In this document: positions 1-64,000 of the stretch, piece by piece | Position numbering within the stretch: position 1 is the stretch's first letter | How the letters are laid out: every line of letters begins with the position of its first letter | DNA from: Ignavibacteria bacterium | GTDB lineage: Bacteria > Bacteroidota > Ignavibacteria > Tepidaquicellales > OLB5 | NCBI GenBank assembly: GCA_017303675.1 | Contig: JAFLBX010000001.1 | Location: 445,970 to 509,969 of the forward strand | Length of the DNA: 64,000 bases | Direction of reading: 5' to 3' | Notes under the pieces: model-generated | What the model saw: only the letters and a program-made list of their open reading frames with translations | Database searches by the model: none | What the model was told of the DNA's origin: nothing | Program-made: the position numbers and the translations under genes

Positions 1-1
1 T

Positions 2-3000
2 GATTTCGGAAAAGAAACATTACAAACACTTGAACTCCTCGGAAATGATCCCAAAAAGATCATCTCGCAGGAACCAGCTCTTCTAAGCATCATTAATACA
101 TTCAGCAATGAATTTTCTGCCGTATTCAACAGTGATATAACAATAGTGCTTGATGATATCCACGAACTTTCTCAGCAAATCTGGATAAAAAAATTCATTG
201 ATCTGCTGCTTAATGAAACACCTGATAACCTTCGAATAATTATTACAACAAGATTTCTTGCAGAAATTAATATCTCGTCCCTTAAAGCAAAAAGGAAAAT
301 CCTCGAGATCACACAGAATGAACTGGCGCTGAGTCCGGAAGAATTTTCTGAGCTGGCTAAAAAACTGTATAATATAAAATATTCGGCTGAAGATTCTTTA
401 AATCTGGTAAAATATATGGGAGGCTGGGTAACCGGCATTCATTTATTGCTTCAGGTATCCGAACCCGGCAATATTCTTTCATTTGCCGGTAAAAGTGTGC
501 TGCCTGAAAATTTATTTGAATTTTTCGCTGCAGAAGTTTACTCAAAACTTGATGAAACTGTACAGGATTTTCTTTTAAAAACTTCATTAGTTGTTGAATA
601 TGATATCGAATTCTGCAATGAGCTGTTAAATATCAGCAACAGCGGCGAAATAATAGAATTGCTGGCCGGAAGAAATATTTTCATAGAATCAATAAGAAGC
701 TTTGATTCAGATACTCATCACCAGGTTAAATTCACTTATAACAGACTGTTCAGAGACTTTCTTAGGCAAAAAGCAATGGAAATGCCGGAAAATATATTAA
801 CGGATATCTATAATAAAATTGCATTTCTTTATCTCGCAAAAAATCAACCCGGCACTGCATTTGAATATTTTATTCTTGCAAAAGAATATGAAAAGGCCTT
901 TGATCAGTTACAGATATTTTTTAACGATTATTTTAATCAAAGTAACTTTGAAAAACTTTGGCAGTGTATTTCTGCTTTCAAAACTGATTTTACTGATAAC
1001 AATAAATTGCTTTTATATTATAAAGGTATACTGTTAAAGTTTTACAAAGGAGAAATTGACCAGGCATTAAATTGTTTTAATTCAGCTTTGAAGCTGAATG
1101 ATAAAGATCTGAAATTTAAAATATTATGTACACAGGCTAAAGCCGGTATATTATTAACCCTGGGTAAAGGCAGAATAAATGAAGCGATCGAAATATTAAA
1201 CGATATCCTGATAAGCGAACCAAACCGGCTTGAAAATGCAAAAACATATCATTTGCTCGGAAATTCCTATTTCAATATAAATAAACCGGAAGTTTCAGAA
1301 ACATACCTGGAAAAAGCGCTGCAAATCTGCAATGAACATCCTGATGCGGAATTGGAACATGATGTTTACAGTATGCTGGGAAATATTAAAATTACCAATG
1401 GCGATTTTATACAGTCACATCATTATTACGAGCTGGCTCTCAACAAAACAAACGGGCTGTTTAAAAAAATAGTAATACTCGGAAATCTCACAGTATTGTA
1501 TTCACGCTCAGGAAAATTTTCAAAAGCGGCAGAATTTTTACAAAAATCAAAGGAATTATTAAAAAAATTTAAAACTCCCATATTTGAAATAATTGTAAAA
1601 ATGACCGAATATTCACTTTTATTTGAAACAGGAGATTATGCTGCTGGTATAAAACTTGCTGAAGAAATTAAAGAACTTGCGCTACGCTCCAATAACAGTA
1701 ACTTTATTTTTCTGAGTTATCAATTTTTGGGTGAATGCTGTTATTATTCCGGAAATCCCTCCAAATCAATCGAATTTTATAAACTTGCAGGAAGATTTAT
1801 AGATGAATCAAATGAATCAGATGAAATACTGCTCTCACTTTTAATTGTAATTAGTGAAATGCAGCTTAAGTTAAACCCTGAAATTGAAACCAAACTTTTA
1901 AGAGCATATACGTTTTTAGATGCTGTAAATTCAAATTATGATAAAACCATTGCAGGTTACTATCTTGCCAAATATTATTTTAACACCGGGCAACCATTAA
2001 CAGCTTTAAAGTATTTTGTTAAAAGCGTAGAACAGGCATCTATTCATGAATATAGATCTTTTTTACTCAGAGAATACATGTTTCAGGATAGTATTTTTAA
2101 CCTGCCTGAACACGATTCAGAAATTAAATCCATAGTTGAAGCTATACGCTGCAGCATTTCTGATCTTTTTGAATTACCATGGATTTCCGGTAATCATAAA
2201 AATTCTTTAAACGATCTCATTAAAAGAAGCTATGATCTTAAAATGAAGATATTCGGGGGTCTGGAGTTTATTGTAAAAAATGAACCAGTTAAAGAAAGCG
2301 AGTGGAAACGTAAAAAAAGAAAATTAATACTTTGTTACCTTATTTTGAACTCCGGAAAAAATATTAGCAAAGATAAAATTGTAGATCTTTTTTTCGGGGA
2401 GTCCACTGCAGAAAATTCAGATAATTTATTTCACCAGGCAATTTCAAATATCAGGACAGCATTAAAAGCAGCATACTCCGCATCAGAGCCGGCTTCTGAA
2501 AGCGGCACTTTTGCTGATAAACAATTAATTGTATATGAAGGCAAACAATTAAAAATCCCAAAGGGAATATCAGTATATTCTGATGCTTCTGTGTTTGAAA
2601 GGCTGATACAAAATGCATCAGCTTCAGAAAACATTAAAGATAAAATCGTTTTTTATAAAGAAGCTGTTGAACTGTATACAGGTGATGCACTCGAAGGATT
2701 TTATGAGCCCTGGTGTGAAGAAGTAAGGTCTGAATACAGAACAAAATATATAAAATTACTGGAAAATTATAGCAGGCTTCTGTTTGAAGAGGCAATGTAT
2801 GATGATGCCGTAATTTATTCTGAACTGCTTATTAAAAAAGAACCGCTGAATGAGATTGGCTTTGAAATTTTGATCGGTTCTCTGTTTAAATCAGGAAAAA
2901 TAAACCTGGCGAAAGAAAAATTTGAAGAATTAAAACGGAATTATAAGGATGAACTGAATGAAAATATTCCGCCTGAATTAGAAAAAAGAATTCTTTCGAT

Positions 3001-3010
3001 GTATAAATAA
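2..3010 (+). CDS. STAND-type ATPase / TPR / BTAD transcriptional regulator (5' end outside window)
   Basis: The reading frame is open from base 2, so the start lies before the window; 1002 codons are visible. Visible residues about 44-75 carry a hydrophobic strand ending in LDDIHEL and then a strand ending in TTRF, which fits the Walker B and sensor region of MalT-like STAND NTPases; the P-loop would be upstream. Residues about 270-690 are helical TPR-like repeats. Residues about 750-835 look like an OmpR/SARP winged helix (RKKRKLILCYLILNSGKNIS) and residues about 860-1000 like a bacterial transcriptional activator domain (ALEGFYEPWCEEVR). The family usually senses a ligand through the TPR region and then activates transcription. 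The target is unknown. It converges on the OsmC gene with 7 bp between stops. Domain calls are from pattern, not a search. Confidence 0.8.
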   Translation, partial: DFGKETLQTLELLGNDPKKIISQEPALLSIINTFSNEFSAVFNSDITIVLDDIHELSQQIWIKKFIDLLLNETPDNLRIIITTRFLAEINISSLKAKRKILEITQNELALSPEEFSELAKKLYNIKYSAEDSLNLVKYMGGWVTGIHLLLQVSEPGNILSFAGKSVLPENLFEFFAAEVYSKLDETVQDFLLKTSLVVEYDIEFCNELLNISNSGEIIELLAGRNIFIESIRSFDSDTHHQVKFTYNRLFRDFLRQKAMEMPENILTDIYNKIAFLYLAKNQPGTAFEYFILAKEYEKAFDQLQIFFNDYFNQSNFEKLWQCISAFKTDFTDNNKLLLYYKGILLKFYKGEIDQALNCFNSALKLNDKDLKFKILCTQAKAGILLTLGKGRINEAIEILNDILISEPNRLENAKTYHLLGNSYFNINKPEVSETYLEKALQICNEHPDAELEHDVYSMLGNIKITNGDFIQSHHYYELALNKTNGLFKKIVILGNLTVLYSRSGKFSKAAEFLQKSKELLKKFKTPIFEIIVKMTEYSLLFETGDYAAGIKLAEEIKELALRSNNSNFIFLSYQFLGECCYYSGNPSKSIEFYKLAGRFIDESNESDEILLSLLIVISEMQLKLNPEIETKLLRAYTFLDAVNSNYDKTIAGYYLAKYYFNTGQPLTALKYFVKSVEQASIHEYRSFLLREYMFQDSIFNLPEHDSEIKSIVEAIRCSISDLFELPWISGNHKNSLNDLIKRSYDLKMKIFGGLEFIVKNEPVKESEWKRKKRKLILCYLILNSGKNISKDKIVDLFFGESTAENSDNLFHQAISNIRTALKAAYSASEPASESGTFADKQLIVYEGKQLKIPKGISVYSDASVFERLIQNASASENIKDKIVFYKEAVELYTGDALEGFYEPWCEEVRSEYRTKYIKLLENYSRLLFEEAMYDDAVIYSELLIKKEPLNEIGFEILIGSLFKSGKINLAKEKFEELKRNYKDELNENIPPELEKRILSMYK

Positions 3011-3017
3011 TTTTTCT

Positions 3018-3458
3018 TTAATGACGTGTATGCTCTTCCATATCCTGTCCGTCAGGAAAGTGCAGCTTCAGGTCAACATCAATATCTGGATGAATGCTTT
3101 TTGATACCGGGCAATGAAGCGCAACGGCTTCAAGAATTCCTCTTTTATCGAACGGTATTCCTGCGGGAAAATTTATCTCAGCTACGAGCCTAATTACCCT
3201 TCTGGGAATATCTGTGCTCATATGTTTTTCAATACGGCAGGTTGCACCTTTTAAATTTATTCCCCTGTCTTCAGCGGCAATGCCCATTGTAGTTAAATAA
3301 CATACACCAAGTGATGTAGCAAGCAGATCAGTTGGAGAAAAGCTCTCGCCTTTTCCTCTGTTATCAACCGGTGCATCTGTTTCAATTATTACTCCGCTGG
3401 GTGTATGAGTAGCTTTGCAGTGCAGTCCGCCTTCATAGGCTGTTTTAATTTCAACCAT
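3018..3458 (-). CDS. OsmC/Ohr family protein
   Basis: A 146-residue protein of normal OsmC length. It has the FSPTDLLATSLGVC segment with Cys53 and the ALHCPVSKS segment with Cys116, the two conserved cysteines of the family, which reduce hydroperoxides or handle reactive sulfur species. Two more cysteines (14 and 74) are not part of the core pattern. The start is supported by a perfect AGGAGG about 10 nt upstream. No signal peptide, so cytosolic. It stands alone, convergent with the regulator to its left. A second, diverged OsmC protein is encoded at 11083-11490, so the two may have different substrates. Confidence 0.9.
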   Translation of the reverse strand: MVEIKTAYEGGLHCKATHTPSGVIIETDAPVDNRGKGESFSPTDLLATSLGVCYLTTMGIAAEDRGINLKGATCRIEKHMSTDIPRRVIRLVAEINFPAGIPFDKRGILEAVALHCPVSKSIHPDIDVDLKLHFPDGQDMEEHTRH

Positions 3459-3540
3459 AGTGTTATACCTCCTGGTGTAAATTACTAAATTTTCAATGGG
3501 TTTTATACACCATTATTCAGTGAATTTTTTAAACTTATAG

Positions 3541-4956
3541 TCAGTTTTCATTAATTTCGGCAATTTTTTGTAGTAACCAGGGCCTGTACATAATAATTCG
3601 TGTGTTAAAGTTATTTATTTCCGGACTTTCAGCCTGTTTTAATCTGTATTTGATAAGCTGTAAAACCTGTAAAATAAAATTATTGGATCTTTCTTTTACA
3701 TACGGAGTAATAGACCGGTATTTAGAAATAAAATGCCTGAAAGAATCCGCCAGCCAGAAAGCTTCTTCATAATATTCTGCTTCATAATAGATCATCAGGT
3801 TTAATGCTTTGATCTTGAACTTATCGTAGTACTTTCTGAATTTTACGCGGCTGAGATATTTTAATGCTTTTTCGTAATCTCCCCTGAACATAAACAATGC
3901 AGAGTATGCAAGGTTCTCATATGATAATTTTTCATCTTCAGGAAGGTTATCTTTATATTTTCTTATAAAATCCTCTGCCCAATCATATTTTTTCAGCATT
4001 AGCGCATTGTTTGCCATAGAAATGAACATATCCGGAAATATATAACCATCTTTTAGATGGAAACCGTTTTCAAGAACAATGTTCACAATTTCAAATCTTT
4101 CATTCAGAAAATTAAGGTCACCATTATCTACTTTTACAAAACAATAATTGTGAAGATATGTATAAATTGCTGCAAGCTCATTTTTATCAAGCAATTGTTT
4201 ATTTTTTGCCAGCATTTGTTTAATGTTTTTATAATACTCTTCATTTTCCGGCATTAAATAAGATTTTACTAGGTTGTTCAGAATATATGCGATCGGGTTT
4301 TGTACGGTGATCCCCTTTTCTTCAAATATTCTTACAAGGCTGTTAAGTATATCAAGATCAATGCTGCTTTTTTCTTTTCTGAACCGGGCATCATTCAATA
4401 TAATATAATAAAACTGCAGAACCGTTAAAGCTGAATAATTAACAAATCCATCCATTGCCTGTTTCCAGTCTGTATCAGGGTTTAGATTTGTTTTTAAGTT
4501 ACTTATTGTTTTAGAGTAACTTTCAAAAATATATTTATTGTAATAATATTTTTCATTTCGTAAAGGATTTTTCTCAAGCACGCTCAAAGATTCCTTTGCT
4601 GATTTTTCTGCTTCATCGTAGTTTTTAAGCTCTATCAGCCTGTCTATCAGCTTGCTTCCGTAAGCCATTTTATCCTTTTGGAAACTGCTGATCGCTAAGT
4701 AGTCATTCAGCATGTTATTCAACTCAGAAAGATATTTTCTCATCAGTACATCGTTGAATGGTTTACCCGGATTAGCTGCTGAATAAATTTCTTCTTTGGT
4801 AACTATAAAATCAGGGAAGTACTCTCTGATCTTATTGAATATTACCGGCAAACTTTTCCTCTTTAGAAAATATTGTGAATTAATAAATTTTTCAAATTCA
4901 TCAAGTTGTTTATAATCAAGATGTTTTAGACTTTTTATAAATTTACTGTTAGTCAT
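3541..4956 (-). CDS. Helical-repeat protein, paralogue A of a three-member family
   Basis: 471 residues with no signal peptide or membrane segment, so probably cytosolic. I do not recognise a named function. The N-terminus (residues 8-50) reads SLKHLDYKQLDEFEKFINSQ then YF, a hydrophobic stretch and YFPDF; the genes at 46986 and 50996 share this pattern (LS..E.KEF.KFI.SPFF, YPEF). The C-terminal part also matches: WAEDFI...LP, a YEKALKYLSRVKF-like helix pair, and EAFWLADSFRHFISK. The rest is alpha-helical, resembling TPR or SHNi repeats. It is divergent from the T9SS gene at 5267 across a 310-bp region with repeated TTGTCACAA boxes, the first of which ends 3 bp from this start codon. A regulatory or assembly role for the neighbouring surface protein is inference. 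Confidence 0.75.
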   Translation of the reverse strand: MTNSKFIKSLKHLDYKQLDEFEKFINSQYFLKRKSLPVIFNKIREYFPDFIVTKEEIYSAANPGKPFNDVLMRKYLSELNNMLNDYLAISSFQKDKMAYGSKLIDRLIELKNYDEAEKSAKESLSVLEKNPLRNEKYYYNKYIFESYSKTISNLKTNLNPDTDWKQAMDGFVNYSALTVLQFYYIILNDARFRKEKSSIDLDILNSLVRIFEEKGITVQNPIAYILNNLVKSYLMPENEEYYKNIKQMLAKNKQLLDKNELAAIYTYLHNYCFVKVDNGDLNFLNERFEIVNIVLENGFHLKDGYIFPDMFISMANNALMLKKYDWAEDFIRKYKDNLPEDEKLSYENLAYSALFMFRGDYEKALKYLSRVKFRKYYDKFKIKALNLMIYYEAEYYEEAFWLADSFRHFISKYRSITPYVKERSNNFILQVLQLIKYRLKQAESPEINNFNTRIIMYRPWLLQKIAEINEN

Positions 4957-5266
4957 AGCTTGTCACAATTGGACCCTAATTATTCGTTTTAACGCTGTTT
5001 TCTTCATTTTTATAGCTTATGATAGTCACAATTTAGCTTATTATTCTTTGAATTACTATGCCACAATAGCTTAAGTTTGTTATAATTTTATGAACATTGC
5101 ATATAAAATTTGTCACAACGGATGTAAAAATATAAATACAGTTTGCCTTAAACATCTTTTGTAAAAAGATGTTTTGTCACAAACACGAAATTTATTCCGG
5201 GAACAGACAAATCATAAACATGTTAAATGAATACAATAAAAATTTATAATATAACTTAATACTAAT
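4957..5266. promoter_or_regulatory. Divergent intergenic region with repeated TTGTCACAA boxes
   Basis: This 310-bp gene-free stretch holds three perfect copies of the odd palindrome TTGTCACAA (4960-4968, 5110-5118, 5174-5182), all read on the + strand. Variants are TAGTCACAA (5023-5031), ATGCCACAA (5058-5066) and TTGTTATAA (5077-5085). A 10-bp perfect hairpin lies at 5150-5174 (arm AAACATCTTT). Repeated boxes between divergent genes suggest binding sites for a dimeric regulator controlling both genes. The core contains TCACA, the half-site of CRP/FNR-type regulators, but the usual spaced full site is absent. Confidence 0.5.
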
Positions 5267-6535
5267 ATGAAAAATCTACTTTATTCTTTTTTGGTTTTTG
5301 CCTTAATGATATACACTTCCAATACCGCTTCACAATGGCAAATTGTATCAAGCGGCGGGGCTGTTGCTTATAATTCAATTTCATTTTATCAAAGCTGGGG
5401 CTTTGCCGGGGGTGACTTAGGTTTAATTAAAAAAACCGTTGATCACGGTTCAACATGGACAACCTTATCTCTCGGTGCAACTACAAAGATCAATGATGTG
5501 TATACATACAATAATGTTATAGCATATCTTTGCGGTGTTGACGGGATGATCTATAAAACACCAAACGGAGGTTTAAACTGGACAGCGCAAACAACAGCAG
5601 CTGCATACAGGTATTATGACCTCGATTTCATAAATTCTACAACAGGAATGGTTGTTGGTGATGACGGCAGAGCCGGATTCACAACAAACGGCGGTACAAA
5701 CTGGCTGCAGGCACAGCTTAATGTTTCACCGGGCGCAAAACTTGATTACAAAGTTTGTGATATGATAGACATGAACACATGGTTAGTTGCTTCTGCGGAT
5801 ACACAAATTTCAAATATACAATATTCATATTTACACAGAACCACTAACAACGGCGCAAGCTATCAGAATGTTTACACTATGGTTGGTGGGCTGACAAACG
5901 ATGTTTCGTTTATGTATTTAAGAGTTATGACCTCAACAACAATTTATGCCGTATCTGCCAATGGGTATTTTTTAAGATCAATAAATAATGGTACTACATG
6001 GACAGCAATTCAGCTTCCTACAATACCTCTTGCAGTTGATTTTGCAAATATGTCAACGGGATATTACTGCGGCCAAAATGGTGTCATTAGAAAAACCACG
6101 AATGGAGGAATTAACTGGATAGAACAAACTTCTCCGACAACGCAGGCGCTTAAGACTATTTTTTGCAAAGATACAAGCAATATTTATGCAGCAGGAAACA
6201 ACGGAACAATTGTAAGAACTCAAAACGGGGGAAATTTTGTAGGTGTAAACCCTGCTGGAAACGAAATCCCGGAAACATTTAGCCTGAATCAGAACTATCC
6301 TAATCCTTTTAACCCCTCAACCAGGATCTCATTCGATATTCCTGTTGCATCATTTGTAAATCTTACCGTTTATAATATTCTGGGTAAGGATGTAAAAATT
6401 CTGGTAAATGAAAATCTGAATGCAGGTAAATTCGAAGCAGAGTTTGATGCAGCAGATTTACCAGGAGGTATATATTTTTACAGGTTAAATGCCGGAAAAT
6501 ATACTGAAACCAGGAAAATGATACTTGTAAAATAA
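5267..6535 (+). CDS. Secreted YCF48/BNR-like beta-propeller protein with T9SS sorting domain
   Basis: 422 residues with a signal peptide (residues 1-22, hydrophobic, ending NTASQ). Residues about 25-330 contain repeated blades of the type GxDGxIYKTxNGGxxW, the pattern of YCF48/photosystem II stability-factor-like and BNR propellers. In Ignavibacteria these are common surface or extracellular proteins, and the blade similarity does not show a photosynthetic role. The last 85 residues are a type A T9SS C-terminal domain (NQNYPNPFNPST, VYNILGKDV, GGIYFYRL, RKMILVK), so the protein should cross the outer membrane by type IX secretion. Divergent from paralogue A and ended by a strong terminator. 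Ligand unknown. Confidence 0.85.
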   Translation: MKNLLYSFLVFALMIYTSNTASQWQIVSSGGAVAYNSISFYQSWGFAGGDLGLIKKTVDHGSTWTTLSLGATTKINDVYTYNNVIAYLCGVDGMIYKTPNGGLNWTAQTTAAAYRYYDLDFINSTTGMVVGDDGRAGFTTNGGTNWLQAQLNVSPGAKLDYKVCDMIDMNTWLVASADTQISNIQYSYLHRTTNNGASYQNVYTMVGGLTNDVSFMYLRVMTSTTIYAVSANGYFLRSINNGTTWTAIQLPTIPLAVDFANMSTGYYCGQNGVIRKTTNGGINWIEQTSPTTQALKTIFCKDTSNIYAAGNNGTIVRTQNGGNFVGVNPAGNEIPETFSLNQNYPNPFNPSTRISFDIPVASFVNLTVYNILGKDVKILVNENLNAGKFEAEFDAADLPGGIYFYRLNAGKYTETRKMILVK

Positions 6536-6557
6536 TAGATTTTCTAAAGGAGAAAAA

Positions 6558-6605
6558 TGCCGTTATTCAAACAAAAATGTTCTCCCCTGTTTGAATATAA
6601 CGGCA
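6558..6605. repeat. Long imperfect inverted repeat with a possible 18-codon ORF
   Basis: Arms TGCCGTTATTCAAACA (6558-6573) and TGTTTGAATATAACGGCA (6588-6605) pair over 16 bp with a 2-nt bulge. The arm starts inside an ATG (6557-6559) preceded by AAAGGAG (6546-6552), giving a possible 18-residue peptide MPLFKQKCSPLFEYNGRN that stops at 6611-6613. It lies between the T9SS stop and the terminator, so it would be on that mRNA. It may simply be a 3' hairpin. Confidence 0.4.
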
Positions 6606-6613
6606 GAAATTAA

Positions 6614-6637
6614 AAAAGGGAGCAATTGCTCCCTTTT
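6614..6637. terminator. Bidirectional terminator between the T9SS gene and nrfA
   Basis: Perfect inverted repeat with arms AAAAGGGAGCAA and TTGCTCCCTTTT. The A-rich and T-rich ends give a U tract in both directions, so it can end both the + strand T9SS transcript and the - strand nrfHA transcript. Confidence 0.8.
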
Positions 6638-6659
6638 AATTTCATTTTATGATATCAAT

Positions 6660-7970
6660 TCACTTTACAGCAAGATTTTTCATCAGTCTTTCAGCCGCAA
6701 TTTGAGATTGCCTTGCATAATCAATAGCATTACTCAAAGTTTTAAGTGTTTCCTGTGGTGAATGGAATCCCATGGAATTTTCTGCTGCAACAAAATCCCA
6801 TCTCATCTGCGCGCGTTTGTGCAGCTTTCTTGCTTCCTTTAACTGCTCATCAGTTGCGCCTGCATCTTTTGCGGCTTTGATCGCATTTATTGCGTCAATA
6901 ATTGCCAGCTCTGTTCTGTACATTGTTTCATATGTTCTATCCTGAATGGTCTTAACGCGGTTCGTCATTTCCTGTTCGCTCCATTTATGACAGGTCTGGC
7001 AGGCGTTATTTACGTTCTTAAGCGGACTCCTTATCCAGTGATCGGTAACTTTTACAGAACCGCTCTTTACATAAGGCATATGGCAATCAGCGCAGCTAAC
7101 GCCGCTTTTTGCGTGAATGCCTGTTGACCATGTTTCAAACTCAGGGTGCTGCATTTTTAACATTGGCGAGCCTGATGTTTCATGTGTCCAGTCATTAAAA
7201 TTAATTTCGTCATAATAAGCTTCTATACTGTCAATCTGCAAACCTTTATCCCAGGGGAAAGTTAAATACTTTCCGTCTCCTTTAAAATAATACTCAACAT
7301 GGCACTGTCCGCATACATAGCTTCTCATTTCCTGCCGCGAAGCTTTTGTAACATCAATTCCCCTTCGCTGCATTGCTTCTATAAAAGCAGGACGGCTTAT
7401 ACGCAGCTCCATTGTTTTGGGGTCATGGCAATCAAGGCATCCTATACTTTTATCATAATGTGCCCCTACATCTTTGAACATTGCTTTGTAAAAATTTTCG
7501 GGTCCCATTTTTTTAATATCCACTGCAACACTAGAGCTTTTACAGCTTATACATGTATTCGGTGTTTTTTCGTTGATACGCTTGGTTTCTTTTACATCAG
7601 TAATCGCCCAGTAGTGTCCGCGCTCTTCGCGGTAATCCTTTGAAAAAGGATTACCCGCAAAAAGCTGTATTAAATTAGGATATTTTTCCAGCTTCTGGTA
7701 ATTATCGCTGCCTCCGTAAAAAGTCGGACCTTCATTTGTTTCTGTCTTTTTATATGTATCATATTCAAACGGGAAATTCTCTCCCCATACCTTTGGATCA
7801 ATTTCTTCATCGCCTACAGGCTTAAATACCGAAGGGTAGAGCGTAGCTTCCTGTTTCTTTTCGAAAATGTTAACCAGAAGCAGTGTTATTCCTGCGGTAA
7901 TAACCGCTGTCAGGAAAAACAGAACCAGGTATTTTACACTGAATGGTTTATCTTTTTTATTTTGTTCCAT
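6660..7970 (-). CDS. nrfA: Ammonia-forming cytochrome c nitrite reductase, catalytic subunit
   Basis: 436 residues, five hemes. The catalytic heme motif is CISCK (140-144), with the lysine ligand diagnostic of NrfA; the other four are CLDCH (178-182), CGQCH (220-224), CADCH (293-297) and CQTCH (324-328). The active-site tyrosine follows in CGQCHVEYYF, and the histidine is in KMQHPEFE (His275). It reduces nitrite to ammonium with six electrons in the periplasm. Residues 13-33 form a single hydrophobic segment that may act as an uncleaved anchor. It lies 19 bp downstream of nrfH, whose product carries electrons from the quinol pool. There are no nrfBCD genes, so this is the two-subunit NrfHA form. 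Confidence 0.97.
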   Translation of the reverse strand: MEQNKKDKPFSVKYLVLFFLTAVITAGITLLLVNIFEKKQEATLYPSVFKPVGDEEIDPKVWGENFPFEYDTYKKTETNEGPTFYGGSDNYQKLEKYPNLIQLFAGNPFSKDYREERGHYWAITDVKETKRINEKTPNTCISCKSSSVAVDIKKMGPENFYKAMFKDVGAHYDKSIGCLDCHDPKTMELRISRPAFIEAMQRRGIDVTKASRQEMRSYVCGQCHVEYYFKGDGKYLTFPWDKGLQIDSIEAYYDEINFNDWTHETSGSPMLKMQHPEFETWSTGIHAKSGVSCADCHMPYVKSGSVKVTDHWIRSPLKNVNNACQTCHKWSEQEMTNRVKTIQDRTYETMYRTELAIIDAINAIKAAKDAGATDEQLKEARKLHKRAQMRWDFVAAENSMGFHSPQETLKTLSNAIDYARQSQIAAERLMKNLAVK

Positions 7971-7989
7971 AATAAGTTATATTTTAAAA

Positions 7990-8433
7990 TTATTTCATAT
8001 GTCCAACACTCAAATGGCACGATGTGCATTGTATCTTCGTATCTTCGGTTTCATGGAAAGTTAAATTATGCGTAAGCATATCATGGCAGCGGCGGCAGTT
8101 CTCTTCTGCCACTTCCCTGTTCATTTTATTTATCCTGATGGGTTTATGGTAATCATCAGATGTAAAAGCATAGCTGTGATTCCAGCCGTTAATGGCTTTT
8201 ACAGTGTATTTGCCGATAGTTGTACTAGGAGTGTGGCAGTCATTGCATGTAGCAACAGAACGATGCGAGGATTTTTGCCACGAATAATACTGGTCATTCA
8301 TTACATGACAGTTTTTGCAGGCTGCAGGGTCATCAAGCATGTAGGAATACCCTTTGGCGTAGTAGAAAGTAGCAGAGCCCAGCCCGACAATAACTCCTAT
8401 ACAAACCGATAATATTAAATATAATTTTATCAT
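7990..8433 (-). CDS. nrfH: Tetraheme quinol dehydrogenase, NapC/NirT family
   Basis: 147 residues with an N-terminal membrane helix (residues 3-24) and four CxxCH motifs: CKNCH (39-43), CNDCH (63-67), CRRCH (113-117) and CTSCH (136-140). The first is followed by Met45, as in NrfH where methionine ligates heme 1. It oxidises menaquinol and passes electrons to NrfA. Its ATG overlaps the stop of the upstream barrel gene (ATGA), so the two are likely translationally coupled, and nrfA follows after 19 bp. Confidence 0.95.
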   Translation of the reverse strand: MIKLYLILSVCIGVIVGLGSATFYYAKGYSYMLDDPAACKNCHVMNDQYYSWQKSSHRSVATCNDCHTPSTTIGKYTVKAINGWNHSYAFTSDDYHKPIRINKMNREVAEENCRRCHDMLTHNLTFHETEDTKIQCTSCHLSVGHMK

Positions 8434-9500
8434 TTATATATATAGAAGAATGTCAGCCGAGCCGCAATATCTGAATCTTTTTTAATTTTTGCACTGCTTT
8501 TATCTGTGTATGAATTTATCCAGATATTAGGCATTATATGAACTGATGGTATCGGCATATAATCCAGACCTGCAACAATAAAATTTTCTTTGAATCCCGC
8601 AGAATCCAGGTTTTTATCAGGATCATATATATCAAATCTGGCGAATGCGTTCAGCTTTGGAGCTTTGCTTTTTTTATCTTTTATCAATGTGCCGTGCGCG
8701 TAAAGCGAAATGCCAAATGGATTTACATTACTGTTATTTATACCGGAATTTTTCTTAAGCTGGTTTATAACTTCTGTTCCAATTGTATAAAATGGGGTTT
8801 GATATGCAAGCACGCCTTTTAATGTAAGCTTGTTCTTCTCATCAGCAGCGGGTTCATATTCTGTATAAGCTTCTATGTTAAGATTATCAATAGGTTTTGC
8901 GTTAAGTGATGCGTAATAATTTTTATACTTATTGTTTTCGGGTTTTGTGCCTGTGCCATTGCCTATCATAACGAAGTAACCGTATTTCATGTTCTTATCG
9001 AAGTTTCCTTTTAAGCCAACGCCTATATCAACGGCAGTTGTTAAGCCGCGGAAATCACTGATGGTTTTTTCAACTGAGCGGTAGCCCCACATTTTTTCAG
9101 ATATTCCCCAGACAAAAGCGGGTGTCGGGAAGTATCCGGCAACAAGGCTTGAGCCGCTGAAAATATTTTTCCACTCAATAAAAGCGGTTTTAATGATAAC
9201 AGAAAACCTGCCGGTCGTAAGATATTTGTTCCCCCCTTCGAGTGAAAAACCTGCCGTGAAATTATCTGAGAGCGAGTGCTCATAGCTGAAAATTACACGC
9301 CTTAAATCAAATGCCTGGTGATCTTTTTTGTAAGGCGAGTATTCGCCTTGTGAGCCGGATGAGTCGCCCTGGACTTTAAAAAAGTAATCGCCGAAAACAT
9401 ACCCTGAAAGCTTGTAAGGTGATTTATCCTGTGAATTTATCGGATTAAAACCGGATGAAAGTACCATTAAAACCATCACAAAAGTCGTTATATTATTCAT
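8430..9500 (-). CDS. Outer-membrane beta-barrel (porin-like) protein 1, coupled to nrfHA
   Basis: 356 residues when started at the ATG at 9500, which has GGAG upstream and gives a good signal peptide (MNNITTFVMVLMVLSSGF); the frame stays open further upstream but that sequence is not signal-like. The mature part is rich in alternating strands with aromatic ends and finishes in FFYIYK, typical of outer-membrane barrels. It shares blocks with the barrel at 9795-10859 throughout: GYVFGDYFF, YRSVEKTI, YEPAADEKNK, KENFIVAGLDYMPI. Its stop overlaps nrfH, suggesting a role with nitrite respiration, perhaps anion passage; that role is inferred from position only. Confidence 0.8.
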   Translation of the reverse strand: MNNITTFVMVLMVLSSGFNPINSQDKSPYKLSGYVFGDYFFKVQGDSSGSQGEYSPYKKDHQAFDLRRVIFSYEHSLSDNFTAGFSLEGGNKYLTTGRFSVIIKTAFIEWKNIFSGSSLVAGYFPTPAFVWGISEKMWGYRSVEKTISDFRGLTTAVDIGVGLKGNFDKNMKYGYFVMIGNGTGTKPENNKYKNYYASLNAKPIDNLNIEAYTEYEPAADEKNKLTLKGVLAYQTPFYTIGTEVINQLKKNSGINNSNVNPFGISLYAHGTLIKDKKSKAPKLNAFARFDIYDPDKNLDSAGFKENFIVAGLDYMPIPSVHIMPNIWINSYTDKSSAKIKKDSDIAARLTFFYIYK

Positions 9501-9609
9501 ATTTATCTCCTTAATTATACTCAAAAATACCAAAAATACGGCGCATTTAAATTGACTTAAGTCAATGAATAAGATGATAATTAATTTAGAAAAATGGGTG
9601 ATTCCCGCC

Positions 9610-9675
9610 GTCGTTGGTCTTTTGACCAACGACAACTATGTTCAGGATTTTGACGTTGGTGAAAACACCAACGTC
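9610..9675. repeat. Pair of REP-like hairpins in inverted orientation (BIME-like)
   Basis: Hairpin 1 (9610-9633) has arms GTCGTTGGTC and GACCAACGAC around TTTT. Hairpin 2 (9652-9675) has arms GACGTTGGTG and CACCAACGTC around AAAA. One is the inverse of the other with paired, compensatory changes, and the pair is bounded by GCC on the left and GGC on the right. It sits between the two barrel genes. No T tract follows, so it is not a simple terminator. Confidence 0.7.
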
Positions 9676-9747
9676 GGCTTCATAATTTGTGGATAGCAAG
9701 AAGATGGTATTGATAAAGTAATTAATAAAATCGTAACATATAAAATA

Positions 9748-9769
9748 AAAAGGGGCTATCGCCCCTTTT
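9748..9769 (-). terminator. Terminator after barrel protein 2
   Basis: Arms AAAAGGGGC and GCCCCTTTT around TATC, followed on the - strand by TTTTTATTTT. It separates transcription of the second barrel gene (9795-10859) from the barrel1-nrfHA unit. Confidence 0.8.
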
Positions 9770-9794
9770 GTGTTATCCGGTATTTTTTCAAACC

Positions 9795-10859
9795 TTATTT
9801 GAATACAAAATAAAATGTCATTCTGCCAACAACATCGGTTTTGCGCTCTGTTGCCGCGGAATTTTTAGCAGAGTAAGTATTCACCCAAACATTCGGCATA
9901 AAGTGAACGTTTTCTATTGGCATGTAATCAAGTCCTGCGGTAATAAAATTTTCTTTGTAGCCTGTTGAATCATTTTTTGTATCAGGGTTATACATATCAT
10001 ATCTTGCAAACACGTTAAGTATGGGCTTATTTTCCCTGCCAAGAAGGTTGCCCCAAACAAACGCGCTTATACCAAATGGCACGGCGTCAATATCTTTGCC
10101 GCCTGCATTTTTCTGTGTTTGCTGAAACGCTTCAACTCCAAAATTGAATTTTTCGTATGTATATCCTATGAAACCTTTTAACGTTGTTTTATTTTTATCA
10201 TCAGCAGCAGGTTCATAGTCTCCGTAAACTTCCATCTGCAAACCCTTTACAGGCTTTGCATATAGTGTACCGTAATATTTTTTATATTTATTGAACTCCG
10301 GCTTCTGACCGTTCCCGTTCCCTATCATTAAGCCGAACCCGTAGTTGCCTGCTTTATCAAATTTACCGCGCGCGCTGACACCAAGATCGCTGGCTGATCC
10401 CAGTCCGCGCATATCAATTATGGTTTTTTCAACTGAGCGGTAGTTCCATGCCTTCTCATTCAGAGCCCAGCTCCATGTTGGTGTTGGTACAAGCCCAATT
10501 GCAAAGCTCATTTTTTCAAACGCCTTCCATTCAACAAATGCTGTTTTGATAAATATTCCAAGTCTTGTACTGGTTAAGATCTTATCATTGCCTTCAAGCA
10601 AAAACTGTGAGCTGAACTTATCGTTAAATGTGTAATCATACCCTAAATACGCCCTGCGTATTTCAAATCCCTGGTATGAATTCGGGTAAGCTGAATATTG
10701 AGTAGAGCCGCCGGTTGAATCACCCGAGCCTTTAAAAAAATAATCGCCGAATACATACCCCCACACTTTACCGCCGGTTTCAACCGTCTTTTTATCCTGC
10801 GCTAAAGCGCCGGATGCGGTAAAGCACACAGCCAAAATCAGTAAAATCAGTTTATTCAT
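9795..10859 (-). CDS. Outer-membrane beta-barrel (porin-like) protein 2
   Basis: 354 residues with a clear signal peptide (residues 1-20, ending SGALAQ). It is a tandem paralogue of the barrel at 8430-9500: the shared blocks GYVFGDYFF, YRSVEKTIIDMRGLG, MIGNGNGQKPEFNKYKKYY, YEPAADDKNK and KENFITAGLDYMPIENVHFMPNVWVNTYS occur in the same order. The C-terminus FYFVFK fits barrel insertion. It has its own terminator, so it can be expressed apart from nrfHA. Small-molecule porin is the best guess; the substrate is not visible. Confidence 0.8.
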   Translation of the reverse strand: MNKLILLILAVCFTASGALAQDKKTVETGGKVWGYVFGDYFFKGSGDSTGGSTQYSAYPNSYQGFEIRRAYLGYDYTFNDKFSSQFLLEGNDKILTSTRLGIFIKTAFVEWKAFEKMSFAIGLVPTPTWSWALNEKAWNYRSVEKTIIDMRGLGSASDLGVSARGKFDKAGNYGFGLMIGNGNGQKPEFNKYKKYYGTLYAKPVKGLQMEVYGDYEPAADDKNKTTLKGFIGYTYEKFNFGVEAFQQTQKNAGGKDIDAVPFGISAFVWGNLLGRENKPILNVFARYDMYNPDTKNDSTGYKENFITAGLDYMPIENVHFMPNVWVNTYSAKNSAATERKTDVVGRMTFYFVFK

Positions 10860-10966
10860 TTTATAGTTTTATTTGATTAGTGTTAAAAACTTAATATTTA
10901 AAGTAAAATTATAGTTAAGTCATTAAAATATTGTAAAATTTATATTAAGATTTCATTAAGAAAAAA

Positions 10967-11002
10967 CCCCCGAAACATCCAAATATCAGGATATTACGGG
11001 GG
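10967..11002 (-). terminator. Terminator of the CoA-transferase/OsmC unit
   Basis: On the - strand CCCCCG (11002-10997) pairs with CGGGGG (10972-10967), with an inner ATCC/GGAT pairing, then six T. Two further hairpins lie between it and the OsmC stop: TTACC/GGTAA with a GAAA loop on the - strand (11013-11026) and TTAACC/GGTTAA (11058-11074). Confidence 0.75.
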
Positions 11003-11082
11003 CTGGCTGTGTTTACCTTTCGGTAAGCGAAATTATTATTGTTTTCTTCACTAAATCTTAACCAAACGGGTTAATATTGAGT

Positions 11083-11490
11083 TCATTTGTTCAGATTATA
11101 TGAAGAAGTTATTTCTGAAGATTTGCTGAGCATTGCATGCACCCTGCAGTATTTTTCTTCACTTAAGCTGATAGCCCTTTCGATCAATTGTTCATCCAGC
11201 TCAGTGCCGGTAAAATTATAAGTTACATGAATTTTACTGAAAATATTAGGATGACCGCCCGATTCTTCGGCAGTAACATCAACCCAGAATTTATCGATCT
11301 TCTTCCTTGCCTTACCAATTATAAGTACGCAATCCATCATAGTGCATCCTGCAAGCGCCTGCAGCAGAAGCTGCGCGGGCGAAGCTGCTGTTGCGTTCTC
11401 ACCGGAATCCATCATTACAGTTTTTCCGTTATCGGTCTTACCTTCAAGCCTGTAGCCTTCAAGCCAGTCAACTCTTGCTGTTTTTGTCAT
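11083..11490 (-). CDS. OsmC family protein (YhfA-like)
   Basis: 135 residues. The conserved cysteines are in LAGCTMMDC (Cys49, with an extra Cys54) and KYCRVHAML (Cys115). Sequence around them differs from the OsmC protein at 3018, so they are separate branches. The family reduces organic hydroperoxides or persulfides through the cysteine pair; here the substrate is unknown. It starts 18 bp after the CoA-transferase stop on the same strand, so the two are probably co-transcribed, and both end at the hairpins around 10967-11074. Confidence 0.85.
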   Translation of the reverse strand: MTKTARVDWLEGYRLEGKTDNGKTVMMDSGENATAASPAQLLLQALAGCTMMDCVLIIGKARKKIDKFWVDVTAEESGGHPNIFSKIHVTYNFTGTELDEQLIERAISLSEEKYCRVHAMLSKSSEITSSYNLNK

Positions 11491-11508
11491 TTTATAATCC
11501 GCAATTTA

Positions 11509-12858
11509 TCAGATATATTTCTTTTCTTTTGCAGCCTTTTCAATTTCTTCACGGAACTTGGGATGAGCTACGCTGATTAAAGCGTGCACTCTTTCTCTCA
11601 CATTCATTCCATGCAGGTCAACTGCTCCGTATTCAGTAACTATCCAGTGAACGTCGCCGCGTGATGTTGTGACACCGGCTCCTTCTTCAAGCCTTGGTAC
11701 AATTCTCGAGATAGTTCCTTTCTTGGCTGTTGATTGCAGCGCAATTATCGGCTTGCCGCCTTTGGATCTGGCAGCTCCGCGGATAAAATCAACCTGTCCG
11801 CCGAAACCACTGTAAAAATTATAACCTATCGAGTCAGAACATACCTGTCCGGTCATATCAACCTGCAGGCATGAATTTATTGCTATCATCTTATCGTTAC
11901 GTGCAATTGTGAACGGATCATTTACAAATTCAGTAGTTCTCATTTCCACAAAAGGATTTTCGTGGATATATTCAAACAGCTTATGAGAACCCAGTACAAA
12001 TGAAGTTACCATTTTTCCGCGCAGCAGTGATTTTTTATCACAATTAATCACACCGCTTTCAATAAGCGGAATTGCGCCATCGCTGAACATTTCTGTATGA
12101 ATACCAAGGTCTTTCCTGTCGCCAAGCCTTGCCAGCACCGCATCAGGAATAGCGCCGATACCCATTTGCAAAGTTGAGCCGTCTTCAATAAGATCTGCGA
12201 TATTCTGTCCAATTTTTTCAAATACCAATGTTTCTTCGGGATCTTTTTCAGCGTGCATACCGGGAAGCTCCTGCAGCGGCTGCTCGTATTCAAATGCAAA
12301 ATCAATATCATTGATATGAATAAAGCTGTCGCCGTGCACTCTTGGCATCATCGGGTTTATCTGTGCAATTACATATTTCGCAACATGAACGGCAGCCTTG
12401 GTGCAATCAACCGCTACACCCATGCTGCAGAATCCGTGCATATCAGGCGGTGAAACCTGGATAAACACCACATCAACCTTATGTTTCGTATCATGCTGTA
12501 TAAGCCTTGGTATTTCGCTTAAAAATATCGGCATAAAATCAGCTTTGCCTTGATTTACATGTTTTCTTGTGTTGCCTCCAAGGAAAAATCCGTTATGCCT
12601 GAAGTGTCCTTCCATTTCAGGTTTCATATACGGCGCTTCACCGAAAACCATCAGGTGGCAAAGCTCAACATCATGCAGCTCGGGCGCGCGTTCAACCATC
12701 GCTTCTACAAGCTTCTGTGGGTATGCGCAGCCGGACTGAATATATATCCTGTCGTTTGATTTAATAACTTTTACTGCTTCTTCGGGGGTTACATACTTTT
12801 TCGAGTATTTCTCCTTCGTTCTGTTCGATTGTTCTTTAATTTTGTTTAACACAGCCAT
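11509..12858 (-). CDS. Acetyl-CoA hydrolase/transferase family protein (4-hydroxybutyrate CoA-transferase-like)
   Basis: 449 residues, the usual length for this family. Visible motifs are STLQMGIGAIPDAV (229-241), HTEMFSDG with the expected catalytic glutamate Glu256, and YSGFGGQVDFIRGA near residue 355. The enzyme moves CoA from acetyl-CoA or a similar donor to a carboxylic acid through a glutamyl-CoA thioester. Exact acid (acetate, propionate, 4-hydroxybutyrate) cannot be told from sequence alone. The start has AGGAG upstream. It heads a two-gene unit with an OsmC protein. Cytosolic; likely in fermentation or organic-acid use. Confidence 0.88.
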   Translation of the reverse strand: MAVLNKIKEQSNRTKEKYSKKYVTPEEAVKVIKSNDRIYIQSGCAYPQKLVEAMVERAPELHDVELCHLMVFGEAPYMKPEMEGHFRHNGFFLGGNTRKHVNQGKADFMPIFLSEIPRLIQHDTKHKVDVVFIQVSPPDMHGFCSMGVAVDCTKAAVHVAKYVIAQINPMMPRVHGDSFIHINDIDFAFEYEQPLQELPGMHAEKDPEETLVFEKIGQNIADLIEDGSTLQMGIGAIPDAVLARLGDRKDLGIHTEMFSDGAIPLIESGVINCDKKSLLRGKMVTSFVLGSHKLFEYIHENPFVEMRTTEFVNDPFTIARNDKMIAINSCLQVDMTGQVCSDSIGYNFYSGFGGQVDFIRGAARSKGGKPIIALQSTAKKGTISRIVPRLEEGAGVTTSRGDVHWIVTEYGAVDLHGMNVRERVHALISVAHPKFREEIEKAAKEKKYI

Positions 12859-12926
12859 TTTCTCCTGTTACAATATAAATATATAAATTGTATAATATGT
12901 TTTTGTGAATCTAAAATTACTATAGA

Positions 12927-14192
12927 TTATTTCTTTTCACGTTCATCAAAAAAGTCACCAAGCTTGAACCTTGCATTTACAAACGCTGTTATCACGCCGA
13001 ACTTACCGCTTTGGGTTTTTGAAAGCCTGACTGAAGGACCGAAAGCGAATGCATTCAATGCAAATCCTTCACCTATATTTGAGACCATTACTTCAAGCAA
13101 TATCTGAAAGTTTCTTATCTTTTTCAGTGTAATATTGGTTCTGAAATCGAATACTGCGCCTGCCAAACGGCTTTCACGGGTGATAAGACCGATATTCATC
13201 TCATTGGCGTAATAAGCCGCGTATACCTGTGTGCGGGTAGAACCGAACATCCTGAACGGGTAACGGAATTCAGCGTTAAGATAAGTTCCGCGCATTACAT
13301 TGTTCGGCATTGGCTTGGCAGAATCACCATTCTCAAAAAAAGTGTTCGGCGGTCCGTATGCACCTGTAGTATATTTTCCGTATTTGATATCGCTTAAAAC
13401 GCCTACTTCCAGAAAGTTTCCAAGCGGTATTACATAAGTAAGCTCAATTGCCCTGAGCGGTGAAAAAATGTTATTGTACTGCTTCCAGGGATAATTATCG
13501 CCCGTTTCGGGATTGTATGCATGAGTGTTCAGGTTATCAATGGTAGTATTGTAATTTATACTAACTCCTATGATGTTCATACCAACACTTACAAGATCAC
13601 TTTCAAAAGGCGCACTGTATTTATTTCCGATACCAAAAGTAAAACCGATAGATCTTTTTATCGGTATACCAAGCTTTTCACCGCCAAAAAGCTGAAAGTA
13701 AGGATTAATATAAGCTGTTGTGCTTCTTATCGTTCTTTCTTTTTTGGGCGGAGCAACAAATTCCTTTATCTTAATCTGCCTGATAACATCAAGAAAAACG
13801 CTTGCATAATCCAGGCGTTTTGCGTTTAAATTTTCCTTGTTCGTTCCGGTCCAGTTAATAAGCCCGTCCTGTACTTTTTTTGAAAGCTGGCTCCAGGCAT
13901 ATCTTTGTGCAGCAGGATCGGATTCATCACCAAGCACTACAAACTGGTTCTGAGCATTTGCATCACTCAGGTTAACTACTATGGTATAGCTTTCGAGCTT
14001 GGGCTCAATTCCCATATCATCCTGACCGATGATAAAAATACTGTCATCTTCAGCCCGGGCATAAATTTTAAAATATTTCCAGGTTCTGGGATTATCCGGG
14101 TCATCTTCCTGCTGGCTGTAGCCAACACCTGTAAATACTGAAACTGTAAAAATCAAAAGGGCAAAAAATCTAAATAAGGAGTTCATCTTCAT
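12927..14192 (-). CDS. Secreted, probable outer-membrane protein of unknown function
   Basis: 421 residues with a signal peptide (MKMNSLFRFFALLIFTVSVF, cleavage near GYSQQ); a second ATG two codons in is an equally good start. Residues about 30-150 look like a soluble domain (IYARAEDDSIFIIG), and residues about 155-421 consist of alternating strands with many Tyr/Phe, consistent with a beta-barrel. I do not recognise a named family. It ends 68 bp beyond the CoA-transferase start with no obvious terminator between, so co-transcription cannot be excluded. Confidence 0.65.
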   Translation of the reverse strand: MKMNSLFRFFALLIFTVSVFTGVGYSQQEDDPDNPRTWKYFKIYARAEDDSIFIIGQDDMGIEPKLESYTIVVNLSDANAQNQFVVLGDESDPAAQRYAWSQLSKKVQDGLINWTGTNKENLNAKRLDYASVFLDVIRQIKIKEFVAPPKKERTIRSTTAYINPYFQLFGGEKLGIPIKRSIGFTFGIGNKYSAPFESDLVSVGMNIIGVSINYNTTIDNLNTHAYNPETGDNYPWKQYNNIFSPLRAIELTYVIPLGNFLEVGVLSDIKYGKYTTGAYGPPNTFFENGDSAKPMPNNVMRGTYLNAEFRYPFRMFGSTRTQVYAAYYANEMNIGLITRESRLAGAVFDFRTNITLKKIRNFQILLEVMVSNIGEGFALNAFAFGPSVRLSKTQSGKFGVITAFVNARFKLGDFFDEREKK

Positions 14193-14391
14193 ATTATTAA
14201 TTATGTAAAAGTTAAAAAATTCGGCACTGCAAACCGGGTTCCTTCGGAAAACTGAATTTTTAAAAGAGCGCTATAAAGGAAGGCTTGCAATATTTTCTTG
14301 ATTCAAAATTACACCGTAAATACGTTAGAAGTTAGTATATTTTATACTATAATAGTGTAATTAAATATATTACAAGTTTAAAATTTTAAAC

Positions 14392-14868
14392 TTAAGTAAA
14401 TATTATACTTGCGCCGGCAGATTTTTCATAAAAATCACCAACAGTAATAATTTCATCAACCTGTTTGCAAAAATCATCTTTCTTCAGGTGAAACATATCA
14501 ACCGAAGCCTTGCAGGCGTAAATATTGCAGCCTGCGTCATGTATCATTTCCAAAAATTCCCTTACCGGGGGAATATCTATCTTTTCCATCTCTTTTTCCA
14601 TCATATGCGTTGCCAACGCGCTCATTCCGGGCAGTGAACCAATAAGTGTCGGCATATGCATTGCGGGATTCCCCACTGTCGCAACTTTTAGGTGATCCAT
14701 CTTCTTTTTTATTATTGCTTCCATACCGAAGAAAGTAAAGAACAAATTAGCTTCAATGCCTTCCATTCTCGCGCCATTTGCCATTATCAGCCCGGGATAA
14801 ACTCCTTCAAGCGATCCCTTTGAAACTATAATAGATACTTTTTTAATTGGTTCGTAATTATTTTCCAT
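14392..14868 (-). CDS. DsrE/DsrF-like (DrsE) family sulfur-carrier protein
   Basis: 158 residues. The segments VSIIVSKGSLEGVYPGLIMANGA, FTFFGME and the Cys-containing CNIYACKASVDMF (cysteines about 114 and 118) are typical of the DsrE-like peroxiredoxin-related family. Such proteins bind or pass on sulfane sulfur at the cysteine near residue 118. Downstream of the TusE/DsrC-like and SQR-like genes on the same strand, with 85 bp between, so it is likely the third gene of that sulfur unit. No signal peptide. Confidence 0.85.
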   Translation of the reverse strand: MENNYEPIKKVSIIVSKGSLEGVYPGLIMANGARMEGIEANLFFTFFGMEAIIKKKMDHLKVATVGNPAMHMPTLIGSLPGMSALATHMMEKEMEKIDIPPVREFLEMIHDAGCNIYACKASVDMFHLKKDDFCKQVDEIITVGDFYEKSAGASIIFT

Positions 14869-14924
14869 GACTTTAGTTTCTGTTAGAAAATCATCTTTTG
14901 TGCTTTTTTGAATGTCACATCACA

Positions 14925-14952
14925 TTTCACGTTTCACGTTTGACGTTTCACG
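14925..14952. repeat. Four tandem heptamers (TTTCACG)
   Basis: TTTCACG, TTTCACG, TTTGACG, TTTCACG run without a break, then TTT of the next unit merges with the stop codon of the TusE-like gene. It fills the gap between the TusE-like and DsrE-like genes. A short tandem repeat that could vary in copy number. Confidence 0.75.
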
Positions 14953-14953
14953 T

Positions 14954-15283
14954 TTAAATGCATCCTTTTGGTTTTGGCAAGCCTGCTATTCTTGCGGCTT
15001 TTTTTGCAGGTCCTTTTGGGAACAGAGCATAAAGAGTTTTAGTATCAACTCCGCTTTCTTTTGTAAGCTTTCTTATAGAAGGAGCATCACCTGATTCAGA
15101 ATACACTTTTCTCATATAATTTATAACCTGCCAGTGTTTATCTGTCAGCTCATCTATTCCCTCTTCCTTTGCCAGCTCCCTGGCTATTTCTTCATTCCAG
15201 TCACTTAAGTTTACAAGATTGCCGTCTGCATCAATAGCCAGTGTCTTTCCCAATATTACAATTTCTGCTGCTGCGGTTGACAT
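14954..15283 (-). CDS. tusE: TusE/DsrC-like sulfur carrier protein with a single C-terminal cysteine
   Basis: 109 residues matching TusE/DsrC over its whole length: LSDWNEEIARELAKEEGI, LTDKHWQVINYMRKVY, PSIRKLTKE and the end LFPKGPAKKAARIAGLPKP then KGCI. Only the penultimate Cys108 is present; the upstream cysteine of true DsrC (in the CP.GP position) is Phe-Pro here. So this is the persulfide-relay type, not the DsrAB partner. The start is 1 nt after the stop of the SQR-like gene, whose last codons supply the AGGAGG, giving tight translational coupling. It may accept sulfur from the SQR-like protein and DsrE, or act in tRNA thiolation. Confidence 0.88.
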   Translation of the reverse strand: MSTAAAEIVILGKTLAIDADGNLVNLSDWNEEIARELAKEEGIDELTDKHWQVINYMRKVYSESGDAPSIRKLTKESGVDTKTLYALFPKGPAKKAARIAGLPKPKGCI

Positions 15284-15284
15284 T

Positions 15285-16595
15285 TTATATTCCTCCTGAG
15301 AGTTTTGTTATTTGCTGTTCATCTGTTACAAATTCATTCTGCGAAAAATGCTCGTCCAGAATTTTCCCTTTCAAGCTCATTAAAGGTCCCATAGGCAATT
15401 CTTTACCTTTAAGAAGCACATTCCAGTAAACCCATTTAAACATCAGCTTTCCTAAATGATTTGTTCTGGATTCTTTGAGAAGTGAAAACGGTCCAAAGTG
15501 CGCAAGCGGGAATTTACCCGGCATTGGTTCAACATCGTAATTAAAATCAATTAAAAATGCCCTGCCGTGGCCTGATTCAATAAAACAGTTTGCATGACCA
15601 TCAAACTTTGCTGCAAGCGGCATGGCATTTATATAACTTAAAATATTTTCGGTTAAAATTTCTGAAGCAAAGTGCGCTACTGAACCTGCTTTGCTGGCAG
15701 GAATATTTGAGGCATCGCCAATTACAAATACATTCTTATGAGCAAGTGATTGAAGAGTAAATTTATCAGTTGGCACAAAATTCAGTTCATCACCCAAACC
15801 GCTTGTTTCAATATAGTCGGCGCCTTTATTTGTGGGTACAGTTACCAGCAGGTCAAATTCAATTTCTCTCTCATCCCATGAAACAAGCTTTTTCTCATCG
15901 TTATCAATTCTTGCGGTATTGAACTCAGCTTCAAGCTCTATGCTTTTATCATCAAGGTAATGACCCAAAACCTCGGCGCATTTATGTTTTGTAAACGCTT
16001 CAGCAAGTGGAGTTACATATGTAATATGAACTTTTTCACGGATACCCCTGTCTTCAAAAAATGCATCGGCAAGAAATGCGAATTCAAGCGGAGCAACCGG
16101 ACACTTTATCGGCATTTCCGTAATATTGATGACTAATTTTCCGCCTTCCCAGTTTTTGAATTTTTCTGCCAGGGCAAGCGAGCCTTCGAGTGTATAAAAA
16201 TCAAATATATCTTTGTACCAAAGCTTATCATTTAATCCTTCGGTTTCCTCAGGCGCAGTTCTTGAACCGGTTGCGATAATAAGTATATCATAATCAAGTA
16301 TAATACCATTGGTAAGGTGAACTTTATTGAATTCAGGCAGTACTTTAAAGATCTCTGATTCTATCATATCATACCCGTCTGGGAAGAACTGTTTTTTGGG
16401 TTTTACTACATCTTTTTTAGAATAGACCCCGAACGGTATCAATAAAAAGCCGGGCTGATAGTAATGATCTTTCTCATTATCAACTATTGTTATTTTCCAC
16501 GTACTTTTATCAAGCTTTTGATAAAGCTTGTTAAGCATCATAGTGCCTGCTGTTCCTGCCCCTAAGATCACCAGATTTTTCATTTGAGTATTCAC
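15285..16595 (-). CDS. Sulfide:quinone oxidoreductase-like FAD flavoprotein
   Basis: 436 residues. FAD-binding ILGAGTAGTMMLNKL at residues 10-24, a second nucleotide-type segment DYDILIIATGSR (101-112) and the terminal FAD contact NVFVIGDASNIPASKAG (288-304). Cysteines are at 165 (in TEMPIKCPVAP), 206 and 337; the 165/337 pair is the likely redox pair, whereas the third cysteine of classic SQR near residue 128 is absent. The C-terminal tail is amphipathic and aromatic (LMFKWVYWNVLLKG), fitting membrane association. It would oxidise sulfide and reduce quinone. The coupled TusE-like and DsrE-like genes support a sulfane-sulfur role. A general NADH dehydrogenase-like function is the alternative. 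Confidence 0.82.
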   Translation of the reverse strand: MNTQMKNLVILGAGTAGTMMLNKLYQKLDKSTWKITIVDNEKDHYYQPGFLLIPFGVYSKKDVVKPKKQFFPDGYDMIESEIFKVLPEFNKVHLTNGIILDYDILIIATGSRTAPEETEGLNDKLWYKDIFDFYTLEGSLALAEKFKNWEGGKLVINITEMPIKCPVAPLEFAFLADAFFEDRGIREKVHITYVTPLAEAFTKHKCAEVLGHYLDDKSIELEAEFNTARIDNDEKKLVSWDEREIEFDLLVTVPTNKGADYIETSGLGDELNFVPTDKFTLQSLAHKNVFVIGDASNIPASKAGSVAHFASEILTENILSYINAMPLAAKFDGHANCFIESGHGRAFLIDFNYDVEPMPGKFPLAHFGPFSLLKESRTNHLGKLMFKWVYWNVLLKGKELPMGPLMSLKGKILDEHFSQNEFVTDEQQITKLSGGI

Positions 16596-16752
16596 CTTAT
16601 CTTACTATACAAAATTACGCCTATCAGTGATTGTACCAAATGATATATATCAATGGTTCTTATGATAATAGTCATAACCTATATAATTAATTTACAGAAG
16701 CTTAGAAATGAATTGTGGTGATGTTGGGATTTTTGGAGTACGTAATTAAATC

Positions 16753-17472
16753 CTAATTACCTGTAAGGATCCTTTGAGCCAGGAAAACAGGTAATCCCTC
16801 TTTGTATATCTTTATGCTTGCGGAGCTTCTGTCATAATCAGCTCGAATATTCGAGTACCTGTATTCTTCAGTATCGAAAAAACCAAATGAAAGCCTGTTG
16901 TTTTTATCTCTGGGCTGGCCAACACTGCCAACATTTATAATATACCGGCTGCCGGTTTTTAATTTACCTTCTACAGCAGGCGCAGCTTCGCTGCCTGAGT
17001 TTTCAAATATCCGCGGTATGTGGGAGTGACCGATGAAACAAATTTTTTCTGTGAATGCACCGAAGTTAGTTACAGCGGCTTCTTCGTTCAATACATATTT
17101 GTAGTTTGCAGGTTCAAACGGACAGGCATGAACGAAGAGTAAATTATTTTCACTGTGTGTAAACGGAAGGGTCTTAATATACTCCAGGTTTTCAGGATGC
17201 AGTATTCCCCTTGTATGAACTGAAGATATCCTTGCAAACTCCCTGAATCTCTCTGAAATATACTGATGAAACTGCGCTTCATCGTGATTACCGAGAATTA
17301 CTACATCGCAGTTATTTTTAATTAATGATATCACTTCGTTCGGCTGCGCGCAGTAATCTACAAGGTCACCCAGGCAGATGATGCGGTCTGCTTTTAATTT
17401 TTCAATTTCCCTTAAGCAGGCTTCGGCTGCTTCAAGGTTTGCGTGTATATCTGATATGATCGCGTATTTCAA
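16753..17472 (-). CDS. Metallophosphoesterase (calcineurin-like, YfcE/MJ0936 type)
   Basis: 239 residues with all metal-binding motifs in order: SDIHAN (Asp8, His10), GDLVDY (Asp36), GNHDE (Asn62, His63), VHACP (His115) and GHSH (148-151). The two-metal site hydrolyses phosphoesters, often phosphodiesters such as cyclic nucleotides, but the substrate is not set by sequence. No signal peptide. It stands 151 bp downstream of dapD on the same strand. Confidence 0.9.
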   Translation of the reverse strand: MKYAIISDIHANLEAAEACLREIEKLKADRIICLGDLVDYCAQPNEVISLIKNNCDVVILGNHDEAQFHQYISERFREFARISSVHTRGILHPENLEYIKTLPFTHSENNLLFVHACPFEPANYKYVLNEEAAVTNFGAFTEKICFIGHSHIPRIFENSGSEAAPAVEGKLKTGSRYIINVGSVGQPRDKNNRLSFGFFDTEEYRYSNIRADYDRSSASIKIYKEGLPVFLAQRILTGN

Positions 17473-17623
17473 AATTTAGTTGGGTTATACAATTTGATTA
17501 TGCAAAGATAGAAATGTCTATGCCACCTTAGTTTAATTTAAATTCAATTTTGTTTCACTTTCGCCTTAGTAAGCGAAGCGAGAGATGGTTTGTCATTTGA
17601 GCTTTGACATTTGTCATTTTGAC

Positions 17624-18460
17624 CTATCTAAGACTCTCTTCCAGAGCAGTCCCTGCATCGGTTTTTTCATCGCGGTATTTTATTATCATCGGAGTGTAAA
17701 CCGATAAATGATTTTCCATGCCGAACTGGTTTGCCAGCGGGCGTGAGCCCGCAACTACAACAGCGCCTTCGGGAATAACAAGAGGCTCATCTTTAGTTTT
17801 GCGGTAGATTTTTCCTTTAACAGTATCATATACAGGTGTTGATCCTGTGATAATACATCCTGCCCCTATCACTGCTCTTTTCTGCACAATTGTGCCTTCA
17901 TATATTCCGCTGTTGCCGCCTATCATTACTTCATCTTCTATTATAACGGGTACTGAATTTATTGGCTCAAGCACTCCTCCTATCTGCGCTGCCGCGGAAA
18001 GATGTATCTTTTTACCTAATTGCGCGCATGAGCCAACTAGCGCATGTGAATCAATTAGCGAGTTATCATCAACATAAGCGCCAATATTTATATACATTGG
18101 CGGCATACAAATTACACCTTTACCAATATATGCGCCGGTTCTTATAGATGATCCCCCCGGCACTATCCTTACGGCATCATTCAGCTTCAAAGGTTTAATG
18201 GGCAAAGTATCCTTATCAAAAAACAGCATCTGCCGGTAAATTGACATATCCTTGTTCTTGCCGAGCCTGAATCCAAGCAGTATGCCTTTTTTAACCCATG
18301 TGTTGGCTTTCCACGTGCCGTTGGTTTTTTCTGCACTGCGCACAGTGCCGTTGTTGAGCAGCTTAACCATTTCCTTAAACGCTGCCATTGCTTTCTTTTT
18401 TTCGGCAGCTTTAATCTCACCTGCTGAAAAGTATTTTTCGATATCCTGCTCTAAACTCAT
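17624..18460 (-). CDS. dapD: 2,3,4,5-tetrahydropyridine-2,6-dicarboxylate N-succinyltransferase
   Basis: 278 residues, standard DapD length. The N-terminal helical domain is followed from about residue 95 by a left-handed beta-helix (hexapeptide repeats such as [49 protein letters not shown]). The [17 protein letters not shown] block and the C-terminal GSRPLANQ are typical. It succinylates tetrahydrodipicolinate in the succinylase branch of the lysine/diaminopimelate pathway. No other dap gene is near. Confidence 0.95.
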
Positions 18461-18691
18461 ATATATTTTCGTTTTGAATTTATTCTGTAATTTTGCAAAA
18501 TACCTGTATTTTTAACGTTTTTCAATTGAAACCATATAATCTCAATGAAAAATTAGCTTATAACTCAATAAAACACATTTAATTGCAAATAATTGTAACA
18601 TTAATGTAAATATATTGAATGTTTAATAATGATACTGTAATTTTAAATATTAAAATTGTAAAAGGGTAAAACTATAAAGGAGCAAAATTTC

Positions 18692-19168
18692 ATGTCAGGC
18701 AAATTATCAAGAAGAGATTTTATAAAGCGTTCAGCGGTTGGTGTAATAGCCTCCGGCGCGATGCTTTCAAGTATAAATATTTCCGCATTCACTAAAGCAG
18801 CAGCAGCTTCAAAGGCAGTGTTCCGCAAAACAGGTGATGATATTGTAGTAAAGCTTTCAGAAAATGCAGCGCTCACAAAAACAGGCGGCAGTGTTAAGAT
18901 AAACGATGAGCTTATGCTTATTAGGAATTCTGAAACAACCTTTTTGGCTATCAGAACAATTTGCACACACAAAGGCTGTGATGTTGAGCTTGAAGGTGAT
19001 AAATTCGTTTGTCCATGCCACGGCTCTGAATTTTCATTAACAGGAAAAGTTGAAACAGGTCCCGCAAAGGATAACCTGAAAACATTTGAAACAATTTTTG
19101 ATTCCGATAAAGGCACGGTTACAATAAAAACCGATGGTGCCGATAAAAAGGAAGAAAAAAGCAATTAG
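18692..19168 (+). CDS. Tat-exported Rieske [2Fe-2S] protein
   Basis: 158 residues. The N-terminus has a twin-arginine motif (SRRDFIKRS) and a hydrophobic stretch, so it should be exported folded by Tat. Rieske motifs are CTHKGC (Cys91, His93 as ligands, Cys96 in the disulfide) and CPCHGSEF (Cys107, His110 as ligands, Cys109 in the disulfide). Preceded by AAGGAG. No cytochrome b gene is adjacent on either side, so it is not encoded in a bc operon as usual; it could be an independent periplasmic electron carrier or the Rieske subunit of a complex encoded elsewhere. A 16-bp-stem terminator follows. Confidence 0.9.
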   Translation: MSGKLSRRDFIKRSAVGVIASGAMLSSINISAFTKAAAASKAVFRKTGDDIVVKLSENAALTKTGGSVKINDELMLIRNSETTFLAIRTICTHKGCDVELEGDKFVCPCHGSEFSLTGKVETGPAKDNLKTFETIFDSDKGTVTIKTDGADKKEEKSN

Positions 19169-19191
19169 GTTTTACGTTACTGATAAATAAC

Positions 19192-19223
19192 AAAGGCTGT
19201 ATCATTTAAATGATACAGCCTTT
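19192..19223. terminator. Terminator between the Rieske and proline dehydrogenase genes
   Basis: A perfect palindrome with 16-nt arms (AAAGGCTGTATCATTT and its complement) and TTTTT on the right. With A on the left it can serve both convergent genes. Confidence 0.8.
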
Positions 19224-19246
19224 TTGTTTATTCAAAATTTTTCCTG

Positions 19247-20149
19247 TTACTTACCACCGTTCAAAATACTTTTTACAACATAACCTGCCATCTGCGGATT
19301 TTCCTTAAAGCGCCTGATCGAATACTGGTACCAATGAGTACCGAACGGAATATAAATCCGCATACGGTGACCGTCCTTAACTATCTTATCGCGCATACCT
19401 TCTCTTACTCCCAGCAGCATCTGAAATTCATACCGGTCTTTTGGTTTTTTAAGCTCATCAATAAGCTTATACGCGCCATCAACAAGGTATTCATCGTGTG
19501 TAGCAATTCCAACGTATGAATCCTTTTCAAGCATGAGCCTTAAAATTTTCAGAAAGTTATCACGGACCTCCTGTCTTTCTTTAAAAGCAATTTCCTCAGG
19601 CTCAATATAAATTCCTTTGCAAAGCCTGAAGTTTGTTCCGCTTTCTATCAGCTTTGCGGCATCATCATAGGTCCGCCGTAAGTAAGCCTGCAGCACAATG
19701 CCGCAGTTGCTGTATGTCTTTCTTGCTTCGGTAAATACCCAAATTGTATCATCTGTCACACTTGAATCTTCCATATCTATGCGCACGAAGATATTATGCT
19801 CCTTCGCTTTTGCGAATATTTCCTTCACATTGCTTAAGCAGAATTCCCTGTCAATTTTTAATCCAAGTGATGTCAGCTTAATTGACTGGTTTGAATTAAG
19901 GGAATGTTTCTTGATCGCACTAAGCACTTCGAGGCATTCATTTTTTGAGCGTGTTGCATCTTCCTTTTCAAATACATCCTCGCCAAGCACATCTATGGTT
20001 CCCATAATGCCTTTGGCATTAAGCTTCTCTGATGTTATTACTGCATGACCCAGTGTTTCACCGGCAATATATCGGTTCGCGAATCTTCTCACTATTGCTT
20101 TTGGAACAAGCGGCAGGGTGCCGACGACTAACTTATTAATTATACCCAT
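19247..20149 (-). CDS. Proline dehydrogenase (monofunctional)
   Basis: 300 residues, the length of the monofunctional bacterial PRODH enzymes. Recognised from the TIM-barrel blocks IFVRIDMEDSSVTDDTI, CGIVLQAYLRRTYDD, FRLCKGIYIEPEEIAF, VGIATHDEYL and FQMLLGVREGMRDKI, with the terminal YIPFGTHWYQYSIRRFKENP that contacts substrate and FAD. It oxidises proline to pyrroline-5-carboxylate and gives electrons to quinone. The P5C dehydrogenase gene is not in this window. Located after leuS and the DUF2203 gene, but a hairpin lies before its start, so it may have its own promoter. Confidence 0.93.
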   Translation of the reverse strand: MGIINKLVVGTLPLVPKAIVRRFANRYIAGETLGHAVITSEKLNAKGIMGTIDVLGEDVFEKEDATRSKNECLEVLSAIKKHSLNSNQSIKLTSLGLKIDREFCLSNVKEIFAKAKEHNIFVRIDMEDSSVTDDTIWVFTEARKTYSNCGIVLQAYLRRTYDDAAKLIESGTNFRLCKGIYIEPEEIAFKERQEVRDNFLKILRLMLEKDSYVGIATHDEYLVDGAYKLIDELKKPKDRYEFQMLLGVREGMRDKIVKDGHRMRIYIPFGTHWYQYSIRRFKENPQMAGYVVKSILNGGK

Positions 20150-20180
20150 ATATTTTTGTTTCTCATTTGTATTAATAAAA

Positions 20181-20205
20181 AAGGGAACAAAAAAGCTGCT
20201 CCCTT
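20181..20205 (-). terminator. Probable terminator after the DUF2203 gene
   Basis: On the - strand AAGGGA and TCCCTT pair around a 13-nt loop and are followed by a T run. It separates leuS-DUF2203 from the proline dehydrogenase gene. Confidence 0.55.
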
Positions 20206-20210
20206 AAACT

Positions 20211-20603
20211 CTATAACTCACTGATATTTCTTCTTCCTGTAAACCCGTCGGGGATAGTATGCCACCAGTTGATATCACCTTCACCGAACTTCCAGCATAA
20301 ATAAACTTCCTCGCCGTTATTGCGGATATGAGGGAAGTCCACCAGTCCCCTGTCAATTCCTTTTACCATTACCCCGTCATCATTAAGCTTCCGTAAAATA
20401 TCTATCAGCCTGTCCATTTCTTCAGGGAAAGCGCTTTTGCCGTTGGGTCCCGAACCGCCCAGGTATGAATGGCTGTATACATCATATCCCTTCTGGTCAA
20501 GCCTGCGCTTAAGGTTTATCATCTCTTCAATATCACCCTTAATGCTGTCCAGCTTATCATTGGCTTCTTCAAGCGTAAAATGTATGATGTGCTGATAATT
20601 CAT
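20211..20603 (-). CDS. DUF2203 family protein
   Basis: 130 residues. An N-terminal helical hairpin (FTLEEANDKLDSIKGDIEEM) is followed by the family signature: GLVDFPHIRNNGEEVYLCWK, FGEGDINWWHTIPDGFTGR. The function of the family is unknown. It starts 5 bp after the leuS stop on the same strand, so they are very likely co-transcribed. No signal peptide or membrane segment. Confidence 0.85.
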   Translation of the reverse strand: MNYQHIIHFTLEEANDKLDSIKGDIEEMINLKRRLDQKGYDVYSHSYLGGSGPNGKSAFPEEMDRLIDILRKLNDDGVMVKGIDRGLVDFPHIRNNGEEVYLCWKFGEGDINWWHTIPDGFTGRRNISEL

Positions 20604-20608
20604 GTTAC

Positions 20609-23050
20609 TTATTTTACCACAATATTTACTAGCTTATTTTTTACAACAATTTCCTTCACTATCTGCTTGCCTTCAATGTATGATCTTATCTTCTCATCAT
20701 TTTTCATCATCTCCAGCAGCTTTTCATCAGGTGTATCGGTTTCTGCTTCTATCCTTGATCTTACCTTCCCGTTTATCTGCCCAATAACTGTTACAACATT
20801 TTTCTGTACTTTAGCGGGGTTATATTCAGGCCATGGCTCAAAGGAAATGGTTGAATCATTACCCAGCCTGTTCCACAGCTCTTCTGCAAGGTGAGGCGCA
20901 AACGGAGCCAGCAGCTTTATCAATGTAACAACAAGCTCCTTCGGTATTGTTTCAAGACGCGAAATTTCATTAACATATATCATCAGCTCACTTACGCAGG
21001 TATTGAACTTCATATCCATATCTTCAATATCTTCGGTGACCTTCATGATTGTTCTGTGCATAACTCTCTCAGCATCACCTTCGGGTCTGGCATCAGTTAT
21101 CTTCGCATTAATTCCGCCTTCTTCATTAACAACAAGCCTCCATATTTTATTCAGGAAACGGTAAACCCCTTCAATGCCCTTGGTTGACCACGGCTTTGTT
21201 GCCGAAAGCGGACCAAGGAACATTTCAAACAGCCTTAATGAATCAGCCCCGTAGCCGTTAATCACATCATCGGGATTAACAACATTACCCCGGCTTTTTG
21301 ACATTTTGTTTGAATCTTCGCCAAGTATCATACCCTGGTGAAACAGCCTTACAAATGGCTCACGTGTAGAAACGTAACCAAGATCGAACAGCACTTTGTG
21401 CCAGAACCTTGCGTACAGCAAATGCAGAACGGCATGTTCAGCTCCGCCTAAATACAGGTTAACAGGCATCCAGTATTTTTCAGCTTCTTTGTTTACAAAT
21501 TCCTTATCATTATTGGGGTCAAGGAACCTTAAGTAATACCAGCATGAACCTGCCCATTGCGGCATCGTATTGGTTTCACGCTTTGCCGGCTTGCCTGTTT
21601 CAGGATCGGTAGTATTGACCCATTCGCTTATCCCTGCCAGCGGACTCTCACCCGTTCCAATGGTTTTATAATTTTCAACTTCGGGCAGCATCACAGGAAG
21701 CTCATCTTCGGGCAGTAATTTTACTGTGCCGTCTTCAAGGTGGATAATAGGGAAAGGTTCACCCCAGAATCTTTGGCGAGAAAACAGCCAGTCGCGCAGC
21801 TTATATTGAACTGTACCTTTTCCCAGTCCTTTGGCTTCCAGCCACTCAATTACTTTTTTCTTTGCCTTTTCGGTTTTAAGACCGTTAATGAAATCAGAGT
21901 TCACAGCTACACCTTCTGAACTGAAGGCTTCTTTTGTGATATCGCTTGTTTCATTGCCTGCAGGCTTTACAACATCAATTATGGGAATATGGTACTTAGT
22001 AGCAAATTCCCAGTCACGCTCATCGTGTGCCGGCACTGCCATAATAGCTCCGGTACCATAGCCCATCAGTACGTAATCACTTATCCATATCGGTATTTCA
22101 GCATTGTTAACCGGGTTAACTGCATATGCTCCGGTGAACACACCTGATTTTTCCTTCTCCAGAGCCTGGCGCTCAAGATCAGATTTATGTTTTGCGTTTT
22201 CCTTGTATATTTCAACTGCGGTTTTACACTCTGCTGTTGTTATCTTATCCACCAGCGGATGCTCAGGCGCCAGCACCATGTATGTTGCGCCCCACAGTGT
22301 ATCAGGACGAGTGGTGAAAACTTCAATATTTACCCCGCCTAAATCCTCCCCCGCTATCCTGAAAGTTACTTTTGCGCCTTCAGATTTTCCTATCCAGTTA
22401 CGCTGCATTTCTTTTGTACTCTCAGGCCAGTCCAGCATATCAAGATCAATAAGTAATCTTTCGGCATATTCGGTAATTTTCAGCATCCATTGCTTCATGG
22501 GCCTGCGTACTACAGTATATCCTTTTTCGATCTGCTCAGGCACTTCTTCGTTTGCAAGAACAGTGCCAAGCTCAGGGCACCAGTTCACGGGAATTTCAGC
22601 CTGGTAAGCCAGCCCTTTTTTGTAAAGCTGCATAAAGATCCACTGAGTCCATTTATAATATTTCGGATCAATTGTTGCGATCTCTCTTGTCCAGTCAATT
22701 GAAAGTCCGATTGATTTAAGCTGCCGCTTAAAATTTTCAATGCTTTTTTGAGTTGTGATGCGCGGATGTATCCCTGTTTTTATAGCGAACTGTTCAGCGG
22801 GTAAGCCAAAGGCGTCCCATCCCATTGGATGAAGTACATTAAAGCCTTTCATCCTTTTATACCGGGCAATAATATCTGTTGCTGTATAACCTTCGGGGTG
22901 TCCAACGTGCAAACCATCGCTTGAAGGATACGGAAAGAAATCCAGTACGTAATACTTGGGTTTTGTGTGATCTATTTCTGCGGCAAAGGTTTTGTTTTTA
23001 TCCCAAAATTCCTGCCATTTTTTCTCAATTTCTGTAAAATTATACTTCAT
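20609..23050 (-). CDS. leuS: Leucyl-tRNA synthetase
   Basis: 813 residues, at the short end for bacterial LeuRS. Class I motifs: [17 protein letters not shown] with HVGH (48-51) and [10 protein letters not shown] near residue 590. The CP1 editing domain is recognised from [20 protein letters not shown] and [15 protein letters not shown]. The tryptophan-rich [17 protein letters not shown] block is also typical. It charges tRNA-Leu and edits misformed products. Ends with the anticodon-binding domain ([14 protein letters not shown]). Confidence 0.98.
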
Positions 23051-23194
23051 ATCTTACAAAATTACTAATTTGTAATCTAATAATCAGTGGAAATATGATT
23101 CTATAAAATACTGTTTTGAATCAAATTTATTTGCTAATTTACAGTTTACTGATATTTTTTGCTGATATATTTTAATTCATAACAATTATTATTT

Positions 23195-23962
23195 ATGGAA
23201 AAAAATACTTCGACTGAAATTTTCAGAAACAAAAGTTTAATCCTTATAATTGCCGGTTATATAATATTATACGGTACTTTTGAACTGACAGCCAAATTAA
23301 CCGGCGATACTATAAACCCTTTAAATGCGCTTCTTATTTCTGTATGTGTACTTATTGCAGCTGCAATAGCTGAAGTATTGTTGTTTAAGACCGGGATTTC
23401 AGACCTGGTAAAAATTCTTGGTTTAGGAAAACCCGGCAGTAAAGCAATTATAACATCTCTTATAATTACACTACTTCTGTTTTTATGTTATCCTTTGATA
23501 ACAATGCTTACGGGATACAACTTCTCTATACCTAAAAACTGGATATGGCTTGCCATCGGAGTATTTGTATTACATGGGATAGCGGAAGAAGTATTGTACC
23601 GCGGGTTTTTATTCCGCCGCCTGCGCGAAGGAAGAAGCTTTTGGAAAGCAGCATGGCTAGCTGTAATTTTATTTTCAGTTGCGCATATTCCAATTATTAT
23701 AAACCAGGGGTTGCTTGTTGGGGGAATGGCAGTTTTGCTGGCGGTCGTTTCATCATTTCCTTTTTCATATTTGTATGAAAAAGGAGGGAACACTATTTGG
23801 GCACCGGCTATTGTTCACGCTGCAATTGATACAATAATTCCTGTGCTTGCTGCAGGTCCTATGGATGAGAGGGCAACACTTGCTGTTACACTCTGGATGG
23901 CTGCTTCTATGATTATTCCATATATATCGTTTTTGATACTTAAGAAGAAAATGGCAGTGTGA
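23195..23962 (+). CDS. CPBP family intramembrane metalloprotease
   Basis: 255 residues with about eight membrane segments. The conserved motifs are EEVLYR (Glu131, Glu132, Arg136), a histidine in FSVAHIP (His164) and a second in IVHAAID (His208), as in CAAX protease/bacteriocin-processing (CPBP, Abi) enzymes. Substrate unknown; bacterial members cleave membrane proteins or protect from bacteriocins. It stands alone, divergent from leuS. Confidence 0.88.
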   Translation: MEKNTSTEIFRNKSLILIIAGYIILYGTFELTAKLTGDTINPLNALLISVCVLIAAAIAEVLLFKTGISDLVKILGLGKPGSKAIITSLIITLLLFLCYPLITMLTGYNFSIPKNWIWLAIGVFVLHGIAEEVLYRGFLFRRLREGRSFWKAAWLAVILFSVAHIPIIINQGLLVGGMAVLLAVVSSFPFSYLYEKGGNTIWAPAIVHAAIDTIIPVLAAGPMDERATLAVTLWMAASMIIPYISFLILKKKMAV

Positions 23963-24091
23963 TTAATAATCATTAGTCCATATTACATACTACAAAACCT
24001 TCAAAATGAATTTTATTTAAGCATTCATATAGCTAAATTTGCAGGCAGTTTATAACCTGTTCACAGTACTAAATTACCTGAAATTAATAAA

Positions 24092-24931
24092 TTGACCCAC
24101 AGATTAAAGGACATAAAATTAATAGTAATAGATATCGACGGTACGCTTGTTGATCAGCACGGAAATGTGGGAGCAAAAACCCTGCATCTTGCAAAAGAAC
24201 TGAAAAAAAAGAATATCTTCTGCACACTTTCCTCAGCAAGGTCTTTCCATTATTCCTCTCATATTGCTGATGACCTGGAAATAGATATCCCTTTTGTAAC
24301 ACTTGATGGTGCACTTATAAAAGGCAGAAAAGGTGAATCTGTATACAGGGGTATCATAAAGGATTCATTTGTACACAAAGCTATCGCTTTGGCAGAAGAT
24401 AACTACGGCAAGATAACAATGTGCGATGAACATAATCTGTTTGTTACACCCAATAACGCAGTGGTAAAAGAATACACTAAGCTTTCAGCCCCGATAAAAG
24501 AAATTTCGGATTTTACGGGAGTAAAAGATATCCTGGAAATTCTTATCTATTGCGAAGATAAAGCCAGCATGAAACATATTAAAGCGGGCTTTGGCTTTTT
24601 TGAAAAACTCGGTGTTCACCTAAGTGTTACCAAATCACCCCGCAATGATTATTACCTGCTTACTATTAAAAATAAACGCAGCAACAAGCTCGAAAGCGTT
24701 AAAAGGCTTGTTAAGCATTTGGGTTTTAATAAAAAAAATGTGGCTGTTATCGGCGACTGGCATAACGATATGCCGCTGTTTGATTTCGGCGCTTATAACA
24801 TAGCTGTTAAAAATGCCATACCCGAGCTGAAACGAAAAGCTGACTACGTGACAAACTCAACAAATAACGAAGACGCAGTTGGCGAAGTGCTTGAGCTAGT
24901 TAAAGCGCATGCTGCAAACGGTACAAACTGA
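24092..24931 (+). CDS. HAD superfamily phosphatase (Cof type)
   Basis: 279 residues when started at TTG 24092; no ATG or clear ribosome site lies nearby, so the start is uncertain. Motif I is VIDIDGTLVD (nucleophile Asp14, acid Asp16), the motif II segment is TLSSARS, a lysine follows in RSNKLESVKRL, and motif IV is VIGDWHNDMPLF. The cap between about residues 90 and 200 is of the Cof/C2 type. These enzymes remove phosphate from sugar phosphates, pyridoxal phosphate or similar small molecules. No close partner genes. Confidence 0.85.
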   Translation: MTHRLKDIKLIVIDIDGTLVDQHGNVGAKTLHLAKELKKKNIFCTLSSARSFHYSSHIADDLEIDIPFVTLDGALIKGRKGESVYRGIIKDSFVHKAIALAEDNYGKITMCDEHNLFVTPNNAVVKEYTKLSAPIKEISDFTGVKDILEILIYCEDKASMKHIKAGFGFFEKLGVHLSVTKSPRNDYYLLTIKNKRSNKLESVKRLVKHLGFNKKNVAVIGDWHNDMPLFDFGAYNIAVKNAIPELKRKADYVTNSTNNEDAVGEVLELVKAHAANGTN

Positions 24932-25312
24932 AGAACCCTTTCTTTTTAATTACAATTAAATTTTTACAAAACCATATTAGGTATATTTCGACTTATGCCG
25001 TATTATCATAAGAAGTTAACCCACAACAAAATAATCAAATAGGATAGTTCTAACCCCACACTTTGACGAGAAACTGCTATAGGTAAAGTATGGAGTAAAA
25101 TTTTATCCTTGTTTTTTTTTTTTTGAATTTACAAATTTTACAACACATCTTTAAATAATTAACTTTAATATATTATGCAAATCAAATTAATACTACTACA
25201 TCTACCAAACCACGTTATATCTGTTTAACCGAAAACGATACTAAATATTTGCTATATTTTTAATTTCTAGTAAAAAAGATTCTTAACTTTAAACTAATCA
25301 GGAGGCAATAAA
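24932..25312. promoter_or_regulatory. 381-bp gene-free upstream region of the three-gene secreted-protein unit
   Basis: Very A+T rich. It has a run of 13 T at 25112-25124, a weak hairpin CTTATG/CATAAG (24992-25012) and a strong Shine-Dalgarno AGGAGG at 25300-25305. No perfect TAnnTTTG promoter was found, and no RNA gene is evident. The T run could slip in replication and change promoter spacing. Confidence 0.4.
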
Positions 25313-26470
25313 ATGAAAAGGAATTACGCTATCTTAATTTACCTTTTTTTCTTTTTTGTTTTACAAATTAGCATAAATTCACAATGGCTGGAGAATGAAA
25401 ATGGAATATATTATACAGGTGGTTCAGTCGGGGTTGGACTGCCACCAGCACCGTTTTACAAACTAAATGTAAGCGGTATCACTAGAAGTAATCAATTTGA
25501 TTGGGGACTTGGTTCAAGATTAACTGAAGAACAAGGAGGTTCAATTGAACTAGGTGTTAACAACTCTGAAAGTGAAACCCCTTATGTTGATTTTCATTTT
25601 GGACTAAGTACGGGTGTACAAGATTTTAATACCCGCATCATTAATTCTGCTGATAATAAGTTGGATATCATATCGCAAAATGGTTCAAAAATGACTTTTG
25701 ATGGTAAAACTACCCGCTTTGGTTTTACATTACCTTCAGTAAAATTAACGAACAGTATTCTGAATGGGTTTACAAGCGGAAACAGCTTGATTTTTCAGAA
25801 TGCAAACGGAACACTTGGAATTGACTTTTGGAAATTCGGGTCAACTAACGGTGTAATTAATTTTTATGCAGATTACGAAGAGGAAAACTACACTCAATTA
25901 TCTATCAAATCAGATAATACAGTGGGCTGGGGAAATGATGAAAGTTGGCTTTCTGCATGGAATCCAACAAACAATGGACCGGGGATAAGTCTTAACAAAA
26001 CAGGGACACATACCGGAGCTACTCCTTATATAGATTTTACTTCAGGTTACAGTAGTGAATCTAATCATATAGATGTGAGGATTAAAAATTCTGGTACAAA
26101 TACTCTGGATTTCTGGACCGACATGGATAATAGCGGCAATGGTGGTATAAAAGTTGTGACAATAAAACCAGAAGGTGTTTTTGCGAAAAAACTTACTGTG
26201 CAGGCAAGCTGGTCTGATTTTGTCTTTAAGAAAGGCTATCATTTGATCAGTTTAACAGAGCTTGAAAAATATATAAAAGAAAACGGGCACTTGCCCGAAA
26301 TACCGGATGAAAATTATGTACACGAAAACGGTATTGAACTTGGCGAAATGACTTCTAAATTATTGCAAAAAATAGAAGAACTTAGTTTATATTTAATCGA
26401 AATGAATAAGCAAGTGGAACAATTAAAAAAAGAAAATTCTGAAATTAAATCATTATTAATTAATAAATAA
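25313..26470 (+). CDS. Secreted fibre-like protein with C-terminal coiled coil
   Basis: 385 residues with a signal peptide (residues 1-24, ending ISINSQ). The middle (about 40-290) is Gly/Asn/Thr-rich beta sequence with two similar halves (TPYVDFHFG... and TPYIDFTSGYSS...). The C-terminus (about 300-385) has the pattern WSDFVFKKGYHLISLTELEK, ENGHLPEIPDE, ENGIELGEM and then a leucine-heptad coiled coil (KIEELSLYLIEMNKQ). This tail is common in Bacteroidota secreted proteins and resembles the chaperone-type ends of tail-fibre proteins. No T9SS sorting domain of its own. First of three genes; 19 bp to the next, which is T9SS-sorted. Confidence 0.75.
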   Translation: MKRNYAILIYLFFFFVLQISINSQWLENENGIYYTGGSVGVGLPPAPFYKLNVSGITRSNQFDWGLGSRLTEEQGGSIELGVNNSESETPYVDFHFGLSTGVQDFNTRIINSADNKLDIISQNGSKMTFDGKTTRFGFTLPSVKLTNSILNGFTSGNSLIFQNANGTLGIDFWKFGSTNGVINFYADYEEENYTQLSIKSDNTVGWGNDESWLSAWNPTNNGPGISLNKTGTHTGATPYIDFTSGYSSESNHIDVRIKNSGTNTLDFWTDMDNSGNGGIKVVTIKPEGVFAKKLTVQASWSDFVFKKGYHLISLTELEKYIKENGHLPEIPDENYVHENGIELGEMTSKLLQKIEELSLYLIEMNKQVEQLKKENSEIKSLLINK

Positions 26471-26489
26471 AATTATTGGAGAATTAATA

Positions 26490-28271
26490 ATGAAAAAATT
26501 AATTAGAATTTTTATATTTATTGCGGTATATTATGTTATGAATATTGGCGAAAGAATAGAACTTAAAGCGCAGAATTTTCAATGCGCGCCAGCGCAAACA
26601 AATACTATTATTCCTAATAATTCAGCCAATCTAAATTTAAGTGAAAACTCTGTAGCTGTTCACCCTTTAAATGCTAAAATTGTTTTGAGCGCAAACAATA
26701 TCAACTTACCAGGTGGTGTGTCCGCACATGTATCAGTGGATTGGGGTGTAACATGGAATCCACAAACCTACAATATTTTACCAGGCAGTGGTTTTGACCC
26801 AACTGCAATGATTGATTTACAAGGGAATTTATATGTTTCATATTTAGGTAATGGAGGTGTAAGCGTTGCCCGTTCTACAGATTTAGGCAATAATTGGTCT
26901 TCTTTTCCGCTACCGAATAGCAGCGGAGCTGATAAACCGCATTCAAAAGTTGATAATAGCTGCACTAGCCCATATTCTGGACGAATATATTGCGCTTGGG
27001 ATTATAGCAGCATATTATTCACATATTCAACTAACCAGGGTGCCAACTGGATAACACCAATTTCACTGCCAGGCTCGTCACCCGGACATGGAGTTAATAT
27101 TACAACTGATAATTCTGGAAATGTTTATGTAATGTGGCCTATTCATGGACGGGAACCGACTCCATACAATGCTTTAAGATTCACTAAGTCATCTGATGGC
27201 GGAGATACTTGGAGTCCACATGTTACAATAAATTTGCAATATTCTGTGACAAAGTCATATTCAGGGTGGCCATCTATGTCTGTTAATTTGCAGGATGGAA
27301 CTTTATACTTAGTTTATTCAGGTAATACCAACGGTTCTCCCAATTTTTATGATGTTTTCTTAAAGAAATCTTACGATGGCGGTTCTACCTGGTCTACCGA
27401 AAGTCCAATAAATCAGGTTCGAACAAATGATCAAGTATTTCCTTGGATATCTTGTGATCCGATTTCGGGTCATCTTGCGTGTATTTATTATGACACCAGA
27501 GAGGGTGCACCATCGGTAAAACATGCTTTTGTTTCAATATCAACAAACGCCGGGATGAATTGGTGTGATATGAGAGTCAGCACAGAAGGTGTTGGGCTTG
27601 CTACCGGAGATGGCAGTCATTATATTGGGATAGAAATTAACAAAGGTATAGTTTATCCCATCTGGACAAAAAGTGATATTAACTCAACTTATAGGACAAT
27701 AGTATATCCGTTTGATGTTATACCTAAAGATTTAAATGTTCAGAATCAGGTTTATTATGGTTATAATATTATTCAGTCTGCAAAATCAATTTCTTCTTCT
27801 GATGTTACAATAGCAATAGGTTCTAATACAGTATTCCGTTCAAGCGAGAGTATTACTCTTAATCCCGGGTTTACAATGGGTAAATCCAGTACCTTTATTG
27901 CAGAGTTATATAGCTGCGAAAACTTGGGAATTGAAAATACATTTGCTATTGATTATTATAAAAATATTAACAGGCAAGATAATGAAACGCCTTTAGAATA
28001 TTCATTATCTCAAAATTACCCAAATCCGTTTAATCCGGTTACCAAAATAAATTACACATTAAAAAACGATTCCAAAGTTACTTTGACGATCTATAATATC
28101 CTTGGACAGTTGGTTAAGGAAATTGTTGATAGTTTTGAAAGTAAAGGATTAAAAGAAGTACTGTGGAACGGCACAAATGAATTTGGCAATCAGGTATCAA
28201 GTGGTGTCTATTTTTATAAGTTAACCGCTGGCGATTTTGTAGATCAAAAGAAGCTGGTTATTATCCGTTAA
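26490..28271 (+). CDS. Secreted BNR/sialidase-like protein with T9SS sorting domain
   Basis: 593 residues. The N-terminal signal (residues 1-28, ending ELKAQ) is followed by a propeller with Asp-box-like repeats (SVDWGVTWNPQT, SSDGGDTWSPH, SYDGGSTWSTE, STNAGMNW). From about residue 425 a segment SITLNPGFTMGKSSTFIAEL resembles the coat-hanger-stack domain found next to T9SS signals. The last 85 residues are a type A T9SS domain (SQNYPNPFNPVT, YNILGQLVKE, SGVYFYKLTAG). The repeats occur in sialidases, but catalytic residues are not evident, so glycan binding is only possible. Middle gene of a three-gene unit. Confidence 0.82.
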   Translation: MKKLIRIFIFIAVYYVMNIGERIELKAQNFQCAPAQTNTIIPNNSANLNLSENSVAVHPLNAKIVLSANNINLPGGVSAHVSVDWGVTWNPQTYNILPGSGFDPTAMIDLQGNLYVSYLGNGGVSVARSTDLGNNWSSFPLPNSSGADKPHSKVDNSCTSPYSGRIYCAWDYSSILFTYSTNQGANWITPISLPGSSPGHGVNITTDNSGNVYVMWPIHGREPTPYNALRFTKSSDGGDTWSPHVTINLQYSVTKSYSGWPSMSVNLQDGTLYLVYSGNTNGSPNFYDVFLKKSYDGGSTWSTESPINQVRTNDQVFPWISCDPISGHLACIYYDTREGAPSVKHAFVSISTNAGMNWCDMRVSTEGVGLATGDGSHYIGIEINKGIVYPIWTKSDINSTYRTIVYPFDVIPKDLNVQNQVYYGYNIIQSAKSISSSDVTIAIGSNTVFRSSESITLNPGFTMGKSSTFIAELYSCENLGIENTFAIDYYKNINRQDNETPLEYSLSQNYPNPFNPVTKINYTLKNDSKVTLTIYNILGQLVKEIVDSFESKGLKEVLWNGTNEFGNQVSSGVYFYKLTAGDFVDQKKLVIIR

Positions 28272-28284
28272 CAAAATTTTAAAA

Positions 28285-29529
28285 ATGATTATGCAAACAA
28301 TTAAGAGAAATAATAAATTGCTTATAGTAATTGCAATCTTATTGATTGCAATTACAAATATCTACACGCAACAAGGCTGGCAAAATTTGAACACATCATT
28401 TGGCGGTGGTGATATATATTTCAAAAATATAAATACAGGTATAATTTCAGGTTATAAGACAACAAATGCTGGTAATAATTGGTATTCAATTAATTTTGGT
28501 GGTTATATGAGTTTTCCGGATCAGAATACTGGTTATGCAACAAGTGGAGGGTTTTTAGTTAAAACCACGAATTTTGGCGAAAACTATTCTATACAGAATC
28601 TCCCGCCTAGTATAATTCTAAACGATATAAGCTTCCCAAATGTAAATATAGGTTATGGTTGCGGCGAGACCGGTAAAATTGTAAAAACCATCAATGGCGG
28701 TGATAATTGGTTTATAGTTAATAATCCGTTGAACACAAATTACAATCTGTATAATGCGCATTTTACTGATACTGAAACAGGATATGTCTCCGGTGTTACT
28801 TATTTTTTAGATACCAGCGTTTTTATGAAAACTACAAATGGAGGAAATAACTGGAGTGTTCAGTATTATTTGCCTTCTAATTGGGGATGGTTTACTGCCA
28901 TGTTTTTTGTTAATGTTAACACAGGTTACATTGGCGCCGCCTCACGTAATTATATGCTAAGAACTACAAATGGCGGAGTAAACTGGCTTCAATATAATAT
29001 CCCGACTTCAAACGGCATTTATTCAATCCACTTTCCCAGTGCTAACACTGGTTATGCAAGCTGTTACAGCGGGCAAATAATTAAAACAACCAACGCAGGC
29101 GTTAACTGGTTTTTACAAACTACAGGTACAGGGAGTTCATTACGAAGTATCTTTTTCCTGAACGATCTAACGGGGTATTGTTCAGGTGAAAATAACACTG
29201 TATTAAAAACCACCGATGGCGGCGGAGCGCCAATTGGTATTACACCAATAAGTAATGAAGTGCCAAAAGATTTCAGGCTGGAGCAGAATTATCCTAATCC
29301 GTTCAATCCGGTTACCAATATTAATTTCAGTATACCAAAAGCGGGTTATACCTCGATCAGGATATATGATATAATGGGCAGGCTTGTGCAAACACTTTTC
29401 GAAACACAGTTAGTCCCCGGCAGTTATAAGGCTGACTGGAATGCATCTCAAATGCCTTCAGGGATTTATATATACAGGATCGAAAGCGGAAGTTTTACCC
29501 AAAGCAAAAAGATGATACTCGTCAAGTAA
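28285..29529 (+). CDS. Secreted YCF48-like beta-propeller protein with T9SS sorting domain
   Basis: 414 residues with a signal peptide (hydrophobic to about residue 28, ending IYTQQ); the first ATG at 28285 or the ATG two codons later could be the start. Seven or so blades carry TNTGY and KTTNGGxNW patterns, as in the protein at 5267. The T9SS type A domain ends the protein (EQNYPNPFNPVT, DIMGRLVQTL, SGIYIYRI, KKMILVK). It follows the BNR protein by 13 bp and is ended by a GC-rich terminator. Probably surface-attached or secreted; function unknown. Confidence 0.85.
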   Translation: MIMQTIKRNNKLLIVIAILLIAITNIYTQQGWQNLNTSFGGGDIYFKNINTGIISGYKTTNAGNNWYSINFGGYMSFPDQNTGYATSGGFLVKTTNFGENYSIQNLPPSIILNDISFPNVNIGYGCGETGKIVKTINGGDNWFIVNNPLNTNYNLYNAHFTDTETGYVSGVTYFLDTSVFMKTTNGGNNWSVQYYLPSNWGWFTAMFFVNVNTGYIGAASRNYMLRTTNGGVNWLQYNIPTSNGIYSIHFPSANTGYASCYSGQIIKTTNAGVNWFLQTTGTGSSLRSIFFLNDLTGYCSGENNTVLKTTDGGGAPIGITPISNEVPKDFRLEQNYPNPFNPVTNINFSIPKAGYTSIRIYDIMGRLVQTLFETQLVPGSYKADWNASQMPSGIYIYRIESGSFTQSKKMILVK

Positions 29530-29557
29530 ATCACTTTTAAAATTATCTACAAAAACA

Positions 29558-29580
29558 AAAGGCGGGCTAAACCCGCCTTT
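29558..29580 (+). terminator. Terminator of the secreted-protein unit
   Basis: Arms AAAGGCGGG and CCCGCCTTT around a 5-nt loop (CTAAA), followed by CTCT. Directly downstream of the last T9SS gene. Confidence 0.8.
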
Positions 29581-29820
29581 CTCTGTCTTCGTTGGCGCAT
29601 GATTGCCTTAAGCATTTTTCGACAAATACAAACTGGTTGCATTGAATCTTCGGTGTTATTTGTCGTTTGCGGGAAGCTACTTTGGTAAACTTTCAAAACC
29701 ATGGTGAAATAGATTCTAAATTACATATTTTAATTAGATTTTATTTCTGCAAATTTTTTTTGATATTTGTCTGAAAATCAGTTCATTTTATTCATTTCTG
29801 CTTTAAAATTCAGCTAAAAA

Positions 29821-30957
29821 TTGAAAAAACCAATTTGTATAGGTATTTTAGGCGGCGGGCAATTGGCCCGGATGTCTGCCTTTGCTGCAATACGTATGGG
29901 TTTTGATGTTGCTGTGCTTGAAAAGGAAGCAGGCTCGCCTGCGGGAATAATATCTTCTGCAGAATTGATAGGCACCCCTTCAAATAAAAAGCTTCTCAAC
30001 AAGCTTGCCACTATAACTAATGTGATTACACTTGAAAACGAATTCATAGATTACAGGATACTTGAATATCTTGAATCGCTTGGCTGCAGGGTTTTTCCTT
30101 CATCAGCAACTATAGCAATGATTCAGGATAAGCTGATTCAGAAACAAACTCTTAAGAAACATAAAATACCTTTACCGAAATTCACAGCAGTAAACCATAA
30201 ATACGATTTTGAAAGAACAGCAAATGAGCTGAAGCTGCCGTTTGTCCTTAAATCGAGGAAAATGGGTTACGATGGTTACGGCAATGCGCTTGTGAGGAAT
30301 AAAAAGGAATTTGAAAGAGCATTTGATAAACTTACACACCGCCACTCTAAGCTGCTTGCCGAAGAATTTGTACATTTTAACAAAGAGCTCGCTGTAATGG
30401 CAGCAAGGACACCAAAAGAGACCGCAGTTTATCCGGTAGTGGAAACAATACAAAAAGATCATATTTGCCATACTGTAATTGCACCCGCGGGATTAAATAC
30501 CAATATTCAGAAAAAAGCTGCGAAGATAGCTATTCATTGCGTAAAAGCTGTTAAAGGATTCGGTTTATACGGTGTAGAAATGTTCTATACATCTGATTGC
30601 AGGATTCTGGTGAATGAAATGGCTCCGCGCCCGCATAATTCGGGTCATTACACCATTGAAGGCTGCGTAACATCACAGTTTGAAAATCATATCAGGTCAA
30701 TACTCAGTTTACCGCTTGGCAGCACAGAAATGGTAAACCGCTCCGCAGTTATGATAAATCTATTGGGCAAAACGAATAAAGAAGGTGTTGTAAAAAATTA
30801 CGCTTCTGCACTTGCCGATAAAGATATTCATCTGCATATTTACGGTAAAAAGAATTCAAGAGTGGGCAGAAAGATGGGGCACATAACTGTTACCGGCAGC
30901 AATTCTGCAGCAATATTAAAAAAAGCAAAAGCTGCTGAAAAGAAAATTGTAATATAA
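29821..30957 (+). CDS. purK: N5-carboxyaminoimidazole ribonucleotide synthase
   Basis: 378 residues, an ATP-grasp enzyme. Start TTG at 29821 gives MKKPICIGILGGGQLARM, the typical PurK N-terminus. Other family blocks are ITLENEFIDY, the ATP-grasp LPFVLKSRKMGYDGYGN, EEFVHFNKELAVMAAR, and the metal site VNEMAPRPHNSGHYTIEGC. It carboxylates aminoimidazole ribonucleotide with ATP and bicarbonate in purine synthesis. Its usual partner purE lies 621 bp downstream, but a GIY-YIG gene with palindromic repeats sits between. Confidence 0.95.
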   Translation: MKKPICIGILGGGQLARMSAFAAIRMGFDVAVLEKEAGSPAGIISSAELIGTPSNKKLLNKLATITNVITLENEFIDYRILEYLESLGCRVFPSSATIAMIQDKLIQKQTLKKHKIPLPKFTAVNHKYDFERTANELKLPFVLKSRKMGYDGYGNALVRNKKEFERAFDKLTHRHSKLLAEEFVHFNKELAVMAARTPKETAVYPVVETIQKDHICHTVIAPAGLNTNIQKKAAKIAIHCVKAVKGFGLYGVEMFYTSDCRILVNEMAPRPHNSGHYTIEGCVTSQFENHIRSILSLPLGSTEMVNRSAVMINLLGKTNKEGVVKNYASALADKDIHLHIYGKKNSRVGRKMGHITVTGSNSAAILKKAKAAEKKIVI

Positions 30958-31014
30958 TATTTTATCATCAATTCTGACTACATTGTTTCTAAGGCATTGG
31001 CAGTATTCTTAAAA

Positions 31015-31082
31015 GCTTGTCATTCCTGCGCAAGCAGGAATCTTAAATGCTTGTCATTCCTGCGCAAGCAGGAATCTTAAAA
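31015..31082. repeat. Two tandem palindromic repeats (left side of GIY-YIG gene)
   Basis: Two direct copies of a 34-bp unit, 31015-31048 and 31049-31082, each with a hairpin ATTCCTGC / GCAGGAAT around GCAA (31022-31041, 31056-31075). The unit has TGTCATTCCTGC to the left of the loop. The same palindrome occurs three times in the opposite orientation to the right of the GIY-YIG gene. Confidence 0.9.
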
Positions 31083-31118
31083 AATATATTTAAAAATTAA
31101 AATTACTAACTATTTGAA

Positions 31119-31445
31119 ATGTACAGTTTCTGCGTATATATTCTTGCAAGCAAAAAGTATGGTGTTTTATACACAGGAGTAACAAATTCGCTTGTAAAAA
31201 GAGTCTATGAGCATAAACATAACGTGAATGAAGGCTTTACAAGTTTATACTTTGTTAAACGGCTGGTATATTATGAGGAATACAAATATATAAACGATGC
31301 AATTGCAAGAGAAAAATGTATTAAGAGATGGAAAAGAGAATGGAAAGATAAATTGATTAATGAAAAAAATCCAGAATGGAAAGACCTGTATTTTGAAATT
31401 GGTGGTGAAGAATATGAAAAGAGTATGATGTTGTTGGAAAATTAA
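31119..31445 (+). CDS. GIY-YIG family endonuclease-like protein
   Basis: 108 residues. The variant GIY-YIG signature is CVYILASKKYGVLYTGVTN (VYI at 6-8, YTG at 18-20), followed by Arg28, the acidic pair near Glu53/Glu54, and the AIAREKCIKRWKREWK helix and NPEWKDLY end of the small UvrC-like single-domain family. The fold cuts DNA with one metal ion; a repair or mobile role is not known for these small members. It lies between purK and purE and is bracketed by five copies of one palindrome, two on the left and three inverted on the right. Confidence 0.88.
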   Translation: MYSFCVYILASKKYGVLYTGVTNSLVKRVYEHKHNVNEGFTSLYFVKRLVYYEEYKYINDAIAREKCIKRWKREWKDKLINEKNPEWKDLYFEIGGEEYEKSMMLLEN

Positions 31446-31463
31446 TCTAAACAATAAAACAAG

Positions 31464-31562
31464 ATTCCTGCCTTTGCAGGAATGACAAAAGTTAAAAAAA
31501 AGATTCCTGCCTTCGCAGGAATGACAAAATTTAAAAAACAAGATTCCTGCTTTCGCAGGAAT
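31464..31562. repeat. Three palindromic repeats (right side of GIY-YIG gene)
   Basis: Hairpins ATTCCTGC / GCAGGAAT at 31464-31483 (loop CTTT), 31503-31522 (loop CTTC) and 31543-31562 (loop TTTC), each followed by GAC. Units repeat every 39-40 bp. Relative to the left-hand pair they are inverted (GATTCCTGC...GCAGGAATGAC). The last copy ends 16 bp before the likely purE start and supplies an AGGA that may act as its ribosome site. Confidence 0.9.
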
Positions 31563-31578
31563 GACAAAAATCCACAAA

Positions 31579-32073
31579 ATGAAAAAACCAATAGTAGGTA
31601 TAATAATGGGCAGTGATTCAGACCTGCCGACAATGCAGGAAGCCGCAAATGTATGCGATGAGTTCGGTATTCCTTATGAAATAAAAATTACCTCTGCGCA
31701 CCGAACACCGCATTTTATGGCTAAGTATGCTGAAACTGCTCACAAACGCGGTATTAAAATTATCATCGCAGGAGCAGGCGGCGCTGCACACCTGCCGGGA
31801 ATGGCAGCATCTCACTCTCCCCTTCCTGTTATCGGCGTTCCGATCCGTTCAAAAGCACTGGAAGGAATCGACTCCCTGCTTTCTATTGTACAGATGCCTT
31901 CCGGAATCCCCGTAGCAACCGTCGCAATAGGTAATGCAAAGAATGCGGGACTTCTTGCTGTTGAAATTCTTGCGGTAAACAATAAATCTTTACTGAAGAA
32001 ATTATTGCTCTTTAAAATGAAATTAGCTGCAGAATCTATGGCAAAGAATAAGAAGATCAAACCTAAAAAATAA
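31579..32073 (+). CDS. purE: N5-carboxyaminoimidazole ribonucleotide mutase
   Basis: 164 residues from the ATG at 31579 ([17 protein letters not shown]). An in-frame ATG at 31561 lies inside the last palindromic repeat and adds six residues unlike the family, so 31579 is preferred. Diagnostic blocks are [21 protein letters not shown] (catalytic His), and [25 protein letters not shown]. It moves the carboxyl group of N5-CAIR to give CAIR, the step after PurK. Separated from purK by the GIY-YIG segment. Confidence 0.95.
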
Positions 32074-32102
32074 AAATTTGCTTCTTTACCTAACGAAAAT
32101 TA

Positions 32103-32122
32103 AATACCGTTATTACGGTATT
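32103..32122 (+). terminator. Possible terminator hairpin after purE
   Basis: Arms AATACCGT and ACGGTATT around TATT. Only a weak T-rich tail follows (CATTTC), so termination is uncertain. Confidence 0.35.
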
Positions 32123-32208
32123 CATTTCTAACCCGAATAAGTTAATCTTTGTAATACTTAATTTTTGTTTAACAAGTTACTTTCTTATTCAATATATTTG
32201 AATATTAT

Positions 32209-33021
32209 ATGAAATTATCAAAGTTTATGATCAGAAATATTATTTCAATTGCTGCACTTTTTTTGATTGCTTTTTCTTTGCTGTTCGCAGGATGTACCAA
32301 AAAAACTGAATCTGAGCTGCGCAGAGAAAAAGACTCTCTTGAACAGGTAAAATATGATGAAATTATCAGGGAATTGATAGATTCAAACCTGATAAGACAA
32401 AGGGACAGTACAGATATTTACGGAACCGGAAATTTTGATTACAGGGATTCACTCGAATCATATCACAGAGGTTACAGTATTCCCAGGGATAGTATTTATA
32501 AAGTATGGAATACACAGGCATTTCAGGAGCTTAATGAACTGATCAAGAAAAAACCGATTAACCCGGGACCGTATCTTGATAGGGGAAATCATTTCCAGAA
32601 CATAAAGTTTTACCGTGAAGCCATATCTGACTATAATGAATATATCAGGCTTACGCAGTCAAATCATTCTGCTTATATGAACAGGGGTAATGCTTACGAA
32701 AGATTTAAGATTTACGACTCTGCGATGGCAGATTATAATATGGTGCTTTTCCTGAAGCCGGATGATACTATAGCCAATTTTAATAAAGGTAATATATATG
32801 ATATTCTTGGAAAACCGGATTCAGCAGTATATCAATATGATACGGTAATAATAAAAGATCCAAGACTTGCAAAAGGCTATTATAACAGGGGAACTTCATA
32901 TCTTGCACAGCGAAAGTTCAAAGAAGCAGCACGTGACTGGGAACAGGCAATTCTGCTTAACAGAACATACGAAGCAGAGCTTCGTCCCAAGATCAACAGG
33001 ATAAAACCGCTGATCAGATAA
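32209..33021 (+). CDS. TPR-repeat lipoprotein
   Basis: 270 residues. A signal sequence ends in a lipobox (LLFAGC, Cys29). The N-terminal mature part is charged and helical (SELRREKDSLEQ), then about four TPR units follow from residue 110 (PGPYLDRGNHFQNIKFYREA, HSAYMNRGNAYERF, IANFNKGNIYDIL, AKGYYNRGTSYLAQRKFKEA). Lipid-anchored on the periplasmic side of a membrane, probably a scaffold for protein contacts. Similar in type to the lipoprotein at 33621 but not an obvious recent duplicate. Confidence 0.85.
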   Translation: MKLSKFMIRNIISIAALFLIAFSLLFAGCTKKTESELRREKDSLEQVKYDEIIRELIDSNLIRQRDSTDIYGTGNFDYRDSLESYHRGYSIPRDSIYKVWNTQAFQELNELIKKKPINPGPYLDRGNHFQNIKFYREAISDYNEYIRLTQSNHSAYMNRGNAYERFKIYDSAMADYNMVLFLKPDDTIANFNKGNIYDILGKPDSAVYQYDTVIIKDPRLAKGYYNRGTSYLAQRKFKEAARDWEQAILLNRTYEAELRPKINRIKPLIR

Positions 33022-33080
33022 TATGGTTTTTAATTAATTTTCACTTAACAACCGTTAAAGGTTTTAAGTGGGGAAATAAA

Positions 33081-33110
33081 AAAAGGAATGACTTAATTGT
33101 CATTCCTTTT
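33081..33110. terminator. Terminator between convergent lipoprotein genes
   Basis: Arms AAAAGGAATGAC and GTCATTCCTTTT around TTAATT; A and T runs on both sides allow use from either direction. Confidence 0.8.
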
Positions 33111-33136
33111 TGTTTTATACGCTAAACGAAAAATTT

Positions 33137-33535
33137 TTACTCTCTGTAAACTGACCATTTACCTGTTGATTTAACATCAAGAATGTATGCAGTTGTTTCG
33201 GGAATGGTGAGCTCTTTTTTACCTTTGAAATCACCTGTACCTTCAGCCAGTATTGCAAACTCCGTCCCGTCATTTTTTAATAAACGGATCTTATACGGAC
33301 CCGAGCCCTGGTGCATTATATCAAAAGTAGCTGGACCTTTAATAAGGTCATGCATCTGGTTTTTATCTCCTTCAAAAATTTCAGCTATCCTGTACTGATC
33401 TTTATTTATATCCATAGTATCTTTTGGCTGAACTTTATAATTATCTACAACTTTATTATCTTTTTTATTACCGCAGCCCGATAATAAAATTGCTGAAATA
33501 ATTATTAAAAACACGGTTTTTGCTTGATTTTTCAT
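33137..33535 (-). CDS. Small lipoprotein of unknown function
   Basis: 132 residues. Signal sequence with lipobox LLSGC (Cys21). The mature domain (residues 50-132) is mostly strand with the blocks GPATFDIMHQGSGPYKIRLL, GTEFAILAEGTGDFKG and AYILDVKSTGKWSVYRE, which looks like a small beta-sandwich. I do not recognise a named family. It lies between two TPR lipoproteins but is transcribed oppositely. Confidence 0.75.
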   Translation of the reverse strand: MKNQAKTVFLIIISAILLSGCGNKKDNKVVDNYKVQPKDTMDINKDQYRIAEIFEGDKNQMHDLIKGPATFDIMHQGSGPYKIRLLKNDGTEFAILAEGTGDFKGKKELTIPETTAYILDVKSTGKWSVYRE

Positions 33536-33620
33536 CTTTTTTCTAACTTTTTTACGGTATTACAAGTAAATTTTTAATTATATAAACTTACTACATTAAA
33601 TACAAAAATTCAACTTAAAT

Positions 33621-34658
33621 ATGTTATATAAATACATAGTTATTATTTTATTACTCTCAGCTCTTATACTGGGTTGCGCAGGCAGAAATCCGGAAGAATC
33701 AGCAAAACATTTAAGATCAGGCATTGAGCTTCAAAACAAGGGCAAGCTTGATGAAGCAATGACTGAATATAATAAGGCAATAGAACTTGATAAAAAGAAC
33801 CAAACAGCATGGTATCACAGGGGGATCCTGTTCATTTCGAAAAATGACCTGCCCAAAGGAATAGAAGACCTGAGCGAAGCAATTGACATTGCCCCTGATA
33901 CCGCAAGATTTTATGATGCAAGAGGCTATGTTTACATTACAATGAATGATTACGGCAAGGCAATGGTAGATTTTGAAAAAGCTGTTGAAAAAGATCCGAA
34001 AAGTGCAGTATATATTAACAGGCGCGGATACGTTTATGCACTTCTGAAAGATTATATACAGGCAGTTAAGGATTATTCAAAAGCTATTGAGCTTAATCCC
34101 AAATATGAAGATGCGTATTCAAACCGCGGGTTCGCGTATCTGAGCCTTAATAAATTCGATAATGTTATCAATGATTTTACAAAAGCAATAGAGCTGAATC
34201 CTAAACGCGCAGTTTATTATAACACCAGGGGTTATGCCTTCGCGAACCTTAAGAGACTTTTTGACGCCCTGCCCGATTATGATAAAGCTATCCAGACTGA
34301 TTCATCATTCGCAGATGCTTACATTAACAGGGGTTATGTTTTCCTGAACACTGAGCAGTTCCGGTTCGCATTCGAAGATTTTGATAAAGCCATTAAGCTT
34401 GGCTCAACTGCAGCACTTAACTATAATGCAAGAGGTTTCGCACTTGCCAATTTAAGACAGTACCCGCTGGCAATAAATGATTACACAAAAGCAATTGAGC
34501 TTGATCCAAACCTGACAGATGCATATGTCAACAGAGGTTTTTCATATTTTAATTCACTGGATAAACCCAATGCGCTTAAAGACTGGCAAACAGCTGTAAG
34601 CCAAAAGCCTGCGCTCGATAGCTCTTTAAAAAACTACATGGAAAAAGCCGCAAAATAA
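33621..34658 (+). CDS. TPR-repeat lipoprotein (about nine repeats)
   Basis: 345 residues. Lipobox ALILGC with Cys19. From residue about 27 to the end the protein is an unbroken row of 34-residue TPR units with the GFAYLSLNKFDNVINDFTKA and AIELNPKYEDAYSNRG type consensus. Two units have NYNARGFALANL-like spacing. Membrane-anchored scaffold; partners unknown. It has its own terminator. Confidence 0.88.
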   Translation: MLYKYIVIILLLSALILGCAGRNPEESAKHLRSGIELQNKGKLDEAMTEYNKAIELDKKNQTAWYHRGILFISKNDLPKGIEDLSEAIDIAPDTARFYDARGYVYITMNDYGKAMVDFEKAVEKDPKSAVYINRRGYVYALLKDYIQAVKDYSKAIELNPKYEDAYSNRGFAYLSLNKFDNVINDFTKAIELNPKRAVYYNTRGYAFANLKRLFDALPDYDKAIQTDSSFADAYINRGYVFLNTEQFRFAFEDFDKAIKLGSTAALNYNARGFALANLRQYPLAINDYTKAIELDPNLTDAYVNRGFSYFNSLDKPNALKDWQTAVSQKPALDSSLKNYMEKAAK

Positions 34659-34707
34659 TTATAACTGCAATATAAATTTTAGCTTCAAAAATATATTTAC
34701 CTCCATA

Positions 34708-34733
34708 AAAAAGGCTGCTTAAGCAGCCTTTTT
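34708..34733 (+). terminator. Terminator after the TPR lipoprotein
   Basis: A perfect palindrome of 13-nt arms (AAAAAGGCTGCTT and complement) with five T on the right. Confidence 0.8.
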
Positions 34734-34825
34734 ACTTTTTACCTAAATATGAGAACCGGAACAACCTTTTTAGTAAAACTCATTTACTTAAAAAATGTCA
34801 CATTTACATGTGGCGGGGTATTAAA

Positions 34826-35428
34826 TTATTTTTCTGTAAATTCTATCGGCACGGCTTTGCCTTCTATCATAACCCTAAGGCCTGTCGGAGCCTCGCCGTT
34901 GTTTACAACAAATGAAATTGTATTAACCCCGTTCACAAAACCATCCTTAATTTCAAACGGACTGAATCCGTACCTGAATGCATCATAAACAGTAAAAAAA
35001 CCTGTACTTTTTCCGTTTATAAGTATATCAGCTCCGTTGTTATCAGATATCCAGAATCCACGGATCTCTGCAGTTTCATGTTTGAAACCGTGAAGAGAAA
35101 ATGAAAGTGTATATACATACATTCCCGGGGAGTTCCACTCTCCCGCATCAGCTCTTGGTGCTATCCATTTTGAAACTGCATCGTTATAAATCCACGGACC
35201 GATTGGAAACCCGTCTGAAAAAACCACTTTTGTATCCGGACCTGCGAACTGCGGGTCAGCGCTGATGCTTAACACATAATGGGGATCTGTTTCACCATCA
35301 AGAAGCGGCATTTTATTATTATCAACCCCTGTATTAAATAAAGTCGGTATGGGAATTTTTTTCAATTCCTGGGAATTTAGCCCGCCGGAAAAGATCAAAA
35401 TTGTTAATATGATATAAATTTTTCTCAT
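34826..35428 (-). CDS. Secreted protein with PEP-CTERM-associated jelly-roll-like domain
   Basis: 200 residues with a signal peptide (residues 1-19, ending GLNSQ). The mature protein is a single domain of the type often seen before PEP-CTERM tails: TLFNTGVDNNKMPLLDGETD, DGFPIGPWIYNDAVSKWIAP, GMYVYTLSFSL, FWISDNNGADILINGKSTG, FSPFEIKDGF and NTISFVVNNG. No sorting tail is present here; it stops right after the domain. It may bind a ligand or sugar in the manner of galactose-binding-like domains. Family recall is from memory; function unknown. Confidence 0.65.
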   Translation of the reverse strand: MRKIYIILTILIFSGGLNSQELKKIPIPTLFNTGVDNNKMPLLDGETDPHYVLSISADPQFAGPDTKVVFSDGFPIGPWIYNDAVSKWIAPRADAGEWNSPGMYVYTLSFSLHGFKHETAEIRGFWISDNNGADILINGKSTGFFTVYDAFRYGFSPFEIKDGFVNGVNTISFVVNNGEAPTGLRVMIEGKAVPIEFTEK

Positions 35429-35514
35429 TTAAACAATTGTTGTTTTCTAAAATATTACAATTTATAAAACATATCAACCACAAATAAAAATCCCTGGAAA
35501 TAAACCAATAAAAA

Positions 35515-35534
35515 AGCGGCTCTATCGAGCCGCT
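35515..35534 (-). terminator. Terminator of the first glutamine synthetase gene
   Basis: Arms AGCGGCTC and GAGCCGCT around a 4-nt loop, followed on the - strand by TTTTTT. Located 69 bp past the glnA stop. Confidence 0.8.
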
Positions 35535-35603
35535 CAAGTATTTATTTCAATTCCAAAATCCGCTTTAGACGGGACTCCGTTTTACTTATGACCTTTCACT
35601 TTA

Positions 35604-37031
35604 CTACACTTCATAATATAAATGGAATTCATAAGGATGAGGCCTTAATGCCATAGGCTTTACTTCCTTTTCCATTTTATATTCAATCCATGTTTCAATC
35701 AGGTCATCTGTGAACACTCCGCCCTGCTTTAAATATTCGTTATCATTCGCAAGGCATTCTAAAGCTGACTCCAGGTTATCGGGAGCCTGGGGGATATTTT
35801 TAAGCTCCTTGCTGCTTAAATGATAAATATCCATTTCCATTGCTTCACCCGGATCGATCTTGTTTATGATTCCGTCAATACCTGCCATTAACATCGCCGA
35901 AAATGCCAGGTAAGGATTCGCAGTACCATCAGGGCAGCGGAACTCTACGCGCTTAGCTTTGGGACTGTTTGAATACATCGGTATCCTGATAGCTGCGCTC
36001 CGGTTTCCTTTTGAATAAGCTAAATTAACAGGCGCTTCATATCCGGGCACAAGGCGCTTATATGAATTTGTTGTCGGGTTAGTTAATGCCAAAAGAGAAG
36101 GAGCGTGTTTAAGCAAACCCCCGATATAATATAAAGCTGTCTGGCTTAATCCTGCATATCCATCACCTGCAAATAACGGCTTGCCGTTTTTCCATAAGCT
36201 TTGGTGAGTATGCATTCCGCTTCCGTTATCACCGAATATTGGTTTGGGCATAAATGTTGCAGTTTTGCCATGCTGCCTTGCAGTATTTTTTACGATATAT
36301 TTGAACATCATGAGCTTATCAGCGCATTCAAGCATTGGGCAGAACCTGTAATCAATTTCCGCCTGGCCTCCTGTTGCCACTTCATGATGCTGTGTTTCAA
36401 CTTCAATCCCGGCATTCAGAAGATGCTCAACCATAGCATTACGGATATCGTTAGTGCTATCAGCAGGCGGAACCGGGAAGTAACCTTCCTTCAGTCTGAT
36501 TTTATGACCCAGGTTTGCTTCAAGCTCTGTTCCTGTATTCCAGAAACCTTCGCGTGAATCAACTTTATACCAGCTGCTGTATTCGTTGACATTATATGCT
36601 ACATGATCCAGTATAAAAAATTCTGCTTCAGGTCCGCAGTAAATAGTATCAGCAATTTTTGTTGATCTCAGGTATTCTTCAGCCTTCATAGCAACATATC
36701 TTGGGTCACGGCTGTAGCGCTCTTTTGTTGCAGGTGAATAAATATCGCAGATCATTGAAAGATTCTTAGTGACTATAAAAGGATCTATATTGGCAGTGTT
36801 AGGGTCAGGAAATACCAGCATATCTGATTCATTAATTGATTGCCATCCTCTGATCGATGAACCGTCAAACCCTAATCCTTCGGTAAAAACTTTCTCATCC
36901 AGATTTTTAGCGGGTATGCTGAAGTGCTGCCACTGCCCCGGCATATCTGTAAAACGGAAATCTATCATCTTAACGTCATGCTTTTTTATCATAGCAAAAA
37001 CGTTTTTAATAGCCTGCTGATTTGCTGCCAT
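35604..37031 (-). CDS. glnA: Glutamine synthetase, type I
   Basis: 475 residues, GSI length. Motifs: [12 protein letters not shown], the metal glutamates in CGPEAEFFI and [11 protein letters not shown], the ATP/ammonium region [32 protein letters not shown], and [16 protein letters not shown] tyrosine sits at the adenylylation-loop position in [11 protein letters not shown], so control by adenylylation is possible, though no glnE was seen here. It makes glutamine from glutamate, ammonium and ATP. A second synthetase lies at 37871; the RAYT element separates the two. Confidence 0.96.
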
Positions 37032-37272
37032 TTATTTTAATTCTCCTTTTGACCCCAAAAGAAATGGGGCTATTATTTAAATTGAACTTGTTTATTTAAT
37101 ACCTTTAATGTGGATACTGCAATTTATTCCTATTATACACCCACGGATATATCCGCAGGCGAAATTATTATTTATTTTCTTGAATTAGTAAAGTTAATTT
37201 TTTCATTCTAACTCAATTTCAATAAAACTGAATAACCCTTTCTTCTTTGTTTCAACGCACAGTTTCAGTCGT

Positions 37273-37838
37273 TAGCCCACGACTTTAGTCGTGGGAAAAA
37301 TATAGTTACACTCCTGAAACCGTTTCAACGGTTTACAAGATCATTACCGTATTTCTTCATAAACAGATCATACTCTTCTTTAAAACTTACTTTTTTATGA
37401 TGCTCTTTCTGGTTATTTACATACTTGACTACAGCGTCCAGCATTGATTCGCTGACTGAAAATGCACTATAACCTGTTTGCCAGGCAAATTTGAAATTTG
37501 AAAAGTCATGGGAATTAACCCAGTGGGATGACTCACCCTTGATATACTTCATAATATCAATTAACGAAAAATTAGGGTTGAGCCTGAATACAATATGCAC
37601 ATGTTCCTGCATACCATTTACTGCCCGAACCTCAATTTCAAATTTCTTTGATAGAGATTGCTTCAGGTGATCATGAAGTTCAGATTCGAATTTATCCAAT
37701 ATTAATGGACTTCTATCTTTAGTAGAGAAAACTGCATGCAGCCAGATTTTGGTGAATGAATGTGACATTTTTGGAAACCACTGAAGTGGTTGATCATTTA
37801 CTCTCCTATTAAATCCCACGGCTAAAGCCGTGGGCTAA
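37273..37838. mobile_element. RAYT/IS200-like element with REP hairpins at both ends
   Basis: The transposase-like gene at 37325-37768 is bracketed by matching palindromes. Outer: CCCACGACT/AGTCGTGGG at 37276-37295 and CCCACGGCT/AGCCGTGGG at 37815-37834, each with TTAGC or its complement on the outside. Inner: AAACCGTT/AACGGTTT at 37317-37334 and AACCACT/AGTGGTT at 37776-37791. Left and right sets mirror each other, which is the layout of REP-associated tyrosine transposases. Boundaries are estimates. Confidence 0.8.
37325..37768 (-). CDS. REP-associated tyrosine transposase (Y1, IS200/RAYT family)
   Basis: 147 residues from the ATG at 37768 (MSHSFTKIWLHAVFSTKDR); an extra 17 codons upstream run through a hairpin and are unlikely to be used. 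The HUH pair is in MQEHVHIVF and the Y1 tyrosine is probably in the helix WQTGYSAFSVSESM; the VVKYVNNQKEHHKKVSF end is also typical. These enzymes nick single-stranded DNA at hairpin ends. The stop codon lies inside the left inner hairpin. Confidence 0.9.
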   Translation of the reverse strand: MSHSFTKIWLHAVFSTKDRSPLILDKFESELHDHLKQSLSKKFEIEVRAVNGMQEHVHIVFRLNPNFSLIDIMKYIKGESSHWVNSHDFSNFKFAWQTGYSAFSVSESMLDAVVKYVNNQKEHHKKVSFKEEYDLFMKKYGNDLVNR

Positions 37839-37870
37839 AAACTGCAAAATCTAAACAAAATTAGTATATT

Positions 37871-39271
37871 TTATAATGTAAAATACATTTTATACTCAAA
37901 CGGGTGAGGCATAGTATTAATGGAGTTTATCTCCCTGTGCTTATTTTCTATCCACTGTTTTATAAGCTCATCACTGAATACATTATCACGCCTTAAGAAT
38001 TCACTGTCCTGTTCCAGCGCATCCAGCGATTCTTCAAGATTGCGCGGCAGAAAATCAACTTTTTCATGGTGAGCGTGGTCAACAATATTCTTTTCAAAAG
38101 GACCAAATCCCTCTTTTACCGGGTCTATTTTATTTATGATACCGTCAATCCCAGCCATTAAAATGGCTGATAAACAGAGGTAAGGATTCGCTGTTGAATC
38201 AGGCGGCCTGTATTCAAACCGTGTCATTTCTGGATTGGAAACATACGAAGGAATCCTGATAGCTGATGAACGGTTTCCTTTGCTGTATGTTAAAGCAACA
38301 GGTGCCTCAAATCCGGGTACCAGGCGTTTATATGAGTTTGTACTTGGATTAGTAAACGCCGAAAGCACTCTGCCATTTTTAAGTAATCCCCCTATAAAAT
38401 ACCTGCCCAGCTCATTGATATTACCGTATTCACCTTTCTTGTAGAAAGCGTTTTTGCCGTTCTTTGTAAGGAATGTGTGTACGTGCATTCCGCTGCCGGG
38501 CTGCTTGAACATCGGCTTCGGCATAAATGTAATGTGAATGTTGTTCTGCCTGGCTAAATTAAAAAGAGCATATTTTACAGTCACTACATTATCTGCGGTC
38601 TTAAGCAGTGTTTCAAAATATGTTTCTATTTCCTGCTGTCCGCGCTCCCCTGTTTCGTGGTGATGGTACTTTACTTTAATCCCGAAATCTTTCAGCATTT
38701 TACATGCTTTATCACGGAAATCATCATATACATCAAACGGGTTTGCTGCATGGTATGCATTGGTGAAAAATTCCTCAGCATGTTCTACTTCATAAAATGA
38801 TGCCGAGGTCCTTGTATCATATTTTACCTTGCTGAAAATGTAGAATTCAAACTCGGGTCCCCACCAGGAAGTATCTCCGCCGGTATATTTTTTCACAAGC
38901 TCTTCAGCTTTGCGGGCTATATGTCTGCCATCCTGGCCAAACGGGGTCCGTGCTTCATCGGTTAAGAAAATGTTCGCGTAAAAGCTGAGTGTTTTGGACT
39001 CACGGAATGGGTCTATAACAGCAGTTGCAAGATCAGGCACCAGTATCATATCGCTGTTCTCAACTTTACGGAACCCGTAACTTGAACCGTCAAACCCGAC
39101 GCCTTCATTTATCAGAGTGGTAATAATTTCCGGGTAAACCGGGAGTGATATATGATGGAGCCTTCCGGTCAGATCAATACATTTTATATCTACTACTTCG
39201 ATGTTCTGTTCTTTAATAAGCTTATTGATCTTCAGAATTTCAGTATTCAGCGCTTTATTGGTATTTTTCAT
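37871..39271 (-). CDS. Second glutamine synthetase, type I, lacking the adenylylation tyrosine
   Basis: 466 residues. Catalytic blocks are intact: [66 protein letters not shown] and MTRFEYRPPDSTANP. The loop that carries the adenylylation tyrosine in the first enzyme reads EKNIVDHAHHEKV here, without tyrosine. It is only moderately similar to the enzyme at 35604 and so is not a recent copy. Its ATG overlaps the stop of the Lrp gene (ATGA), so the regulator and enzyme are one unit. It may work under different nitrogen supply, or on another amine; the latter is a possibility only. Confidence 0.9.
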   Translation of the reverse strand: MKNTNKALNTEILKINKLIKEQNIEVVDIKCIDLTGRLHHISLPVYPEIITTLINEGVGFDGSSYGFRKVENSDMILVPDLATAVIDPFRESKTLSFYANIFLTDEARTPFGQDGRHIARKAEELVKKYTGGDTSWWGPEFEFYIFSKVKYDTRTSASFYEVEHAEEFFTNAYHAANPFDVYDDFRDKACKMLKDFGIKVKYHHHETGERGQQEIETYFETLLKTADNVVTVKYALFNLARQNNIHITFMPKPMFKQPGSGMHVHTFLTKNGKNAFYKKGEYGNINELGRYFIGGLLKNGRVLSAFTNPSTNSYKRLVPGFEAPVALTYSKGNRSSAIRIPSYVSNPEMTRFEYRPPDSTANPYLCLSAILMAGIDGIINKIDPVKEGFGPFEKNIVDHAHHEKVDFLPRNLEESLDALEQDSEFLRRDNVFSDELIKQWIENKHREINSINTMPHPFEYKMYFTL

Positions 39272-39735
39272 TTCAGATAATTTTTTAGGTCTATTGTAAA
39301 AGTTTCTTTATGTGATGAAAGGACAATTGATGTACGCGTGGAACGCACTCCTTTCCATGACTGGATCTTGGCTAAGAGCTTTTCAAGTGAAGAGGTGTTT
39401 TCTGTACGAATTTTAAGCACATGAGACCCATCACCAGTAATGGAGTGACACTCAAGTATTTCAGGAGAAGCAAGGGCATGATGGATAAAATCTTTATAAT
39501 GTGCGGATGAATCACTTGCTACAAAAATGAAAGCAGTTATATCCTTCCCCAGCCTTTTGTGGTTAAGTTTGGCATTATACGATTCAACTACTTCTAACTC
39601 TTCAAGCTTATTCATTCTGTCTGTTACAGAAGGAAGTGAAAGCCCGATCTTTTCAGCAATTTCGTTCCTTTTCATCCTGGCATTTTCCTGCAGGAATTCC
39701 AGAATTTTCAGGTCTGTTTCGTCTATTGTATGCAT
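39268..39735 (-). CDS. Lrp/AsnC family transcriptional regulator
   Basis: 155 residues. The N-terminal winged helix is TDLKILEFLQENARMKRNEIAEKIGLSLPSVTDRMNKLEEL and the C-terminal RAM ligand-binding domain spans about 70-150 (DITAFIFVAS, PEILECHSITGDGSHVLKIR). It binds an amino acid and controls neighbouring genes, often its own. Its stop overlaps the second glutamine synthetase start. A 15-bp palindrome lies 17-31 bp before its ATG. Confidence 0.92.
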   Translation of the reverse strand: MHTIDETDLKILEFLQENARMKRNEIAEKIGLSLPSVTDRMNKLEELEVVESYNAKLNHKRLGKDITAFIFVASDSSAHYKDFIHHALASPEILECHSITGDGSHVLKIRTENTSSLEKLLAKIQSWKGVRSTRTSIVLSSHKETFTIDLKNYLK

Positions 39736-39751
39736 ATTTTTGGTTTAATTG

Positions 39752-39883
39752 CCTTAATTATTAAGGTAATATTAAAGATTTGCTTTATTTTATTAGGCAA
39801 TTATTCATATTTACCTGCAAATATAAAGCAATGTTTTTAATTAGTCAATAGTAATATTCACAATTTTTACGGTAATTATTAAG
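39752..39883. promoter_or_regulatory. Candidate Lrp/AsnC operator region
   Basis: A perfect 15-bp palindrome CCTTAATTATTAAGG (39752-39766) lies just upstream of the Lrp gene. A close relative GGTAATTATTAAG is at 39871-39883, and GGCAATTATTCA is near 39796-39807. Repeated AATTATT cores spaced over about 120 bp fit cooperative binding and wrapping by an Lrp octamer; autoregulation is inferred. Confidence 0.5.
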
Positions 39884-39925
39884 TAAAGGTATGCTCTTTT
39901 GGGGGATGGGTGAAGAGAAACTAAT

Positions 39926-40001
39926 TTGCGGGGAACGAAGTGACGAAGCAATCTCATTATATAATATAATAATTAATGGGATTGCTTCGCTTCGCTCGCA
40001 A
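39926..40001. repeat. Inverted repeat of the GAAGCAATC type around an AT-rich centre
   Basis: Left arm begins TTGCGGGGAACGAAG and contains GACGAAGCAATCTCATT; right arm is AATGGGATTGCTTCGCTT then CGCTCGCAA. The two are imperfect inverses with an A+T-only centre. Directly downstream of ndk. A related fragment (GGCGAAGCAATCTCC) is near 41175-41190. Confidence 0.65.
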
Positions 40002-40002
40002 T

Positions 40003-40419
40003 TTAAACTAGATCATTCTCATTAAAGAAATGAGCAATTTCATTCTTTGCGTTTTCAGGTGAATCGGAACCGTGTACAATATTGCGCTCAATTGAATCAG
40101 CGTACATTTTGCGTATTGTGCCTTCTTCAGCGTTGGCAGGATTTGTTGCGCCAATAAGCTTTCTGAAATCAGCAACTGCATTTTCTTTTTCCATACAAAT
40201 AGGTATTACCGGGCCCGAGGTCATATAAGCAACAAGCTCTCCGTAAAACGGCCTTTCCTTATGTACTTCGTAAAACTTCTTTGCGGAATCCTCTGTGAGG
40301 TGCATTAACTTCATACCTTTTATTTCAAATCCCGCATCAAGTATATGCTGTATAACTTTTCCCTGTACCTTTTTTTCCAGGCAGTCGGGCTTTAAAATCG
40401 CCAGTGATCTTTCTTTCAT
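40003..40419 (-). CDS. ndk: Nucleoside diphosphate kinase
   Basis: 138 residues, standard length. The start region is [14 protein letters not shown] (Lys10), and the catalytic histidine is His116 in [14 protein letters not shown]. Balances nucleoside triphosphate pools by a phosphohistidine intermediate. Monocistronic; a dispersed inverted repeat lies just past its stop. Confidence 0.96.
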
Positions 40420-40621
40420 TTATTCTATGTAAATATTTATTTATTAATAAGTTATTTTTATTTTCTATTACAAATTTAGGACTAAATTATTAATTATTAA
40501 ACTCAATAAAATTTACCCAAATTATTAAAACATATCGTTATTTTTAAAAACAATTTTTGATAATTTTCCTGAAACAAACATATTTTTTAAAAGTTCAAGA
40601 TATAACTAAAATTTAATGCAA

Positions 40622-41146
40622 ATGAAAAAAATATTATTGATTTCACTTATTCTTTTTTCATTCTCCTGTGCAAACAATGAAAATAAAAACAATATTAACG
40701 ATAAGAAAAAAGATGATAAATCCGGGAATACAGAAACCGGAAAAAATGATGTTGACCTGAAACCAAACCAGACGGTAATCCCTGCACCTGTAAAAATGGA
40801 GTGGGCATTCGGAAGGAACTACAAACAATACAACCCGACAACAGATGATATTAAAACAGCAGAAGAAGTGCTGAAAGACTGTTTTACAAAGGAAGCATCC
40901 GGTACAGTAAATCCATTTTTCGGGAGAAAGCTTGAAGATTACAACATGCAGTTTGTAGGCGGTGAGCTTGAAGGCGGAGATAAAGTGATCTGGGTAAATT
41001 GTTTCTGTATGGCTGAATCTGAAATATTGAAGAAATGGAAAACTGATATTGTGTATGTTGCCGATGGAGGTAATTGTTTTTTTAACGTAAAGATCAACCT
41101 GAAGAAAAGAGAATATTACGGCTTAATGGTAAATGGTATGGCTTAA
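40622..41146 (+). CDS. Lipoprotein of unknown function
   Basis: 174 residues from the ATG at 40622 (MKKILLISLILFSFSC); an ATG two codons earlier is also possible. Lipobox LFSFSC, Cys16. A low-complexity Asn/Lys/Asp linker follows (residues 17-45). The folded part (about 50-174) has PFFGRKLEDYNMQFVGG, DKVIWVNCFC and DIVYVADGGNCFFNVKINLKK; cysteines at about 88, 133, 135 and 153 suggest disulfides. No named family recognised. Confidence 0.75.
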   Translation: MKKILLISLILFSFSCANNENKNNINDKKKDDKSGNTETGKNDVDLKPNQTVIPAPVKMEWAFGRNYKQYNPTTDDIKTAEEVLKDCFTKEASGTVNPFFGRKLEDYNMQFVGGELEGGDKVIWVNCFCMAESEILKKWKTDIVYVADGGNCFFNVKINLKKREYYGLMVNGMA

Positions 41147-41242
41147 GCTTTATATCATAAATTTGCCGGAAGCGCTAGCGGCGAAGCAATCTCCTAAATT
41201 CACGGGAACGCCTCGCTAAGACCGCAAAGCACCTATTTTCAA

Positions 41243-41617
41243 TTACCCATGAAACTCCATGAATTCTATCCTGTTGCCGAACGGGTCATAAAACGAAAAT
41301 CTTTTTCTCCCCGGAATTTCAGTTTCATCTTTTATATCAACTCCATTTTGTATCAAATGAACCCGCACCCTGTTCAAACCTTCAACAACAAAAGCCGGGT
41401 GAGCTTTTTTCTTTGCCGGATTAAAGTTTTCTTCAACACCAAGGTGCAGTTCTATATCACCTGCTATGAACCATACGCCTCCGGTGCTTTTTAAAGATTC
41501 AGGTTTTTCTATTTCCTGCAGGCCAAGTATCCCTGTATAAAATTTCCTGGCAATAGATTCAGAATTTAGAGGAATTGTGATCTGAACATGATCAATTTTA
41601 CTGATTTTTACCGGCAT
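41243..41617 (-). CDS. VOC/glyoxalase family protein
   Basis: 124 residues with the two beta-alpha-beta modules of the vicinal oxygen chelate fold: KIDHVQITIPLNSESIARKF (His10), IAGDIELHLGVEENF (His58), HPAFVVEGLNRVRVHLIQ and SFYDPFGNRIEFMEFHG (Glu near 118-120). Likely metal ligands are His10, a later His or Glu, and the C-terminal Glu. Members include glyoxalases, dioxygenases and resistance proteins; the reaction here cannot be told. It follows the RidA gene by 32 bp on the same strand, so they may be co-transcribed. Confidence 0.85.
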   Translation of the reverse strand: MPVKISKIDHVQITIPLNSESIARKFYTGILGLQEIEKPESLKSTGGVWFIAGDIELHLGVEENFNPAKKKAHPAFVVEGLNRVRVHLIQNGVDIKDETEIPGRKRFSFYDPFGNRIEFMEFHG

Positions 41618-41649
41618 AACTATATCAACTTTTTAATAATTATTAATAA

Positions 41650-42036
41650 TTAAACAGATATTGCTTCTGTTTCTATTTCGATAAGCATATCACGATGAAT
41701 GAAACCTTTCACTTCTACCATCGTTGCGCAGGGCTTAATATCCTTAAAAAACTCAGCATGAGCGCGGGCAACATCTTCCCATTTGCTGATATCTGTAACG
41801 AACATTCGGTTCCACACCACCTGCTGCATGGAGCTTCCGGCTTCCTTCAGGTATGTTTCTATCTTCTGAAAAATAAATTTAGTTTGCGCATATGCATCTC
41901 CAATACCGTGGATATTACCGTTCTCATCAACTGATGTTGTTCCGGTAACCATTACCCTGTTACCTGCTTTTATGGCACGGGAATATCCTACTATATCTTC
42001 CCATTTAGCCCCGCTAGAGATTTTCCTGATTTCCAT
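41650..42036 (-). CDS. RidA/YjgF family protein
   Basis: 128 residues. Family pattern: GYSRAIKAGNRVMVTGTTSV, QTKFIFQKIETYLKEAGSS, VVWNRMFVTDISKWEDVARA and the C-terminal PCATMVEVKGFIHRDMLIEI, which contains the substrate-binding arginine position (usually Arg105) altered to the GFIHRD context. Many members deaminate reactive enamines from amino-acid breakdown; this branch has many untested members. First gene of a probable pair with the VOC protein. Confidence 0.85.
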   Translation of the reverse strand: MEIRKISSGAKWEDIVGYSRAIKAGNRVMVTGTTSVDENGNIHGIGDAYAQTKFIFQKIETYLKEAGSSMQQVVWNRMFVTDISKWEDVARAHAEFFKDIKPCATMVEVKGFIHRDMLIEIETEAISV

Positions 42037-42113
42037 ATTATTGAGCTTAATTAATCAAATTTTATTTAAAATAATTATAACAAAAATACATTTTTTATTC
42101 ACTTGCAAAAAAA

Positions 42114-42141
42114 ATGCGGAGCATCTTAAAATACTCCGCAT
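42114..42141. terminator. Hairpin terminator between RidA-like and serine hydrolase genes
   Basis: Arms ATGCGGAG and CTCCGCAT around a 12-nt loop, with an A run to the left (T run on the - strand), so it best serves the - strand serine hydrolase gene. Confidence 0.7.
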
Positions 42142-42174
42142 ATTATACGCTGACGTCAATATATTATATGAAAT

Positions 42175-43626
42175 TTACTTCTTTTCCTGAAGCTTTTTCA
42201 GCATTTCTTTACCGCCTTCGTTCTCAGGATTAAGCTCTATAGATTTTTTATAGTTCATAATAGCACTATCAATTTCACCGGCTTCAGCAAGCGCTTCGCC
42301 GTAGCTGTCATACACGTTCCATGATTCCGGATAAAGCTCAGTGTTAAGCCTGAATACCTTCACTGATTCAGTGATTTTCTTTACAGTTAAAAGATTGTAG
42401 CCAAGCTGGTTGATCTCTCTCTCGCGGGTAACGTATTCATCTTTGTTATCTTTGAATTTCTGAAATTCAGCTATTGCATTATCAATACCAAGTTGAACTA
42501 TAAGCTTCGCTAATTCTTCTGCTGAGCTTTTTTTCGGGCTGGCAGGTTCAAGCCCGTATAGTATGTTCACAATTCCTATAGTAATCTGGTTTAGATTGCC
42601 GCCTTCAAAATTATTCAGCAGCATTATAAATTTATTTTCATCTACAAGCCTTGTTTCCAGGGAGTTAAACCCGAATATTCCCCCGCTGTGAGTAACTACC
42701 TTAAGCTTTTTCTCACCTGCCGGGTGCTCAATAATTTGCCAGCCGCAGGCGTAGTTATTCAGTACGGGAGTAAACATTTTATCTTTGTATTCTTTGCCAA
42801 GTAATTTATCCGAATACAAGATCCTGTCCCATTTATACATATCTTCAACTGTGGAATACATCGAGCCTGCTGAATACGGAATGGTCATTTCAATGAATTT
42901 TGAAGGTTTATACTCGCCCAGTGTTCTGATGTAGCCTTTAGCCTGGTTCTCATATGTTCTGCCGCTGTGTTCGTTGCCTGAATTCAGCATACCCGCCGGG
43001 GTTAAAATATTTTCCTGCAGGTTTTCTTCCCAAGATTTACCGGTTAACTCTTCAATTACCAGGCCTAGAATAAAATAGCCCGAGTTGGAATATTCCCATT
43101 TAGTGCCTGACTCAAAGATCAGGTCCTCACTGCAGTATTTAAGTACAAATTCTTTTGGTGTAACTTTTATTGAAGATTCATCCTGCATGAATTTACGGTC
43201 ATTGGTATAGTTTGCAAGTCCTGAAGTGTGGCTCAAAATTTGATGAATTGTTATCTTTTCTCCAATATCTTTCCTGTAATACGGCAGATAATCAGAAAGC
43301 TTTCCTTCAAGCTTCAGCTTCCCCTTTTCTGCAAGCTGCATTATCAACATTGCAGTGAACTGCTTGGTAACACTGGCAAGCCGAAACTTTGTTTCGTTGG
43401 TATTGGGAATTTGTTTTTCAAAATCAGCCATACCGTAACCTTTGCTTAAGATTATATTTCCATCTTCAGCAACTAAAACTGCGCCGTTGAACTGGCCCAG
43501 AGATTTGTATTTCTGAACAAGCTCGTCAATTTTCTGAACTTTATCCTGTGAATGTGTGTGATGCGTAAAAACAATAAGCAGCAAAGCTGCGTAAAAATAT
43601 AAAGCAATTTTAACGATTTTGGGCAT
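42175..43626 (-). CDS. Class C beta-lactamase-like serine hydrolase with C-terminal TPR
   Basis: 483 residues with a signal peptide (hydrophobic residues 4-21). The catalytic motifs are SVTK (Ser85, Lys88), YSN (Tyr179, Asn181) and THSGG in the third position. Residues about 385-483 form a separate tail with one or two TPR units (YGEALAEAGEIDSAIMNYKK, SIELNPENEGGKEMLKKL). Exported DD-peptidase, esterase or peptidase; this group mostly lacks true antibiotic hydrolysis. Stands alone. Confidence 0.88.
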   Translation of the reverse strand: MPKIVKIALYFYAALLLIVFTHHTHSQDKVQKIDELVQKYKSLGQFNGAVLVAEDGNIILSKGYGMADFEKQIPNTNETKFRLASVTKQFTAMLIMQLAEKGKLKLEGKLSDYLPYYRKDIGEKITIHQILSHTSGLANYTNDRKFMQDESSIKVTPKEFVLKYCSEDLIFESGTKWEYSNSGYFILGLVIEELTGKSWEENLQENILTPAGMLNSGNEHSGRTYENQAKGYIRTLGEYKPSKFIEMTIPYSAGSMYSTVEDMYKWDRILYSDKLLGKEYKDKMFTPVLNNYACGWQIIEHPAGEKKLKVVTHSGGIFGFNSLETRLVDENKFIMLLNNFEGGNLNQITIGIVNILYGLEPASPKKSSAEELAKLIVQLGIDNAIAEFQKFKDNKDEYVTREREINQLGYNLLTVKKITESVKVFRLNTELYPESWNVYDSYGEALAEAGEIDSAIMNYKKSIELNPENEGGKEMLKKLQEKK

Positions 43627-43761
43627 TTTCTGGGATTATTGATTGTTAAAAAATAACGCAGGCTTAATATGCCTGCCGGTATCATATAAAGGTTATGACG
43701 AATAAATCATTCGCGGGGTTTCAACTGAAGATTCGTAACGTGTATTACATATTTTTTTAGT

Positions 43762-44262
43762 TCATTTTTCTACAGCATACATCAGCATTTTTATTCCCAT
43801 ATAGTCATATTCTTTTTCGTACTTCATTCCGGTTTTTTCTATCACTCTTATACTTGGTGAATTTTGCGGGTAGACTATTGCTACAACACGTTTTAATCCG
43901 AGTTTTTCCTGTCCATACTCAAGCGTTGCCTTTGCAATTTCCGTTGCATAACCGCTGCCCCAGTAAGGCTCATCAAGCATATAAGAAAGCTCAATATCGC
44001 TGTTATCGGGTAAATAATTAAAACCGCATTTGCCTATAAATGCATTGTCTTCTTTCCTGATAACAGCCCAGCTTGTGAAGCCATGTTCCCGTTCATAGTC
44101 ATTCCATCTGTTTATAGATTGTTCAGCAGCTGAACGCGGATAAGTTTTTCCGTCCCCAATAAAACGCATAACTTCTGCGTCACTGAACATCTTTCCGATA
44201 ACTTCAGCATCTTCAGGCTGCTGATTTCGCAGCATTAATCTTTCGGTTTCAAGTATTTTCAT
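43762..44262 (-). CDS. GNAT family N-acetyltransferase (RimJ/RimL type)
   Basis: 166 residues. Pattern: ETERLMLRNQQPEDAEVIGK, WAVIRKEDNAFIGKCGFNYL, DIELSYMLDEPYWGSGYATE (acetyl-CoA loop), and RVVAIVYPQNSPSIRVIEKT then GMKYE. It would acetylate an amino group, protein or small molecule, not defined by sequence. The gene is between the serine hydrolase and glycoside hydrolase genes on the same strand with 45 bp to the latter, so a shared transcript is possible. Confidence 0.88.
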   Translation of the reverse strand: MKILETERLMLRNQQPEDAEVIGKMFSDAEVMRFIGDGKTYPRSAAEQSINRWNDYEREHGFTSWAVIRKEDNAFIGKCGFNYLPDNSDIELSYMLDEPYWGSGYATEIAKATLEYGQEKLGLKRVVAIVYPQNSPSIRVIEKTGMKYEKEYDYMGIKMLMYAVEK

Positions 44263-44307
44263 ATTGTTTTCAGTATCACAGAAACTGGTTTCTGCGTATA
44301 ATTTTAA

Positions 44308-45375
44308 TTAAATATTTTTATTCCACTTTTTCACAACTTCCTCAAATCCTTCACCCGGGCCAAAACCGTAATCATGGCCGTCTTTATTCCATCCTTGCAC
44401 TTCAAAAGACCATAACATGATCCCGTCAATCCCTGATTCAAATTTATTCTTTATATCAATTTCCATGATTTTAACCCTGTTTCTTCCCGGGATATTTTTA
44501 AATCCTATTTCACCGATATAAACCGGCTTACTGATACTTTTTGCAAAACCTGTATCCCTATTATTATAGATGTTCCAAAGCCAGCGAAGGGTTAACGGGA
44601 AACGGATCAATTTTCCTTTTCTTAAGTAATACCCGTCAAGGCCCGCAAAAGGTTTTTCAATCGACTTCCCAATTGCAGAATACCGCTCAGCTTTTTTCAG
44701 CTCACCCTTAAAGCGGTATAATATATCAAGTCTTTCGAATACACCTGAATCATAGCTGTAATCATGCAGTGAAACTGCATCAAGTGAATTAAGTGAATAC
44801 AGCTTTTTGAAATTGGATTTATTGAATACTGATAAATAAGACCCGAACTTATCACCTACACCGCCTACTGTTCCAACTGATAACAGGTGATTTTCGTTCA
44901 CATTCTTAATTTCTTCTGATACTGCTTTAGCAAATTCATAAAACACATTAAAGTTATCAGTTTCAGGTTCATTAATAAGCTCCCAAATCATTATTTCGCT
45001 TCGTTCTTTAAACTCCCCGGTTACAGCCGTTACATATTTCAAATATTCATTTCTGTACCCGTTTATATACCATTTTTCATCTATTTTGTAGTTCTGCAAA
45101 TAGCCCCATTTATCTGCCAGCGATATTATAAGCTTTATTCCGTATGGCTTTACAGCATCACAGATCTCATGCAGCTTTTTTATCTGTTCAGCCAGGGATT
45201 TATTTTCGAACAGCCAGAATCTTAAAGCTTTAAATCCAGCCTCTGAGGAATCAGCTATAACCTGTTTGGTTATGCTGCTCTCAAGGCTCGCAAGCTCATA
45301 TACATTCGCCCCTAAGAACCTGAATGGTTTCCCGTTTAATTTAAAGCTGCCCCCTGATGTTTTCACAAAATCCAT
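44308..45375 (-). CDS. Glycoside hydrolase family 5-like (mannanase-type) enzyme
   Basis: 355 residues, a TIM barrel without a signal peptide. Acid/base Glu136 is in MIWELINEPETDN, the nucleophile is Glu289 in PVYIGEIGFK; His204 in VSLHDYSYD lies between as in clan GH-A. The start MDFVKTSGGSFKLNGKPFRF then LGANVYEL is typical of family 5 subfamily 7-like beta-mannanases. Lack of an export signal suggests it acts on oligosaccharides in the cytosol, or that it uses another route. Divergent from the barrel gene at 45457. Confidence 0.82.
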   Translation of the reverse strand: MDFVKTSGGSFKLNGKPFRFLGANVYELASLESSITKQVIADSSEAGFKALRFWLFENKSLAEQIKKLHEICDAVKPYGIKLIISLADKWGYLQNYKIDEKWYINGYRNEYLKYVTAVTGEFKERSEIMIWELINEPETDNFNVFYEFAKAVSEEIKNVNENHLLSVGTVGGVGDKFGSYLSVFNKSNFKKLYSLNSLDAVSLHDYSYDSGVFERLDILYRFKGELKKAERYSAIGKSIEKPFAGLDGYYLRKGKLIRFPLTLRWLWNIYNNRDTGFAKSISKPVYIGEIGFKNIPGRNRVKIMEIDIKNKFESGIDGIMLWSFEVQGWNKDGHDYGFGPGEGFEEVVKKWNKNI

Positions 45376-45420
45376 AACTCAAAGATAAACATATCTTCCA
45401 AGATTACAAATAAATTTTTA

Positions 45421-45453
45421 TTTGTAGATAAGAATATTTATTAGTTATATTTG
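45421..45453 (+). promoter_or_regulatory. Bacteroidota-type promoter reaching the start codon
   Basis: -33 box TTTG (45421-45424), 21-nt spacer, -7 box TATATTTG (45446-45453). Transcription would start at or beside the ATG at 45457, leaving no leader. Confidence 0.5.
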
Positions 45454-45456
45454 TTA

Positions 45457-46005
45457 ATGCGGTGTATCATACTTTTAATAATGCTGGTGTGTATGTTAAG
45501 TGAAGCCAGCTCCCAGGAACAGGTAAGCTTAAAGTATTCAGCTAACTCTACAAAAAGCGAAGCAGGTAATACCCTGGTCCTCGGCTCTATACTAATTTTA
45601 ACACCGACTCTTGTTCTGCAGGATTCCCGCGCATACTTTGGACTTTCCAAGGAGCTATCAATTGGCAAGTTTCCTTATGGCAGGGCAGAATTCGATTATA
45701 CCTTTGTATTCAGAAGTGAAAGAAATAGCCTTATTCATCTTTCATACAACCTTGATATTCCGCTGAATTTCGATTTCAGGCAATCCTCAATATTTATGTT
45801 ATCACCGGGAGCCGGGTATTATACTGATCTTACAGATAAGGGTTACTTTATTCAGCTTGCATTTGGTGTATGGGCTTCCACAGGATTACTTGAAGGGCTT
45901 TCTATCCACCCAAATATAAAATTCAGAAATGTTTTCAAACAAAACGGAAAACCCGGGCTATTTGAAGCTTCTTTAGGAGTAGGCTTTGGATTTTATTCCA
46001 GGTAA
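45457..46005 (+). CDS. Small outer-membrane barrel-like protein
   Basis: 182 residues from ATG 45457 (MRCIILLIMLVCMLSEASSQ as signal peptide); a TTG two codons earlier is in frame but lies in the promoter. The mature part has alternating strands (YFGLSKELSIGKFPYGRAEF, HLSYNLDIPLNFDFRQS, YFIQLAFGVWAST) and ends FGFYSR, consistent with an eight-stranded barrel of the OmpX/OmpW size. No family assigned. The promoter leaves almost no leader. Confidence 0.65.
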   Translation: MRCIILLIMLVCMLSEASSQEQVSLKYSANSTKSEAGNTLVLGSILILTPTLVLQDSRAYFGLSKELSIGKFPYGRAEFDYTFVFRSERNSLIHLSYNLDIPLNFDFRQSSIFMLSPGAGYYTDLTDKGYFIQLAFGVWASTGLLEGLSIHPNIKFRNVFKQNGKPGLFEASLGVGFGFYSR

Positions 46006-46160
46006 TACTCAGATTTCAGAAATAATTTTATTGGTGGTGCAAATTAAAGAGAATAAATTTTAAATAGGAATTTTATCGCAATAACTCACAAAATTTGGTG
46101 ATATTTAGCTAAATTTTATGTTTTTAACCGCAAATACCCCTTTTTACAGGTCACAATCAG

Positions 46161-46203
46161 AAATAAGTTTCTTTGTAAATTTTTAATTTTCCCGATAATT
46201 TCG
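46161..46203 (+). promoter_or_regulatory. Bacteroidota-type promoter of the LppM-like gene
   Basis: -33 TTTG at 46172-46175, 20-nt spacer, -7 TAATTTCG at 46196-46203. The 15-mer AAATAAGTTTCTTTG that ends in the -33 box (46161-46175) recurs exactly at 52694-52708. Confidence 0.55.
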
Positions 46204-46240
46204 TATCGTTCAATAAACTATTAATATTCCGGAGGGAAAA

Positions 46241-46924
46241 TTGAAAAACACACAGAAAACATTTTTCAAATCTTTGTTGATCTTCACAATGGCTTTTGGA
46301 CTGGCATTTTATTTTACTGCCTGCGTTAATGTTAACCAGAAGACTGCAATAAACAGTGACGGTTCAGGCACTATAAAACTAGAATACTGGGCAAAGATGA
46401 ACAACCTGAAATCTTCAACTGAGCTTGGTTCATTCAGCTTTAAAGAAGAAACCGCGAAGAAAAATTATACATCCTCAAACAGCGAAGTTACCAGCTTTAA
46501 GATGGAAGATAAGCTTGATGATTCAACAAAACATGTTTACATGGATATAAAATTCAAGGATTTCAACAATCTTACTTCTGCAAAAGGATTTGAAAAGACA
46601 AAAGCTGGCTGGAAAGAAGGAAAAGAAGGAAAAGATTTCAGCTTCACTCTTCTGCAGGATACTTCGAACGCAAAAACAATGGGTTCAAGTGATTATAAAC
46701 TGACCTATACTTTTGAGTTCCCCGGAGAAGTATTACAGACCAACGGCCGCAAGGATGGAAAATCTGTAGTTTGGGAAAAAACATTAGCAGACCTGAAAAA
46801 AGATGTAGAGATGACTGCTACAGTTAAAGATGAAGGCAAAAAATGCGGTTTGTTCGGCATTGAGATGCCTTTGATATTTGCAATTGGAATGACCTTGCTT
46901 GCCGGTTTTAAGAGGAAAAAATAA
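46241..46924 (+). CDS. LppM/DUF3153-like lipoprotein with C-terminal hydrophobic anchor
   Basis: 227 residues; TTG start supported by GGAGG 5 bp upstream. Signal with lipobox-like FYFTAC (Cys28). The core VNQKTAINSDGSGTIKLEYW resembles the DUF3153/LppM domain. The C-terminus is a three-part tail: CGLFG near residue 202, a hydrophobic helix (IEMPLIFAIGMTLLAGF) and a basic end FKRKK. This may be a plain membrane anchor or a sorting signal. Preceded by a Bacteroidota-type promoter at 46172-46203 and ended by a terminator. Confidence 0.7.
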   Translation: MKNTQKTFFKSLLIFTMAFGLAFYFTACVNVNQKTAINSDGSGTIKLEYWAKMNNLKSSTELGSFSFKEETAKKNYTSSNSEVTSFKMEDKLDDSTKHVYMDIKFKDFNNLTSAKGFEKTKAGWKEGKEGKDFSFTLLQDTSNAKTMGSSDYKLTYTFEFPGEVLQTNGRKDGKSVVWEKTLADLKKDVEMTATVKDEGKKCGLFGIEMPLIFAIGMTLLAGFKRKK

Positions 46925-46943
46925 TACTCCCCTCAGGAAAAAT

Positions 46944-46972
46944 CTCCGCCGCTTTTTCAGGGCGGGGTTTTT
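46944..46972 (+). terminator. Terminator after the LppM-like gene
   Basis: CTCCGCC (46944-46950) pairs with GGCGGGG (46961-46967), one G-T pair, followed by TTTTT. Confidence 0.75.
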
Positions 46973-46985
46973 CATTTATACCTTC

Positions 46986-48446
46986 TTATATCGAGCCTTC
47001 AAGCTTTTCGATCAACCATGACCTGAAATTCACATCGTTATCCTTTTTTAGCTCAATTAATATTTCACCTGGATCCATTTTTGATCTTCCCGTTTTCAGA
47101 TCAATTAAATTTTTGCAGTATTTCAGGAAGCTCTCTGTAATATTCCTGTAATATTCAGATACCCCTTTATTTTTACTTATAAAATGTTTGTATGAATCAA
47201 GAAGCGATATAGCCTCTTCTATGTAGCCAAGTTCGATGTATATCCTCATCATCAGGTTCCTTATATCGAACTTCAAAGTAAATACATCAAAATCTATCCT
47301 GTTTAATATTGAAAGCGATTCTTCGAATTTTTGTTTTTCAAACAGCAAGTGTGCATCGGCAAATAATTTAAGATTATTCCTGATCATTTCGGGAAGATAT
47401 TTAGAGTAATTTTCCGCGAACTGCTCTGCCCAAACACTTTCATTCAGCTGCAGAGCGGTCATAAGTATTTGCCTGAACAGCATAAATCTCATTGTTCTGC
47501 CATCAGGAAGGAAAACCCCTGCTTCAAGCCTCATTTTATTTATTTCGAACAATTCTCTTCGGTATCTTTCTCTGTCAACAACAACCATTTTCTGCCAGCA
47601 TATCGCTTCAGCCATTTGGTATATATTATATTTTTCATACTCCTGAAAATAATTTATTGCTTCAGGTAATATATTTTTCAGTTCTTCAAAATATGATTCA
47701 TCTTTTTCATAATAATTATTTAAAATGAACAGAACATATACCCTCATTGCCTTCTTTGTGTTATCTGATAATTTATCAAGTGCAATAAGCTTATCGATCT
47801 TTGAAAGGTCAACAGAAGTTATAAAATCATTGATAAATTTACTCTCTGAAATATTAAATATAACTTTATTGACACGAACATTATGCATATAATATGAAAG
47901 CCGCAAAATAAAATGGTATATAAGATATTCTACCTCATTGATGAAATTCGGTGAAATTTCTGACTGCTTGTTTGTGCTTAGCTTTATCTGTACAAGCCTG
48001 TCCTCATAGTCAAGACGGTTTTGAACGTATTCGTTGCTCATCGGGCCATCTGTACCGATTCTTTTTATAATTTGATCAAGCTCTTTTTCTGCTTCTTTAA
48101 GAAGCCCCCTGCGGCTGTATTCAAACGATTTTAAATACCTGGCTTCAACAGGGTTTGAATCCAAAACTTTATTATAAATATATGTATCCAGAAGTTTCTT
48201 CAGATCAGAAGTCAGCCTTCGAATTACTTCATCACTATACTGCTTATCCGGGTAAAGATTTTCAAAAATGGCTTTGCGGTCTACAGATCTTTCCGGGAAT
48301 TCGGGGTAATATTTCTTTAATTCCTCATAAAATCTTGTTAGGCTGGGCTGGTTATTAAAAAATGGCGAAATAATGAATTTATCAAATTCCTTAATTTCAC
48401 TAACTGAAAGACTTCTTAAAATTGTAATTACTGAAGTTTTTATCAT
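46986..48446 (-). CDS. Helical-repeat protein, paralogue B of a three-member family
   Basis: 486 residues from the ATG at 48446; a TTG five codons upstream is less likely. No signal peptide. N-terminus ILRSLSVSEIKEFDKFIISP then FFNNQPSL and KKYYPEF, the best match to the family pattern seen also at 3541 and 50996. The C-terminal half shares WAEQFAENYSKYLPE, FEESLSILNRIDFDVFTLKF and EEAISLLDSYKHFISKNKG. Helical throughout; function unknown. It is divergent from a small secreted protein (48596) and an M1 peptidase (49115) with a 149-bp intergenic region. Confidence 0.75.
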   Translation of the reverse strand: MIKTSVITILRSLSVSEIKEFDKFIISPFFNNQPSLTRFYEELKKYYPEFPERSVDRKAIFENLYPDKQYSDEVIRRLTSDLKKLLDTYIYNKVLDSNPVEARYLKSFEYSRRGLLKEAEKELDQIIKRIGTDGPMSNEYVQNRLDYEDRLVQIKLSTNKQSEISPNFINEVEYLIYHFILRLSYYMHNVRVNKVIFNISESKFINDFITSVDLSKIDKLIALDKLSDNTKKAMRVYVLFILNNYYEKDESYFEELKNILPEAINYFQEYEKYNIYQMAEAICWQKMVVVDRERYRRELFEINKMRLEAGVFLPDGRTMRFMLFRQILMTALQLNESVWAEQFAENYSKYLPEMIRNNLKLFADAHLLFEKQKFEESLSILNRIDFDVFTLKFDIRNLMMRIYIELGYIEEAISLLDSYKHFISKNKGVSEYYRNITESFLKYCKNLIDLKTGRSKMDPGEILIELKKDNDVNFRSWLIEKLEGSI

Positions 48447-48531
48447 AAATAACTCACACAAAAATGCGAATTAAGTATATTAACTGCAAATAAATAAATA
48501 TTTCTTATTAAACTTAACTCACATTTTTCAA

Positions 48532-48539
48532 AAATTATC
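48532..48539 (+). promoter_or_regulatory. Possible -7 box of the Spy-like gene
   Basis: TATCTTTG matches the Bacteroidota -7 consensus about 57 bp before the ATG at 48596; no matching TTTG is found at the usual distance, so this is tentative. TAACTCACA occurs twice nearby (about 48450 and 48517). Confidence 0.3.
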
Positions 48540-48595
48540 TTTGAAAAAAGATTGATTGACTGCTAAATTTGATTAACTAAACAGAAAGGTTTAAA

Positions 48596-48931
48596 ATGTT
48601 TAAAATAAATCTAAAAGCTATTCTGGTTTTAATAATTTTCACTTTTGTCTCAGTTTCAGCATCAACATCATATGCCGGTGATGACTTTGGCAGCCCGGAA
48701 GAAAAAGCATCTGAATGGGCAACATGGTTAAGCAATAAAGTTGGTCTAACCAGCACACAATACAGCCAGGCTTATGATATTTACCTTAAATATGCCCAGC
48801 AATATAAAGCCGATAAAGAAAAGAAAAGCGGTAAAATTAAAGGCGGTTATAAAGATTACAGAAAAAAAGCAAATGAAGAAATTAAACCGATTTTAAATGA
48901 TGAACAGCTGAAAAAATGGAAAGGTAAATAG
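48596..48931 (+). CDS. Small secreted helical protein (Spy/CpxP-like pattern)
   Basis: 111 residues with a signal peptide (residues 1-27, ending TSYAG). The mature part is helical and charged, with VGLTSTQYSQAYDIYLKYAQ and a C-terminal IKPILNDEQLKKWK, the LTxxQ ... LNxEQ pattern of Spy/CpxP-type periplasmic proteins. This fits a periplasmic chaperone or stress sensor. First gene to the right of paralogue B. A structured 3' region and terminator follow, so it is probably transcribed alone. Confidence 0.75.
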   Translation: MFKINLKAILVLIIFTFVSVSASTSYAGDDFGSPEEKASEWATWLSNKVGLTSTQYSQAYDIYLKYAQQYKADKEKKSGKIKGGYKDYRKKANEEIKPILNDEQLKKWKGK

Positions 48932-48939
48932 TAAATTTT

Positions 48940-49027
48940 TGGTCAGAATCCTTCCTGTATTGTGATGCTGACCATTCACTAAAGGAGGAAGCATAAGCCC
49001 GTATATTAAAATATACGGGTTTTTTTA
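48940..49027 (+). terminator. Structured 3' region (hairpin, possible pseudoknot) and terminator
   Basis: TGGTCAG (48940-48946) pairs with CTGACCA (48968-48974). Its loop holds CTTCCT (48951-48956), complementary to AGGAAG (48986-48991). Then the terminator CCCGTATATT/AATATACGGG (48998-49019) and seven T. Confidence 0.6.
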
Positions 49028-49114
49028 TTAAATGTTAAAATAGTTTGGTTAAAACAAAAAAATTTCATAAAAAAGAACCTTTTTTATGATTTTGATATTA
49101 AATATCTTATATTG

Positions 49115-50992
49115 ATGATTAACAAAAAATCCATACTTTTACTGATCTTTCTGCTGCAGGCAGGAATTTATGCCCAGTCCATTTATGTTCCGCTTGAATA
49201 TTTGGCTGCTTATGAAAACGGAACCCGCTCTCTTGACGGCAAACCCGGAGCGGAATATTGGCAAAATCATGCCGACTATAAAATAAATGCAAATTTAAAC
49301 CCTGCTACGGGAATACTAATAGGCTCCGCATCCATTATTTATTATAATTCCAGCCCGGATACACTTGATAAAATAGTATTAAGATTATACCAAAACATCA
49401 ACAAAAAAGACGCTATGCGTGACTTTCCATACAAGTCAGTCAGCGATTCTGAAGGTATAAATATAAGCTCACTTACAGTCGGTAAAAAAAGCTTTAACAT
49501 TCCTGCTGATACTTCACTGGAATTTACAGGCACAAATTTGATAATTAAAAATATTTCCGTAAATCCCGGAAAACAAATTACAGTTAATGTATCATGGGAA
49601 TTCCGCGTCCCGAAGGAAAACGGGATCAGGATGGGACAATATGATTCCACCCTGTTTTTTATCGCTTACTGGTATCCGCAGATAGCCGTTTATGATGATA
49701 TTGATGAATGGGATCTGACTGAATATACCGGCAATACAGAATTTTATAATGATTTCAATAATTATGATATAAAAATAACCGTTCCTTCGGAATTCGGCGT
49801 GTGGGCTACCGGTGATCTTCAAAATCCTCAGGACGTTCTTTCCCAGGAAATTCTTTCAGGATATTCTGAAGCAATGACCTCTCCTTCACTTATTAATATT
49901 ATTTCTGCCGATGATCTGTCTTCAGGCAAACCGCTTTTCAGCAATTCAACCCAAACCAATACATGGCATTTTATTGCAAAACATGTAACTGATTTTACAT
50001 TCGGAACCGGCAGCGGTTTGTTATGGGATGGCAGAACTGCAGAAGGGGTTAATAAAAAGGTTTTTGTTAACGCAGTTTATAAACCGTCTTCTGTTACTTT
50101 TTATGAAGTGTGTGATATAGCTGCTAAATCAGTTGAACTTCTTTCTAAAGAGCTTCCGGGAATTCCTTTTCCTTTTCCCAAAATTACAGTCTTCAACGGA
50201 AGGGGCGGAATGGAATCGCCGATGATGGTAAACATGGGCTCGGGCGATCAGCGTATATGGACTGTACATACAACTGTACATGAAGTGGTTCATTCGTATT
50301 TCCCGTTTTATATGGGTAATAACGAAAGAAAATATGCCTGGATGGATGAAGGTTTAACGCAGATGATTTCTGAATATATACAGTATGAAATTGATAAAAC
50401 AATTGATTTCAGAGCAAGGAATGTGACCAGGTACCTTGATTATGCAGGTCAGTATGATGAAGTCCCGATGATGTATCCAAGTTACATGATCCGCGGAGAA
50501 ATGTACGGAAACCATGCTTATTTCCGCCCGGCAAATGCTTTTAATATGATGCGTGATTTTATGGGTGATGCGTTATTTAAAAAAGGGCTTCAGGAATATA
50601 TTAAAAGATGGAACGGCAAACACCCATCACCTTATGACCTGTTCTTCACATTTGAAGATATCACTGATGACGAGCTTGGTTGGTTTTATGAACCCTGGTT
50701 CTTTAAACAGGGCTATCCGGATCTTGCAATTGATTCTGTGTTTGCAAAAGATGATTTGCTGAAGATCGAGGTTACAAAGGAAGGGGAGCTGCCTATTCCG
50801 ATAGCTTTAACTGTAAAGTTTAAGGATGGAAGCACTAAAAGAGCTTACAGGACGGTTTCTGTTTGGAAAAACGAAGAAGATGAATCCGTATGGGTGGATA
50901 TTGAAACAGATAAAAAACCTTTATTGATCGAGCTTGGAAGCTCTTACATTCCTGATGCTGATACAACAAATAATTATTTACAGTTTAAATGA
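49115..50992 (+). CDS. M1 family metallopeptidase (exported)
   Basis: 625 residues from ATG 49115 with a signal peptide (MINKKSILLLIFLLQAGIYA). The zinc motif is HEVVHSYFPF with Glu after 18 residues (WMDEGL), i.e. HExxH-x18-E; the first His is near residue 389. The GxMEN substrate motif reads GGMESPMM. The C-terminal part has DELGWFYEPWFFKQGYPDL, typical of Bacteroidota M1 enzymes. It would cleave N-terminal residues from peptides in the periplasm or outside. No T9SS tail. Convergent with paralogue C with 3 bp between stops. Confidence 0.92.
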   Translation: MINKKSILLLIFLLQAGIYAQSIYVPLEYLAAYENGTRSLDGKPGAEYWQNHADYKINANLNPATGILIGSASIIYYNSSPDTLDKIVLRLYQNINKKDAMRDFPYKSVSDSEGINISSLTVGKKSFNIPADTSLEFTGTNLIIKNISVNPGKQITVNVSWEFRVPKENGIRMGQYDSTLFFIAYWYPQIAVYDDIDEWDLTEYTGNTEFYNDFNNYDIKITVPSEFGVWATGDLQNPQDVLSQEILSGYSEAMTSPSLINIISADDLSSGKPLFSNSTQTNTWHFIAKHVTDFTFGTGSGLLWDGRTAEGVNKKVFVNAVYKPSSVTFYEVCDIAAKSVELLSKELPGIPFPFPKITVFNGRGGMESPMMVNMGSGDQRIWTVHTTVHEVVHSYFPFYMGNNERKYAWMDEGLTQMISEYIQYEIDKTIDFRARNVTRYLDYAGQYDEVPMMYPSYMIRGEMYGNHAYFRPANAFNMMRDFMGDALFKKGLQEYIKRWNGKHPSPYDLFFTFEDITDDELGWFYEPWFFKQGYPDLAIDSVFAKDDLLKIEVTKEGELPIPIALTVKFKDGSTKRAYRTVSVWKNEEDESVWVDIETDKKPLLIELGSSYIPDADTTNNYLQFK

Positions 50993-50995
50993 TCC

Positions 50996-52456
50996 TTAAA
51001 TTCCTTTTCTTTGCATTAATTCATCTGTTTTTTCCATCAGCCATTTCCTGTGATTAATCATTTCACAGGCGGCAATATCTTCCTTCAGGCTTTGCAGGTT
51101 AACTTTATAGCTATACCTTGCTTTGCATAATTTACTGCTGTATTTTATAAAATTACCGCATATTTTACGGTTACCTTTGCTTAACAGCTTATCGTTCTGA
51201 ATATATTTTCTGAAATTTTCCAGCTCATTGAAAACTTCTTCAATATTTCCCAATTCATAATCTATTGTAATTCTTGCTATCCTTGCATTCACCTTCATAT
51301 GAACGTCGGTATAGGTAACCTTTGATATATATTCTTTTGCGGTCTTATAATCACCGGTCTTTTCGTAAATTTTGCAGTAGCAGTAATTCCTTTCATTTTC
51401 CCTGATATCAGGAGGCAGTTTTCTGTAGTTTGATTCTATAAATTCTTCTACCCACCTGATCTCATTCTGACCTAGAGCAATTATAACAATATTTGTGAAA
51501 ACTTCTTTATCAAAATACCCGCCCTGAACCCTGTTATATAGATTTTTCTCAACTATATACTTGTTCATTTCAAACATCATTTTATAGAACTCTTTTTTTC
51601 CGCTGTAAACTTTTTCTATGCATATGTTCGCAAGTATGGTTAAGCCGTCTCTCCTGTCGAATTTTTCTATAGGAGTTGCATCATTACAGAGCTCTTTTTT
51701 GATCTCATACATCAATTCTTCATTTGAAGGATCAAGCAGAAGCTTTATCTGCCTGTAAAGTAATGAAAGAACTTTGTTCTGCAAGTATGATCTTCCTTCG
51801 TTTTCAAGAAACCCGAGAATGTAAGGAAGAAAATCCAGTTCAAAATCTGTATCAACAGTAAATGATTTGTTTAAAAGGTAACGGTATCTTTGAAGGACCA
51901 TTATAAGATAAAAATATGTAAGGTTATTAGATTCCGCAAGCAGAGACTTATCCGGTTTATCTTTTACCGTAGTAGCAATATAATTTCGTGAGTAAATTAT
52001 ATCTTTAAGTTTTTCAAGCTCAAATTTCCTTTCGTAATATCTTGCTTCAAATACCCTGGTGTTTTTTAACTGCTTTTCTGTTTGCGTGATAATCTTTTGT
52101 GCACTTTTGTCAAGACCAAGCTCCAGCAGGCTTTGTGTTACATATAATTCCCTGTCGGTTGGTATTTTTGTCATTTCAGTATATGCAAGGTAACTTTCGG
52201 TTAGCTCAGTCAGCTTGAATATTATCATACGCATAAAGCTGTCATTGTATTCAGCCGGGGAAAACAATTTATGATAAATATACTCTTTCCTGGTTTTTTC
52301 CGGGTTAAATTCAGGATGTACCAGCCTTAGATATTCAAACAGTTTTTCCGCACTTTCGTTTTTATTAAAAAAAGGAGACTTAATAAAATCACTAAGCTCT
52401 TTCATTTGCCTGGATGAGAGTTTGGAAAGTATTTCAACAAGATAAGTTTTCTGCAT
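50996..52456 (-). CDS. Helical-repeat protein, paralogue C of a three-member family
   Basis: 486 residues, no signal peptide. N-terminus ILSKLSSRQMKELSDFIKSP then FFNKNESA and HPEF, and C-terminal WVEEFIESNYRKLPPD, YKTAKEYISKVTYTDVHMKV and FNELENFRKYIQ match paralogues A and B. The end (NHRKWLMEKTDEL) matches the end of B (NFRSWLIEKLEGS), so B and C are the closer pair. Predicted as helical hairpins. Divergent from an FnIII-domain gene and a T9SS gene across 314 bp. Function unknown. Confidence 0.75.
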   Translation of the reverse strand: MQKTYLVEILSKLSSRQMKELSDFIKSPFFNKNESAEKLFEYLRLVHPEFNPEKTRKEYIYHKLFSPAEYNDSFMRMIIFKLTELTESYLAYTEMTKIPTDRELYVTQSLLELGLDKSAQKIITQTEKQLKNTRVFEARYYERKFELEKLKDIIYSRNYIATTVKDKPDKSLLAESNNLTYFYLIMVLQRYRYLLNKSFTVDTDFELDFLPYILGFLENEGRSYLQNKVLSLLYRQIKLLLDPSNEELMYEIKKELCNDATPIEKFDRRDGLTILANICIEKVYSGKKEFYKMMFEMNKYIVEKNLYNRVQGGYFDKEVFTNIVIIALGQNEIRWVEEFIESNYRKLPPDIRENERNYCYCKIYEKTGDYKTAKEYISKVTYTDVHMKVNARIARITIDYELGNIEEVFNELENFRKYIQNDKLLSKGNRKICGNFIKYSSKLCKARYSYKVNLQSLKEDIAACEMINHRKWLMEKTDELMQRKGI

Positions 52457-52770
52457 TAATTACAAACTTTCAATATTTAATTATCTGTTAATTTTGTTGA
52501 AAATCAGCTCATTTTAAAACAATTTAAATCTGATAATAATCTTACAAAGAGTTTTTCAAAAACATTTCTGCTTTAAATTCCAAAACTCAGTTACTGTAAC
52601 AATCTTCAAAAACCTTCTATTAAAAATCCTGAAAAAGTATCACTTTTCGGCATTTGCAGTCTTTTCGCTCAAATTTTGATCAAAAAAAATTCCAAATAAG
52701 TTTCTTTGAACCAACACGCTTCCTTAATCTATCTTTGTAAGGAAAATAATTATTCTCAAATCCAATAAAA
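52457..52770. promoter_or_regulatory. Divergent region with a Bacteroidota-type promoter
   Basis: A 314-bp gene-free stretch. On the + strand the -33 box TTTG (52705-52708), a 21-nt spacer and the -7 box TATCTTTG (52730-52737) form a near-perfect promoter about 30 nt before the ATG at 52771. The 15-mer AAATAAGTTTCTTTG ending in the -33 box (52694-52708) also precedes the promoter at 46161. No TTGTCACAA boxes are seen here. Confidence 0.65.
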
Positions 52771-53103
52771 ATGAAAAACAGCGTTTCAAATGAAATTGAA
52801 TCTGAAAATACCGAACATAGCTTTAATACATCACAAGAAGCTCCGGACCCGGTTTATGCAACAATTGGTAGTATGCCGGGTGAAATATTCCTTCAATGGG
52901 ATTCTATTAAATCCGCAAACAAATATATGATCGAAATTTCACTTAAATACCCGGTAAAGTGGCAGCAGGTTGATATTGTTAAAGACCCGGTTTACAATTT
53001 CACGGGGTTAAAACCCTCAACCGAATATCTGTTCAGGGTAGCAGCAGTTTACCCGGAAGGTACAGGTAAGTGGAGCAGGTCAATAATCAAAAAAACAAAT
53101 TAA
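52771..53103 (+). CDS. Small fibronectin type III domain protein
   Basis: 110 residues. Residues about 25-108 are one FnIII domain: PGEIFLQWDSIKSANKYMIE, VKWQQVDIVKDPVYNFTGL, PSTEYLFRVAAVYPEGTGKW then S. No signal peptide, membrane segment or sorting tail, which is unusual as FnIII domains normally act outside the cell. It lies just after a strong promoter and 35 bp before a T9SS gene, so the two are probably one transcript. It may be a cytosolic partner or may be exported by an unseen route. Confidence 0.75.
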   Translation: MKNSVSNEIESENTEHSFNTSQEAPDPVYATIGSMPGEIFLQWDSIKSANKYMIEISLKYPVKWQQVDIVKDPVYNFTGLKPSTEYLFRVAAVYPEGTGKWSRSIIKKTN

Positions 53104-53138
53104 TTAAATTATAAACAAATAAAACAACAAAAAACAAA

Positions 53139-55031
53139 ATGAAAAACAAAACTATTTACATTTACACAGCAGTTTTCCTGGCATTTATTTCCGGAATAAT
53201 TCCCGGCTCGATCTATTCTCAAAACAAACAGGCGCCACCGCCTCTTGAAATTCTTTACTCAAATTCAAATGGTAATGTTAATGAACCTGAATTAACAAAT
53301 ACTGCACCTGAACCTAAAATGAAAAGCAAAGAACTCATCCGGCTTGAAAAACAGCTTGATGCAGCAAGGCTTTCGGGCAACTCAATCGCCGCAGCAACTA
53401 TTCAGGGGCAAATTGATAACTTACTCGGCAACATTCAGGTTTATCACCCGACTATGAACAGTACTGTGAATGAAGGTTCAGGCACAATATTACCTGAAAC
53501 TGACTATAACCAGTCAACCATTCATTCATGGAGCATTTATTCACATGCTTTCGGTGTTGCACCTGCCAACTCAAATGTTGCAGGCAGGCTGTTCTACTGG
53601 CTTAGCCAGGATTCACAATCAGGTGCTGATACTATTAAGCTTATGTATTCAACAAATAACGGTACATCATGGTCAACATCTTTCTGGATGTCTTTGAACG
53701 GTTACAGCTTCAACAAAGATGAAATGGATATAGAAATTGTATTTGACGGCACAAATACCTGGATCTTCGGCGTAGCCGGTGTAACTAACCAGGCAGACGG
53801 CAGAAAAAAGATCCTGTTCATAAGAAGAAATGCTGTTTCAGGCACAGATTACTACTGGACCATTCTGAACTTTCCGGGAAGCGGAACAGGAATGAACTAT
53901 TACAATCCCAGAATAACAAGTGATAATTCCAACTATACATCAAATGCTTATGTTATGATGATCTGTTCAATGGATTCAGCTGTTGGATCAAATCATTTCA
54001 TCAAGCAAAAATATATGTATTCCAGCTCCCCTTTTGCTTCTACACCGGGCTTCACTTATACTCAGCCAAACGGTTCCAACGGATTTCACTGGGCAACTTC
54101 CGGAGGCACAACAGCAGGGCTCTACCTATATGGCGATATTGCTTACTACAAAGATGAAGGCGGTACAAATGAAAACAGGATCATGACAGTTTACAATTGT
54201 TACAACAGCGGCTTTAATAACATTTATATTGCATACCTAAGCAATTACAGCACAAGCGGCAGCAGCATGGTTGTAACTGAGTCAAATATTAATAAAGATC
54301 TTCGTATTGCATTTAACGGCGGCTCAAACAACCGTAATGGTATGATAACATACGTAAGGCAGTTTAACTCGAGTGACTGGGATATTTTTGCCCTCAAAAC
54401 AGGTGTTGGAGGAAATAATGCCGGCGCATGGACAAGAGATACCATTGATTATTCAGGTGACCGTACGAGAACCTGTGATCTCATAGCAGTAAGAAACGCA
54501 TCAAGCCAGTTTAAAGTATGTTATGCCCAGGATAACCCCTCTGTACCTGCGGGATTCTACAGGTCATACTCGGGTTCATCATGGAGCACAAAAATTCAGA
54601 TGACTTCCTCAATACCTGATACAAACTGGGCTGAACCTCGCGCCGGGTACATTCTTGGAGGCGGTGATGATGGTATTGGTATTTGGTCTCTGACCGGCGG
54701 ATATAACGGATATTGTGCAAAAAACATGCTTTCAACAACGGGAATTTCCGGGAATAATGAAAATCCTGCTGGATTCAAATTAATGCAGAATTACCCGAAT
54801 CCGTTCAACCCGTCAACTACAATAAAATTCTCTGTACCTGTTAGCGGATATGTATCACTTAAAGTATTTGATATTACAGGCAAACTTGTATCAGAAATGA
54901 TTAACGGGAAATTAGAAGCCGGTAATCACGAAATATACTTTAACGCTTCTAATCTCTCAAGCGGAGCTTATTTTTACAAGCTTGAAACACAGGGTTTTTC
55001 AGATATTAAAAAAATGATGTTAGTAAAATAA
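53139..55031 (+). CDS. Secreted protein with T9SS sorting domain (large beta-rich)
   Basis: 630 residues with a signal peptide (residues 1-27, ending GSIYSQ). Residues about 65-100 form a short helical coiled segment (KELIRLEKQLDAARLSG). The main body (about 120-535) is beta-rich, with repeated W/Y/G/S segments (YSTNNGTSWSTSFWMS, YRSYSGSSWSTKIQM) resembling exo-alpha-sialidase or BNR propellers. The last 85 residues are a T9SS type A domain (QNYPNPFNPSTT, VFDITGKLVSEM, SGAYFYKL, KKMMLVK). Substrate unknown. Follows the FnIII gene by 35 bp. Confidence 0.8.
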   Translation: MKNKTIYIYTAVFLAFISGIIPGSIYSQNKQAPPPLEILYSNSNGNVNEPELTNTAPEPKMKSKELIRLEKQLDAARLSGNSIAAATIQGQIDNLLGNIQVYHPTMNSTVNEGSGTILPETDYNQSTIHSWSIYSHAFGVAPANSNVAGRLFYWLSQDSQSGADTIKLMYSTNNGTSWSTSFWMSLNGYSFNKDEMDIEIVFDGTNTWIFGVAGVTNQADGRKKILFIRRNAVSGTDYYWTILNFPGSGTGMNYYNPRITSDNSNYTSNAYVMMICSMDSAVGSNHFIKQKYMYSSSPFASTPGFTYTQPNGSNGFHWATSGGTTAGLYLYGDIAYYKDEGGTNENRIMTVYNCYNSGFNNIYIAYLSNYSTSGSSMVVTESNINKDLRIAFNGGSNNRNGMITYVRQFNSSDWDIFALKTGVGGNNAGAWTRDTIDYSGDRTRTCDLIAVRNASSQFKVCYAQDNPSVPAGFYRSYSGSSWSTKIQMTSSIPDTNWAEPRAGYILGGGDDGIGIWSLTGGYNGYCAKNMLSTTGISGNNENPAGFKLMQNYPNPFNPSTTIKFSVPVSGYVSLKVFDITGKLVSEMINGKLEAGNHEIYFNASNLSSGAYFYKLETQGFSDIKKMMLVK

Positions 55032-55035
55032 TTAC

Positions 55036-55082
55036 AGTTCATCTCTCCCCTCCTCATTAAGGGGGAGGGGCTTGGGGTGAAA
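55036..55082. repeat. Pyrimidine/purine palindrome of dispersed-repeat type
   Basis: CCCCTCCTCATTAAGGGGGA then GGGGCTTGGGGTGA; CCCCTCC pairs with GGAGGGG. It resembles a dispersed repeat common in this phylum. It sits between the T9SS gene and the small membrane protein and may act as a weak terminator. Confidence 0.45.
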
Positions 55083-55100
55083 AACTAAAGGAGGGTAACA

Positions 55101-55310
55101 ATGTTAGACGACTTAACAAGATCTGTAAAAGAAGCAGTAAGCGATAGTATTCAGGATCCGTTGAATACAACAGGAAGCAGCTTTTTTGAAAATATTATGA
55201 CCAGGTTTAAAGGCAGGCTATTGTTTTCAGCAATTTTTTTCCTCGTATTCGGAGCAGTTGCACTTTTTATAATATTAATGATTGCTTTTTTTGTTTTTAA
55301 AGCAATGTAA
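55101..55310 (+). CDS. Small membrane protein
   Basis: 69 residues, well supported by AGGAGG 8 bp before the ATG. N-terminal polar helix (LDDLTRSVKEAVSDSIQDP) and then one long hydrophobic stretch (about residues 38-67, LLFSAIFFLVFGAVALFIIL and on) that may be one or two membrane helices. No family recognised. It lies between two genes for T9SS-linked surface proteins and could be an accessory membrane factor for them; this is position-based only. Confidence 0.7.
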   Translation: MLDDLTRSVKEAVSDSIQDPLNTTGSSFFENIMTRFKGRLLFSAIFFLVFGAVALFIILMIAFFVFKAM

Positions 55311-55333
55311 TGCAGAATTAGGAGAAACCAAAA

Positions 55334-56689
55334 ATGAAATTCAGGAAGTTAATTTTTCTGTTAATAATTTTTCCGGCTTTAATAACAGCGCAAAATATCA
55401 ACAATACTCTCGGAGTAACCGGACAATTTAAAATTAAAGATGCTACAAACACATATTTTACACTGTCACAAAGTAACGGCTACACAGAACTAAACAAAAG
55501 TCTGAAACTGCAGGAAACCACTGACCTGAATACCGGGGTAATTTATAAAGGAACATCGCATTTTATACATAATTACAAAAATGCTTCCAATATGGGCAAC
55601 AATACTTTTGTTGGAATAAACTCCGGAAACTTCACACTGGGCGGGGCTTCTTTCACACATGGTTCAATGAATACCGGCATCGGAGCTAATACATTAAGCA
55701 GCTTAACAACAGGAAGCTGGAATACAGCCCTGGGGTATCAATCTCTTAACGCCAATACTAGCGGAAACTACAATACAGCATTAGGTCATTTTGTGATGAG
55801 CTTAAATACTACCGGAAGCTTTAATATTGGTGTCGGCGGTCAAACACTCTACAACAATATCAGCGGTGTAGCAAACGTTGCTGTAGGTTACTATGCGTTG
55901 CTGAATAATATTACCGGGGGAAACAACACTGTACTTGGTACCAATGCTATGGAAATCAATACATCCGGCTCTGATAATGTTGCAATAGGTAAAAATTCAC
56001 TTCAAAACAATGAAACAGGGTTCAGAAATACTGCGGTTGGTCATTCTTCTTTGACACAATCACTGGGTGCATATAACACCGCAATAGGATATGACGCTGG
56101 CTCCAATGTAACAACAGGTACAAATCTGACACTAATAGGTAATAATTCTGAACCGTCTTCAGGTACTACTCAAAACCAGGTTACACTGGGCAACAATTCT
56201 GTAACATCTCTTCGCTGTAACGTGCAGACTATAACTTCGCTTTCAGATGTAAGGGATAAAAAAAATATCAACGAGCTTTCTCTTGGGCTGAACTTTTTAA
56301 TGCACCTAAAACCGCGCGAGTTCAACTGGGATAGGCGCGAATGGTATGAAAACAATAACGCAGACGGCACTAAAATGGAAAGCATTCAAACTGCAGGCTT
56401 CATTGCACAGGAACTGGACTCTGTACAGAATGAATTCAATGCTGAATGGCTTAAGCTGGTTCTTAAAGATAACCCCGAAAAATGGGAAGCAACTTACGGC
56501 AATCTTCTTCCGGTTATTGTTAAGGCAGTACAGGAGCTGAAAAAGGAAAATGACATACTTAAAGAAGAAAATTCAGTTTTAGCCGCTGAATTAAACCGGC
56601 TTAAGAACTTGGAAGCTCGTATTTCAGAGCTGGAAAACAGGCTTAACTCAACTGATGATTCTAAAAAAATTAAAAATGCCTCCAGATGA
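55334..56689 (+). CDS. Secreted fibre protein: YadA-like head repeats, S74 intramolecular chaperone, coiled coil
   Basis: 451 residues with a signal peptide (ending ALITAQ). Residues about 95-285 are 23-24-residue repeats of the type GxxNTAxGxxAL (NTALGYQSLNANTSGNYN, NVAIGKNSLQNNETGFRN), as in YadA-like beta-roll heads. Residues about 295-395 match a peptidase S74/tail-spike chaperone: SDVRDKKNINELSLGLNFLM, LKPREFNWDRREW, AGFIAQELDSV and NLLPVIVKAVQELKKEN. A long leucine heptad coiled coil ends the protein. Such proteins trimerise and may self-cleave at the S74 domain. No T9SS tail; its stop overlaps the start of a T9SS-sorted partner (ATGA). Confidence 0.85.
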   Translation: MKFRKLIFLLIIFPALITAQNINNTLGVTGQFKIKDATNTYFTLSQSNGYTELNKSLKLQETTDLNTGVIYKGTSHFIHNYKNASNMGNNTFVGINSGNFTLGGASFTHGSMNTGIGANTLSSLTTGSWNTALGYQSLNANTSGNYNTALGHFVMSLNTTGSFNIGVGGQTLYNNISGVANVAVGYYALLNNITGGNNTVLGTNAMEINTSGSDNVAIGKNSLQNNETGFRNTAVGHSSLTQSLGAYNTAIGYDAGSNVTTGTNLTLIGNNSEPSSGTTQNQVTLGNNSVTSLRCNVQTITSLSDVRDKKNINELSLGLNFLMHLKPREFNWDRREWYENNNADGTKMESIQTAGFIAQELDSVQNEFNAEWLKLVLKDNPEKWEATYGNLLPVIVKAVQELKKENDILKEENSVLAAELNRLKNLEARISELENRLNSTDDSKKIKNASR

Positions 56690-57441
56690 AAAGTGCAATT
56701 ATCCTGTTGATAATCTTTTTTGCCCTGTTATGCTGTACCTGGGTATTTTCACAACAAAGCAGCATTACCTATGAATCAGGTTCCACCATTGAAATACAAA
56801 CCGGCGCTGATGTTTGCGCAGATATAATAACTATCAACGGTTCTTATTCCGGCGGGGGTTCTATTTGTACAGGGGCTTTGCCGGTATATCTTGCTTTGTT
56901 TTATGCCGGCAATGAAAAAAATAATGTAAACTTATTCTGGAAAACCGAAAGTGAAATAAATAATTCAGGATTTGATATAGAACGAAAAACCGATGCCGGG
57001 GAATGGAGTAAACTATCTTTCATCAGGGGTTCCGGCACTACAAGTCAGCCGGTTGAATACAGCTATATTGATAAAAAGCTTAAGCCGGGTAAATATTTTT
57101 ACAGATTAAAACAAATTGATTTTAACGGAAATTATGAATATTTCGATCTGGCTGTGCCGGTTATTATTTCAAAACCAACAGATTATGCCCTCGGGCAAAG
57201 CTACCCGAACCCTTCCAACCCCAAAAGCAGCATTGATTTCCAGCTGCCTGAACGAACAAAAGTGAACATCAGTGTTTATAATCTGCTCGGGCAGCTGGTT
57301 TCAACTTTAATTGATGAAGAGCTCGAAGCTGGAATTCATACTGCAGAATTCAACGGCAGCAGCCTTGCCAGCGGTACATACATTTACAGATTTCATGCCG
57401 GCTCATATACTGAAGTAAAAAAATTAATTTTAGTTAAATGA
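56686..57441 (+). CDS. Secreted protein with T9SS sorting domain, coupled to the fibre gene
   Basis: 251 residues with a signal peptide (residues 1-22, ending WVFSQ). After a short N-terminal part with Cys46 and Cys60 (GADVCADIITINGSYSGGGS), a beta-sandwich of Ignavibacteria T9SS proteins follows (LFWKTESEINNSGFDIERK, GKYFYRLKQIDFNGNYEYFD). The last 80 residues are the T9SS domain (QSYPNPSNPKSS, VYNLLGQLVSTL, SGTYIYRFHAG). ATGA overlap with the fibre gene means translational coupling, so the two proteins are probably made in linked amounts and may act together. Confidence 0.85.
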   Translation: MKSAIILLIIFFALLCCTWVFSQQSSITYESGSTIEIQTGADVCADIITINGSYSGGGSICTGALPVYLALFYAGNEKNNVNLFWKTESEINNSGFDIERKTDAGEWSKLSFIRGSGTTSQPVEYSYIDKKLKPGKYFYRLKQIDFNGNYEYFDLAVPVIISKPTDYALGQSYPNPSNPKSSIDFQLPERTKVNISVYNLLGQLVSTLIDEELEAGIHTAEFNGSSLASGTYIYRFHAGSYTEVKKLILVK

Positions 57442-57516
57442 TAATGTTTATTTGATCTTCAATACTCGAAAAAAAAGTTCTGTTATTCTCCGGTGCAATA
57501 AAGCACAGGCAACAGA

Positions 57517-57532
57517 AAGGGGGAGCCCCCTT
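57517..57532. repeat. GC-rich palindrome
   Basis: AAGGGGGAGCCCCCTT, arms AAGGGGG and CCCCCTT with a 2-nt centre; the flanks ACAG and CTGT extend pairing. Possibly a terminator part for the + strand fibre unit, but without a T tract. Confidence 0.45.
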
Positions 57533-57548
57533 CCCCTGTATAAATAAG

Positions 57549-57576
57549 AAAGGACTCCTTTTCAAAGGAGTCCTTT
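57549..57576. terminator. Terminator between convergent T9SS genes
   Basis: Arms AAAGGACTCCTTT and AAAGGAGTCCTTT around TC, AA and TT rich ends. It lies just past the stop of the - strand T9SS gene. Confidence 0.7.
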
Positions 57577-57603
57577 CAGCTATTAACAGTATATAGCAGA
57601 ATA

Positions 57604-59106
57604 TTATTTAACTAAAACCATTTTCATGGTTTTACGGAATTCACCGCTTGAAATGCTGTAATAATAAACACCGCTTGCCAGACCACCTGCATCAAATGTC
57701 ACTTCATAGCTTCCGGCCGGTTTGTATTCATTAACTATCGTTGCAGATTCTTTACCTGTTAAATCATATACTTTTATAGTTACATAATTCCCTTCAGGTA
57801 TGCTGTACCTGATGCCGGTTGATGGATTGAACGGGTTCGGATAATTTTGTTCAAGTGAATATTTTTCCGGTATTAAATTTCCGTTGTTCCCGTTTGAAAG
57901 TAGTGCGCCGGGATTATAAGGTGTTATATACTGAAGGTTTGCCGCAGTTGTGATAGTACGTATTAAACTTCCGGTTGTTGAATCAATTTCGTGAACCCCT
58001 CCGCCGTTAGTTACCAGGTATCTTCCATTGCCCAGTAAATATGCACCGCGGTTACCTGTAATTCCTGTCAATGTTCTGACATATGTGCCCGTTGAATCAA
58101 TAATTGTAAACCCGGAATTAGGGATACTGAAAGCAGAAATTCCAATTCTACCTCCCGGTAACTTTATCAGTTGCTGAGGAAAGTTTACATCAGCAGCGGT
58201 ATAAAAATTTGATAAAAAAGCGCCTGCAAGGTCATACCTTGTTATTTTGTTTGCCCCGGATGAATTTGATACAAGTATATCTCCGGTTCTTATCAATACA
58301 TCAAACGGAGAGGATAACCCTGTACTTATAAAACTACCTATACTTACGCCGCCTGTATCAAACTGCTGAACAGTATTTGCGCTCGCGCCTGAACCAACAG
58401 TAACCAGAAGGTTACCGTTAGGTCTGTAACAAATACCCCTTATGTTATCGAGAATGGATGTGTTTACTCCTGAAGATGGAGCATAGAAGCCAATATATGC
58501 ACCGCTTGTATCAAATTTTTGCACAACATCACTTAACTGGTCTGATACAATTATAAACCTGCCGGAAAAATGCTGCTGGGCATCTTTTGGACTTTGCAGC
58601 TGCGGTGAAGTGGTTGGAATAAAATTAGCATCCAAAAGGTCGCCGGTCTGCGCATCAAATAAATATACTTTATCATCTGTCCATTCAGGTATCATCAAAA
58701 ATCTGTCTGCAGTTATCATGCTTGATACAACCGGATCAAGTTTTCCGTTTGTGTTATCTTTAACTGTTCCGTTAGCATAATAAAGTTTTGAATTATTATT
58801 ATCATACAAAGAAGTTATTTCATCGTAAAAAGCTGCATACCCTCCGTTGAAGATATTTACCGGGTCGCTTATTACTGCATAAACTACTTTTCCGTCTTCA
58901 ACGGATTTTGCGTCTATTAAATATCCTGTGGTGGTTTTAATGCTGTATGGCTGGTTATTGCTTAATGCTATTTTTCTTGCATCTAATTGTAATTGGCGGT
59001 TTTGTTCAGCATTGATCATAAGTTCTTTAAAACTTATTCTTGGCTTTGATATTATAGAAATTGTTGAAAAGAATAATATCAGAATAATTGATAAATATTT
59101 AAACAT
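57604..59106 (-). CDS. Secreted NHL-like beta-propeller protein with T9SS sorting domain
   Basis: 500 residues with a signal peptide (ending ISIISK) and a strong AAGGAG before the ATG. Residues about 130-410 are NHL-like propeller blades (NIRGICYRPNGNLLVTVGSG, VQQFDTGGVSIGSFISTGLS, QLIKLPGGRIGISAFS). The last 85 residues are the T9SS domain (EQNYPNPFNPSTG, VYDLTGKESATI, SGVYYYSI, MKMVLVK). Sugar or protein ligand unknown. Its gene is convergent with the fibre unit. Confidence 0.83.
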   Translation of the reverse strand: MFKYLSIILILFFSTISIISKPRISFKELMINAEQNRQLQLDARKIALSNNQPYSIKTTTGYLIDAKSVEDGKVVYAVISDPVNIFNGGYAAFYDEITSLYDNNNSKLYYANGTVKDNTNGKLDPVVSSMITADRFLMIPEWTDDKVYLFDAQTGDLLDANFIPTTSPQLQSPKDAQQHFSGRFIIVSDQLSDVVQKFDTSGAYIGFYAPSSGVNTSILDNIRGICYRPNGNLLVTVGSGASANTVQQFDTGGVSIGSFISTGLSSPFDVLIRTGDILVSNSSGANKITRYDLAGAFLSNFYTAADVNFPQQLIKLPGGRIGISAFSIPNSGFTIIDSTGTYVRTLTGITGNRGAYLLGNGRYLVTNGGGVHEIDSTTGSLIRTITTAANLQYITPYNPGALLSNGNNGNLIPEKYSLEQNYPNPFNPSTGIRYSIPEGNYVTIKVYDLTGKESATIVNEYKPAGSYEVTFDAGGLASGVYYYSISSGEFRKTMKMVLVK

Positions 59107-59247
59107 AAAATACTCCTTAATTAGGTTAAAATATATTTAAACTTAAATATTTAAGCTCCAAAATAACACAGATAAATAATTCTCTAAACTTAAAAAATAA
59201 AAATTTGGTGCTTAAATTATTGAAAATATTACATTAAATTTCAGAAT

Positions 59248-60510
59248 ATGAAAAACAGGATATCACTTGTTGCTGCTGTTTCTATTGGTATAGGGGGTAT
59301 GATCGGAGCAGGCATATTCTCAATTCTGGGAGTTGTTGCTGAAGCTTCCGGAGCCGCAATGTGGCTCTCATTTTTAATTGGCGGAGTAGTCGCGCTGTTT
59401 TCAACTTACTCATATGCCAAGCTTGGAGCAAAATTTCCCACTGCCGGAGGAGCCGTGGAATTCCTTGTGCAGGGCTGGGGTAAAGGTACTGTTTCCGGCG
59501 GCCTGAATTTATTCATGTGGATAGGTTATGTGATCGCGATCGCATTATATGCCCAGGGATTTTCATCATATGCTATGACATTCATTACAAATAACCCTTC
59601 GCCTCTGTTAATTAAAGCGGTTGCCGCAGGTGCTGTAATACTTTTTACACTGATCAATATGCTTGGAGCAGGCGATGTGGGCAAGGCTGAAACATTTATA
59701 GTTGCTGTTAAAGTATCGATCCTTGTTCTGTTTGCAGGGGCCGGACTCTTCTTTATTAACCCGGCAAATTTAGCTCCTGTTCACTGGAACTCATCTGAAT
59801 ATATTTTCTTCGGAGCGGGAGTTTTATTCATAGGTTATGAAGGATTCGGTTTAATAACAAACGCAGCGGGAAATATGGATAACCCTTCCAAATCATTGCC
59901 AAAAGCCTTATACATGGCGGTTTTTATTGTAATACTTATTTATCTTGCTGTATCTATAACTGTAACCGGGAATTTAACTACCGGCCAGATAGCCGCTGCA
60001 CGTGATTTCGCGCTGGCAGAAGCTGCAAAGCCATTCCTTGGTATGCTGGGTTTTAAGCTCATTGCAATTGCTGCATTGTTTTCAACAGCATCTGCAATTA
60101 ACGCCACTTTGTTCGGAGGCTCAAATGTAAGTTACATGGTGGCAAAAGATGGCGAGCTTCCCGCAGTCTTTGCCCGGGATGAAATTAAAGGGGCTACTGG
60201 CGGACTCTTAATTACTTCACTGATGGTGATCTGTTTCATATTATTTTTTGACCTGGCGGGAATCGCAATGATGGGCTCAGGCGCTTTTTTGCTTGTATAT
60301 GCAGCAGTTAATGCTGGACATTTGAAAATACTTAAACAAACCGGCGCAAAAGGCTGGATAGTGGTTACTTCATTGGTGTTATGTTTGATAATGTTCGTAA
60401 TACTCGAGATCTATACGTTCCGTAAAGCCCCGGAGGCAGTATATACTATGATAGCGTTATTAATCGTTTCATTTGCCGCTGAGGCTGTTTGGCAAAAATT
60501 CAGGAAGTAA
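59248..60510 (+). CDS. APC superfamily amino-acid permease
   Basis: 420 residues with about 12 membrane helices. The start AVSIGIGGMIGAGIFSILGV carries the unwound helix-1 GxGxxIGxGIF motif of APC carriers; IGYVIAIALYAQGF and FFGAGVLFIGYEGFGLITNA follow. It takes up an amino acid, perhaps with protons; the exact substrate is unclear. Close to thyX but with a 162-bp gap, so probably not linked. Fits the amino-acid-based metabolism suggested by proline dehydrogenase. Confidence 0.88.
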   Translation: MKNRISLVAAVSIGIGGMIGAGIFSILGVVAEASGAAMWLSFLIGGVVALFSTYSYAKLGAKFPTAGGAVEFLVQGWGKGTVSGGLNLFMWIGYVIAIALYAQGFSSYAMTFITNNPSPLLIKAVAAGAVILFTLINMLGAGDVGKAETFIVAVKVSILVLFAGAGLFFINPANLAPVHWNSSEYIFFGAGVLFIGYEGFGLITNAAGNMDNPSKSLPKALYMAVFIVILIYLAVSITVTGNLTTGQIAAARDFALAEAAKPFLGMLGFKLIAIAALFSTASAINATLFGGSNVSYMVAKDGELPAVFARDEIKGATGGLLITSLMVICFILFFDLAGIAMMGSGAFLLVYAAVNAGHLKILKQTGAKGWIVVTSLVLCLIMFVILEIYTFRKAPEAVYTMIALLIVSFAAEAVWQKFRK

Positions 60511-60672
60511 AAACCGTTACATTTATAAAGTAAAGGCTGTTTAAGCCTTTAAACTTCCATCACAATTTACTATTTTGCATCAATTCACTCAAACAAGCAG
60601 TCTTTTAGGGATATTTTTGTTTAATACTCCCGCTTCATTACAATTAATAATTCAATTTAGCACAAAAATTAC

Positions 60673-61644
60673 ATGTCAGCAGAAAATAAGGATAGTATAA
60701 ATAAAGAATACACCGAAGTACCGGAAACCAATCCAATTATGGAATCACTCGAGCGCCCCAAAGTTGCTACGCTTGATGAAATTTTAGGCAAGCCGTTCAA
60801 AGTGCTTGATGACGGCTTTATCCGCGTAATTGATTACATGGGTTCGGATGAATCCATCGTGCAGGCAGCAAGGGTTTCATACGGCAAAGGTACAAAAAAA
60901 GTTCATGAAGACCGCGGGCTTATAAGATATTTAATGCGCCATCACCATACAACCCCGTTTGAAATGTGTGAGATAAAATTCCACGTGCGTGTGCCAATGG
61001 ATTGCTGGAGGCAGTGGATCCGCCACCGCATGGCTAATGTAAATGAGTATTCCACCCGCTACAGCGTAGCGATTGATTCTGCGCAAACTACCGGAGAAGC
61101 TGAATGGCGCATCCAGGCATCAGGCAACCGCCAGGGTTCAGCAGGTTTTGCCGGCGATGCTGAAGGCAAAACACTAACGGAAAAAGAGCGTTACCTGCAG
61201 TCACTTGCCCGCGAAATTTATGATGAACGTCTTAAAATGGGAATTGCGCGCGAGCAGGCAAGAAAAGATCTGCCGCTTTCCACTTACACAGAAGCATACT
61301 GGAAAGTTGACCTGCATAATTTACTCCACTTTCTTTATTTAAGAATGGATGCGCATGCGCAGTATGAAATACGCCGCTATGCGGAGATAATGGGCCATGA
61401 AATTGTAGCTAAATGGTGTCCTGCCGTTTGGGAAGCATTTATGGATTACAGGGTGAATTCAAACAGCTTTACTAGGCTTGAAATGGAAGTATTGACCGCA
61501 ATGACTCAGGGTGATAACGAAAAAGCTGTTTCACTGGGCAGATCATTTAACTGGCTGGATGATACCGGCAAACCTAAAAAGAACCGAGAACGGGCAGAAT
61601 TTGAAGATAAGCTCTCAGGGCTTGGCTTAAAAGCGCCGTGGTAG
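60673..61644 (+). CDS. thyX: Flavin-dependent thymidylate synthase
   Basis: 323 residues. The ThyX signature RHRMANVNEYSTRY spans residues 117-130. Supporting blocks are YMGSDESIVQAARVSYGKGT, HHHTTPFEMCEIKFHVRVPM, ARKDLPLSTYTEAYWKVDLH and FLYLRMDAHAQYEIR. It methylates dUMP using FAD and methylene-tetrahydrofolate. The N-terminal 30 residues and the insert near 135-170 make it longer than many bacterial ThyX. No thyA is seen in the window. Confidence 0.96.
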   Translation: MSAENKDSINKEYTEVPETNPIMESLERPKVATLDEILGKPFKVLDDGFIRVIDYMGSDESIVQAARVSYGKGTKKVHEDRGLIRYLMRHHHTTPFEMCEIKFHVRVPMDCWRQWIRHRMANVNEYSTRYSVAIDSAQTTGEAEWRIQASGNRQGSAGFAGDAEGKTLTEKERYLQSLAREIYDERLKMGIAREQARKDLPLSTYTEAYWKVDLHNLLHFLYLRMDAHAQYEIRRYAEIMGHEIVAKWCPAVWEAFMDYRVNSNSFTRLEMEVLTAMTQGDNEKAVSLGRSFNWLDDTGKPKKNRERAEFEDKLSGLGLKAPW

Positions 61645-61675
61645 TTATTTTCACAATTACATACTGCTGATAAAA

Positions 61676-62458
61676 TTACATTCCCCTGTTTAATAGCTGG
61701 ATCACATACTCAAATGGTTTCGGATCGATTTTTATATAACCGCTGAAAGGATTATCAAGGATCAAGATCATATATAGTATTAAAGTATTAAGTACGGTTA
61801 AAGCTGATGTCATTACAAACTGGTGTATGATATTTTTTGCATAGAAAAAATAAGTATATATAACAGTTACAACAGAGCCGAACAGCAATACTACCCAAAT
61901 TATCCCGGGAATATTATTACTGCTGTCAAATATCCTCATCCTTCTTCTCTCACCTGCATCATTAAGATGCTTAAGGGTTTCCTGGTAAGCAATTTCATTC
62001 TTAATTACAGCGCGGTCCATAGTTGCAAAGAAAGTCCAGATATTACTAAAGCTTTCCTTTGCTCTTTCGCTTGGCTGGCCCTGTTCCAGCAGCTTCCATT
62101 CATCATTTAAAACATCTTCTGTGTATTTCCTCAGCAATGGAATAACCTGCTGCCTGTATGGTTCCGGCAGAGCTTTTGAATTATGGAATATATCGGCAAG
62201 CTCTATAGATTCAATTTCAACATTCTTTTTTGAGTTATCATATTCTTCCCAAGTTGCAAAAACAACGAAGGCTACCAAAACGGCATAAATTATGCCGAAG
62301 GCATTGAAAATAAATCCTCCTACTTCATGGTTTTGTTTAAGTACATCTTCGGTGTAAAATTTCCTTACTATCTTTAATCCAAGGTAGGAAATTAACACTG
62401 TAATTGAACTTAAAAATGTTAAAGCAATAGCGGGGTGCCAGTCTAAAATAAATTCCAT
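61676..62458 (-). CDS. DUF4239 membrane protein
   Basis: 260 residues, four membrane helices: about 10-28, 47-67, 181-203 and 211-233. The loop between helices 2 and 3 is helical and charged (LADIFHNSKALPEPYRQQVI, ERRRMRIFDSSNNIPGIIWV). This fits the DUF4239 family, a bestrophin-like group of unknown function. Convergent with thyX. No partner genes. Confidence 0.8.
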   Translation of the reverse strand: MEFILDWHPAIALTFLSSITVLISYLGLKIVRKFYTEDVLKQNHEVGGFIFNAFGIIYAVLVAFVVFATWEEYDNSKKNVEIESIELADIFHNSKALPEPYRQQVIPLLRKYTEDVLNDEWKLLEQGQPSERAKESFSNIWTFFATMDRAVIKNEIAYQETLKHLNDAGERRRMRIFDSSNNIPGIIWVVLLFGSVVTVIYTYFFYAKNIIHQFVMTSALTVLNTLILYMILILDNPFSGYIKIDPKPFEYVIQLLNRGM

Positions 62459-62682
62459 AGCTCAAAAATATAGGTAAAATTAATCTTAAACAAGTAAATT
62501 ATATACATTTTACCCCTGCCCTTCCATCCAAATTCATTCATTTTTTCTTCAAACATTTTCAGTTAACTTACCCTCTTAGTCAAATTTGATTTCCCGAAAA
62601 TATGCCTGATTCATGAACAAAGGGCTGCAGCAACTTGTTCGGTTGTTTTTGGGATATCAATTCAAAACACAATAAAACTAAT

Positions 62683-64000
62683 TTGTCATTCTTAGATAAA
62701 ATATCCATACAGGGCGCGCGTGTTCACAATTTAAAGAATATCGATATCGATATTCCGCGCGATAAATTTGTTGTGATAACCGGCATATCCGGCTCGGGAA
62801 AGTCGTCGCTTGCTTTTGATACCATTTACGCTGAAGGCCAGCGCAGGTTCGTTGAAACCCTTTCGGCATATGCCCGCCAGTTCATTGGCGGGATTGAACG
62901 CCCTGATGTTGATAAAATTGAAGGGCTTTCGCCATCAATTTCGATCGAACAAAAAACAATTTCACACAACCCGCGTTCTACTGTTGGTACTGTAACTGAA
63001 ATTTACGATTTCTTAAGGCTGCTTTATGCTAAGTGCGGCACACAGCATTGTACAAACTGCGGACAGCCCGTACAAAGGCAAAGTGTACAGCAGATAATAG
63101 ATCATATCAGGGAAAATCTTGATACAAGAAGAATAAATATCCTGGCTCCCGTAGTTAAAGGCAGAAAAGGCCATTACCGCGAGCTCTTCGAGCAGATTGA
63201 AAAAGACGGCTTCACAAAAGTAAGGGTAGATAAAGTCATTAAAGATATTACTCCCAAAATGAAGCTTGACCGTTATAAGATACATGATATCGAAATTGTT
63301 GTTGATAGAATTATGGTCACAAAAGCCACTTCTCTCAGGCTGACTGATTCCATAGAAACAGCACTGCGCTTCGGTGGCGGCATTGTTATTATTACAGAAT
63401 CAGACAGCGACGGCACAAAAGATATGCTGTTCAGCGAAAAGCTTGCATGCCCATCCTGCGGAATAGGCTTTGATGAACCGGCGCCAAATTCATTTTCTTT
63501 CAACTCACCTTACGGCTGGTGCCCTGATTGCCTTGGGCTGGGGGCACGTAAAGAGCTTGATGAAAGGCTGATAATTACCGATCATGACCTCTCAATTTCA
63601 GAAGGCGCTATTGCGCCGCTTGGCAAGCCAAGGACTAACTGGACCTTCACAGTTTTAAAACAGCTCATTGAATCATGGGGATATGATTTTGATACCCCGC
63701 TGAAAAAGCTTACGAAAGATGAGCTTGAGATAATTATGAACGGCGACAGCCAGAAGCGAAATTACAAGTATGTTGATTCCCGCGGTATTCAAAGGGAATA
63801 TTCCCATAAGTTCCAGGGTGTTAAAAAAATAATTTTAGATTATTACCGCAACCAGACCTCAGAATATATTTCCAACTGGGCAGAAAGCTTCATGACATCC
63901 AATACCTGCGATACCTGCAAAGGCGGCAAGCTAAAGGCTTCAAGCCTTGCAGTGCTTATAGAATCAGACTCCGGCAAAAAGAACATATATGAAGTTTCGC
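62683..64000 (+). CDS. uvrA: Excinuclease ABC subunit A (3' end outside window)
   Basis: 439 codons are visible and the frame is still open at the edge. No ATG fits; TTG at 62683 gives [20 protein letters not shown], the usual UvrA N-terminus. Walker A is [15 protein letters not shown] (near residue 27-41), then [19 protein letters not shown]. Zinc cysteines include [10 protein letters not shown] near 120 and [10 protein letters not shown] near 257. It recognises DNA damage and loads UvrB in nucleotide excision repair. The product here is the first half of the ABC ATPase pair. Confidence 0.95.

Follow-up and report, generated by a model that had tools for sequence, protein, structure and literature searches.

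Four copies of the heptamer TTGTGAC, all in one orientation, occupy the 310 bp intergenic region between gene A and its divergent neighbour, which encodes a protein carrying a T9SS sorting tail, and all four are retained in the orthologous regions of two congeners. The sequence evidence that these boxes are operators is strong. Gene A belongs to a large family of paralogs, and we place slightly more belief than doubt in the reading that each paralog is a dedicated transcription factor, which binds its own word and controls itself and the gene facing it. The window mentioned below is the whole stretch of DNA analysed (64,000 nucleotides); the coordinates of its features are listed in Table 1.

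Table 1. Features of the gene A locus and of two further family members in the window.
Feature	Position	Strand	Remarks
Gene A (paralogue A), 471 aa	3541..4956	-	Proposed box binder; predicted HTH-like domain at the N-terminus (1-99), TPR-like helices in the C-terminal part
Box 1, TTGTGAC	4962..4968	-	5 bp before gene A ATG; kept in G012 and G002
Box 2, TTGTGAC	5025..5031	-	63 bp upstream of box 1; TTGTGACT in all three species
Putative -33 TTTG of divergent T9SS-gene promoter	5047..5050	+	Inside conserved TTCTTTG (5044-5050); TCAAAGAATAAT on the other strand
Putative -7 element TAAGTTTG of T9SS-gene promoter	5072..5079	+	Conserved ACAAAnTTAA on the other strand
Box 3, TTGTGAC	5112..5118	-	In likely T9SS-gene leader; kept in G012 and G002
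Box 4, TTGTGAC	5176..5182	-	64 bp from box 3; kept in G012 and G002
Palindrome TTCCGGGAA	5195..5203	.	Conserved in all three species; possible further site
YCF48-like protein with T9SS sorting tail, 422 aa	5267..6535	+	Divergent target candidate; profile matches
Second family member	46986..48446	-	ATG at 48446
Lower box TGTGAGTTA of second family member	48450..48458	-	No ortholog for comparison
Upper box TGTGAGTTA of second family member	48515..48523	-	65 bp upstream of lower box; no ortholog for comparison
Third family member	50996..52456	-	No exact box pair of at least 8 nt found

Three exact copies of TTGTCACAA start at positions 4960, 5110, and 5174, and a fourth box, the variant TAGTCACAA, starts at 5023. 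The cluster reported in the first-pass annotation is thereby confirmed, together with its distances of 3 bp from the end of the first box to the start codon of gene A and of 84 bp from the last one to the T9SS start. Among the variants claimed there, the one at 5023 proved to be conserved and TGCCACAA, near 5060, did not. The 3.65-Mb genome (3,651,746 bases, two contigs) contains 19 exact copies of TTGTCACAA on both strands, from which about 0.002 copies are expected in the 310 bp against three observed, in line with the earlier estimate of well under one. The remaining 16 copies are located more than 20 kb from the gene A cluster and from one another, and the word forms no cluster elsewhere. 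With one mismatch tolerated, the whole window has 25 matches versus 22.7 expected, which is no excess, so the unusual part is the local clustering of the boxes. Chance or composition could account for such a cluster if a repeated word of AT-rich intergenic DNA had been singled out afterwards. The word TTGTCACAA was indeed a post hoc choice, and 2 of 100 dinucleotide shuffles of a 320-bp upstream stretch also contained a 9-mer three times, which is the point in favour of this explanation. Given the post hoc choice, the shuffle result, and the lack of a one-mismatch excess, the single sequence is only moderately unusual, and conservation decides.

Among 38 relatives searched, clear orthologs of gene A were detected in two congeners, G012 (78% identity) and G002 (72% identity; contig DDTQ01000011.1 of Ignavibacteria bacterium UBA2360), and other homologs among the matches listed had at most 35% identity. 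The genes around gene A follow the same order in all three (nitrite reductase, T9SS gene, gene A, and OsmC-like gene). In the alignment of the three intergenic regions, which are otherwise diverged, the four boxes are invariant and in one orientation; the other invariant blocks are GTTCCCGGAATAAA and TCAAAGAATAAT. The box-to-box spacings are 64/87/63 bp in the window, 64/85/63 bp in G012, and 63/94/63 bp in G002; thus, the pair spacing is kept and the middle gap is variable. The conservation refutes the chance explanation as it stands, and with the excess of repeats being confined to family genes and direct repeats and with the spacings being phased (see below), we give it practically no credence. 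Recombination or phase-variation repeats, which would delete or rearrange a promoter segment, might be suspected from the short direct repeats flanking a stretch that possibly holds the family-gene promoter. However, the copies and their spacing are preserved between species, the segment is present in all three orthologous regions, and 7-15 bp is short for homologous recombination; this explanation is very improbable.

The core had initially been described as a near palindrome with the TCACA half-site of CRP/FNR regulators. Its TTGTGAC part is the conserved unit, a directional 7-mer on the strand of gene A (minus) forming two pairs spaced 63-64 bp, and the ACAA completing the palindrome is found in only 6 of the 12 boxes (four boxes in each of three species). 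No facing TCACA half-site was detected within 25 bp of any of the 12. The CRP/FNR operator, with inverted TGTGA/TCACA at a fixed short spacing, was rejected on these two counts. The proposal that the boxes could serve both divergent genes is supported by their conservation in both orthologous intergenic regions, so the earlier interpretation is partly supported. A TTGTGAC regulon elsewhere was rejected as well: in a search of 39 genomes for pairs separated by 42-72 nt, the listed matches outside the three gene A loci were single pairs or tandem arrays, and a reversed-pattern control gave similar numbers. Directly before box 4 in the T9SS leader lies an inverted repeat (window positions 5150-5174) with perfect 11-bp arms and a 3-nt loop; it is not kept in the two congeners.

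The -33 and -7 elements of the putative T9SS-gene promoter were assigned by the Bacteroidota promoter consensus. Relative to them, boxes 1 and 2 flank the gene A start region, with box 2 being upstream of the putative T9SS -33, and boxes 3 and 4 are within the putative T9SS-gene leader. A search for the family genes' own promoter yielded neither a consensus nor a position. The hexamer CAAAGA occurs in 101 of 239 family upstreams versus 15 for its reverse complement, and in 32 of 52 pairs AAAGA precedes the upper box by 12-24 bp. The preferred explanation is that the CAAAGA element would be the divergent promoter's -33 TTTG, although its presence in 16 of 65 upstreams called co-directional (by a crude calling) cuts against this reading.

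The gene A protein (P0001) had no match above the cut-off in Pfam and NCBIfam. Its search against its own genome (G000) returned 50 matches, some of them pieces of one gene, and about 48 genes were counted; the matches in other genomes numbered 46 (G002), 38 (G012), 56 (G010), 43 (G028), and 46 (G017). A profile of the N-domain, searched against 117 other genomes of the phylum, had matches in six, five of which were single and one of these marginal. A single in-frame stop was observed inside four family members (G012:C7:197145, G002:C1:631608, G002:C13:653636, and G034:C41:170158), which may be decaying paralogs or assembly errors. The end of a contig filed under Planctomycetota (L113, JAFLCM010000361.1) carries a 97% identical gene A piece of 35 residues and is perhaps misbinned.

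The first-pass annotation had raised the possibility of the same boxes before other family members. This was not borne out: TTGTGAC is present in 3 of 59 upstreams examined, which are those of gene A and of its orthologs in the two congeners; the 56 others lack it. Other paralogs have their own word in the same layout, with one copy just before the ATG and the other 6-9 helical turns upstream. The comparison drew on 48 G000 members, 44 G002 members, and 37 G012 members, which were assembled into 31 ortholog groups; one further G012 locus without a usable frame was left out. Upstream alignments of several three-member groups revealed the words ATCGCAAA, TTTTAGA, ATTGTAACC, and AGTTGCTTAT, each present twice with one copy 12-34 bp before the ATG; those of the other three-member groups had no such word pair. 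A conserved direct repeat of at least 7 nt was found in 9 of the 31 groups, 8 of them with a permutation p of ≤0.02 and the ninth with nearly identical upstreams, and inverted repeats were found in 2 of 31, one of these controls being long and conserved (12 nt, one group).

Repeats of at least 9 nt, one copy of which had to start no more than 45 bp from the ATG, were direct in 37 of 129 upstreams and inverted in 5 of 129, with a shuffled mean of 4.8. In the extended set, 60 of 239 family upstreams had direct repeats of this length versus 10 with inverted ones, and the non-family control of 349 genes contained 20 direct and 16 inverted cases. The scan demands one copy near the family ATG and therefore cannot by itself decide whether the boxes belong to the family gene or to the gene next to it. 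An exact pair of at least 8 nt at phased spacings was present in 18 of the 48 members in their own genome, most members being without one, and such repeats were absent from all five readable of seven homologs elsewhere in the phylum. In G030, repeated AACTGCCTA/AGGCAGTTA words are clustered downstream of the family gene L057.

The spacings of the pairs follow the helical repeat. In the discovery genomes, 35 of 37 exact pairs at 60-100 bp fall at 63-66, 74-77, 86-88, or 96-97 bp (32% expected), windows that were drawn from the discovery-genome data themselves. For 41 pairs, with relatives collapsed at 45% identity, the best period was 11.0 bp (R 0.61), and none of 2000 uniform random sets was as strong. 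In a hold-out of 82 genes, from which 28 close relatives of the discovery set were excluded, 10 of 15 exact pairs were in phase (p 0.006). Relaxed settings and subsets gave p values of 0.006-0.12, and inverted pairs in the hold-out were also often in phase (3/5 and 6/9), so its support for the phasing is moderate. Spacing by helical turns is a property of DNA and argues against repeats acting in RNA, where paired or protein-bound leader elements would govern the translation of the family gene. The lower copy does adjoin the start codon, and TTGTGAC/GTCACAA is near-palindromic, so its copies can pair. Against this, the words of other paralogs (e.g., ATCGCAAA and AGTTGCTTAT) are non-palindromic, no Rfam match was found, and a compensatory change was seen in none of 26 predicted pairs (three sequences only). 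Action at the RNA level is unlikely, and we assign it a small probability.

Structural models were built with AlphaFold2 from four sequences (three from the window and one ortholog). The gene A model had a mean pLDDT of 70, with residues 91-219 being unreliable; residues 1-99 alone reached 84. When this N-domain was aligned by VIA with 392 chains, the top eight rows were all DNA-binding domains with Z of 4.5-5.5, a range that may reflect only a common arrangement. They included CovR (Z 5.5), ArlR (Z 5.0, rmsd 1.9 over 58), sigma-E region 4, PhoP, CadC, and ToxR; row nine was an AlpA transcription complex chain (4.3), and the remainder had ≤3.7. The modelled helical core may thus be like that of the OmpR/PhoB/ToxR group, but the gene A protein is without a receiver domain, and the beta-hairpin wing is absent from the model, the N-domain of which has no strands (four-sequence alignment). 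Foldseek by itself gave no significant match for the N-domain (best E 2.1). The N-domain weakly resembles OmpR/ToxR DNA-binding domains in these models; with the eight top rows on one side and the non-significant Foldseek result and missing wing on the other, it is likely an HTH of some kind. Sequence searches with the N-domain found no DNA-binding family, no link to Trans_reg_C/BTAD, and no solved structure, and 6 of 51 family members matched FAD_SOX with this domain (best E 0.00036).

Box similarity was compared with protein identity in 34 nonredundant members having a phased pair. Identity in predicted helix 3 (69-88) correlated with box similarity at r 0.18, a value reached in 6 of 2000 permutations, and segment 52-88 in 63 of 2000; segments 1-30, 31-50, and 52-68 and the TPR part showed no correlation. 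Among equal-sized windows, residues 149-185 gave 32 of 2000, and residues 75-111, which overlap helix 3, gave nothing (466 of 2000). As many segments were tried, the correlation is a weak hint and not a proof. It nevertheless runs against the view that the boxes are operators of other factors encoded elsewhere (e.g., small ribbon-helix-helix (RHH) or CRP/FNR-type), one for each gene pair, with the family proteins being sensors or effectors and not DNA binders. RHH proteins bind short repeated words, and small RHH-like ORFs, recognized by eye, are divergent to three paralogs beside repeated TGTGCACA-type words; the weak fold match of the N-domain also suits such factors. However, dozens of words would demand dozens of separate regulators, the CRP/FNR half-sites are missing, and between gene A and the T9SS gene no such ORF of at least 80 aa was found in any of the three species (20-kb stretches). 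Binding by other factors is therefore rather doubtful, though the most substantial of the alternatives. We infer that the family protein is the binder because the words are private and constantly linked to a family gene, because its N-domain looks like an HTH, and because helix 3 gives a weak signal.

The product of the gene facing gene A (P0002) matched the C-terminal sorting domains TIGR04183 and PF18962, both above the cut-off. About 4 kb upstream was read for 40 of the 48 G000 members, leaving out gene A, the two other window members, the tandem followers L021, L024, L045, and L156, and L153. The neighbour was defined as the nearest ORF of at least 110 aa, and the T9SS-tail motif as the text pattern NPFNP or YPNPF/Y. 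A divergent neighbour was present in 38 of the 40 paralogs, and 21 of the 40 neighbours had the motif, all 21 being divergent. With gene A, the two window members, and the four tandem followers added, 41 of 47 were divergent and 22 of 47 had the motif: gene A and the two window members are all divergent, the motif is in the neighbour of gene A, and the four followers are co-directional by coordinates. Control genes outside the family were divergent in 20 of 99 cases and divergent with the motif in 1 of 99; their sources were the window and three stretches of 20 kb, of which two belong to the congeners, and two non-family genes had been lost from the 99 to a crude filter. The motif was present in 9 of 116 ORFs, and at least 150 T9SS-tail matches were found in the genome (150 of 338 candidates scored). 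Several other facing genes start, by eye, like those of exported proteins or lipoproteins. About half of the family genes face a gene for a secreted protein.

L025 was counted as co-directional under the 110-aa rule, yet a 71-aa divergent signal-peptide-like ORF is located there. This ORF (L301:3540-3755, minus strand), beside L025 with its conserved AGTTGCTTAT pair, may be a small exported partner or a peptide gene. The RHH-like ORFs (52, 69, and 55 aa) are divergent to L026, L043, and L044 (G000:C1 near 1216116, 827885, and 566350), and likewise escape the 110-aa rule; with the TGTGCACA-type words repeated between them and these paralogs, they possibly represent another kind of operator together with its partner.

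In the preferred reading of dedicated transcription factors, the gene A product, with its predicted HTH-like domain and TPR-like sensor part, would bind its own boxes, as each family member would read a short word private to it. With a copy beside the start codon and another 6-9 turns upstream, both on one face of the helix, cooperative binding or DNA looping could occur, the latter being conjectural, and the protein would in this way control both its own gene and the facing one, by repression or activation. The facing gene would often encode a T9SS-sorted or otherwise exported protein, and at the gene A locus the second box pair would act in the putative T9SS leader. A wider proposal, which we advance tentatively and believe slightly less than we doubt, is that this lineage-expanded, undescribed family provides about 50 one-gene switches per genome, each with a private word for its recognition helix, phased at 6-9 turns and paired with a divergent exported protein, and that these mutually insulated regulators choose which surface proteins are displayed by an Ignavibacteria cell. 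As far as the excerpts of openly licensed PMC text extend, they include no paper on the gene A family. If correct, the proposal would assign a role, and a DNA code open to testing, to a large family without a Pfam or NCBIfam match above the cut-off, would suggest one-by-one control of some of the at least 150 T9SS-tail proteins of one bacterium, and would make one genome a source of many regulator/operator pairs that have diverged naturally, with which the insulation of paralogous transcription factors could be studied.

Known systems share some of these traits. AraC-type regulators form a divergent regulator/target loop with spaced sites on one helix face. The gene A family is alike in having the regulator divergent to its target, same-face spaced sites, and proposed autoregulation; it differs in its protein fold and in words private to each paralog. 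RRNPP proteins (Rap, NprR, and AimR) combine an HTH with TPRs. The TPR part of gene A in VIA-align 2 matched Rap and NprR best and AimR lower (Z 12-16, rmsd about 7, with 91-219 of low confidence), and the unrelated TPR proteins LGN and CNOT10 scored close behind (Z 13-15), so this likeness may be generic. The resemblance appears to be structural only; no XRE-type HTH was identified in the gene A protein, and RRNPP receptors are described for Gram-positives.

SARP regulators have an HTH followed by a helical part, as predicted for gene A. Both kinds of proteins are associated with directly repeated heptamers: the Streptomyces SARPs DnrI, ActII-ORF4, and AfsR are reported to bind such heptamers, classically in 11-bp units, with spacers of 4-15 nt and overlapping the target -35 (PMC10972967). 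In contrast, the copies of the gene A family start 63-97 bp apart, and about 48 genes with private words are present in one genome. Trans_reg_C and BTAD had no match in P0001 and were not among the 25 families listed, of 51 in all, for 51 N-domains, and hhalign against the window's own BTAD protein gave a probability of 0.3 (single-sequence template). By sequence and spacer length, the family is distinct from SARPs, though it may work like a SARP or an AraC-type divergent switch. A nearby SARP/MalT-like regulator (146-3010) was rejected as the binder, since the 20-kb stretches compared from G012 and G002 contain no equivalent gene. This MalT/AfsR-like regulator (plus strand; 1093 aa from an upstream start, the frame being open 271 bp to the left of the window) has TPR, Trans_reg_C (below the cut-off), and BTAD matches, and is one of the two BTAD matches in the genome.
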